A stretch of DNA of 39,153 bases. Origin: Lentisphaerota bacterium (GTDB taxonomy: Bacteria > Verrucomicrobiota > Lentisphaeria > Victivallales > Victivallaceae). Each line of letters begins with the position of its first letter. The stretch's first letter is position 1. The stretch is from contig SUVW01000024.1 in assembly GCA_015061815.1 (NCBI GenBank), positions 1 to 39,153 on the forward strand, in the 5' to 3' direction. Under the pieces are notes generated by a model, which was not told where the DNA came from, ran no database searches, and was given only the letters and a program-made list of their open reading frames with translations. Shown piece by piece: positions 1 to 39,153 of the stretch. A program made the position numbers and the translations under genes.

Positions 1-3000
1 TTAAGTCAAAGTATAACTATGCCGGAATTGGATGGCGGAACAACTCCTTTTGTACTGTCTGCTCTTTATCGGAATGAACGCGGTTTGCTGGAATTCAGAA
101 TGATTCCGGATCGTTTGGAAAGATTTGTTGAGCTGGTCAGGAAAACTGCTGACCTCAAGCGTAAAAACAATGCAGATAAAAAAATTGCTTTGATTTACTA
201 CGGTTCTATCGGAAAGGAATCTGCTACTGCGGGACTGGGTACTTCACAGTCAATTTTGAATATTCTCCGCCGTCTGCAAAAAGAAGGTTACAATACCGGT
301 GTTCTCCCGGAATCAGTGGAAGCTCTGGATAAAGAAATCAAAGAAAACAGTGCCGTTTTCGGTAAAATCGGCGGTACAAAACAGCTTACTCCCAAACATA
401 TTCAGACCGTTATCATTACGCCCGACGAGTATTCAAGCTGGGTAAAAAAGAGTATGCCCGATGATTTGTATTCCACTGTCGTTGAGCGTTACGGCGATTT
501 TCCAGGCAAAATGTTCCGGACAAAAGAAAACAATATGGCAATCGGCTGTATCCGTTTCGGGAATGTGATTTTAATGCCCCAATCGCTCCCCGGAGAAGGC
601 GCAGATGAAAATAAACTTATTCACGGGGTAAAAACATCTCCTCCGCACACTTATATTGCAACCTATCTCTATTTGCGGCATGGCTTCAAAGCTGATGCTT
701 TGATGCATGTCGGAACTCACGGCAGTCTGGAATTTACTCCGTGGAAACAGGTGGCTCTTTCAAGTTACGACTGGCCCGATGTACTTATCGGTGAAATGCC
801 GCATTATTATTTGTATATCATCAATAATATCGGTGAAGCACAAATCGCCAAACGCCGCAGTTATGCAACGATGATAAGTCATCTGACACCGCCGTTTATG
901 AATTCAGAAAGTTACGGTGCAATCGCTCAACTGCAGGAAAAACTGCACAACTTTGAGACTGCGGAAAATGCCAAGCTGAAAGCTGAATACGGTAAAGGCA
1001 TCATTGAACTTGTCAAAAAAGAAAATTTTCACAAAGATCTGAAACTTTCTGAAAAACTCCAGCAAGGTGTTCTTACCGGAGATGATTTGCTGAAAATCCA
1101 GGAATATCTGCACGAGATCAATGATGCAAAAGTAAATCGCGGCGTCTATATCATCGGGCGTCCGTACAGCGAAGCCGAAGCAAACGAAACCGCAATTTTA
1201 ATGAGTGTGGATGCCATCGCTGAATCCCTCTTTGAAGCGGATGTCAAAGCAGGAAAAGCGGATCCTGCCAAACGTCAGGATAAAATTTTCTTCCGTAACA
1301 ATTATTACTTGAAAGCGAAAGAATACGCAAAAGAAATACTGGCAAATCCGCAAAAAATCCAAAAAACACCTCCCCGCAGTCATCAGCCCCCCGCAAAAAT
1401 GTCAGAAGATGGAAACACCATGCGGAAAATGATACAGAGCGGCAAATTGCCGGACGGTCGTCCCATTCCTGCGGAAATGATGCAGGCAATGCAAATGATG
1501 CAAAGAAGCCCTGCCGCAGAACCAAAAGTACAAGTAAAACTTTCTCCCGAAGAAATTCTTTTGAAAGCACGCAAGGATATTACAGATTCCACAGATGCTG
1601 AACTTGATTCTATTATCAATGCGTTCTCCGGCGGATACATCGCCGCTTCTTCCGGAGGAGATCCCATTCTCAATCCCGCAACGGTTCCAACCGGTAAAAA
1701 TCTTTACGGCATCGATCCGGAACGGACTCCCACCCGCGAGAGTTACGAAGTCGGCAAACAGCTTGCACAGGAATTGATAGAGCAAAAACTCAAAACTACC
1801 GGCAAATATCCGCAAAAGGTCGCATTTTCGCTCTGGGGCGGGGAATTTATCCGTACACAGGGGGTAAATATCGGTGAGATATTTTATTTACTCGGAGTAG
1901 AGCCGGTCTGGGATTCCAGAGGCAGAGTTCAAGATGTAAGACTTATCCCGATAAGCGAACTCAAACGTCCCCGCATTGATGTGGTTATCCAGACTTCCGG
2001 ACAATTCCGCGGAGCTGCAGCAAGCAGAATGAAACTGATTGACAAGGCAGTTATGCTTGCCGCCGCCGACCCGGAAGGTGAATTCGGTAACTTTGTCCGG
2101 CAAGGCAGTCTGGAAATCACCAACGCTCTTATCGCTCAAGGTCTGCCGCCGCAGGATGCAAAGCAGTTGGGTAATGCCCGTATTTTCGGCGGAGTCAACG
2201 GTAATTTCGGCACAGGAGCAATGGGAGCGGCACAAGATACCGGCAAATGGGAAGATACCAAAGATATTGCGGAACTTTACCTGAACAATATGGGAGCAGT
2301 ATATACCGAAGGTCATTGGGGCGAACATAAACCGGAAATGTTCCGTGCCGCTGTAAAAAATACTGATTCCGTTGTCCAGTCCCGTTCAAGCAACAGCTGG
2401 GGACCGCTTTCATTGGATCATGTGTATGAATTTACCGGAGGAATAAGTCTTGCTGCCCGCCATGTCAACGGCAAAGACCCCGATGCATATTTCAATGACT
2501 TGCGCACCCCCGGCAGAGCCAAAGTTCAAGCTGCCGGTGAAGCCGCTATGGTAGAAGCCAGAAGTACGGTTTTAAATCCCAAATATATCAGGGAAATGAT
2601 GAAAGAAGGTGCGGCAACGACCGGACATTTTGCTGAAGTATTCCGGAACACGATGGGCTGGGAAATCATGAAACCGGATATGCTGGAAGATCATTTGTGG
2701 CAGGAGTACAAAGAAGTTTATGTGGATGACAAACTCAAACTCGGCACGCAAGATTTCTTTGAAAAAAACAACCCGTCAGCCTTGCACGAAATGACGGGAA
2801 TCATGCTGGAATCTGTCCGCAAAGGATTCTGGAAAGCAGATCAGAAAACCGTTGAGGATATAGCCAAAAATCACGTCGAACTTATGCGCAAATTCGATTT
2901 GCCGCCGGTGGATAATGCCAAACTTCAGGAGATGATCAAAAAATCCTTGAAAGATCCGGAACTGCGGAAAAGTTTTGATCAGCAGATCAAAAAATCTCTG

Positions 3001-3213
3001 GAGTTGAAAAATGCACATGCCGAAAAAATGCAGCAGACCGAAAAAGAGATCTCCGGGATGAAACTTAAAGAGGAGAAGCAGGAGGAAACATCCGGTGATA
3101 CCGCAACGGCTCTGAAAATTCTGGGAATAATAATTGCGGCGGCCTTCATTGCCATGATCGCAGGGAACATAAAGGGGCATTTCAAGAGGATATTGAAAAA
3201 TCAACGCCGGTAA
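1..3213 (+). CDS. CobN/HmuS-type chelatase large subunit, 5' end outside window
   Basis: The frame is open from base 1 (about six codons precede the first ATG at 19), so the gene begins upstream and about 1070 residues are visible. The text reads like the CobN/magnesium-chelatase H family: MPELDGG near the visible start, the metal/porphyrin-site block MHVGTHGSLEF, then WPDVLIGEMPHYYLY and AKRRSYATMISHLTPP. A Met-rich, low-complexity insert (MMQAMQMMQ) lies in the middle. The last about 35 residues form one hydrophobic segment followed by basic residues, so the protein is probably anchored in the inner membrane. Soluble aerobic CobN lacks such an anchor. The Bacteroides haem-uptake protein HmuS is a CobN-like protein of this layout, so haem or tetrapyrrole handling is as likely as cobalt insertion. 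The gene uses many AAA/GAA codons and looks more AT-rich than its neighbours, which could mean transfer. The partner genes are outside the window. Confidence 0.85.
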   Translation, partial: LSQSITMPELDGGTTPFVLSALYRNERGLLEFRMIPDRLERFVELVRKTADLKRKNNADKKIALIYYGSIGKESATAGLGTSQSILNILRRLQKEGYNTGVLPESVEALDKEIKENSAVFGKIGGTKQLTPKHIQTVIITPDEYSSWVKKSMPDDLYSTVVERYGDFPGKMFRTKENNMAIGCIRFGNVILMPQSLPGEGADENKLIHGVKTSPPHTYIATYLYLRHGFKADALMHVGTHGSLEFTPWKQVALSSYDWPDVLIGEMPHYYLYIINNIGEAQIAKRRSYATMISHLTPPFMNSESYGAIAQLQEKLHNFETAENAKLKAEYGKGIIELVKKENFHKDLKLSEKLQQGVLTGDDLLKIQEYLHEINDAKVNRGVYIIGRPYSEAEANETAILMSVDAIAESLFEADVKAGKADPAKRQDKIFFRNNYYLKAKEYAKEILANPQKIQKTPPRSHQPPAKMSEDGNTMRKMIQSGKLPDGRPIPAEMMQAMQMMQRSPAAEPKVQVKLSPEEILLKARKDITDSTDAELDSIINAFSGGYIAASSGGDPILNPATVPTGKNLYGIDPERTPTRESYEVGKQLAQELIEQKLKTTGKYPQKVAFSLWGGEFIRTQGVNIGEIFYLLGVEPVWDSRGRVQDVRLIPISELKRPRIDVVIQTSGQFRGAAASRMKLIDKAVMLAAADPEGEFGNFVRQGSLEITNALIAQGLPPQDAKQLGNARIFGGVNGNFGTGAMGAAQDTGKWEDTKDIAELYLNNMGAVYTEGHWGEHKPEMFRAAVKNTDSVVQSRSSNSWGPLSLDHVYEFTGGISLAARHVNGKDPDAYFNDLRTPGRAKVQAAGEAAMVEARSTVLNPKYIREMMKEGAATTGHFAEVFRNTMGWEIMKPDMLEDHLWQEYKEVYVDDKLKLGTQDFFEKNNPSALHEMTGIMLESVRKGFWKADQKTVEDIAKNHVELMRKFDLPPVDNAKLQEMIKKSLKDPELRKSFDQQIKKSLELKNAHAEKMQQTEKEISGMKLKEEKQEETSGDTATALKILGIIIAAAFIAMIAGNIKGHFKRILKNQRR

Positions 3214-3309
3214 AATTTCAACCGGACAATGCCGCCAACGGCGGAAAGACGGTAAAATCCACACGGCGCAGCAGAATCAGGCGGGAGGGGGATTTCAGGG
3301 AAAGTCCGC
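3214..3309. other. short junction between chelatase gene and phage cassette
   Basis: This is the convergent junction between the chelatase gene and the large-terminase gene. It holds a small GC-rich hairpin (CCGCC-aac-GGCGG near 3229-3241) without a T-run on either strand, so no clear terminator can be called. The stretch GCCGCC..CGGCGGAAAG..ACGGT weakly resembles the CACCGGCGGGAAAG..ACGGT segment of the dispersed repeats. I do not see an attachment-site duplication. Confidence 0.4.
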
Positions 3310-4563
3310 CTATGAGAGAATAAACCGCTGTCCGGTCACAATGCCGGTCAATCCGGTCACCGCCCATACCATCGCATCCATGCGATCCGGCGAACCATGA
3401 TAATTTCCCGGCTGATAAGTGCACATTTCCGCCTCAAGTTCCGGCAGATATCCCAGATGGTGGATGATCCCTTTTTCGTAAAATGCCGCCACCGGTTCAG
3501 CGCGGGAAAATTTATCTTTTACAGCTCTTACCGGCACGATCTTCACCGAATCATCCTCTCCGGCAAAGAGTGCGGCAAAGAGTTCCCCGCCGTTATTCAC
3601 CTCAATTGTAACGCAATCAGCCTGCAGCCGGTGGTACATTTCGATCACCTGCCGCACCCAGATCAGCGGTGAAGCACGCATACTCTTATCTTCAAGGATA
3701 TAGAAATCCCCATCCATCCCGCGCCCGGCGGCCACGATACCGGTCATATCGCACTCTTTGCCGGAATTCACCGCCGGATCGACAGCGATCACGGTTGCGG
3801 CCAATTCCGGGATCTCCGTCACCCGGGCGGAGTCGATCATGGAGCAGTTCCACAAAGTTCCGGCCAGATCATCGGCCCATTGTCCGGAAAGGAAACGTTT
3901 TCTCTGTCTTTCCGGCAGTCCGGCGAGAGTTTGTTCGATATATCCGGCCGGGAGATTTTTCCGGTTGGCTTCCGGATTTATTCTCATGGCGGCATAATTT
4001 TCCGGCATCGGCAGTTTTTTACGGGAAACCGGATCACACTTTTCCACAAACAGCCGGTAACTCCAGTGGGTTTTCCCCGGCGGATTGCAGTCATAATAAG
4101 CCCGGTTCAACAGCGGCGGAACATTCTGCGCCAGCCGGGTCAATGCCGTCTGGACACTGGAATAATCCAATTCGGAACACTCGTTGAAGTAGATCGTGGC
4201 AAACTCTTTGCCCAGGATCTTATCCGCCCGGTCGCCGTCATCCAGACCGATCAGCCATATTTCCGAATCATTGCCGAAACGGAAAAATCCCTCTGCCCGG
4301 TTGAAACGCCAGCGCAACCGGCTGCCGAAGCGGCTGCGCAAAACTTTGGGCATGGTATCTGAACCGATGGTGTTGCGGGCACTGACACAGTAACGGCGGA
4401 TCACCGCATGACGGCTGCCCGGTGCGCGCAACGCTCTGGCGGCCAGAGCGCAGCACAGGACAAAACTCTTCCCGGAACGCGAACCGCCGTAAAGCATACA
4501 GTGCTGCGCCGGACCGGAAAGCAGCCGCAATGCCTCCTTTTGTGTGGAAGTATAAGCAAACAT
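3310..4563 (-). CDS. terL: phage terminase large subunit (packaging ATPase/nuclease)
   Basis: This is the motor that pumps DNA into phage heads and cuts the concatemer. All parts are visible in its 417 residues. Walker A is GGSRSGKS at 26-33 and Walker B is ATIYFNE at 122-128, with Glu128 as the expected catalytic base. A coupling motif YYDCNPPG lies at 156-163. The C-terminal RNase H-like nuclease shows Asp262 (AVDPA), Glu321 (EVNNGGE) and Asp393/Asp396 (DRMDA). The length is normal to slightly short. It is the last gene of the minus-strand cassette, which is odd because TerL usually precedes the portal gene. An 18-bp gap separates it from the Zn/HTH gene upstream. All key residues are present, so it is not obviously decayed. 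Confidence 0.92.
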   Translation of the reverse strand: MFAYTSTQKEALRLLSGPAQHCMLYGGSRSGKSFVLCCALAARALRAPGSRHAVIRRYCVSARNTIGSDTMPKVLRSRFGSRLRWRFNRAEGFFRFGNDSEIWLIGLDDGDRADKILGKEFATIYFNECSELDYSSVQTALTRLAQNVPPLLNRAYYDCNPPGKTHWSYRLFVEKCDPVSRKKLPMPENYAAMRINPEANRKNLPAGYIEQTLAGLPERQRKRFLSGQWADDLAGTLWNCSMIDSARVTEIPELAATVIAVDPAVNSGKECDMTGIVAAGRGMDGDFYILEDKSMRASPLIWVRQVIEMYHRLQADCVTIEVNNGGELFAALFAGEDDSVKIVPVRAVKDKFSRAEPVAAFYEKGIIHHLGYLPELEAEMCTYQPGNYHGSPDRMDAMVWAVTGLTGIVTGQRFILS

Positions 4564-4581
4564 GAGTGCTTCCGGAAATTT

Positions 4582-5079
4582 TCAGCAATGTCCGCAGCTT
4601 TTATGCCGGAGAAACATCCTCCGCCCGGAAGAAAGTTTGGGCATAAGCAGTTGAAAAAGTCCGGATAATTCCGGATGTTTGCTGATTATGCGCAGCATTT
4701 TGCGGTGCATCGCCTGCCGGGAACAATTATGCATTTGGCTGAATTGCCTTACTGTTTGAGCCCTCTGACCGTCAACCGGAGAGACCATCTGGGTGACGAT
4801 ACCCAAAGTATAATCATCCAACTCCAGCAGATAGCGGAAAAATTTTCCGATCCGGTCAATGATCATATCCTGCACATTCAGTTCTTCCATGCCGGGGATG
4901 TGTTCATAATCCGGAGTATCCGGAATAATATCCGCCGCAGCTTCAAAACTGACCACATGAGTGCGGCTGTTGATGCTTTTGGCAGTAGCCTGCCAGTAGC
5001 GGCATGAGTCAAAAAATTCACATTTGGCGCAAGGTGTTTCGCCGTTGGGATACTTCCCGTAACATTTCGGACAATCCAT
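4582..5079 (-). CDS. phage-cassette protein with Cys cluster and helix-turn-helix
   Basis: This 165-residue protein has no family I can name. The N-terminus carries Cys3, Cys6, Cys17, Cys20 and Cys26 (CPKC..CAKCEFFDSC), which looks like a small zinc-binding knuckle. Residues about 110-145 (TVRQFSQMHNCSRQAMHRKMLRII) have the spacing of a helix-turn-helix of the sigma/resolvase kind. The tail ends in a basic stretch with two more Cys. DNA binding is therefore likely. Its place directly before terL makes it a candidate DNA-recognition (small terminase) subunit, competing with the protein at 8586-8828. A transcription factor for the cassette is the alternative. The start has the Shine-Dalgarno AGGAG just upstream. 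Confidence 0.7.
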   Translation of the reverse strand: MDCPKCYGKYPNGETPCAKCEFFDSCRYWQATAKSINSRTHVVSFEAAADIIPDTPDYEHIPGMEELNVQDMIIDRIGKFFRYLLELDDYTLGIVTQMVSPVDGQRAQTVRQFSQMHNCSRQAMHRKMLRIISKHPELSGLFQLLMPKLSSGRRMFLRHKSCGHC

Positions 5080-5094
5080 AATTTCTCCTTTTCT

Positions 5095-5466
5095 TCAACC
5101 GCGTACGATCTTAACTGCGGTATTTCCGGTAAAATTTTCCACTATTGCAGCCGCCCGCTGCCCGAGCAGAGGCGCACCATCCGGGCCGAATTTCCGGCTT
5201 TCGCTTCCGGATGACACGGCGGATATTCCGGTATTGCTTCCGGTGATGACTTCCGGGTTGAGGAGCAAAAACAGAGTCTGTTCGGCAACTGCCGCCAGAA
5301 ACATCTCATCTTCGCTGCTGTTCCGGGGGCGGACAGGATAGATGGCGGTCAGGATATCCCGTTCTGCCAGCCGGATGCAGCAGCAGCGTTCTTTTTCGGA
5401 AAAAGAGGTGAATTTTTCCTGCAGCGGATGATTTTCCAGATATTTTTCGATTTCAGAATATTGCAT
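5095..5466 (-). CDS. probable head-tail adaptor / neck protein
   Basis: This 123-residue protein starts at the ATG preceded by GAGGA seven bases upstream; a longer reading to 5523 lacks a good ribosome site. The N-terminal half is helical (YSEIEKYLENHPLQEKFTSFSEKERCCCIRLAERDILTAIYP), followed by a second helical stretch (EDEMFLAAVAEQTLFLLLNPE). This resembles the gp6-like/DnaT-like connector proteins that sit under the portal ring. The evidence is general shape plus position directly after the capsid gene, not a decisive motif. It would close the filled head and offer a docking face for a tail. No tail gene is present in this window. Confidence 0.55.
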   Translation of the reverse strand: MQYSEIEKYLENHPLQEKFTSFSEKERCCCIRLAERDILTAIYPVRPRNSSEDEMFLAAVAEQTLFLLLNPEVITGSNTGISAVSSGSESRKFGPDGAPLLGQRAAAIVENFTGNTAVKIVRG

Positions 5467-5557
5467 ATTTTCCTCAATGGACAAGTGATACATCTTTGCC
5501 GCACCGCACCGGGGTGAAAGCATATCCCCGGCACGGTACGGAAAAGCGGTTCAAAAA

Positions 5558-6715
5558 TTATGCGCCGCGCAAAGCGGTGATGGCTTCACTGCTGCTCATC
5601 AGATTTCTGATCCGGCAGCAACGCTGTTTGACATTTTTGAATTCAAAGGTCAATTCACCGATCGCCACCCGGCGGATGCCGTCGAAACCTCTGGGGGTGG
5701 CATCCATATCAGTTATCGCCCGGCCGGAAAGACTGGCCAGCGCGAAGCAACCGGTATCCAGTACCCAGGCATCGGTATCCGGCATATCCGGATCGGCCAT
5801 AATGGTCATGCCCCGGCCGTTGATCTCATTGACGATCACAGCGACATACGCGCCGCGCCGGTCATCGGAACGCAATATCTGGATACGGTCACGGTACTCA
5901 TTGGAAATAACCCGGGCCTGACCGGGGGAACAGAGTATCTGCATGGGATCTCCACCCTCACCGAGGATCATCTGGGCGGCATCGTTGATGATGAAACTGT
6001 CCAGTTTCACTGCATCGGCATCAATGACCGGTACGCCGGGTTGAGTACCGAAAAAGTAGAGGCCGCCGGCTTCGCCTCTGGTATTGGCTGAAGCTTCCAC
6101 ACGTCTGCCGAAAAGAGCCACGCGGTTGAGGTCACGGGCAAGGTCAGCGAGCGCGAAGGCGGTCTGACGGTTGAGCTGGTTGTCGGCATTTCCGGCCAGA
6201 CTGACCGCCAGAGAAGTACCGGAAAGCACGATCTCTTTACGGAAGATCTGGGTGGCATTCCACTGCACATCTGCAAGATGGTAGTTTTCTTCACCGTCAC
6301 CATTGGAAGTTCCTTCGCCCATCGGAGTGGAAACGATGATGAATTTACCGCCGCCGGAGGGCAGAGAGGCAAGTTCGGAATATTCCGAACCATTGACCGC
6401 TGCGATCTCGATTCTGGCAGAAGAGGCGGTCACATCCGCCACGCGGAAGAGCGCGGGATTATCCTTGATGGCGATCAGAGTGCCGGTTTTGAGTTTGGCG
6501 GCATCTCCGGCGGAAAGGGTCAGGACACCGTCGGCAATGGCGGTGGCGGTAACGCCGCGTCCGGTGAGCTGATCTTCCATGAACTCATGTTTGGCGGAAA
6601 GCGCATCCGGAGCCATGCGGAAGTTGGAAATGAAGCGCGGTTCATCTTTGATAACAGTTGACATAACATCAGAGAGGTCGCGTTTGCGGTTGGCAAAAGA
6701 GTAATTGTAAAGCAT
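5558..6715 (-). CDS. major capsid protein, SU10/DUF5309-like
   Basis: This 385-residue protein reads as an HK97-fold major capsid protein of the SU10 (DUF5309) kind. The diagnostic stretch is NATQIFRKEIVLSGTSLAV (about 150-170), followed by a long helix with LADLARDLNRVALFGRRVE and then a conserved TRGEAGGLYFF block. The C-terminal part has DNA-free beta-rich text typical of the axial domain (RGMTIMADPDMP, FDGIRRVAIGELTFEFK). A beta-rich insertion at about 55-120 could be a surface domain. The gene lies just after the scaffold gene in the transcript, the usual order scaffold-capsid. The start ATG has GGAAA upstream. No separate maturation protease is seen. Confidence 0.85.
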   Translation of the reverse strand: MLYNYSFANRKRDLSDVMSTVIKDEPRFISNFRMAPDALSAKHEFMEDQLTGRGVTATAIADGVLTLSAGDAAKLKTGTLIAIKDNPALFRVADVTASSARIEIAAVNGSEYSELASLPSGGGKFIIVSTPMGEGTSNGDGEENYHLADVQWNATQIFRKEIVLSGTSLAVSLAGNADNQLNRQTAFALADLARDLNRVALFGRRVEASANTRGEAGGLYFFGTQPGVPVIDADAVKLDSFIINDAAQMILGEGGDPMQILCSPGQARVISNEYRDRIQILRSDDRRGAYVAVIVNEINGRGMTIMADPDMPDTDAWVLDTGCFALASLSGRAITDMDATPRGFDGIRRVAIGELTFEFKNVKQRCCRIRNLMSSSEAITALRGA

Positions 6716-6749
6716 AAAAATTTTCCTTTCAGTTGATTATCAGATTATA

Positions 6750-7181
6750 TTATCGGCCGACAGCCTCGGGAGCATCGCTTATACTTCTGGCGATGGCTCC
6801 GATGCGGTCTCCGTAAAAGCCCTCATCCTGACCGGCGGATGGGGGAGAAATGACAGAGCTTCCGGCACTGCTGCCGGGGGTGATCCTGGCATTGAAACAT
6901 CCCGGTGAATGCGCGGACAACTCCCGGGCAAATCCGCGCAATGCCTCCGGGTCACCGGTATCGATCCCCTGCCGGCCGGCACAGAACTCCAGATATGCCG
7001 GATCGGTACAACCGGTTTCAATGCTGATCTTTTCCAAAATGCTCTGTTTTTGCAGCCGGAGATACTTTTCCTGCAAACAGCTGTAATCTTTTTCCAATTC
7101 AGCCAGTCTGACAGCCGGATCATCCGGATTTTCCGGTACAGCGGGGGGAACTTCCATATTTTCGGGAAGCGGTTCACTCAT
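6750..7181 (-). CDS. probable capsid scaffolding protein
   Basis: This 143-residue, mostly acidic protein has a Pro-rich N-terminus (PENPDDPAVRL), a coiled-coil helix (LAELEKDYSCLQEKYLRLQKQSILEKI) and a low-complexity Ser/Pro/Gly C-terminal half. That composition, together with the position between portal and capsid genes, is what phage scaffolds show. Scaffolds hold the procapsid in shape and then leave. Its start overlaps the end of the portal gene by 8 bases, so the two are translationally coupled. No catalytic motif is visible. The call rests on context and coiled coil, not on sequence family. Confidence 0.65.
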   Translation of the reverse strand: MSEPLPENMEVPPAVPENPDDPAVRLAELEKDYSCLQEKYLRLQKQSILEKISIETGCTDPAYLEFCAGRQGIDTGDPEALRGFARELSAHSPGCFNARITPGSSAGSSVISPPSAGQDEGFYGDRIGAIARSISDAPEAVGR

Positions 7182-8559
7182 TTTTCATCTCCTGATCGAT
7201 CTCTTTGATAATAGTTTCTTTTTCTCCGGCTCCGACATGGCCGATGGCATCGAGCAATTCGACGGCGGTTTTACCGACAGCGCGGCGGTAGGCATTTCCG
7301 GCGGGAATGGCAGACAACTGCAGCAGTCCGGCGATACCTCCGGCCAGATCATTGACTGCGAAACGCCGGTTGTAATGAATTTCCGGTACTGTCAGATCCA
7401 GGTCATACCGCCGCATAAGTTTCCAGGCTTCCAATTCGGTCTGCTCCAGCAGATCAGCTCTGGCGGCGAGGAATTGGTTGACATTCTGGAAATCCCAGGC
7501 TTTGCTTTCGGCACTCTGATTTTCCCGCAGATTCCCCTGTACGGCCAGACCGACGACATCGTACAACTCCTGTTTGAGATAGCGGTTCTCCGCCCGGATG
7601 GTATCCGTTGCCACGCCGGATGGACTGATATAACGGCTGATACCTTTTTCTTCAATGGATTCCACGATGGCGGCACTGCGGGCGACGGTAGCGGAAAAGG
7701 TATCTCCGATGCCGTCATGGCCGATCTGCTTTCTGGCACTGCGGGCAAAAGAATCAGAAACCACAAGCATACCGAACATCTGCTTGACCGTATTCATCTG
7801 GGCCTCGGATTCGTTATTGAGTATCGCTTCACTTATCCTGACGACATCTTCGAACCAGTGGTTTGCCGCCAGACCGAAACCGTCAGGTTCAGTTACCGGG
7901 ATCAGCGGAACGCATCCGGTTGGATTGATCCCGGAAGCGACCTCGATAGTTTCTGAAGCATTATTTTCAAAGAGCCGCCAGCAGTTGCGGTCATACAATC
8001 TCCGGCGTTTGACCCGCACCGGGGGAGAGAACGGATCATCGCAGCAGTACAACTCCTCTGCCACCAGGGCCCAGAGCAGTTTGCCGTCTTCGCCGTATGC
8101 CCAATCGACCACCTGCAGCGGTGACAAAGCCCGTGCGTACGGGCGCAGCCGTGCTTCTCTGGCCTGCTGCCGGGTTGGGGTTCCGGTAAAAAGCGGCATT
8201 TCCACCAGCAGCCATGCCCGTCCGTAGACATTGAGCAGCGTGGATAATTGGCGCATGACCTCATTGGTGCGCAAGCCATTGCGGCTCCAATCCTCGACAA
8301 GTTCCGGATCGGCATTGCGGCGGATGGGATCGACGCTCAAGGCATATTGGGTTATCCGGCGTGCGATTGCCCGGGGATAGTTGAAGTAATAAGCACGGCG
8401 GCGGCGTTCGGCGAATTCCAGATCGATCTCGGAAACATGCCGGATCAGGGCCTGTTCGATATATTCCCGGCCGCCGGAATAAGCATCCGATGACCGCCGC
8501 CACCGGCGTTCATTGGTGCTGTATTGAATATTTTTGCGCTGAAAAATATAATTGTTCAA
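7174..8559 (-). CDS. phage portal protein (DUF4055-like)
   Basis: The portal forms the 12-subunit ring through which DNA enters the head. The protein (about 461 residues) shows the portal features: an Arg-rich N-terminal region, LRPYARALSPLQVVDWAYGEDGKL (the strand-rich wing), VPLIPVTEP, a long helix with NNESEAQMNTVKQMF, and the late helical section RAENRYLKQELYDVVGLAV..ENQSAESKAWDFQ typical of the clip/crown. I place the start at the TTG at 8559, about 10 bases after GAGGAAAG. A TTG at 8589 that overlaps the previous stop codon is possible and would add 10 residues. The gene comes early in the cassette, followed by the scaffold gene with an 8-base overlap. Confidence 0.82.
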   Translation of the reverse strand: MNNYIFQRKNIQYSTNERRWRRSSDAYSGGREYIEQALIRHVSEIDLEFAERRRRAYYFNYPRAIARRITQYALSVDPIRRNADPELVEDWSRNGLRTNEVMRQLSTLLNVYGRAWLLVEMPLFTGTPTRQQAREARLRPYARALSPLQVVDWAYGEDGKLLWALVAEELYCCDDPFSPPVRVKRRRLYDRNCWRLFENNASETIEVASGINPTGCVPLIPVTEPDGFGLAANHWFEDVVRISEAILNNESEAQMNTVKQMFGMLVVSDSFARSARKQIGHDGIGDTFSATVARSAAIVESIEEKGISRYISPSGVATDTIRAENRYLKQELYDVVGLAVQGNLRENQSAESKAWDFQNVNQFLAARADLLEQTELEAWKLMRRYDLDLTVPEIHYNRRFAVNDLAGGIAGLLQLSAIPAGNAYRRAVGKTAVELLDAIGHVGAGEKETIIKEIDQEMKNE

Positions 8560-8585
8560 AATCGTCTTTCCTCTACTTGAAATTG

Positions 8586-8828
8586 TCAAAGGCTGTTTTC
8601 TTCACCGGAAAGCATCTTTTCCGGATCTTCCTCTTTCTCCCGGGCGTGAGATTTTTTCCATCTTTCCGGACAGCGGTTTTCCAACCAGTACATCGCCGCC
8701 CGGACATCGGGCGGAACCAGTTTGCCTGAAGCATCCTCATACCCGGTGGCCCGGCGGAACAGGGCATTTTCCACAGATTTCAACAGTTCATCAAAATTCT
8801 CCTTCTGTTTGTTTTCTTCTCTGTCCAT
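8586..8828 (-). CDS. small-terminase-like phage protein
   Basis: This 80-residue protein contains LVPPDVRAAMYWLENRCPERWKKS (about 37-60), which matches the PD..AA.FWL.NR.P..W motif seen at the end of many phage small-terminase or packaging-associated proteins. The N-terminal half is a charged helix (ENFDELLKSVENALFRRATGYED). The start ATG is four bases after GGAGA. It overlaps the preceding small ORF by 49 bases in another frame and ends at the beginning of the portal gene. If it is the DNA-recognition subunit, the cassette has TerS first and TerL last. It is shorter than a typical TerS and has no clear separate DNA-binding domain. Confidence 0.6.
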   Translation of the reverse strand: MDREENKQKENFDELLKSVENALFRRATGYEDASGKLVPPDVRAAMYWLENRCPERWKKSHAREKEEDPEKMLSGEENSL

Positions 8829-8989
8829 ACATTCTCCTTTTTCCGGCTGGTTGACCTCCTGCTACCTTGCCGCACATTGTCAACACAGCAATTGCACAAA
8901 GCTGCGGCCAGCTGCCGCAATCCCTGCAGAGAACAGACCTTTCCTGACGGAGAAATCACCGGATCGGCGATACGAATTGAAATATCCAT
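8780..8989 (-). CDS. small first ORF of the phage cassette, unknown function
   Basis: This 69-residue reading frame is the first after the cassette promoter. The start ATG at 8989 is preceded by GGAGG seven bases upstream, an excellent ribosome site and the main support. Residues 1-36 look structured (DISIRIADPVISPSGKVCSLQGLRQLAAALCNCC with a Cys pair). The C-terminal third, which overlaps the next gene, is basic and low in complexity (SRRSTSRKKE). I do not recognise the family. The overlap of 49 bases with the following gene is long, so a reading error or internal frameshift near the end cannot be excluded. Confidence 0.5.
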   Translation of the reverse strand: MDISIRIADPVISPSGKVCSLQGLRQLAAALCNCCVDNVRQGSRRSTSRKKENVWTEKKTNRRRILMNC

Positions 8990-9022
8990 TACTTTTCCTC
9001 CTGAATCAATGGATCTTATTTT

Positions 9023-9040
9023 GATTGCACGCGTGCAATC
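9023..9040. promoter_or_regulatory. operator palindrome O1
   Basis: GATTGCACGCGTGCAATC is a perfect 18-bp palindrome. It shares the arms TTGCA/TGCAA with two sites further right. It lies about 50 bases downstream of the minus-strand -10 box, inside the 5' leader of the cassette transcript, where a bound repressor could act as a roadblock or bind cooperatively with O2. Confidence 0.75.
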
Positions 9041-9088
9041 GGCGGACACAAAAAATTTCCGGAAAACCCTTTTCCCCGGCAGAAACTC

Positions 9089-9117
9089 AATATAATTGCA
9101 TGCATGCAATTTTTCAA
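9089..9117 (-). promoter_or_regulatory. cassette promoter with operator O2 in its spacer
   Basis: On the minus strand TTGAAA (9112-9117) and TATATT (9089-9094) are separated by exactly 17 bases. The perfect palindrome AATTGCATGCATGCAATT (9094-9111) fills the spacer, so a repressor bound there would block RNA polymerase directly. The predicted transcript starts near 9082 and runs into the phage genes. Confidence 0.8.
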
Positions 9118-9148
9118 GCGCAAAAAATAACTTTTTTTAAAAAAAATT

Positions 9149-9178
9149 GCTTGCATGCATGTAATCACGATGTATATT
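9149..9178 (+). promoter_or_regulatory. predicted repressor promoter overlapped by operator O3
   Basis: GCTTGCATGCATGTAATC (9149-9166) matches the palindromes O1/O2 with two changes from perfect symmetry. It covers a possible plus-strand -35 TTGCAT (9151-9156), 16 bases before TATATT (9173-9178). This would be the autoregulated promoter of the repressor at 9666, with about 480 bases of leader that contain a dispersed repeat. Centre-to-centre distances O1-O2 and O2-O3 are 71 and 55 bp. Confidence 0.6.
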
Positions 9179-9223
9179 ATGTATTGTAAATATGGTTGGC
9201 TCATTGCGAAGCGAAGCCGGGAT

Positions 9224-9650
9224 GGAGATTTTTGGAGAAGTCCGCAATGCGCCACCGACGGAAAAATTGGGAACGGTCAATATCTACCGGCTTGTCCCCG
9301 ACGGTAAAAAAGAAACGGTCAAATTCTACCGGTGGATGCAACGTGAGATAAGGTCGAAGTCAAAACAAAGTAACGGTGAAGAAGTGCAGTAAACCTGCTC
9401 GACTGAACCGGTATCTGCAGTTTTGACAAGAGATTATCCACGCGGCGACACCGACGGGAAAGAAAACGGAAACGGTCAGATCCAACCGGTGGATGCAGTG
9501 CGAGGTAATGTCGACGTCAAATCAAGGCGGATGAGCAGGAGTGTACAAAACGTACTCGACTGCGAATACGTCCGATGATTTGACAAGAGATTACCCGCAA
9601 TGCGCCACCGACGGTATGATGGCATCACAACAAATGAGACAATAACAATA
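9224..9650 (+). repeat. dispersed structured repeat, copy A (tandem units)
   Basis: This copy contains three occurrences of a GCG(C/A)CACCGACGG block (9249-9261, 9445-9457, 9602-9614) that bound two tandem units. Each unit carries distant complementary arms: GTCAAAAC 9359-9366 with GTTTTGAC 9420-9427, and GTCAAATC 9516-9523 with GATTTGAC 9577-9584. The last about 46 bases (to GACAATAAC) match copy D with one difference. No convincing protein is encoded; short open frames here are by-products of the repeat. It occupies the gap between the predicted repressor promoter and the repressor gene. Confidence 0.85.
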
Positions 9651-9665
9651 AATTAAGGTAAAAAA

Positions 9666-10568
9666 ATGCGTTTGAATGAAACCATACTTCACGCCCTGCG
9701 CCAGGCAGTTCTTCACTCCGGCGGAGCCAAAGAGCTGGCCGCGAAGTGCCATATCAGTGCTTCCAACATCTCCCGTTACCTCAACGGCAAAGTTTCTTCG
9801 ATCACCGATGAGTGCTGGGAACGTCTTCAACCGTTTCTGGAACTTCCTTCTCTTCCGCACACCAGCGGCACAGTCGCCAACACTCCGGAATTGCGCGCTT
9901 TCCTGACTGCCGCCATGCACAAATCCGGGATCAGCACTATCGAACAGCTCCGGCGTGCCATCGGTTATAATTCCGGCGACTCACTGCGCCGTATTTTTGA
10001 TGGGGAATTGAATTGGTTTCCGGATGTATTATCGGCGGTATTGGATGCTCTCAACTGCAATCCCGATCTGCTTCCGGTCACTCCGGCAGAAAAACTGCTG
10101 TTGTCACCACGCGGTTTGTACCGCGATGGGGCCATGCTTGTCCGGCCGGTGCCGATCGTGGAGTGGGCCAATGCCGCCAGTTCTCTGGAATCTCTGGAAT
10201 CAGACACGGTTCTTATGGGTCGATGGGACCCGGAAACCACTCCGACGGTGCCGGTACCGGCCGATTCCCGGCGGGACACCAAAGCTTTCCGGGTACACGG
10301 CATATCTATGGAACCGCGCATTCTTGATGATGATATCGTTCTGGTCGAACCGGCGGAAAACTGCAATCTGATACCGGATAATAAAATCGTGGTTGCACGT
10401 TTTACCGATCAGAGTACTATTCCGGAAAAGGTGGTATGCAAACGCTTCCGCAAACAGAACAGTCAATTTCTGCTGACCAGTGACAATCCGGAAGGACGGA
10501 TCATCCCGTTTTCCCCGGAAGATATCGCCTGGATCGGAATCGTGGTCAAAAAGATTTCAGAAATGTGA
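9666..10568 (+). CDS. LexA/CI-type repressor (HTH plus S24 autoprotease)
   Basis: This 300-residue protein joins an N-terminal helix-turn-helix (AKELAAKCHISASNISRYLNGK, 21-42), a second HTH-like helical section (about 87-115) and a C-terminal peptidase S24 domain. The catalytic pair is visible: Ser214 in HGISMEP and Lys259 in VVCKRF. The expected cleavage bond lies in VEWANAAS, where Ala170-Ala171 takes the place of the usual Ala-Gly. By family, such proteins hold a prophage silent and cut themselves when RecA filaments signal DNA damage. It very likely binds the three palindromes at 9023-9166 and controls the head genes on the opposite strand. Its start has AAGG upstream. It ends one base before the convergent nfo stop codon, with no terminator between. 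Confidence 0.85.
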   Translation: MRLNETILHALRQAVLHSGGAKELAAKCHISASNISRYLNGKVSSITDECWERLQPFLELPSLPHTSGTVANTPELRAFLTAAMHKSGISTIEQLRRAIGYNSGDSLRRIFDGELNWFPDVLSAVLDALNCNPDLLPVTPAEKLLLSPRGLYRDGAMLVRPVPIVEWANAASSLESLESDTVLMGRWDPETTPTVPVPADSRRDTKAFRVHGISMEPRILDDDIVLVEPAENCNLIPDNKIVVARFTDQSTIPEKVVCKRFRKQNSQFLLTSDNPEGRIIPFSPEDIAWIGIVVKKISEM

Positions 10569-10569
10569 A

Positions 10570-11415
10570 TCACCTGCCGGCACGTTCCAGACAATAGGAT
10601 ATTTCCTGCTGCCAGCGCGATTCATCCGGAGTTTCCAATATCAGCGGGATATTGTCAAAACGCGGATCGGCGGCGATCCTGGAAAATGTTTCCAGGCCGA
10701 TACTTCCGTCACCAAGCGGTGCGTGCCGGTCAAGATGTCCGGCAAGAACACCTTTGGAATCATTCAGATGCATTGCCCGCAAGTTTTTCAAACCGATAAG
10801 GCGGTCGAATTGCGCGAAGCAATCTTCGAATCCTTCTGCAGAAGACAGGTCATATCCGGCGGCAAAGGCGTGACAGGTATCGATACACACACCGGTGCGC
10901 CCGGGCATGCCGACGGCTTCCAGCATCATTGCCAGCTGTTCGAATGAATATCCCAGATTGCTTCCCTGCCCGGCGGTATTTTCAAATACCGCACAAACAT
11001 CGGGAATTTCCTGCAGAGCAGTTTTCACCGATTCGGCAATGATCCGGCATCCTTCAGTTTCAGAAACCAGTTTCAAATGACTGCCGGGATGGAAATTGAG
11101 CATCGTCAAGCCCAATTGACGGCAGCGGTTCAGTTCATCGATGAATGCGCGCAATGCCGCTGCCCGCTTGACCTTGTCCGGCTGCCCGAGATTGATCAGA
11201 TAACTGTCATGCGGCAGTATCGCGGCGGCGGAATAGCCGTATTTCCGGCAATTTTCCCGGAATGCGGCAATTGAAGCTTCCGGAATCGGCGGTGCGCTCC
11301 ACTGCCGCTGATTTTTAGTAAAAAGAGCAAAGGCTGTCGCGCCGAATGAAGCGGCATTGACCGGAGCATTTTCCACTCCTCCGGCAATGGAAACATGTGG
11401 TCCGATAAATTTCAT
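10570..11415 (-). CDS. nfo: endonuclease IV (AP endonuclease)
   Basis: Nfo cuts DNA 5' of abasic sites in base excision repair with three zinc ions in a TIM barrel. Its 281 residues match the normal length. Metal-ligand motifs are in order: HVSIAGG near the start, NFHPGSH, FENTAGQG, CIDTCHAFAAGYD, HLNDSKG..DRHAPLGDG and LETP. The start codon overlaps the nrnA stop (ATGA), so it is the last gene of the nusA operon and is translationally coupled. DNA repair in a nusA-infB operon is unusual, though nrnA and nfo both act on nucleic-acid damage or turnover. Confidence 0.95.
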   Translation of the reverse strand: MKFIGPHVSIAGGVENAPVNAASFGATAFALFTKNQRQWSAPPIPEASIAAFRENCRKYGYSAAAILPHDSYLINLGQPDKVKRAAALRAFIDELNRCRQLGLTMLNFHPGSHLKLVSETEGCRIIAESVKTALQEIPDVCAVFENTAGQGSNLGYSFEQLAMMLEAVGMPGRTGVCIDTCHAFAAGYDLSSAEGFEDCFAQFDRLIGLKNLRAMHLNDSKGVLAGHLDRHAPLGDGSIGLETFSRIAADPRFDNIPLILETPDESRWQQEISYCLERAGR

Positions 11416-12401
11416 TTTTCACCTGATAACAGTTTTTCAAATTCCGGGATCAGCAAATTTTCGACTCCGGCAAATTCCGGCACATCGACGGTACAGCCGG
11501 CGGCCATCGTGTGTCCGCCGCCGCCGAACTTCCGGGCGATATCCACCACCGGGAAACGGGAATCCTTGCTGCGCAGAGAGATCCGCCAGCCATCCTCGCG
11601 GCGGTGTACCAGCATTGCGATGATCACCCCTTCCAATCCCCGGAGGATGTCGATCAATCCCTCATCTTCACGCAAATCAAAACCGTATTTTTTCAGCAAA
11701 TCACCGGTCACACAGGCGTAAGCCACAGCTCCATTGCAGACCGTGCGCAGTTGGGTTTCGATCAATTCGGCTTCAAACTTCAACTGATTCAGCGGCTTGC
11801 TGAAAAAGATATTATTGGCGATCTTTTCGATATCCGCTCCGGCATCCACCGCCATTGCGGCGGCCCGCAGACACTCACCGCCGGTATTGGAAAAACAGAA
11901 ACAACCGGTATCAGTCATCATCCCGGTGAGCAGAAAAGTGGCACTTTCCGGCGGCAGCGGCAATTCGGCAGCGGCAATCAACTGCATGACCATCTGGCAG
12001 GTCGATGCTGCTTCCGGATATATCCATGATTCCCCGGCCTCAAGAGAGTTGCCGCGATGGTGATCGATGCAGATAAAATTTTTCCGGCGCAAATCTTCCG
12101 GAGTGAAATCTCCGCATCCCAGCCGCGCTTCATTGGCACAATCCAGCGCCAGAACCAGATCAAATCCATCCAGTTCCGCCTGCGAAAGTGAAACGGCATA
12201 GTCGCGGCACATTCCGGTATACCGCCGGGGCAGCTCACAGGGGATCAACACCTGCGCTCCAATTCCCTGCGCCCGGAGAAATTCCCGCATACCGAAAGTA
12301 CTGCCCAATGCATCGCCATCCGGCCGCAAATGGGTCAAAAGCAGAACCTTTCCGGCGGCGAGCAGTTTTTCGATGACAGTTTCCGGCGGAAAACTTTTCA
12401 T
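11412..12401 (-). CDS. nrnA: DHH/DHHA1 phosphoesterase, NrnA type (nanoRNase/pAp phosphatase)
   Basis: NrnA-type enzymes degrade very short RNAs and may dephosphorylate pAp. The DHH motifs are clear: THLRPDGDALGS near residue 20, LDCAN, IDHHRGNS and GMMTDTGCF. The DHHA1 substrate motif GGGGHTMAAG is near the C-terminus. I chose the ATG at 12401, eight bases after GGAGA, giving 329 residues; the longer reading to 12452 runs into rbfA. The gene starts two bases after the rbfA stop. The order rbfA-nrnA behind infB is common in bacteria. Confidence 0.92.
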   Translation of the reverse strand: MKSFPPETVIEKLLAAGKVLLLTHLRPDGDALGSTFGMREFLRAQGIGAQVLIPCELPRRYTGMCRDYAVSLSQAELDGFDLVLALDCANEARLGCGDFTPEDLRRKNFICIDHHRGNSLEAGESWIYPEAASTCQMVMQLIAAAELPLPPESATFLLTGMMTDTGCFCFSNTGGECLRAAAMAVDAGADIEKIANNIFFSKPLNQLKFEAELIETQLRTVCNGAVAYACVTGDLLKKYGFDLREDEGLIDILRGLEGVIIAMLVHRREDGWRISLRSKDSRFPVVDIARKFGGGGHTMAAGCTVDVPEFAGVENLLIPEFEKLLSGEK

Positions 12402-12402
12402 A

Positions 12403-12762
12403 TCAGATATTCTCCAACGGCTCATTGAGCATAGCCAGCACCCGGTCACCAAGTTCCAGCCGCCGGTCGGGTTTGAATGCCAGCACCGGCGTATGCTTGA
12501 ATGCCAGCGTCCGGGCCAGAACCTTCTGCATATCGTGCCGCATGGAATTCAACTCTTTGAAAATTTCCGCGCGGTCGCTGTTCCGGCCGCCGAAAATACT
12601 CACCGAAACTGTTGCATTACGCAAATCGACACTGGTATTGACACCGGTGATGGAAACCAGCATATTTTCCGCTTTGACCGGAGGAAATTTTTCCAGATAT
12701 CCGGCCAGTTCCCTTTTGATCAACTCATTGACCCGGGTAAGACGATCGACCTTTTCCGCCAT
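12403..12762 (-). CDS. rbfA: ribosome-binding factor A
   Basis: RbfA helps mature the 16S rRNA 5' end in the small subunit. The 119-residue length and the N-terminal text (DRLTRVNELIKRELAGYLEK), the beta-strand VSITGVNTSVDLRNATVSVSIFG and the C-terminal LAFKHTPVLAFKPDRRLELGDRV fit the KH-like RbfA fold. The start ATG overlaps the infB stop (TAATG), so it is coupled to infB. Confidence 0.93.
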   Translation of the reverse strand: MAEKVDRLTRVNELIKRELAGYLEKFPPVKAENMLVSITGVNTSVDLRNATVSVSIFGGRNSDRAEIFKELNSMRHDMQKVLARTLAFKHTPVLAFKPDRRLELGDRVLAMLNEPLENI

Positions 12763-14816
12763 TACAGTGTTGCCTTTTTATATTCGATTTCGTACAATTC
12801 GATCTCATCGCCTTCGACGAAATCGGCAAAGTTATCCAAACGGATACCGCATTCCAGACCGGCTTTCACCTCCCGGACATCATCCCGGAAGTGCCGCAGA
12901 CTGACCACTTCGCCGTTGTAGATAAGTTCGCGGTTGCGCCAGACCCGGGCTTTGGAACCGACTTTGACCACTCCGGAATCGACCCGGCATCCGCAAATTT
13001 TCGGTCCTTTGCTCAATTCAAAGATCTGCAGGATACGGGCATTGCCGGAAATTTTCTCTTTGCGTTCCGGTTCAAGTTTACCGGCCAGAGCATCGGTGAT
13101 ATCTTCCAGCAATTCATAAATGATGCTGTACAAACGGATCTCCACGCCCTGTTTTTTGGCCAGATCATTGACCCCGGGATTGACCCGGACGTGGAAACCG
13201 ACGACCAGAGAATCAGTGGCGGCGGCAAGGTCGATATCACTTTCGCTGATCGGCCCGACACCGTTGGCGACGACAGTGGCTTTGATCTTTTCGCTGGGCA
13301 GCTGTTCCAGAGATTGAGCGATAGCCTCACCGGAACCGCGCACGTCGGATTTGATGATGATATTCAGAGAGTTGATCTCTTCTTTATTCAGTTTGCTGAA
13401 AAGGTCCTCGGCCGAACTGATGGCACTGCTGGCCAGAGTTTCCTGCCGTTTGGCGGCAACTCTTTCGGCGGCGATCTGACGGGCCTCTTTATCTGAAGAA
13501 CAGATTTCCAAACGGTCACCGGCTTCCGGAATTCCGGAAAGGCCGACTATTTTCACCGGGAAACCGGGCGGAACGGATTTGACTCTTTCGCCCTTATCAT
13601 TGATCAGTGTCCGCACCCGGCCGTGATGTTCGCCGCACAGAGCGAAATCACCGACTTTCAGAGTACCGTCCTGAATCAGCACGTGAGCAGTCGGTCCGAA
13701 GCCCTGTTCCAGCTGGGCCTCAAGCACGACTCCGTCAGCGGGAGCTTTGGGATTGGCTTTGAGTTCCAGCATTTGAGCTTCCAGCAGGATCCGTTCCAGA
13801 AGATCCGGGATACCGGCACCGGTCTTGGCGGAAACCCGCACCGTACCGATATCACCGCCCCAGTCTTCACTGGTAAGACCATTTTGCTGCATGTGCAGCA
13901 GAATTTTATCCGGATCAGCTTCCGGCAGGTCGATTTTGTTTATGGCCACGATAATGGGCACCTTGGCACCGAGGGCATGATTCATCGCCTCAATGGTCTG
14001 GGGTTTGAATCCTTCAGCGGCGGAAACTACCAGCACCACAATATCAGTGCAGTCAGCTCCCCGGGCGCGCATTTTGGAAAATGCCGCGTGTCCCGGAGTG
14101 TCGATGAAAGTAATATCCTTTTCATTGAATTTCACTGTTGATGCACCGATATGCTGGGTGATCGCCCCGGCTTCACCGGCAGTCACGTTGGTGTGGCGCA
14201 CCTTATCCTGCAGAGAAGTTTTGCCGTGATCAACGTGTCCCATAAAGGTAACTACCGGCGGACGTTCTTTGAGCATTGCCGGATCGACCACCGGAGCTTT
14301 GCGCACCGGAGCTGCCGGGGCAGATGCTTTGACCGGAGCTGCACCGAAGATCAGTTCCACGCCCATTGCCGCGCACAATTTTTTGGCATTGGCATCGCTG
14401 ACAGCCTGATTGATACCGGCCAATTCGCCGAGTTTGATAAGTTCGGTAATGATCTCATTCGGGCGTTTTCCGAGAGCTTCAGCCAAATCCTTGACGATCA
14501 CCGGAGAGGGAAGAGTCACTGATTCCGGAGTGACACTGCTGCTGCTTTTGCGCTGGGAATCATTGCCTTTGGGCATGCTTTTTTCCTGCCCTTTGCTCCG
14601 CTGATTTTTGCCGTTTCCGCGTTTGCTTTTCGGAGCATCCATCTCATCGGTATCGTAAAGATCGTTGAAGTACGATTCGACCAGCTCGATGGAATCTTCC
14701 GGAATTACATCATTGACGTCGGCGATATCATCGAACCCCTGATCGTTGAGTTCCCGCACGATATCGCGGGCGGAAACCCCATATTTTTTAGCCAGACTTT
14801 TTACTGTGATATCCAT
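12762..14816 (-). CDS. infB: translation initiation factor IF-2
   Basis: IF-2 is the GTPase that brings initiator tRNA to the 30S subunit. The start is the ATG at 14816, nine bases after GAGGAGG, giving 684 residues; the open frame continues to a TTG at 14834. Domains in order: an IF2_N module ([19 protein letters not shown]), a short charged linker ([16 protein letters not shown]), a second IF2_N module ([25 protein letters not shown]), the G domain with [17 protein letters not shown] and NKID, then domains II-IV including the fMet-tRNA-binding C2 region. The linker is short compared with the long Pro/Ala/Glu-rich linkers of many PVC bacteria. It follows nusA after a 26-base gap. Confidence 0.96.
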
Positions 14817-14842
14817 GATCCATACCCTCCTCAATGCGTTTT

Positions 14843-16081
14843 TCAGCCGATATTCTCCAGCGCGTTGCGGAGAGCTTCAAGGTCGATTCCTCCGACGGCT
14901 TCCAAAGCTTCGGGATCGGCGGCTTTCACCCCGTCAACGGTGACAAATCCGCTGGCGACCAGTTTTGCGGCATCCCCGGCATCGATATTCAGAGTTTCCG
15001 CCAGTTTACCGGCGGCGATCTTCATCTGTTCCTCGATCGAAGGCGCGCGTTCCTTGCTGGTCTCATCGCAAAGTTTGACGGTCCAGCCGACCAGTTTACC
15101 GGCCAGCCGGACATTTTGAGCCTTGCGGCCGAATGCAACTTTAGATTGATCTTCATTGACGATGACCATCAGCGCATGATTGGCTTCGTCGATTTTCACG
15201 CTCTGCACCTGTGCCGGCTGCAAAGCATTGGAAACATAAACCGCGATATCCTCGCTGTACGGGACGATATCCACGCGTTCGGCGCCGAGTTCATCGGTGA
15301 TACGTTTGACGCGGGTCCCGCGCACGCCGACACATGCGCCGACCGGATCGACCCTGGGGTCGCTGGAAGCGACCGCGATCTTGCTGCGTTTTCCCGGTTC
15401 GCGGGCAATACCTTTGATCTCCACAACGCCGTCATGGATCTCGCTGACCTCTCTTTCAAAGAGCCGGGTGACAAATTCCGGGGCGGTACGGGAAAGGATC
15501 AGTGACGGTCCGGGGGAATTTATATCGATTTTGAGCAGCAGGGCATTGATCCGGTCGCCGGGAGCATATTTTTCATCCCGGATCTGTTCGCGCAGCGGCA
15601 GGATGCCTTCAGCTTTCTGCAGATCGACCACCACATTACCGGACTCGATTTTTTTGACCGTGCCATAGACGATCTGTCCGACCCGGCCGGAGAACTCCTC
15701 CTGCACATTCTCTTTTTCCGCCCGGCGGAGCTGCTGGGTGAGGTTCTGTCTGGCCGCCTGGGCCGCGATCCGGCCGAAGTTGCTGGGGGTGACCTCCCAT
15801 TCGATCCGGTCGCCGACTTTCACATCCGGGAAACGTTCCTGCGCCCGGCCGATAACGATTTGATCGTTATTGTCCGGGATATGATCGACCACTTCCAGCG
15901 TTGCCCATGCCTGGATGCGTCCGGTGGGCGGATCGATCCTGATTTTCAATTCGCTGGCCGGGTGGATACTTTTGCGGGAAGCGGAAAGTATGGCATTTTC
16001 CAATGCTTTGATAATATTTTCCCGGCTGATACTGCGGCTCTGACTCAAATATTCGATAACTGTCAACAACTCATTACTCAT
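14843..16081 (-). CDS. nusA: transcription termination/antitermination factor NusA
   Basis: NusA binds RNA polymerase and modulates pausing, intrinsic termination and antitermination. The 412 residues hold the N-terminal RNAP-binding domain (ELLTVIEYLSQSRSISRENIIKALENAI), an S1 domain (GQIVYGTVKKIESGNVVVDL), KH1 (VDPVGACVGVRGTRVKRITDELGAERVDIVPYS) and KH2 (ALMVIVNEDQSKVAFGRKAQNVRLA), and a short helical tail (around 370-412). The start has GAGGAGG upstream. The rimP gene that usually precedes nusA is absent; a promoter and a leader terminator lie there instead, so nusA is the first gene of the operon. Confidence 0.96.
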   Translation of the reverse strand: MSNELLTVIEYLSQSRSISRENIIKALENAILSASRKSIHPASELKIRIDPPTGRIQAWATLEVVDHIPDNNDQIVIGRAQERFPDVKVGDRIEWEVTPSNFGRIAAQAARQNLTQQLRRAEKENVQEEFSGRVGQIVYGTVKKIESGNVVVDLQKAEGILPLREQIRDEKYAPGDRINALLLKIDINSPGPSLILSRTAPEFVTRLFEREVSEIHDGVVEIKGIAREPGKRSKIAVASSDPRVDPVGACVGVRGTRVKRITDELGAERVDIVPYSEDIAVYVSNALQPAQVQSVKIDEANHALMVIVNEDQSKVAFGRKAQNVRLAGKLVGWTVKLCDETSKERAPSIEEQMKIAAGKLAETLNIDAGDAAKLVASGFVTVDGVKAADPEALEAVGGIDLEALRNALENIG

Positions 16082-16115
16082 ATTATGTTCCTCCTCATTT
16101 CGTCACTTCAAGGGA

Positions 16116-16143
16116 CTAAAAAAGCGGGCAGACCGTCCCGCTT
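16116..16143 (-). terminator. intrinsic terminator in the nusA leader
   Basis: On the minus strand AAGCGGG and CCCGCTT pair (7 bp, 8-base loop) and are followed by six Ts. It lies between the nusA promoter and the nusA start, so it can stop transcripts before the gene. The loop holds CGGTCTG, which is complementary to CAGACCG earlier in the same leader (plus-strand 16170-16176), a possible competing antiterminator pairing. Confidence 0.75.
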
Positions 16144-16192
16144 GGCATCCAAAAATCACAATTTTTTTCCGGTCTGAAACCTTCACATTCAT

Positions 16193-16221
16193 AATATATA
16201 TGTCAAACAAGCCGTTGTCAA
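16193..16221 (-). promoter_or_regulatory. promoter of the nusA-infB-rbfA-nrnA-nfo operon
   Basis: Minus-strand TTGACA (16216-16221), 17 bases, TATATT (16193-16198). The predicted start near 16186 gives a leader of about 105 bases that contains the terminator at 16116-16143. Confidence 0.8.
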
Positions 16222-16303
16222 GCCGTATTGGTACAAATATTGCCCTCAAAGCCGGATTGCACAGCATCAGATGTTTTTTTGCAATTTATTTTCCGGTAAA
16301 AAC

Positions 16304-16332
16304 TTGACATCGGCCAAAAGTTGCCGTATATT
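16304..16332 (+). promoter_or_regulatory. promoter of the zinc-ribbon gene
   Basis: TTGACA (16304-16309), 17 bases, TATATT (16327-16332), 43 bases before the ATG at 16376. It diverges from the nusA promoter; the 80 bases between the two -35 boxes hold no other feature that I can see. Confidence 0.8.
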
Positions 16333-16375
16333 CATCTGCAGCAGATAAAAATCATTTTAATGGAGCTTGAAAATT

Positions 16376-17086
16376 ATGACCGATCCCAGTTTGGAAGCCT
16401 TGCTGATACTTCAGGAAGCGGATTTGCGGCGCAAAGGTATGGAACAGAGGCTGCAGCTGCTGCCCAAAGAGATGGATGCCCTTATCGCCCGCAGGGATAA
16501 ATTGAATGCCGCAACTGCCGCCGCCGCCGAAGCTGTAAAAAAAGAGGAACTTGCCATAAAAAGCCGGGAAGCAGAGATCGCCCGGTTGACCGCCGACAGC
16601 CAAAAGCTGCAGCAGCAATCAGCTCTGGTCAAGAAAAACAATGAATATCAGGCCATGCTCGCACAAATCGCAGATAACAAACGCCGGATCGGCGAAATCG
16701 AAGAAGAGCTGATCCTAAAACTCGATCTGGTGGCCGAATTGAAGGAAAAAGCCGATAAGATCAAACGTGCCAATGCGCTGGAATTGCGCAATGCCCGTAC
16801 TGAATTTGAAGAATTACTGGCCTTTTCCAAAACGGTGAAAGCTGAAATCGCCAAGGCGATATCCGACCGGCCGGCTCTGACCGCCAATGTCCGGGATGAA
16901 TTGCTGACCACCTACAACCGTCTGCTCAAAGGCAAAGACAACACCCCGCCTCTTACCGCTTTGGAAAACGGCTGCTGCGGCAACTGTCACATGCGCGTGA
17001 CCCTGCAGACGGCCAATGAGTTGTCCAAAGGCAAGATCGAACATTGCGACAATTGTCAGCATCTGTTGTACGCCCGGCCGGAGTAA
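16376..17086 (+). CDS. coiled-coil protein with C4 zinc ribbon (CT398-like)
   Basis: I start at the ATG 10 bases after GGAG; a TTG nine bases earlier is too close to it. The 236 residues consist of a long antiparallel coiled coil (about 1-170, heptads rich in Leu/Lys/Glu/Ala) and a C-terminal zinc ribbon with two CxxC pairs (CGNC and CDNC). This matches the widespread family of Chlamydia CT398 and Helicobacter HP0958 (FlgZ). Members bind sigma-54 or RNA in some species, but the function here is unknown. It is transcribed alone from its own promoter, divergently from nusA. Confidence 0.85.
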   Translation: MTDPSLEALLILQEADLRRKGMEQRLQLLPKEMDALIARRDKLNAATAAAAEAVKKEELAIKSREAEIARLTADSQKLQQQSALVKKNNEYQAMLAQIADNKRRIGEIEEELILKLDLVAELKEKADKIKRANALELRNARTEFEELLAFSKTVKAEIAKAISDRPALTANVRDELLTTYNRLLKGKDNTPPLTALENGCCGNCHMRVTLQTANELSKGKIEHCDNCQHLLYARPE

Positions 17087-17143
17087 AACACACAGAGTTG
17101 CAGGCTGTTCCCGGTATCTGCAAACAAAATCAGTACATAAAAA

Positions 17144-17220
17144 TGGTGCTCTCTGCGCGAATCGAACGCGCGACCTGCTCCTTAGGAGGGAGCCGCTCTA
17201 TCCAACTGAGCTAAGAGAGC
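17144..17220 (-). tRNA. tRNA-Arg (anticodon CCU), CCA encoded
   Basis: The acceptor stem GCTCTCT pairs with AGAGAGC; the D arm is GCTCAGTTGGATAGAGC; the anticodon stem GCTCC/GGAGC encloses loop CTCCTAA with anticodon CCT; the T arm is GCGCG-TTCGATT-CGCGC. Discriminator A and CCA are encoded and a T-run follows. It lies 12 bases after the lipoprotein gene on the same strand, so it is probably made from the leuS transcript. It reads the codon AGG. Confidence 0.96.
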
Positions 17221-17232
17221 ACTCGTAAAACT

Positions 17233-17664
17233 TTACCGGTAAGCCGGATATGCCGCCGGAGCATTCCGGGGGGCACTCCGTCTGTCCGGCACTGCCGGGA
17301 TATGTTCCAGGCGGTAACTGTTTTCAGCGCGGTGATCCAGCACCCGGATCGCATTATCCTGTTTACGCAATTCGTAGTAGAACTTCCAATTGCGTTTATT
17401 CTCCCGATCCATTGCCAATTCGATCACATTACCATCGATGATCTCATATTTGCCGCCCCACTCCCAGTAACCGTCTTCCGTACCGTATTCATTGACCGGA
17501 TTACGCAAGCGTAAAATGATCAGATCCCCGTAGACTGCCGCGAAATCTCCCCGTCCGGGCAGAGTTGACTCATACTTGCCGTTGCTCAAACGCACGACTT
17601 CGCAACCGCACAGCAGCAGCACCAGCGACAACAGAGAAAAAACTTTTGCCGGAAAACTCATCAT
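17233..17664 (-). CDS. small lipoprotein of unknown function
   Basis: The 143-residue product has a signal peptide (about 1-20, hydrophobic core VFSLLSLVLLL) that ends in a lipobox LLCGC with the lipidated cysteine at about 21, so it should be attached to a membrane facing the periplasm. The mature part is short and beta-rich (GDFAAVYGDLIILRLRNPVNEY, YWEWGGKYEIIDGNVIELAMD), resembling small single-domain periplasmic sandwich proteins. The C-terminus is Pro/Ala/Tyr-rich. I recognise no family. It begins 17 bases after leuS and is probably in the same transcript. Confidence 0.8.
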   Translation of the reverse strand: MMSFPAKVFSLLSLVLLLCGCEVVRLSNGKYESTLPGRGDFAAVYGDLIILRLRNPVNEYGTEDGYWEWGGKYEIIDGNVIELAMDRENKRNWKFYYELRKQDNAIRVLDHRAENSYRLEHIPAVPDRRSAPRNAPAAYPAYR

Positions 17665-17681
17665 TACGCTCCTTTTTCCGC

Positions 17682-20234
<2,553 letters not shown>

Positions 20235-20281
20235 AATTTCTTTCTCCTGCCAATATCAGATAAAAAATATGTTTCAAGAGT

Positions 20282-20310
20282 AATATATCACCTGAAGGCA
20301 TATTTTTCAA
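20282..20310 (-). promoter_or_regulatory. leuS promoter
   Basis: Minus-strand TTGAAA (20305-20310), 17 bases, TATATT (20282-20287), 48 bases before the leuS start. The short leader shows no T-box or leader peptide. Confidence 0.75.
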
Positions 20311-20325
20311 GCACTTCTGCCCGGT

Positions 20326-21465
20326 TCAAATTTCGCTGTAATTGCCGAGGAAAGAAAATTTCCCGCCATCTGAAACCAATTCCGCCAGCAGCAGCCGGAT
20401 CTCCGGATCGACCAGAGATGCTTCAAAGTCAAAATAGAACATATATTCAAAACTGCCGTTGCGCCGGGGGCGGCTTTCCAGTTTGGTCAGATTCACTCCC
20501 AATACTGCGAAACGGGCCAGCAGCCGGTACAAAGCTCCGGGTTTGTGGGGCAGAGTACCCATGATGCTTATCTTTGAAGCTCCCGGATAGATCTCCGGTT
20601 CGCGGGCAATGCAGATAAACCGGGTGTAGTTGGAATCCCGATCCTGAATATTGTCCGCTGCGATGGATAAGTTGTAGATACCCGCACACTCCGGACTGGC
20701 GATGGCCGCGACATCATTGCGCCCGGAAGAGGCGACGATTTTTGCGGCCATAGCCGTGCTTCCGGCGGTCGAACACTTCACATCCCCCAATTTTTTGAGG
20801 AAACCGGCACACTGTTTCAACCCCTGTTCATGCGAGATGACCTCTCTGATCTGACTGATATCAGTTCCGGAAGGCAGCAGCAATGCGTGTTTGACCTGCA
20901 GCCGGCAGCTGCGGACGATATGGAACTTGTGATCCAGCATCAGATCATAAACCTGATCTATCGTACCGGAAGTGGAATTTTCTATCGGCAGCACTCCGTA
21001 ACGGCACAACTTCTTTTCCACCGCCTGAAAGACTGCTCCGAAATCGTTGAAATAGGTGATATCCGCCAGCTGGAAAAAGCGGTCGGCGGCCAACTGGGCG
21101 TAAGCTCCGGGAACACCGCAGCAGCCGACTTTGGCGGTCGCCGGGAAAAGCTGGGCGGTGTTGGCCAGAGAATCAGCGATCTTCCGGGAAAATTCACCAT
21201 GCCCGGCACTTTTGCGCCGCTGAAAGGATTTATTCAACTCAAAAAGGGTGGAAAAGAGTATCCGGGCGCAGCTTTGCAGTTCCGTTCCGGAATCCCGGGT
21301 GATCTTCAACAATATCTCCCTTTCTCTTTCCAAATTTTCAATGGGCAGATGTTGAGCCGCTTTCAATTCACCGATGGCACCGCCCAATTCCATGCGTTTG
21401 ACAAAGAGTGAAAGGATTTCACTGTCGATGCGGTCGATCTCTTTTCTGATTTGGGAAATTTCCAT
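20326..21465 (-). CDS. pheA: bifunctional chorismate mutase/prephenate dehydratase
   Basis: PheA turns chorismate into prephenate and then phenylpyruvate, the committed steps to phenylalanine. I start at the ATG 21465, five bases after AGGAG (379 residues). Domains: AroQ-type chorismate mutase (about 1-85, RKEIDRIDSEILSLFVKRMELGGAIGELK), prephenate dehydratase (about 115-290, with YGVLPIENSTSGTIDQVYDL and NYTRF), and a C-terminal ACT domain. The ACT domain has GALY and ESRP, the known Phe-binding motifs, so feedback inhibition by Phe is likely. It follows the DAHP synthase gene by 16 bases and shares its Phe attenuator. Confidence 0.96.
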   Translation of the reverse strand: MEISQIRKEIDRIDSEILSLFVKRMELGGAIGELKAAQHLPIENLEREREILLKITRDSGTELQSCARILFSTLFELNKSFQRRKSAGHGEFSRKIADSLANTAQLFPATAKVGCCGVPGAYAQLAADRFFQLADITYFNDFGAVFQAVEKKLCRYGVLPIENSTSGTIDQVYDLMLDHKFHIVRSCRLQVKHALLLPSGTDISQIREVISHEQGLKQCAGFLKKLGDVKCSTAGSTAMAAKIVASSGRNDVAAIASPECAGIYNLSIAADNIQDRDSNYTRFICIAREPEIYPGASKISIMGTLPHKPGALYRLLARFAVLGVNLTKLESRPRRNGSFEYMFYFDFEASLVDPEIRLLLAELVSDGGKFSFLGNYSEI

Positions 21466-21481
21466 TTTCGCTCCTTCCCGG

Positions 21482-22498
21482 TCACATGGCAACGCAGGCC
21501 AACTGGGCCTCTTTCATCGTATTTATTTTCTTCATCAGCAACGCAAAATCCGGCATGGTCAGACTCTGCATGCCGTCGCATTTGGCGCAGGCAGGATTAT
21601 TATGCACTTCGATGATAAGTCCGTCTGCTCCCGCCGCCACTGCCGCCAGCGAAAGCGGTGAAACAAAACGGGCCACACCGGCAGAATGACTGGGGTCGAT
21701 GATAACCGGCAGATGGGAGAGGGTCTTCAAAGCCGGTATTGCGGAAATATCCAGAGTATTGCGGGTGTAAGTTTCAAAAGTGCGCACGCCGCGTTCACAG
21801 AGAATGACATTCTCATTGCCGAATGCCATGATGTATTCCGCGCTCATGAGCAGTTCCTGATAGGTGTTGGCCAGACCGCGTTTCAACAGGACCGGTTTTC
21901 CGGAGTGACCGAGCTGCTTGAGCAATTCAAAATTCTGCATATTGCGTGCGCCGACCTGAATAACGTCCACATCATCAAAAAGTTCCAGCTGCGACAGATC
22001 CATGATTTCCGTCACGATCGGCAATCCGGTATCTTTTTTCGCTTCCAGAAGCAGTTTTATACCCTCTTCACGCAAACCCTGAAATGCGTAAGGAGAGGTG
22101 CGCGGTTTGAAAGCTCCGCCGCGCAGAAGTTTCGCTCCGGAAGCCTTGACGCTCCGCGCCACTGTGATGATCTGTTCCTCACTTTCCACTGAACAAGGTC
22201 CGGCAATGACCGTCATCCCGCCGCCGCCGATCACAGCATCTTTCACCTTGATCTGCGTATCCAGCGGATGGAATTTGCGGTTGGCGTTTTTGAAAGGTTC
22301 CTGAACGCGCTTGACCGCTTCGACGATCTCCATCTGACCGAGCAGATCGATGTCGATACGCGCCGTATCGCCGACCAAACCCATGATCGTCTGGTGAACG
22401 CCCTGGGTGATGTGGGGGGTGACACCCTGTTCTTTGATCCACGAGATCAGATTTTCGAGTTGACTTGCTTCCGGATTTTCCTTGAGAATAATAACCAT
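21482..22498 (-). CDS. aroF: DAHP synthase, type I-beta (3-deoxy-7-phosphoheptulonate synthase)
   Basis: This enzyme joins phosphoenolpyruvate and erythrose-4-phosphate, the first step of aromatic amino acid synthesis. The 338 residues start with a ferredoxin-like regulatory domain (about 1-70), as in Thermotoga DAHP synthase. The TIM barrel carries IAGPCSVES, LLRGGAFKPRTSPYAFQG, the metal/substrate motifs KRGL and DPSHSAG, and EVHNNP. The start has an AAGGAAAAAG-like ribosome site. The gene lies behind a leader peptide, a terminator and a strong promoter, so its expression should follow the phenylalanine supply. Confidence 0.95.
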   Translation of the reverse strand: MVIILKENPEASQLENLISWIKEQGVTPHITQGVHQTIMGLVGDTARIDIDLLGQMEIVEAVKRVQEPFKNANRKFHPLDTQIKVKDAVIGGGGMTVIAGPCSVESEEQIITVARSVKASGAKLLRGGAFKPRTSPYAFQGLREEGIKLLLEAKKDTGLPIVTEIMDLSQLELFDDVDVIQVGARNMQNFELLKQLGHSGKPVLLKRGLANTYQELLMSAEYIMAFGNENVILCERGVRTFETYTRNTLDISAIPALKTLSHLPVIIDPSHSAGVARFVSPLSLAAVAAGADGLIIEVHNNPACAKCDGMQSLTMPDFALLMKKINTMKEAQLACVAM

Positions 22499-22552
22499 TT
22501 GTCTTTTTCCTTTTATATTTTGTTATTTATGAAATATTCGTACAAATAAAAA

Positions 22553-22583
22553 CCCCGCCGTGTTTACATCATTCACAGCGGGG
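22553..22583 (-). terminator. attenuator terminator upstream of aroF-pheA
   Basis: On the minus strand CCCCGCTGTG and CACGGCGGGG form a 10-bp stem (one G-U pair) around an 11-base loop, followed by TTTTTATTT. It lies between the Phe-rich leader peptide and the DAHP synthase gene. Its 5' arm can instead pair with AGCGGGG (plus-strand 22641-22647), which overlaps the leader codons just after the Phe run. Confidence 0.9.
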
Positions 22584-22615
22584 TATCGGAATACTTGATA
22601 AATGTTGATATCTGT

Positions 22616-22708
22616 TTATTTCACGGCAACAAGCATCCCGCCCCGCTTTCTAAAGTAAAAAGCGAAGCTGCTAAAAAAGCTAAATCGGATGCTGTTGAAG
22701 TTTTTCAT
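22616..22708 (-). CDS. phenylalanine-rich leader peptide of the aroF-pheA operon
   Basis: The 30-residue peptide has seven Phe and one Tyr, clustered in residues 4-19 (FSFFSSFAFYF). The start ATG follows GGAG by six bases and lies about 15 bases after the predicted transcription start. Codons 15-17 contain CGCTTT (plus-strand 22659-22664), which pairs with AAAGCG just after the Phe codons (segment 1:2). The AGCGGGG of segment 2 pairs with CCCCGCT of the terminator (2:3). With little charged tRNA-Phe a ribosome stalled on the Phe codons would cover segment 1, free segment 2 and prevent termination. By analogy this is a PheL-type leader; no homology is claimed. Confidence 0.88.
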   Translation of the reverse strand: MKNFNSIRFSFFSSFAFYFRKRGGMLVAVK

Positions 22709-22729
22709 ATTTTTCTCCGTTAATAATAT

Positions 22730-22758
22730 AAAATAGAGCATAAATATATTTTTGTCAA
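22730..22758 (-). promoter_or_regulatory. promoter of the aroF-pheA attenuator transcript
   Basis: Minus-strand TTGACA (22753-22758), 17 bases, TATTTT (22730-22735). The predicted start near 22723 places the leader peptide ATG about 15 bases in. Confidence 0.8.
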
Positions 22759-22790
22759 GGCGTGATCCGCAAAATTTCTGATAATATCCC

Positions 22791-23353
22791 GGATTTTCAG
22801 GAAAAGTCCCGCGATGCGCCACCGGCGGGAAAATTGGAAACGGTCAATATCTGCCGGCTTGTCCCGGCATAGTGAAACAAAGACGGATGGATGCAGTGCG
22901 AGGTAATGTCGCCGTCAAATCAAGGCGGATGAGCAGGATCCTCCTTCGCCGGAGGCTACGGAGGACAAGGTGCAGTAAACCTGCTCGACTGAACCGGTAT
23001 CCGACGTTTTGACAAGAATATTTTATAATATTAAAACTACCTTATCTCAAGGCATGAGTAAGGCGAAGCCGACGGAATGCCGCAGAGGGAGGCCTCCGGA
23101 AAATCGACTGTAACCGCCGGGGCGGAAGCCCGGGCGGCGAGGCGGCTCTCCCGCCGCCGCAGGGAGATTTTTTGGAGAAGTCCACGATGCGACACCGGCG
23201 GGAAAGAAAACGGTCCGCTTCTATCGGTGGATGCAGCGTGAGATAAGGTCGAAGTCAAAACAAAGTAACGGTGAAGGAGTGCAGTTAAACCTGCTCGACT
23301 GAACCGGTATCTGCAGTTTTGACAAGAGATTATCCACGATGCGCCACCGGCGG
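22791..23353 (+). repeat. dispersed structured repeat, copy B (largest, mosaic)
   Basis: This 563-base stretch without a gene holds two repeat units joined by a GC-rich module. Unit 1 has arms GTCAAATC (22914-22921) and GTTTTGAC (23006-23013), with a single mismatch. Unit 2 has GTCAAAAC (23254-23261) and GTTTTGAC (23316-23323), fully matched. The middle module 23016-23160 is identical over 145 bases to 29073-29217 in copy C. The right edge (GCGCCACCGGCGG) reaches to three bases before the stop codon of the next gene. No credible protein is encoded. Confidence 0.85.
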
Positions 23354-23355
23354 AA

Positions 23356-24120
23356 TCATAACATAAATCTCTGTTCCCTGCCATCCTCATCCCGGAGAAC
23401 AACACCGTTTCCGTCAAGCCTGAATCTTTCCAGTTCGAATTCCCACCCGGTCAACTGCGCTTTTACGATCACTCCATCCTTGAATTCCAACACCGCTGCC
23501 GCCGCATAATCATTGCTGAAACATCCCGGCAAATCAATGAATGCGATGGCGTAATCCCTGGAATCCCGGGTGAAAGTATAGTGAGGATATATTATTATTT
23601 CCAGCGTAACTTCTTCACCGTAAGCGACCTGATTAAATTCACCCTTGCCGTTGAGCAAATGCAAAGTCACTCCGTTGATCTCTCCGTCAGCAGATTTGAT
23701 CCGCTTCCAGCGTGCGGCATCATCAACGTTAAGTCCCATTACTTCGATCATCCGTTCCATCAATGCCGCGATTTCCAAAGCACGCGACATTCCTTCAATA
23801 GAACCGGTATCCTTCCATGACCGGTCACGGATTTTCTGTATATCCCGGCAAAGAAATCCGTAGTCACGGAGCAATTCGCACCGTTCCCGCTGATCAGATA
23901 ACGAAGCAAGTTTTTTATCAAGAGTGATCAGCAGTTTATCTTCCACCGCCTCCTGATAATCCCCGGCCGCAGCATTCATTTCCATCTGCGTCCGGGCATC
24001 GCTTAAAACTTTTTTTGCCGCATCTATCCGGCGGTCGGGGGATCCCTCCGCCCGGACAGTCGCCGGTAAAAGCGAAAATATCATGATGAGGAACAAAACT
24101 GTTCTGCCGGCAAACATCAT
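23356..24120 (-). CDS. secreted or periplasmic protein of unknown function
   Basis: The 254-residue product has a clear signal peptide (about 1-24, hydrophobic TVLFLIMIFSLLPATVRA, cut after AxA). Residues 30-125 are helical and rich in charges, with two cysteines (ERCELLRDYGFLC). The second half is beta-rich (EVTLEIIIYPHYTFTRDSRDYAIAFIDLPGCF). A faint resemblance of the helical part to LprI/DUF1311 lysozyme inhibitors (cysteine positions, W in a helix followed by GS) is too weak to name it. It starts 21 bases after the SGNH hydrolase gene, so the two probably share a transcript. The repeat B edge meets its stop codon. Confidence 0.75.
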   Translation of the reverse strand: MMFAGRTVLFLIMIFSLLPATVRAEGSPDRRIDAAKKVLSDARTQMEMNAAAGDYQEAVEDKLLITLDKKLASLSDQRERCELLRDYGFLCRDIQKIRDRSWKDTGSIEGMSRALEIAALMERMIEVMGLNVDDAARWKRIKSADGEINGVTLHLLNGKGEFNQVAYGEEVTLEIIIYPHYTFTRDSRDYAIAFIDLPGCFSNDYAAAAVLEFKDGVIVKAQLTGWEFELERFRLDGNGVVLRDEDGREQRFML

Positions 24121-24141
24121 CTGTTTTCCCTTATGATATTC

Positions 24142-24774
24142 TTAACGGATATCTTTGGTCAAATCGATCCACGCATCGGCCAGCAATTTGTGACCGGCAG
24201 AGGTCGGATGAACACCGTCTTTGAGCCAGTAGGTGTATTCAGCGCGTTTGGCCGCTTCATCAAAGATGCTCTGGGCGGGGAGGAAAAGCGTATTGTACTC
24301 TCCGGCAATCTCTTTGACCACCTGACGGCGGGCATTGATCTCATCGATCCAATCTTCTTTCACCGCGCCGGTCAACAGCACGAAAGGTTCGATCAGAACC
24401 AGTTTCACTTCCGGGAGTTCTTTAAGTGTCCAATCCAGCAGCATCCGGTAAAACTGCGCGTAGCGGGGAACTTCCACGCCGTTCTGATGGGCCTTTTCAT
24501 GCCAGGTGTCATTGACGCCGATAAGAATACTCAAAATATCCGGCCGCAGATTGAGGGTATCTTTTTTCCAGCGGGCATAAAGATCGACCACCCGGTGACC
24601 GGAAATTCCCCGATTGTAGATCTGATAATCTTTTTCCGGTTCTTTTGCCAGCAATTCAGCTGCCGCCATAAATGCATAACCGATACCCATACCGAGATTT
24701 GCCGGAAGTTCCGCATCATAATTGCGGCCGGCATCGGTGATCGAATCACCCTGAAAAACAATTGTTTTTGCCAT
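24142..24774 (-). CDS. SGNH/GDSL hydrolase (acyl or acetyl esterase)
   Basis: The four SGNH blocks are visible in 210 residues: GDSIT (Ser11), NRGISG (Gly), LIGVND (Asn) and DGVHPT (Asp/His). These enzymes remove acyl or acetyl groups, often from carbohydrates. GDSITDAGRN resembles rhamnogalacturonan acetylesterase-like members. There is no signal peptide, so it acts in the cytoplasm. I start at the ATG 24774, seven bases after AAGGTG; a GTG nine bases earlier lies within that site. It has its own promoter and is followed by the secreted unknown protein. Confidence 0.9.
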   Translation of the reverse strand: MAKTIVFQGDSITDAGRNYDAELPANLGMGIGYAFMAAAELLAKEPEKDYQIYNRGISGHRVVDLYARWKKDTLNLRPDILSILIGVNDTWHEKAHQNGVEVPRYAQFYRMLLDWTLKELPEVKLVLIEPFVLLTGAVKEDWIDEINARRQVVKEIAGEYNTLFLPAQSIFDEAAKRAEYTYWLKDGVHPTSAGHKLLADAWIDLTKDIR

Positions 24775-24839
24775 TTTTTTCACCTTGATTTGTTATCACT
24801 CCCATACCGGATAGTACAGAAGCATTTTTTATGGGAAAT

Positions 24840-24868
24840 AATATATCACACTGCTCTTGATTTGTCAA
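24840..24868 (-). promoter_or_regulatory. promoter of the SGNH hydrolase operon
   Basis: Minus-strand TTGACA (24863-24868), 17 bases, TATATT (24840-24845), about 66 bases before the start codon. Confidence 0.78.
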
Positions 24869-24967
24869 AAAGTACAATAAGGTAATTTCAAAAGTTCCCG
24901 GAAATTTCTGTTGCGCTCCGCCCCGCCGGAATAAACCTCCTGACCGTGATTTTACGATCGGGAAATG

Positions 24968-25001
24968 TTAAAAAACGCACCTGCAATCACTGCAGGTGCG
25001 T
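24968..25001 (-). terminator. intrinsic terminator after the PFOR gene
   Basis: On the minus strand ACGCACCTGCA pairs with TGCAGGTGCGT (11 bp, 5-base loop) and is followed by a T-run. It begins 32 bases after the PFOR stop codon. Confidence 0.93.
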
Positions 25002-25032
25002 TCCATTTACCCTTTTTTAACCTTTGCGGCAA

Positions 25033-28000
25033 TCAGAGCAACTCACCGATCTGCTTGAAGAAATTCATGCGGTGAGCAGCATCTTTTTCCGCCTGGGCAA
25101 AGAGTGCTTCAGCTTCCGCCGGGGCAGCTTTAAACAGCTGTTTGTAGCGGTTTTCGCTGCGGACGAAGTCCTGATAGGCTTCGGTGGCATCTTTGGTTTC
25201 CCAGATGAAAGGTTTGTCCAGAGCCGGATTGAAACGGTACAGCGGCCAGTAACCGGAATCCACTGCGCGTTTCTGTTCGACCTGGCTCTTGGCCATATTG
25301 ATACCGTGCAGCATACAGGGCGCATAAGCGATGATGATGGACGGACCGTTGTGAGCTTCGGCTTCGCGGATGGCGGTCAAAGCCTGCTGCCGGTTGGCAC
25401 CCATAGAGATGCTGGCGACATAGACATTGCCGTAGCTCATGCACATCAGACCGAGGTTTTTCTTGGTCATGCGCATACCGCTGGCGGCGAAAAGTGCGAC
25501 CGCACCGATCGGGGTGGATTTGGAAGCCTGACCGCCGGTGTTGGAGTAGACTTCGGTATCCAGCACGAGGATATTGACGTTGCGGTTCTGGGCGACGACG
25601 TGATCCAGACCGCTGTAACCGATATCGTATGCCCAGCCGTCACCGCCGATGATCCAGACGGATTTATCGACAAAGTAATCCTTGAGTTCGAGCATCTTGG
25701 TGTAGATCTCTTTCTTTTCTCCTTCGGATTTCTCCACTGCGACCGGCAGGATTTCGGCGAGTTTATTCTGATTGGCGATCGCCTCTTCGCTGGTGTTGGT
25801 CCAGTTGGCAACCGCGTAATCCAGAGCAGCTTTCATATTATCGCAGCAGACGCCGAGTTCCTGAATGCGTTTGATAAGATCGAAAAGCTGTTTACGGTTG
25901 GCATCGACAGCGACACGCATACCGAAACCGTATTCGGCATTATCCTCAAAGAGGCTGTTGGCCCATGCCGGACCGCGACCGTCTTTATCTTTGCAGTAGG
26001 GCAGACTCGGGAAGCTGCCGGAGTAGATCGAACTGCAGCCGGTGGCGTTGGCAACGATCATGCGGCGGCCGAAGAGCTGGCTGACCATTTTGACATACGG
26101 AGCTTCACCGCATCCGGCACAGGCACCGTTGAATTCAAAGTACGGCAGCTTGAAGCCCAGACCTTTGACGTTGGCTTCAGTCAGGCCGCCCATTTCATCA
26201 TCGGGCAGAGCCATGAAAGTTTCGGCGTTGGCCTGCTGACCGGCAGCGCGTTCAGCGGCGGCACTGGCCATTGACAGAGCTTTATCTTTGACCGGGCAGG
26301 TTTCGACGCAGACGCCGCAGCCCAGACAGTCATCGACAAAGACCTGCAGCCGGAATTTGAGGCCGAGTTCTTTTTTGACCGGGGGTTTGGCATCGACAGT
26401 GGCGAAGGTGGCCGGAGCATCAGCCAGATTGGCCGGATTGATCAGTTTGGCGCGGATGGCGGCATGCGGACAGGCCATGACGCACTGGTTGCACTGGATA
26501 CATTTGGCCGCATCCCAGGTCGGGACTTTCGGCGCGACACCGCGTTTCTCGAAACGGGCGGTACCGGTGGGCATGGAACCATCGTAGCTCATCGCGGAAA
26601 CCGGCACGCTGTCACCTTTCTGGGCGAGAACCGGAGCCATCAGTTTGGTGGCGAAATCACCCATTTCAGCGGTGAATTTTTCTGCCGGGACATAGCATTC
26701 GACACCGTCAAGTGAAGCCGGTACGGCGACCTGGGTCAGACCATCCAGAGCCTTATCCACGCAGAGTTTGTTCTGATCGACGACTTCCTGACCTTTTTTG
26801 GCGAACTTCTTCTCGATACCGGCTTTGATGTAACCGATGGCTTTCTCTTCCGGAATGATACCGGCAAGTTTGAAGAAGCAGGTCTGCATGATCGTGGAAA
26901 TATATTTCGGACTGCCGACTTCCAGAGCGACTTTCAGCGCATCGACCACGTAGAATTTGACGTTTTTGGCCAGAATGGTTTCCTGCATCTCGCGGGTGAG
27001 CGTGGCAAAAGCCTTGTCAGCCGGAGCAGAGGTGTTGAGCAGGAAAGTACCGTTTTCTTTGATGCCGGAGATCATATCGTACATGCCGATATAAGCCGGG
27101 TTGTGGCAGGCGATGAAATTCGGGGCGGTGATCAGATATTCACTGGTAATGGGCTTGTCGCCGAAACGCAGGTGGCTGATGGTGATACCGCCGGACTTCT
27201 TGGAGTCATAGCTGAAGTAAGCCTGCACATATTTATCGGTATTGTCACCGATGATGGCAACGGAGTTCTTGTTGGAACCGACCGTACCGTCTGAACCCAG
27301 ACCCCAGAAGCAGCAGCTGGTGGTGCCGGCAGGTTCGGTGACGATGGTTTCATCGATATCCAGAGAGAGGTGGGAAACATCATCGTTGATACCGACGGTG
27401 AAGTTGTGGAAGCATTTTCCGTCAAGATGCTTGTAAATGGCATAGACCATTGACGGGGTGAATTCTTTGCTGGCCAGACCGTAACGGCCGCCGACGATGG
27501 TCAGATCGGTGCGGTCAGCCAGAGCGGCTTTCACATCCAGATAAAGCGGTTCGCCCAGACATCCGGGTTCTTTGGTACGGTCGAGGACCGCGATCTTTTT
27601 GACGGTGGCCGGCAGTGCGGCAGCCAGAGCTTTCACATCAAACGGACGGTAAAGACGGACTTTGACCAGACCGATCTTCATGCCTTTTTCAGCGGTCAGA
27701 TAGTTGATCGCTTCTTCGATGGTTTCGCAGCCGGAACCCATCGCCACGATCACTTTGTCAGCATCCGGGGCACCGACATAATCGAAAAGGTGCAGCGGAC
27801 GGCCGGTGACGGCGGCAACTTTATCCATATATTTCTGAACGATTCCGGGCAGTGCGGCATACTGATTGTTGGTGGTTTCGCGGCCCTGGAAGTAGACATC
27901 CGGGTTCTGGGCGGCCATTTTGGCATACGGAGCTTCCGGACGCAGTGCGCGGGCGCGGAAACGCTCGACATACTTCATATCAAGCAGCTCTTTCATATCA

Positions 28001-28566
28001 GCATAGTCGAGCAATTCGACCTTCTGATATTCGTGGGAGGTACGGAAACCGTCGAAGAACGCAATGAACGGGATCTCGCTCTCCAGAGTCGCCAGATGAG
28101 CGACCAGAGCCATATCATGAGTTTCCTGGATACTGGCGGCACTGGTCATGGCAAAACCGGTGGCACGGCAGGACATGACGTCAGAGTGGTCACCGAAAAT
28201 CGAAAGAGACTGGGCGGCAAGCGCACGGGCCGAAACATGGAAAACTGTCGGCAGCATCTCGCCGGCGATCTTGTACATATTCGGGATCATCAGCAGCAAA
28301 CCCTGACTGGCGGTGTAGGTGGTGGTCAATGCGCCGCCGGAAAGTGATCCGTGAACAGCACCGGCCGCACCGGCTTCGGACTGCATTTCAACGACCTGAA
28401 GCGGTTCGCCGAACATGTTTTTCACACCTTTGGCCGCCCAGGCATCGGCATATTCAGCCATATTGGAGGACGGGGTGATGGGATAGATTGCCGCCACTTC
28501 GCTGAATGCGTAGGCGACATACGACGCGGCATGATTGCCGTCAATGGTTTGCATCTTTTTGCCCAT
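25033..28566 (-). CDS. nifJ: pyruvate:ferredoxin (flavodoxin) oxidoreductase
   Basis: PFOR converts pyruvate and CoA to acetyl-CoA and CO2 and reduces ferredoxin. The 1177 residues match the one-piece homodimeric enzyme. Domains in order: N-terminal pyruvate/TPP domain (YPITPSSNMAEYADAW), domain II, the gamma-type domain III (WGLGSDGTVGSNKNS), a domain V with two [4Fe-4S] sites (CIQCNQCVMACPHA and CLGCGVCVETCPVKD), and the TPP domain VI (NGACAGCGEAPYVK with the proximal-cluster cysteines, GDGWAYDIGYSGLDHV, VYSNTGGQASKSTP). It is monocistronic, with its own promoter, a leader of about 200 bases and a terminator. It indicates anaerobic fermentation. Confidence 0.98.
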   Translation of the reverse strand: MGKKMQTIDGNHAASYVAYAFSEVAAIYPITPSSNMAEYADAWAAKGVKNMFGEPLQVVEMQSEAGAAGAVHGSLSGGALTTTYTASQGLLLMIPNMYKIAGEMLPTVFHVSARALAAQSLSIFGDHSDVMSCRATGFAMTSAASIQETHDMALVAHLATLESEIPFIAFFDGFRTSHEYQKVELLDYADMKELLDMKYVERFRARALRPEAPYAKMAAQNPDVYFQGRETTNNQYAALPGIVQKYMDKVAAVTGRPLHLFDYVGAPDADKVIVAMGSGCETIEEAINYLTAEKGMKIGLVKVRLYRPFDVKALAAALPATVKKIAVLDRTKEPGCLGEPLYLDVKAALADRTDLTIVGGRYGLASKEFTPSMVYAIYKHLDGKCFHNFTVGINDDVSHLSLDIDETIVTEPAGTTSCCFWGLGSDGTVGSNKNSVAIIGDNTDKYVQAYFSYDSKKSGGITISHLRFGDKPITSEYLITAPNFIACHNPAYIGMYDMISGIKENGTFLLNTSAPADKAFATLTREMQETILAKNVKFYVVDALKVALEVGSPKYISTIMQTCFFKLAGIIPEEKAIGYIKAGIEKKFAKKGQEVVDQNKLCVDKALDGLTQVAVPASLDGVECYVPAEKFTAEMGDFATKLMAPVLAQKGDSVPVSAMSYDGSMPTGTARFEKRGVAPKVPTWDAAKCIQCNQCVMACPHAAIRAKLINPANLADAPATFATVDAKPPVKKELGLKFRLQVFVDDCLGCGVCVETCPVKDKALSMASAAAERAAGQQANAETFMALPDDEMGGLTEANVKGLGFKLPYFEFNGACAGCGEAPYVKMVSQLFGRRMIVANATGCSSIYSGSFPSLPYCKDKDGRGPAWANSLFEDNAEYGFGMRVAVDANRKQLFDLIKRIQELGVCCDNMKAALDYAVANWTNTSEEAIANQNKLAEILPVAVEKSEGEKKEIYTKMLELKDYFVDKSVWIIGGDGWAYDIGYSGLDHVVAQNRNVNILVLDTEVYSNTGGQASKSTPIGAVALFAASGMRMTKKNLGLMCMSYGNVYVASISMGANRQQALTAIREAEAHNGPSIIIAYAPCMLHGINMAKSQVEQKRAVDSGYWPLYRFNPALDKPFIWETKDATEAYQDFVRSENRYKQLFKAAPAEAEALFAQAEKDAAHRMNFFKQIGELL

Positions 28567-28764
28567 TGTCTTTCCTTCTTTCTATTTATTTCCTGATGAT
28601 CAGGAATGTTAAAAATTGTTTCTGTCTCATCGGTTGTGAAAAACTCCGCACCACCGGCGGCGAACTGCACTGCTGCGCATTTCTGCGGTACAGCAACAGA
28701 TGCTGCCGCACCTTCCGGACATACAGGTTTTCACAAGGTTTGGGACACTACCTGAAAACTGCGT
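28567..28764 (-). other. long 5' leader of the PFOR gene
   Basis: About 200 untranslated bases lie between the predicted start site and the PFOR ATG. One stable hairpin (TGCGG..CCGCA with inner AGCA/TGCT, about 28689-28715) and a small CCTGA/TCAGG stem near the start codon are visible. I recognise no known riboswitch. Confidence 0.45.
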
Positions 28765-28771
28765 GTCTGTT

Positions 28772-28800
28772 AATATACATCGTTCTTATAATTTTTTCAA
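28772..28800 (-). promoter_or_regulatory. PFOR promoter
   Basis: Minus-strand TTGAAA (28795-28800), 17 bases, TATATT (28772-28777). Confidence 0.75.
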
Positions 28801-29039
28801 GTTTTATTTTTCAGTTGTTCTCATTCACCAAAGAGTTCCGGCGGCCGTTTCTCCGTCCGGATGCGGCAGCGGCGTAATTTTTGCCGCAATTTTAAGGCGC
28901 ATACTGCTTGACAAATGAAAATCATGATGTATAGTAATAAAATAGGAACAGATAGAAACAAATATGTTTATTAAAGAGTTACAACTAAAAAACAGGTAAT
29001 GTGCCAAATTTTGTAAAAGTTACATTCAACATAAAGGGT

Positions 29040-29280
29040 ACTCGACTGCAAATACGTCAGATGATTTGACAGGAATATTTTATAATATTAAAACTACCTT
29101 ATCTCAAGGCATGAGTAAGGCGAAGCCGACGGAATGCCGCAGAGGGAGGCCTCCGGAAAATCGACTGTAACCGCCGGGGCGGAAGCCCGGGCGGCGAGGC
29201 GGCTCTCCCGCCGCCGCCCTGTCACGGCGCAGTGAAACAAAGACGGAAGGGAGATTTTTTGGAGAAGTCCACGATGCGAC
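29040..29280 (+). repeat. dispersed structured repeat, copy C (partial)
   Basis: Starts with the right half of a repeat unit (CTCGACTG..GATTTGACAGG) and continues into the GC-rich module that is identical to copy B over 145 bases (29073-29217). It ends with a GGAGATTTTTTGGAGAAGTCCACGATGCG-type edge shared with copies A and B. Relative to B it has about 30 extra bases (GTGAAACAAAGACGG) near the right edge. It sits directly upstream of the oxidoreductase at 29316. The rest of the 28801-29315 gap holds a possible plus-strand promoter near 28910 (TTGACA, 16, TATAGT) and an 11-codon ORF. Confidence 0.82.
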
Positions 29281-29315
29281 AACAAAAATTTTAAAAAAAA
29301 AAGGAGCAAAAAAAA

Positions 29316-30536
29316 ATGTCGAATATAGGATTGATCGGAGCCAGCACCCGGGTGGGAGCGTTTGTAAAGATACTCAAAGAAAAGTTTGCCGCCACACACC
29401 GCATTGCCGGGATAATGGACAGTGATCCCGGGAAAATGAAAGGGTTTTGCGAGGTTCACGATCTGCAGGTGCCCTGTTTCACAGATTTCGATGCCTTCTG
29501 CCGGGAAGTGCAGCCGGACATCGTCCTGATAACCACTGTCGATGTCACTCATGCTGAATATGTTATTAAATGTCTTGACCGCAAGATGCCCTGCATCGTC
29601 GAAAAGCCTCTGTGCATTTCCCGTGAACAGTGTCTGGAAATAGATGCCGCAGTCAAGCGCAATCCGGAAGTTTTCGCCGCCACCAGTCACAATGCCAGAT
29701 ATTACCCGGCATTTCAGGAGATGAAACGGCTGATAGATGATGGTGTTATCGGAAAAATCCTCCGGGTGGAATACACCGACATGCTCGACCGTGAACACGG
29801 CACCAGTTATTTCCGCCGCTGGAACTCCCGCCGGAAATACTCCAACGGTCTGGAACTGCACAAAAGTTCACACCACTTCGACCGGCTGAATTACCTGCTG
29901 GATTCTTACGCCGTCGAAGTGAGTGCCGATGGCACGCTCTCCCGTTACGGTGCGGCAGTCCCTCACCGTTTTGAGGGAGAAAACTGCCACAGCTGTCAAT
30001 ATAAAAATGAGTGTCCGGAATTTTTTGAATATGACAAAAAAATGTTCCAGTCCGACCTTTACACGCCGGATATGTGCATTTACTCTCCGGAAATCGATAT
30101 CGAAGACAACTTTGCCGCCGTCATCCGCTTTGCCAATGGAGTCCTGGGAACCTACTCCCTCTGCGCCCATACTCAATATGAGGGGGAGATAATTACCGTC
30201 GAAGGAGAAACCGGACGGCTGGAAATGCGCAAAGTCTATTACCGCAAACCGGGAGAAACCAACAGCGTACACGGCGATGAATTGATCATGGACAACTCTC
30301 TGAAACTTATCCGTTTCCGGGGCGGGGAAGTGGAAAATATCACCATCCCCAAAGTTCATGGTTCACATGGCGGCGCGGATGACCGGATCATTACCGCATT
30401 CTTTTCACCCGACCGGCCGGATGATCTGCCGACGATCTACGATGGCATGCAGGCCGTACTGACCGGATGCGCTGTCGTTGAAAGTATCAAACAGGGGAAA
30501 AAGATGACCGTACAGCTGCCGGATATCGGCCGGTGA
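29316..30536 (+). CDS. Gfo/Idh/MocA family oxidoreductase
   Basis: The 406-residue protein has an N-terminal Rossmann fold (IGLIGASTRVGAFVKILKE), the family motif EKPL in PCIVEKPLCISREQ, and the C-terminal alpha/beta domain with substrate-side text (YTDMLDREHGTSYFRRW, LELHKSSHHFDRLNYLL). Members oxidise or reduce sugars, inositols or related compounds with NAD(P). The substrate cannot be read from the sequence. A four-cysteine cluster (CHSCQYKNECP plus a later Cys) is an extra that could bind metal and occurs in a subset of the family. It has a good GGAG site and ends three bases before the convergent murC stop codon. Confidence 0.9.
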   Translation: MSNIGLIGASTRVGAFVKILKEKFAATHRIAGIMDSDPGKMKGFCEVHDLQVPCFTDFDAFCREVQPDIVLITTVDVTHAEYVIKCLDRKMPCIVEKPLCISREQCLEIDAAVKRNPEVFAATSHNARYYPAFQEMKRLIDDGVIGKILRVEYTDMLDREHGTSYFRRWNSRRKYSNGLELHKSSHHFDRLNYLLDSYAVEVSADGTLSRYGAAVPHRFEGENCHSCQYKNECPEFFEYDKKMFQSDLYTPDMCIYSPEIDIEDNFAAVIRFANGVLGTYSLCAHTQYEGEIITVEGETGRLEMRKVYYRKPGETNSVHGDELIMDNSLKLIRFRGGEVENITIPKVHGSHGGADDRIITAFFSPDRPDDLPTIYDGMQAVLTGCAVVESIKQGKKMTVQLPDIGR

Positions 30537-30539
30537 TCT

Positions 30540-31766
30540 TCACAACAATGGCAGCAGCCGGTCGATATCTCCGGCTCCGAGTACAGCAATAACACTGTTT
30601 TCCGGCAGATCCCGTTTGACCGTTACGGCCCATTGAACAGGAGAACCGGATAACGCCGTGCCGCCAGCGGCATCGGCAAGTGCCGCCGAATCGACCTTGC
30701 CGGTTTCGCTCCATGCGGCAAATACCGGAGCGATATAAACCGAATCCGCCTCCTTGAGGACTTCGGCAAATTCAGCGAAGTACTTTTCCAGTCTGGCAAA
30801 ACGGTGCGGCTGAAACACCACCCGCAAGTGGGCAGACGGATAGCTGCTGCGCAGCAGATTTACCGCAGCTTTCACTTCAGTGGGATGATGGGCATAATCC
30901 TCGATCACGGTGAATTGCGGAGTTTTTTTGATCACACTCATCCTCCGGGCGACCTGCGGATAATTTTCCGCCGCCCGGGCAGAAGCTGCCGGATCACAGC
31001 CCAATATGACCGCCGCCTGACTGGCAATAAAAGCATTCGCCGCCTGAAATCCATGCAGTTTGCCGAACTTTTCCGGTATTTCCGGCAATCTCACCGCATC
31101 GGGGTGGCCGCTGAATAATTCATCGCACCTGTCCGATGCATAATAGAGAAGCTTGCGGGAATTTTCTGCCACCTGCCGGAAATTCGCTTCCAGTACCGCT
31201 TTGCCGCCCAGACTCCACTCGTGATCATCCTCGATATTGGGAATGACCGCCAGAAAGTTCTTCAACAATTTGTGCGTGCCGTCGGATTCATCAGCTTCGG
31301 TGACAAATATATCCCCGTCACCGCAGCTGTAAGCCGGCATACCTTTGACTTCCGCGCCGATCATGAACCCGGGATCTTTGCCGCACTGACGCAAAATCGA
31401 CACCAGTGAAGAGGTTATGGAACTTTTTCCGTGCGTGCCGGTCACCGATACACACCGCTGATAGCCGGAAGCAAATTCCGCCAGAAACTCCCCGCGACGC
31501 AACTCCCGGATATGCAGTTCCCGCGCCCGGACTCTTTCACAATTGTCATATTTTACCGCGCTGGAATATATCAGCATATCCGCATCCGGCGGTACATTAT
31601 CCGGGATATGGCGGTCACTGATCCGTGCCCCGGCAGAAGCCAGCTGACGGCATTTGGCATTGAATCCGCTGTCCGAACCGCTTACTTCACAGTTTTCAGC
31701 CAATGCCAACGCCGCCAGCGGAGCCATTCCAGCCCCGCCGATGCCGGTGAAATGCAACTTTTTCAT
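30540..31766 (-). CDS. murC: UDP-N-acetylmuramate--L-alanine ligase
   Basis: MurC adds L-Ala to UDP-MurNAc in peptidoglycan synthesis. Visible motifs are the N-terminal GIGGAGMAPLA, the P-loop GTHGKSS, EADESDGT, NIEDDHEW, DYAHHPTE and QPHRFAR, all in the usual order. At 408 residues it is shorter than most MurC (about 450-490), mainly in the middle domain. The P-loop has KSS where KTT is common; this should still bind ATP. It lies outside a dcw cluster, third behind the EF-hand and aminotransferase genes. Mpl, which ligates recycled tripeptide, is the alternative. Confidence 0.9.
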   Translation of the reverse strand: MKKLHFTGIGGAGMAPLAALALAENCEVSGSDSGFNAKCRQLASAGARISDRHIPDNVPPDADMLIYSSAVKYDNCERVRARELHIRELRRGEFLAEFASGYQRCVSVTGTHGKSSITSSLVSILRQCGKDPGFMIGAEVKGMPAYSCGDGDIFVTEADESDGTHKLLKNFLAVIPNIEDDHEWSLGGKAVLEANFRQVAENSRKLLYYASDRCDELFSGHPDAVRLPEIPEKFGKLHGFQAANAFIASQAAVILGCDPAASARAAENYPQVARRMSVIKKTPQFTVIEDYAHHPTEVKAAVNLLRSSYPSAHLRVVFQPHRFARLEKYFAEFAEVLKEADSVYIAPVFAAWSETGKVDSAALADAAGGTALSGSPVQWAVTVKRDLPENSVIAVLGAGDIDRLLPLL

Positions 31767-31822
31767 GATCCTGTTTCCCGCTGTACGTCAGCATGTCCCC
31801 CGGCGCACAGCGGCATATTCCG

Positions 31823-31849
31823 GTAAGACGATCTTCCGGATCGCCTTAC
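31823..31849 (-). other. strong hairpin between aminotransferase and murC genes
   Basis: GTAAGGCGATC and GATCGTCTTAC (minus strand) form an 11-bp stem (one G-U pair) with a 5-base loop, eight bases after the aminotransferase stop codon. There is no T-run, so it is more likely an RNA-stability or processing element than a full terminator. Confidence 0.6.
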
Positions 31850-31856
31850 GCGAAAA

Positions 31857-32978
31857 TCATTTGTAGAATTTGGCGATGGTATCGACCACAAATGCCAGCT
31901 GATCGGCACTCAATTCGCCGAAAACCGGCAGAGCAAGGATCTCGCTGCTGGCCTTTTCGCTCTCCGGATAATCTCCGGGTTTGCCGCACAGCTCTTTGAA
32001 ACACTCCTGCAAATGCAGTGACAGCGGATAGTAAACCGCACAACCGACACCGGAATCCAGCAGATGCTGTTTGAGCGCATCGCGTTTGCCGTCCTTGACC
32101 AATATGCAGAACTGATTGTAAATGTGCCGCACACTGTATGCCGCTGTCTGCGGCAGTACGATCCGGTCACCGATACCGGAAGCGGCGAACAATTCCCGGT
32201 AAATGCCGGCATTTTTCTGACGGGCCTCTGACCATGAATCCAGTGAACGCAGCTTGATCGACAAAATCGCCGCCTGCAGTGCATCTATACGGAAGTTGCC
32301 GCCCACATATTCGTGGATATAGGTCTTGCTCTGACCGTGATTACGGTAGATTTTCAACAGCTGTGCGCGCTCAGCACTGTCGCAGGAAACAGCTCCGCCG
32401 TCACCGAAACAGCCCAGATTTTTGCTCGGGAAAAAGCTGAATGCACCGTATTCCGCAAAAGAACCGACCCGTTTGCCTTTGTATTCGGCACCGATAGCCT
32501 GACAGGCATCTTCAATAATGAAAAGTCCATGCTCTCTGGCGATCTCAACGATCGGATCCATATCCGCCGCCTGACCGAAAAGGTGTACCGGAATGATCGC
32601 CCGGGTCTTCGGAGTGATCTTTTCCGCGATTTTGGCCGGATCGATGTTGAATGTCGCCGGATCGATGTCGGCAAAAACCGGTTTTGCTCCGGCCCGGACG
32701 ATCGCTCCAACGGTGGCAAAAAAGGTAAACGGGGAGGTGATGACCTCATCACCGGGTTTGATCTTTTCCGCCATCAGCGCGATAAGCAGAGCATCGGAAC
32801 CGCTGGAAACACCGACTGCACCGCCGGATTGGCAATATGCGGTCAGCTCTTTTTCCAGAGTTTCAACCTTATCGCCGAGGATAAAACGCTGGGAATCGCA
32901 AATTTCCGCGACAACTTTCAAAATTTCTTCTTTCAGCGGCGCATACTGCGCCCGGAGGTCAAGCAATGGAACCTGCAT
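31857..32978 (-). CDS. DegT/DnrJ/EryC1/StrS-type PLP aminotransferase
   Basis: This family transfers amino groups to sugar nucleotides used in surface polysaccharides. I start at the ATG 32978, eight bases after GGAGA (373 residues). The fold-type I features are seen: SGSDAL (59-64) for phosphate binding, Asp157 in IEDACQAIGAEYKG, Lys186 in FFPSKNLGCFGDGG as the PLP lysine, and the C-terminal H(I)YNQF and Q..CAVYYP text. The text resembles the WbpE/VioA branch for UDP- or dTDP-ketosugars. No sugar-pathway partner is adjacent; it lies between the EF-hand membrane protein and murC genes. Confidence 0.92.
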   Translation of the reverse strand: MQVPLLDLRAQYAPLKEEILKVVAEICDSQRFILGDKVETLEKELTAYCQSGGAVGVSSGSDALLIALMAEKIKPGDEVITSPFTFFATVGAIVRAGAKPVFADIDPATFNIDPAKIAEKITPKTRAIIPVHLFGQAADMDPIVEIAREHGLFIIEDACQAIGAEYKGKRVGSFAEYGAFSFFPSKNLGCFGDGGAVSCDSAERAQLLKIYRNHGQSKTYIHEYVGGNFRIDALQAAILSIKLRSLDSWSEARQKNAGIYRELFAASGIGDRIVLPQTAAYSVRHIYNQFCILVKDGKRDALKQHLLDSGVGCAVYYPLSLHLQECFKELCGKPGDYPESEKASSEILALPVFGELSADQLAFVVDTIAKFYK

Positions 32979-33053
32979 TTTAATTTTCTCCTTATATTCA
33001 GGTTTATTGTAAACGCACCGGCGGTGCCGGATGGATAACACCGTCACCGCCAA

Positions 33054-35387
33054 TCATTTTCCTTTTTCTGTAACTTTTTCCGCTTCAACCGGAACTGCCG
33101 CCTTTTCAACTTTTGCAGTTTCCGTTTTGGTTTTTGCGGCACTTTCAATTTTCACTTCCGCTTTCACTTCCGTTTTCACCGGAGCAGCAGCATGTTTTTT
33201 CAGATAGTGGATATGCGCCCAGGCAAAAGCGATGCCGCACAATGCTCCGACCGCCAGGATCAGAAACACTGTCACCATCTTTTTCCAGGGGAAACGTCTG
33301 ACCGCCGGCTGGAAAACATCCACCGGATCGATCAGAGAAACTTCACCTCGCGGACGGCGCGGAGTAAAGGTGAATATCGAACCCATCTTGCGCGACATAC
33401 GCATCGGACGGTTGACCGCACAACCGCAGCTTTCCAGAAAACGGGAGAGGTTGCGCCGGAATATTTTGCATAAAGCGATAATCACCGACGGCCCGCCGAA
33501 AATAACGATGATACCGGTCACCACCGCCAATACGGCCGCGAAGGAGACATTTTGCAGCGATTTGGCAATAAAAGCCACTGAACTGCCCAGTGCCGCGACT
33601 CCGATACCGCCGGTCATCAGCATCATCGACATGTTCCCGCCGGTTCCCGGGGCCGCCGGAGCGGTTACCGGTGCAGCCGTGCTGCCGGCCGGAACTTTCG
33701 GCACTGACGCCAACTGGGATTTATTCAATTCTGCGGTAAGATTTTTCTGCATCGCCGCGTTGCGGGTGTTGAATATCTTTTCCGTCTGTTTGCTCAAGAA
33801 ATCGGCAAAATTGTAGAATGGGGTTTTGAATGCCTCACCGATGGATACCGGCTGTTCGGCGATGTCCCGGATCACTGCATCATAGATCACCCCGTCAGTG
33901 TCAAAGAATATCCCCCGCTTGCCGACAAAGAGTGATCTCATCGTCCCGCTTGTGACTGCCGCCGCCAGCAGTTGTGTATCCTGTTTTGCCCCGTTCTGCC
34001 GGGAAATATCCACATAGATCACACAAATATTGCTGCTTTTGATGATCCGTTTGTGTTCGGCGATATTTTTCACCCTCACGGTCAGAGTGAAGTGCCGCCC
34101 GTCCATGATCAATTTTCCCATCTGCAAACTTGAGGGATGGTGACCGTTGAAAAGATCCGGCAGCGAAATGAAGTTATTCAGAAATTCAATAATATACTGC
34201 TGGCAGAGAACCATTTTCAGCAAAGTTTCCCCCGCACTTATCACCGGAGCGAAACTCAAATCAGCTGCGATCAGCTCTTTCAATTTGCCAAACGGCGCAC
34301 CGGCAGCTTTGCGCAGATCATCTTCACTGAATTTTTCCAAACCGCCGGTAACCAGCATTTCCGCCTGCCAGGCCGCAAACGGAGCCATTGCCGCTTTGAC
34401 CGCCATCCAGGAACTTTTCCGGAGTATTGCTCCGGTCATCGCTCCGGCCAGCACCGGAGAGTTGCGCAGCTGCTGCAGTTTGTCAGCATACAGCGGATTC
34501 AGCGGTCCGTCAAAATCCAGTTCTTCCGGGTCCCCCGGCAAAGCTGCAGCCGCCTGGGTCAATACTTCGCGTACCTGCCCGCTGTCCATAAGATCCGCGC
34601 TGAATTCCTTTTTCTCCTGACGGCCGGGATCGGCAAAAAGAAATCTGCCGGCGGCAGAATTGAGAAAGTAACTGTCTATAAGCTTTTCACATTCACTGAA
34701 AAGCTGATATAATGCTCCGCTTTTTTCACCGTAAAGCATAATCGACGGATCATTTTCCGCAGCATCCAGCAGTGCCAGATGCCGCTGCAAAGCCGCTTCA
34801 AAACCCTCGACATCCGCCAGACTGACTCCGTCATTTCCGGAACGGTCACAGCTCTTTCTGCCGGAAGCCATGATCAGATTTATCAATTCAATGATATCCG
34901 GAGATAACTCATTTTCACAACTGATGATGCCATCGCCGTTGCGCCGGGCGAAGCTGGTGACACTTTTGGCATTGCGGATATCTTCCGCGCTCAACACTCC
35001 ATCTGCCGGACGATCCAGATTTGTCAGCAGCAGCTGCGCACAACTTATCAGAGCCGCACCATCCGGAGCTTGCGGATTTATCGCGGAAACACGCAGAAAC
35101 GGACTTCTTTGTGTCACTCCCTGAAGATCACGGAAATTATCCAGAACAAATTTTACTGCCGCTTTTACTTCATCGGTGCGGATCTTACCGTCATGGTCGT
35201 GGTCGACAAATTCCAGAAAGCGGCGATCCATCCGCAATGCATCCACATCAATACCGGTCATTGCCCAGTGCGCTTCATCCAATGCCAGCACATTGGGCAG
35301 ATCTTCCGCGCCGGTGATCTGCAGCTGCAGACCGCCGCCGATCATCCGGAAACGATAATTGCCAACAGGAGGTTTTGCCGGAATCAT
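33054..35387 (-). CDS. large EF-hand membrane protein of unknown function
   Basis: The 777-residue protein has a canonical calcium-binding EF loop at 62-73 (Asp62, Asp64, Asp66, Gly67, Ile69, Glu73) and two degenerate EF-like loops further on (RRNGDGIISCE; DRSGNDGVSLAD). No signal peptide is seen. The middle part is helical, with a beta section (HFTLTVRVKNIAEH, ICVIYVDIS, LFVGKRGIFFDTDGVIYDAVI). Three hydrophobic segments lie near 585-610, 615-640 and 700-722, and a highly charged Lys/Glu/Ala/Val repeat tail (KTEVKAEVKIES) ends the protein. It therefore seems to be a membrane protein with a large soluble domain. I know such proteins only as uncharacterised families in PVC bacteria. It starts the operon with the aminotransferase and murC. 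Confidence 0.85.
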   Translation of the reverse strand: MIPAKPPVGNYRFRMIGGGLQLQITGAEDLPNVLALDEAHWAMTGIDVDALRMDRRFLEFVDHDHDGKIRTDEVKAAVKFVLDNFRDLQGVTQRSPFLRVSAINPQAPDGAALISCAQLLLTNLDRPADGVLSAEDIRNAKSVTSFARRNGDGIISCENELSPDIIELINLIMASGRKSCDRSGNDGVSLADVEGFEAALQRHLALLDAAENDPSIMLYGEKSGALYQLFSECEKLIDSYFLNSAAGRFLFADPGRQEKKEFSADLMDSGQVREVLTQAAAALPGDPEELDFDGPLNPLYADKLQQLRNSPVLAGAMTGAILRKSSWMAVKAAMAPFAAWQAEMLVTGGLEKFSEDDLRKAAGAPFGKLKELIAADLSFAPVISAGETLLKMVLCQQYIIEFLNNFISLPDLFNGHHPSSLQMGKLIMDGRHFTLTVRVKNIAEHKRIIKSSNICVIYVDISRQNGAKQDTQLLAAAVTSGTMRSLFVGKRGIFFDTDGVIYDAVIRDIAEQPVSIGEAFKTPFYNFADFLSKQTEKIFNTRNAAMQKNLTAELNKSQLASVPKVPAGSTAAPVTAPAAPGTGGNMSMMLMTGGIGVAALGSSVAFIAKSLQNVSFAAVLAVVTGIIVIFGGPSVIIALCKIFRRNLSRFLESCGCAVNRPMRMSRKMGSIFTFTPRRPRGEVSLIDPVDVFQPAVRRFPWKKMVTVFLILAVGALCGIAFAWAHIHYLKKHAAAPVKTEVKAEVKIESAAKTKTETAKVEKAAVPVEAEKVTEKGK

Positions 35388-35470
35388 TATATTTTATCCA
35401 TCATCAGTTTGTCAAAGCCGCCATCCGGGATGGCCGCCGGGTCATTAATAAATTCTGGTTGATCGTAATA

Positions 35471-35499
35471 AAAATACTATTGAAATGCCGATTTGTCAA
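35471..35499 (-). promoter_or_regulatory. promoter of the EF-hand protein operon
   Basis: Minus-strand TTGACA (35494-35499), 17 bases, TATTTT (35471-35476), about 85 bases before the start codon. The same -10 variant is used by the aroF promoter. Confidence 0.7.
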
Positions 35500-35553
35500 G
35501 CTGAAATATGGATTTTCTTTAAATGAATTGACGGTTATTGTTCAAATTTTTGG

Positions 35554-35760
35554 TTATTGTCCCATTTGTTGTGATGCCATCATACCGTCGGTGGCGCATC
35601 GTGGATAATCTCTTGTCAAAACTGCAGATACCGGTTCAGTCGAGCAGGTTTACTGCACCTTGTCCTCCGGAGCCTCCGGCGAAGGAGGATCCTGCTCATC
35701 CGCCTTGATTTGACGGCGACATTACCTCACGCTGCATCCACCGGTAGATATTGACCGTTA
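35554..35760 (-). repeat. dispersed structured repeat, copy D (inverted)
   Basis: One repeat unit in reverse orientation, with arms at 35615-35622 and 35707-35714 (GTCAAAAC and GATTTGAC on the plus strand; one mismatch). Its left edge carries the TTATTGTCCCATTTGTTGTG-type tail shared with copy A with one difference. It fills most of the gap between the EF-hand promoter and the tgt stop codon; the remaining bases 35761-35842 show only AT-rich sequence. Confidence 0.85.
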
Positions 35761-35842
35761 TTGCGTGGTTGACAAATCATAATGTCGGTGATATATCCTT
35801 ATGTTTTCCATTATTGCAATCAACGGTTGTTGAATGCAAATT

Positions 35843-36949
35843 TTACAAAATTTGGGACATTGCCAAATATTCCTCACGCAAACTGTTGAAAGTTCCGTTT
35901 TCCAGCGAACTCCTGATCCGCGCCGCCAGATTCAGATAGTAATGCAGATTGTGCAGGGTCAAAAGCCGCATGCCGAGAATTTCGCCGACATTGAGCAGAT
36001 GCCGGATGTACGCTTTGGTGAAGTTCCGGCAGGCATAACATTGACACCCCTCTTCGATCGGAGTGAAGTCATGGGCAAATTTTGCGGCTTTAAGCGAAAT
36101 CGTCTGCCCATTGCCCACATACGCGCCGCCGTGACGTCCCAGACGGGTCGGCAGTACACAATCAAACATATCCACTCCCCGGGCCACACTTTCCACGATC
36201 TGACGCGGCGTACCGACACCCATCAGATAACGCGGAGCATTCTCCGGCAGTTCCGGCACCGCTGCATCCACCGCCTGCATCATCTCCGCTTCCGACTCGC
36301 CAACGGAAACTCCGCCGACAGCATACCCGTCAAAACCGATATCCACAATGGTTTTAGCTGAACGTTTACGCAGATCATCAAAAGTCGACCCCTGAACGAT
36401 ACCGAAACGCAGCTGTCCCTCATTCAACGGCTGTTCCCTGGACATCCTCTCCCACCGCGCAGTTATTTCCAGTGATTTCAGAGCCTGTTCCCAGGTAGCC
36501 GGATAGGGCGTACACTCATCAAAAGCCATCACGATATCTGAATCCAGTGTCCGCTGGATAAGCATGGATTCCACCGGCCCGAGGAAAAAACGCGAACCAT
36601 CGATATGCGAGGCAAATTTCACCCCATCCGGAGTTATTTTCCGCAAATTCGCCAGACTGAATACCTGAAAACCGCCGGAATCAGTCAGAATCGGTTTGTC
36701 ATAAGAGATGAATTTATGCAGACCGCCGGCCAGATTGATGGTTTCCAGCCCGGGACGCAAAAAGAGATGATAGGTGTTCCCGAGAATGATCTGCGCTCCC
36801 AGAGTGTCAAGTTCAGCCGGACTTACTGCTTTCACGCTCCCCCGGGTCCCCACCGGCATGAATATCGGTGTCTGAATATCTCCGCGCCGGGTATGCAGCA
36901 CCCCTCTCCGGGCCCGGCCGCAACTTTTAATAACTTCAAAACAACTCAT
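35843..36949 (-). CDS. tgt: queuine/preQ1 tRNA-guanine transglycosylase
   Basis: Tgt swaps guanine 34 of tRNAs for Asn, Asp, His and Tyr with preQ1, a step of queuosine synthesis. The 368 residues show RRGDIQTPIFMPVGTRGSVKAV, the catalytic region DSGGFQVFSL, GGVSVGE (base binding), FDCVLPTRLGRHG and the zinc site CQCYACRNFTKAYIRHL..H. Length and motifs are normal for the bacterial enzyme. The start overlaps the DJ-1 stop codon (ATGA). Confidence 0.97.
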   Translation of the reverse strand: MSCFEVIKSCGRARRGVLHTRRGDIQTPIFMPVGTRGSVKAVSPAELDTLGAQIILGNTYHLFLRPGLETINLAGGLHKFISYDKPILTDSGGFQVFSLANLRKITPDGVKFASHIDGSRFFLGPVESMLIQRTLDSDIVMAFDECTPYPATWEQALKSLEITARWERMSREQPLNEGQLRFGIVQGSTFDDLRKRSAKTIVDIGFDGYAVGGVSVGESEAEMMQAVDAAVPELPENAPRYLMGVGTPRQIVESVARGVDMFDCVLPTRLGRHGGAYVGNGQTISLKAAKFAHDFTPIEEGCQCYACRNFTKAYIRHLLNVGEILGMRLLTLHNLHYYLNLAARIRSSLENGTFNSLREEYLAMSQIL

Positions 36950-37497
36950 TTTTCAATGAACATCCCCCGGTAAAGTTCTTCACATTCCGAAGCTGCTCCC
37001 AATTCGCCGGCCAATGCCCGGGAAAAGGCAAAAACTGCTCCGGGACCTTTGCCGGTAACGATCCTGCCGCTGACTTCCGCAGGTTCATCCGTGTAACGCA
37101 AACCGCAAAGTTCAGAATCAAAACCGGGATACATCGTAAATACTTTGCCGTTGAGCAGCCCCCGTTTAGCCAACAGATACGGAGCCGCGCAGATCGCTGC
37201 AATAACTGCACCGGATGCCGATGCTTTCTGCAGAACTTCATCCACCATCCGGTCAGCATCCAGATTGGCCGCCCCCGGCATCCCCCCGGGCAGAATGACC
37301 GCATCAAAGTCCTCTCCGGCAACCGCTTCCAGTGACGTATCCGGTATCACCGCAATATTATGCGCCCCGGTAACTTTGTCTTTATTCAACCCGGCCAACA
37401 CCACTTCCAGATGCAAACGGCGGAGAATATCCGCCGTCCCCAGTGCTTCGATCTCTTCAAAACCGTCAGCCAGAATCATCAATACCCGCTTTTTCAT
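36946..37497 (-). CDS. DJ-1/PfpI family protein
   Basis: The 183-residue protein has the class I glutamine amidotransferase-like fold of DJ-1. Visible are FEEIEALGTADILRR at the N-terminus, the glycine-rich VILPGGMPGA and the nucleophile elbow AAICAAPYLL with the reactive cysteine. Members are deglycases, chaperones or of unknown activity; ThiJ/YajL-like is closest. I start at the second ATG, six bases after AGGAAGG. It lies 18 bases after the propeller gene and overlaps tgt. Confidence 0.9.
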   Translation of the reverse strand: MKKRVLMILADGFEEIEALGTADILRRLHLEVVLAGLNKDKVTGAHNIAVIPDTSLEAVAGEDFDAVILPGGMPGAANLDADRMVDEVLQKASASGAVIAAICAAPYLLAKRGLLNGKVFTMYPGFDSELCGLRYTDEPAEVSGRIVTGKGPGAVFAFSRALAGELGAASECEELYRGMFIEK

Positions 37498-37515
37498 CCG
37501 CATCCTTCCTGAATA

Positions 37516-38703
37516 TTATTGGTCAGCCTGGGCAAGAAACCGGGTCAGATCCACATTGTAGATACCTCTGAATCCCTCGTGAATGGAGTCAAAACAGATC
37601 GTTTTGCCGTCAGCAGAGAAACTCGGATGCAAATCACAACGCGCCGGACCGTCATAAGAGGGATCAGCATAAAATCTGCCGATCTCATAAGCAATATCAC
37701 GCTTCACATCATACAGATAGAGCGCACGGCAATTATCCAGTCTGTCCGGATAACTGTCCGTCAGCATCCACCGGTGATCCGGAGAAAAGGTGCAGTGACC
37801 ATCATCATCAAAATATTTGTCGCCCAGAGTTTCCACCCGATCGCTTTTATCCGTAAAAAGATGATACTGCCAGCCGTCTTTGTAACGGTTGGAATAGTTG
37901 ATGATCTGCGTCGGACTGATCCAGGCATAGTGACTGCTCATATCTTCCAGATTCAACGGATAAATATCACTGCCGTCCGGATCAGCAGTGAACATGTGCG
38001 TAACATGCGAACGCACCCCCGGCCCCCAGGGACCGAATTTGCGCCAGCGGTGGAAAAAGGCGAAACGCTTGCTGTCCGGAGAGATCAGGATATGATTGAA
38101 CCAGCTGGTGGACTGATCCATCCCTTCGCGGTTGAATTCCCGGACGATCTGCCCGATGGAAATGATCAATTCGGCAGTATTGTTTTCGATATCGACCCGC
38201 CAGATACCATCATTATCCGGCCATCCGTGTTCAAGAACTTCGGTCCACACTCCGGGATAACCGTATCCCGGACGTTCCCGGTCAAGGCGTGCGAAATCCA
38301 GACTCAATGCGTATTTGCGATCCGGCGACAGACAATATATTGCCCGGCAGAGTTTCCGTTCATCCCCGGTTCTCAAATCCACGATCCGCGAAATAAAACC
38401 GTTGTCTTCGAAGTCGTTGTAAATAATGTGATCATCATCGAACCACTGAAGCATTGCTCCCTGCTGCCAACACCACGAACGGGTTTGCCCGACTTTGGTA
38501 AAATTTCCATTTTCCAGTATCCCGACTTCCGCGATATCTCCGAAACGCACCTGTCTGCCGGTAAAATCGGCCCGATGCGCCAATAGCCGCTGCTGTTTGC
38601 CGTTCCAGTGATTTTTATCGAAGTATCCGAAGAAGTAATTTTTGCCGTCAGCCGGAGTAACACGCTTTGCTTCCAAATGTTTTACGACCAGGTTTTTCGC
38701 CAT
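37516..38703 (-). CDS. beta-propeller protein, oligogalacturonate-lyase/TolB-like
   Basis: This 395-residue protein consists of repeated beta blades: YNDFEDNGFISRIVDLRTGD, YCLSPDRKYALSLDF, HILISPDSKRFAFFHRW, HCTFSPDHRWMLTDSYPD and CDLHPSFSADGKTICFDSIHEGFRGIYNVDL. The SPD.K/R.A pattern is the mark of TolB/WD40-like propellers. Conserved His/Trp/Arg text resembles the PL22 oligogalacturonate lyase group common in Lentisphaerae and Planctomycetes. No signal peptide is seen, so it should act in the cytoplasm on small sugars, if it is an enzyme. Enzyme activity is not shown by the sequence alone. Confidence 0.8.
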   Translation of the reverse strand: MAKNLVVKHLEAKRVTPADGKNYFFGYFDKNHWNGKQQRLLAHRADFTGRQVRFGDIAEVGILENGNFTKVGQTRSWCWQQGAMLQWFDDDHIIYNDFEDNGFISRIVDLRTGDERKLCRAIYCLSPDRKYALSLDFARLDRERPGYGYPGVWTEVLEHGWPDNDGIWRVDIENNTAELIISIGQIVREFNREGMDQSTSWFNHILISPDSKRFAFFHRWRKFGPWGPGVRSHVTHMFTADPDGSDIYPLNLEDMSSHYAWISPTQIINYSNRYKDGWQYHLFTDKSDRVETLGDKYFDDDGHCTFSPDHRWMLTDSYPDRLDNCRALYLYDVKRDIAYEIGRFYADPSYDGPARCDLHPSFSADGKTICFDSIHEGFRGIYNVDLTRFLAQADQ

Positions 38704-38745
38704 TTTTCATACCTTGTTATGTTTATCAATGAACACCGTCACTTT

Positions 38746-38773
38746 AATATAATACCGGAAAAAATTTTTACAA
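38746..38773 (-). promoter_or_regulatory. possible promoter of the propeller-DJ-1-tgt operon
   Basis: Minus-strand TTGTAA (38768-38773), 16 bases, TATATT (38746-38751). It is weaker than the other promoters in the window. Confidence 0.5.
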
Positions 38774-38878
38774 CGATTATAATTGTAAAAGTTATTCAAA
38801 AAGAGAAATCGTCTGTGCTGTCCGGCTTATAAAACCGGAATCAACGATGAAATAACGTAAGATTTTTTTTATTCCGGC

Positions 38879-38907
38879 TTGAAAAACCGTCATAATGATG
38901 ATATATT
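38879..38907 (+). promoter_or_regulatory. promoter of the initiator tRNA gene
   Basis: TTGAAA (38879-38884), 17 bases, TATATT (38902-38907), 22 bases before the tRNA. Confidence 0.85.
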
Positions 38908-38929
38908 ATGGAAGAAAACGAAAAAACGT

Positions 38930-39004
38930 TGCGGGGTGGAGCAGTGGTAGCTCGTCAGGCTCATAACCTGAAGGCCGGTAGTTCGATTCTACCCCCCGCT
39001 ACCA
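38930..39004 (+). tRNA. initiator tRNA-fMet (CAU), CCA encoded
   Basis: The anticodon loop CTCATAA has anticodon CAT. Initiator marks are present: the first base T1 does not pair with T72, and the D stem has A11:T24. The anticodon stem ends in two G-C pairs (G30-C40, G31-C39) with A29-T41 instead of the usual third G-C. The T arm is GGTAG-TTCGATT-CTACC, and ACCA is encoded. Confidence 0.92.
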
Positions 39005-39013
39005 ACGAGATTC

Positions 39014-39044
39014 AGGAACTTACAATTCGTAAGTTCCTTTTTTT
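39014..39044 (+). terminator. intrinsic terminator after initiator tRNA
   Basis: AGGAACTTAC and GTAAGTTCCT form a perfect 10-bp stem around AATTC, followed by a run of Ts, 9 bases after the tRNA CCA end. The remaining bases to 39153 show nothing that I can call. Confidence 0.94.
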
Positions 39045-39153
39045 ACGCTCAAATTAAGGAAATTGCAGCAGAAACGCCTTGGTTTTCCACGCTGCCTTTG
39101 TTGTTTTGAATGATCCTCTGTTAATGTCGAAAACCGGGAAATCTACCGCCTTT

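Follow-up and report, generated by a model that had tools for sequence, protein, structure and literature searches.

Capsid-forming PICIs are defined by an integrase and attachment sites, by horizontal mobility and by patchy presence, and RcGTA, the gene transfer agent (GTA) of Rhodobacter capsulatus, is encoded by a large gene cluster that includes a full set of tail genes and is under host regulators. The closest analogue of the locus described here is FpGTA of Faecalibacterium prausnitzii, which forms heads of ~40 nm with no identifiable tail, carries host DNA and has a TerS (small terminase) without a DNA-binding domain (PMC12946183). Microscopy, proteomics and the host DNA in its particles back FpGTA, which also has a second operon with baseplate, fibre and lysis genes; no such genes were found for our locus, a cassette in a Lentisphaeria genome. 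Compared by description, the cassette also differs from FpGTA in belonging to another phylum, in retaining a CI-like repressor with paired palindromes, and in carrying the large terminase (TerL) gene last. RcGTA, compared in the same way, resembles the cassette in its vertical descent, in its phage-derived head and terminase genes, and in gp1, a TerS without an N-terminal helix-turn-helix (HTH) (PMC6854486, PMC9662315).

We analyzed a stretch of 39,153 nucleotides (the window; contig SUVW01000024.1 of assembly GCA_015061815.1) from a Lentisphaerota bacterium of the family Victivallaceae. Its minus strand holds, at positions 3310-8989 and beside the CI-like repressor, a small first gene followed by genes for TerS, portal, a scaffold-like protein, the SU10-type capsid protein (MCP), a connector-like protein, a Zn/HTH-like protein and TerL (Table 1). 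We consider it probable that this block is the head and packaging core of a domesticated siphophage of this bacterial family, kept as a GTA-like system. All head and packaging genes named in an earlier note on this DNA were found, uninterrupted and in the order it gave, with TerL at the end as it had claimed; strand and spacing suggest that they form one transcript. As for its claim of intact key residues, those within the TerL stretches that we take to be the Walker A, Walker B and nuclease motifs reach 90% consensus across 25 aligned TerLs (25 of 31 sequences, shorter ones being excluded). We revised the likely starts of the portal and connector-like genes and added the small first gene, which tblastn matched in 12 of 25 loci, its own included (E up to 0.024). 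The scaffold-like, connector-like and Zn/HTH genes matched no Pfam or PHROG model (for the Zn/HTH-like protein, nothing below E 0.09), and we assigned their putative roles from position and from homologues present in phage regions of the same family: connector-like homologues come after MCP whether in a cassette, a dispersed unit or a phage region (alignment, n=29), and in related phage contigs a Zn/HTH-like homologue lies upstream of TerS.

Table 1. Features of the cassette and its control region, in window coordinates.
Feature	Position	Strand	Evidence
TerL, last gene	3310..4563	-	PF17289 6.6e-15, PF03237 6e-14, phrog_979 2e-55
Zn/HTH-like protein	4582..5079	-	homologue in 23/23 loci and in L031, L257
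Head-tail connector-like protein (142-aa ORF, likely start 5466)	5095..5466	-	putative role, from position only
MCP, SU10 type	5558..6715	-	PF17236 SU10_MCP 5.1e-43; tree in step with infB
Scaffold-like protein	6750..7181	-	between portal and MCP; homologue at equivalent place in phage regions
Portal (ORF opens 8589; likely start TTG 8559)	7174..8559	-	phrog_145 1.5e-42
TerS without N-terminal helix-turn-helix	8586..8828	-	phrog_309 9e-12
Small conserved first gene	8783..8989	-	tblastn matches
Palindrome TTGCACGCGTGCAA, operator candidate	9025..9038	.	palindrome scan
Palindrome TTGCATGCATGCAA, spaced 71 bp from the TTGCACGCGTGCAA site, operator candidate	9096..9109	.	palindrome scan
Third site, imperfect palindrome	9151..9164	.	
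Divergent CI-like repressor (HTH and S24 peptidase)	9666..10568	+	PF00717 1.9e-16, phrog_4 2e-21

A search of relatives with MCP and portal and a comparison of neighbourhoods, as the earlier note had recommended, returned the same block in most of the genus. MCP was found in 29 of 33 same-genus relatives and in the window's own genome, in one locus per genome except in G021, and portal in 30 of the 34 genus genomes. The four genomes without portal are those without MCP, and are 71-87% complete. Thirty genus genomes have MCP, and the whole block was read in 23 of them; the seven main genes are present in a single order in all 23 loci, an arrangement that persists down to ~67% infB identity (in G010 and G026 the order is the usual one by coordinates, over-long ORFs disturbing the printed order). 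MCP is clearly broken in one of these, G006.

We compared cassette trees with that of infB in 27 genomes having MCP, portal and more than 1500 bases of infB. Between the MCP tree and that of infB, 14 of 24 splits agree, and none of the 14 strong MCP splits conflicts; the portal tree shares 13 of 24, with three of 18 strong splits in conflict (G007 and G022/G024). A joined tree of the two shares 14 of 24 splits, while label shuffles reach at most 2. Some exchange or decay does occur, as indicated by the portal conflicts, by MCP identities out of line in G033 and G007, and by the broken MCP. Across ten pairs, dN/dS was 0.07-0.21 for MCP, 0.04-0.15 for portal, 0.04-0.22 for TerL and 0.02-0.08 for infB, and it was at most 0.41 for every cassette gene (nine pairs for the repressor; six for the connector-like gene, one of them saturated). 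Descent of the cassette is thus mostly vertical and under purifying selection. Among the outcomes that, according to the earlier note, would refute its reading were homologues confined to complete prophages with relaxed selection on this copy, and this is not what we found. If the block were instead a small phage-like element that is still mobile and enters the same species time and again, one would expect what is seen in the flanking genes, which vary between subclades, and in the few tree conflicts. However, flanks are common to the members within several subclades, there is one locus per genome nearly throughout, the synonymous divergence of cassette genes resembles that of infB, and IMG/VR scans for close relatives returned just two contigs, each carrying phage genes absent from the cassette. 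We regard such an element as quite improbable.

The region ahead of the block is conserved as well. In 19 of 23 loci a repressor homologue adjoins the block, three of these homologues being shorter (188-211 aa). At least one palindrome is present in 20 of 23 loci, and paired sites 63-72 bp apart lie ahead of the head genes in 12. The palindrome pattern also occurs at four further places in the window's own genome, and other loci are not convincingly marked by it. Together with the 30 of 34 genomes, the trees close to infB and the purifying selection, these operator-like sites lend support to the domesticated DNA-packaging head module that the earlier note had proposed.

The same head family occurs in siphophage-type regions, namely G037:C10, G039:C90, G054:C40 and the IMG/VR contigs L031 and L257. 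All five have portal and scaffold families in common with the cassette, and MCP and connector families too as far as they were read. In contrast to the cassette, these contigs, as read, add genes for a MuF-like minor head protein, neck, terminator and tube; a tape measure was seen in L031 and L243. The TerLs of L031 and L257 gave no match to the window TerL. Our family-wide trees comprise 51 MCPs and 40 portals, with MCPs of up to 300 residues and portals of up to 350 left out, and in them the portal of G037 and the cassette portals of the genus are sisters (UFBoot 100). This grouping with a prophage-like region, the broken MCP of G006 and a locus without tail, lysis or replication genes are what an old defective prophage in slow decay would leave behind. 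Such decay is at odds with the retention of all seven genes, at low dN/dS, in each of the 23 loci, and with palindromes kept in most of them. We therefore rejected a decayed prophage on grounds of selection and conservation, in line with the earlier note, which had thought it less likely, and hold it to be very improbable.

TerS divides the genus. Its N-terminal HTH is missing from 10 of the 23 loci, each of which belongs to the window's clade, and retained in 13 (alignment, n=27); it is also retained in the four related phage regions read. The window TerS covers only positions 196-259 of phrog_309, and HTH-bearing relatives align from positions 132-163 onward. Since 13 loci retain the HTH, non-specific packaging would be the trait of one clade. 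We set the locus against properties expected of a GTA: (i) origin from a tailed phage is supported by the Pfam and PHROG matches and the siphophage-type relatives; (ii) vertical transmission within a cellular genome, by the distribution and the MCP and portal trees; (iii) maintenance by purifying selection, by dN/dS; and (iv) a TerS without a sequence-specific DNA-binding domain is found in the window clade only. In the scanned part of the window, no element unites tail, lysis, replication and integration genes, as a complete prophage would.

Head genes, a terminase and a repressor in a locus without tails would also suit a capsid-forming, PICI-like satellite that packages itself and uses helper tails, an option offered by the earlier note. 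Nine neighbouring host-side proteins scanned up to position 24120 (three ORFs in that stretch and all ORFs past it lying outside the scan) belong to no phage family, one of them having no match at all, and none is an integrase or replication gene. A repeat scan of positions 2700-11000 found no attachment-like repeat flanking the block. Against a satellite stand these absences in the stretches scanned, presence that is neither patchy nor mobile (30 of 34 genomes, mostly vertical descent), and a window-clade TerS without an HTH for self-recognition. The satellite reading is largely refuted, and we rejected it as extremely improbable.

The description of the block as tail-less in the earlier note holds at the locus and fails for the genome, where contig C12 carries a solitary tail-tube-like gene (E 9.6e-42 with A4, a profile made from three genus genomes). 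Its family aligns with phage tubes (E 4e-10). The gene had no match in PHROG, a profile search of the family against PDB gave one unrelated match only (E 1.4), and a broader tube profile, A1, had no match in the window's own genome. It evolves fast (dN/dS 0.13-0.56 in seven of eight pairs, the remaining pair being saturated), and the palindrome pattern is absent from the 20-kb stretch around it. It is the particle-type gene found beyond the cassette in this genome: the neck profile A5 and the terminator profile A6 had no match there or in the ten closest genomes searched, and the PF10145 tape measure had none in the genome itself. Other genus members retain neck- and terminator-like genes in additional separate loci. 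With these and the tube-like gene, the earlier view of the block as self-contained is weakened.

A genome without tape measure, neck- or terminator-like matches, and a block with its own control region, could also mean that the head module was domesticated for another purpose, making tail-less shells, DNA-filled or empty, or serving as an anti-phage module, with no gene transfer. However, the TerL motor and nuclease stretches are retained, and DNA packaging therefore seems to be under selection; a solitary tube-like gene is retained in the same clade; and FpGTA carries host DNA although it has no identifiable tail (PMC12946183). We consider this alternative unlikely.

We favour a GTA-like system that would have arisen and would work as follows. 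A siphophage of the same head family, resembling the fuller prophage-like region G037:C10, would have been captured by an ancestor of the genus. On the chromosome, the genes for capsid, portal, scaffold, connector and terminase would have stayed in one block, with some tail and neck genes kept or moved elsewhere. The CI-like repressor, bound to the paired candidate operators, would silence the block, and its release would lead to head assembly and filling by TerL. In the window clade, packaging may take host DNA without preference, because TerS there has lost its DNA-binding domain and would no longer direct the motor to phage DNA. Heads may then gain a tail, short or minimal, to which genes such as the C12 tube-like gene would contribute, and transfer their contents to other cells.

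Other genera of the family have dispersed head and neck units, as seen in the cultured strain zth2 (G043) and, probably, in Victivallis vadensis (G057, which coordinates match to L238). One of the MCP genes of V. vadensis DSM 14823 is interrupted. The window's genus is not known to have a cultured member. Like the cassette, they mostly comprise one portal per genome and lie among host genes; no complete phage surrounds them in the 20-kb stretches read. Unlike the cassette, they are split into a scaffold-MCP-connector unit and a portal-neck unit, separated by 11 kb in zth2 and by 1.29 Mb in G051, and their portals fall outside the clade of the window's genus. Grown on laminarin or starch, zth2 releases hexagonal and icosahedral particles (PMC11361711), and these could partly be GTA-like particles.

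Long-term inheritance of the head genes in the manner of host genes, in this gut bacterium and most others of its genus, suggests a so-far undescribed GTA-like particle in this phylum. In the open-licence papers searched, and among the listed results of broader searches of them, we found none on a GTA or a domesticated prophage in Lentisphaerota, or on a GTA or a prophage capsid in Victivallis and its relatives. More tentatively, and at a little short of even chances, we propose an undescribed Lentisphaerota GTA lineage in which the steps from phage to GTA are readable in living relatives, with the same phage family domesticated at least twice in one bacterial family and the zth2 particles perhaps belonging in part to it. 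The series would run from siphophage-type prophages through a cassette with phage-type TerS to a cassette with stripped TerS under a phage-type repressor and paired operators; the other domestication would have led to the dispersed head and neck units, which are seen in at least nine genera. If true, such a lineage would extend GTAs to a further phylum, with Lentisphaeria living in herbivore guts as its carriers, and would add a route of gene flow in that habitat. It would also provide, within one genus, the states before and after the change in TerS that is thought to render packaging non-specific, so that the question could be tested directly by comparing the two natural forms of TerS.

The block lies among host genes: on one side it is flanked by a CobN/Mg-chelatase, and on the other by an AP-endonuclease-like TIM barrel protein, a DHH protein, IF-2 (infB) and NusA. 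None of the nine neighbouring proteins scanned, up to position 24120 (three ORFs of that stretch left out), matched phage families. We note a repeat element at 9242-9614, between the repressor and the operator-like sites, with copies ~157 bp apart here and at least 60 matches in the window's own genome.

Genes of the head block and its repressor in the window
Feature	Position	Strand	Part of
Small first gene	8783-8989	-	block
TerS	8586-8828	-	block
Portal	7174-8559	-	block
Scaffold-like gene	6750-7181	-	block
SU10-type major capsid gene	5558-6715	-	block
Connector-like gene	5095-5466	-	block
Zn/HTH-like gene	4582-5079	-	block
TerL	3310-4563	-	block
CI-like repressor	9666-10568	opposite orientation to head genes	

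All seven main genes were present in each of the 23 same-genus loci read, and always in the order TerS-portal-scaffold-MCP-connector-Zn/HTH-TerL (23/23). The sole clearly broken gene among these loci was the MCP (major capsid protein) gene of genome G006, while TerS, scaffold and connector varied in length. The repressor was present in 19 of the 23 loci; those of G011, G013 and G027 are shorter, at 188-211 aa. Subclades differ from one another in their flanking genes, but within some of them the flanks are shared (for example loci L046/L047/L062; L049/L051; L050/L054; and L032/L036/L038, together with L037 in reversed orientation). In the closest genome, G004, the infB side matches that of the window but the CobN side does not.

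The palindrome TTGCANNNNTGCAA was found in 20 of the 23 loci, and by coordinates it lies between the repressor and the head genes in 19; in G007 it lies upstream of TerS, with no repressor match. The three loci without palindromes also had no repressor match. Palindromes were paired 63-72 bp apart in 12 of the 23 loci, and the window has a pair 71 apart and an additional third, imperfect site. The pattern occurs at six places in the own genome, two of them at the block, and the reversed control pattern had 0 occurrences there. We infer that the repressor binds these palindromes.

Identity of block proteins to those of the window was correlated with infB identity (Spearman 0.96 for portal, n=26; 0.84 for MCP, n=26; 0.88 for repressor, n=16; and 0.70 for TerL, n=25, where some matches were shortened by contig ends). 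Trees were compared with a corrected infB tree of 27 genomes. The MCP tree had 14 of 24 splits in common with it and no strong-split conflicts (0/14); the portal tree had 13/24 in common, and 3/18 of its strong splits conflicted (around G007, G022 and G024); the joined MCP+portal tree had 14/24 in common and 2/18 in conflict, and label shuffles of the joined tree gave a mean of 0.2 common splits (maximum 2). dN/dS ratios (NG86; ten pairs per gene unless stated), which are rough because many dS values are high, were 0.07-0.21 for MCP, 0.04-0.15 for portal, 0.04-0.22 for TerL, 0.05-0.31 for TerS, 0.12-0.37 for scaffold, 0.16-0.40 for Zn/HTH, 0.07-0.37 for repressor (nine pairs) and 0.10-0.34 for connector (five of six pairs, one being saturated), and 0.02-0.08 for the host gene infB. 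In the closest pair, dS of MCP (0.68) was close to that of infB (0.67).

The own genome (2.50 Mb, 44 contigs, 94% complete) and 29 of 33 further genomes of the genus carry MCP relatives, as do 20/26 genomes from other genera of the family and 5/40 from the remaining order as sampled. Portal was found in 30/34 genomes of the genus (15/15 in a first set and 15/19 in a second). Both genes were missing from G005, G019, G023 and G030, which are 71-87% complete. Relatives found by protein searches are assigned to Lentisphaeria or Lentisphaerae (several come from the colon of sheep and yak, one from horse faeces) and to Victivallaceae/Victivallales and Victivallis from other sources. IMG/VR yielded two contigs only, in scans able to detect close relatives only, and in a phage-record collection identity was below 30% among the best 8 of 38 portal records and the best 8 of 13 MCP records. 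Genome G021 holds a second, divergent MCP (L063, contig C46) in addition to the genus cassette, with a TerL ~5 kb off on the other strand.

An N-terminal extension of TerS with a helix-turn-helix (HTH) is present in four phage or prophage relatives and 13/23 cassettes, and missing from all ten cassettes read of the window's clade. A single branch of the infB tree divides these ten from the 13 others, and a portal tree with phage outgroups places them nested, so one loss of the TerS HTH suffices. The phrog_309 match is restricted to 196-259 in the window TerS and 197-260 in that of G004; in six HTH-bearing relatives it begins at 132-163. Pfam HTH models gave weak matches, all below cut-offs, to the N-termini of 5/7 long TerS tested, and none to the short form. 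RcGTA TerS is reported to have no N-terminal HTH domain and to bind DNA weakly (PMC6854486), and FpGTA TerS to be without any obvious DNA-binding domain of that kind (PMC12946183).

In siphophage-type relatives of the head family, the connector is followed by genes for a MuF-like protein, neck, terminator and tube, and for a tape measure where read. The own genome has a solitary tube-like gene at C12:17631-18065 (E 9.6e-42), detected with profile A4, built from three same-genus genomes. This profile matched 18 of 26 same-genus genomes, 11 at E <1e-30, three of the 11 being its own members. In four genomes the tube-like gene has one and the same neighbour, a gene that is transporter-like as judged by eye. 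In a profile comparison the family of the C12 gene aligned with phage tubes (P 96.7, E 4e-10); the own-genome protein had no PHROG match and went undetected by a broader tube profile. Neck-like genes occurred in 11/26 genomes and terminator-like genes in 13/28 (seed genomes and other genera counted), and both were absent from the own genome and the ten closest relatives searched. The tape-measure family PF10145 scored above cut-off in 2/34 genus genomes and 5/14 control genomes, with nothing above cut-off in the own genome. The tail of the block's system may therefore be minimal, divergent or partly lost. G007, of the window's genus, carries neck-like, tube-like and two terminator-like genes as a single separate unit (L162, 6526-8246). 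In strain zth2, tube-like and terminator-like parts share one open frame, a solitary fused protein encoded at two genome places (L083, ~739 kb; L090, ~1276 kb).

The closest known system is FpGTA of Faecalibacterium, which has the same kind of head operon, a second locus and experimental support (PMC12946183). The present system is termed GTA-like and is not classed as a GTA, a name that would call for packaged DNA and transfer. Strain zth2 carries the dispersed set, the split head and neck units of other genera. The zth2 report describes hexagonal and icosahedral particles released on laminarin or starch, many phage-associated genes up 4- to 200-fold with laminarin, and phage contigs of 6.3 kb and 40.4 kb assembled outside the chromosome (PMC11361711). 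Some of these particles may derive from the chromosomal set.

In these other genera, the portal has a neck gene beside it, and MCP is grouped with scaffold and connector elsewhere; the two groups are separated by 11 kb in zth2, by 9 kb in G037 and by 1.29 Mb in G051, and lie on different contigs in the other dispersed sets read. Nine genera besides the window's, all of the same family, had scaffold-MCP-connector units. In V. vadensis DSM 14823 (L238, 74-2424), an MCP gene is reduced to its 3' part, which adjoins the connector gene and is abutted by a large-serine-recombinase-like gene (by eye), an arrangement that looks like insertion of a mobile element into the capsid gene. In G039, a dispersed-set portal broken by a stop is followed by neck and TerL genes (L246, contig C58, 11561-13729), and the same genome also holds a prophage-like region that is fuller (L245).

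The tree of 40 portals unites the genus block and a prophage-like region of G037 in one clade (UFBoot 100) and sets the dispersed set apart from the genus block; in the MCP tree, support at this point is 49-50, too low to tell the two apart. It is therefore likely that this head family was domesticated twice, independently.
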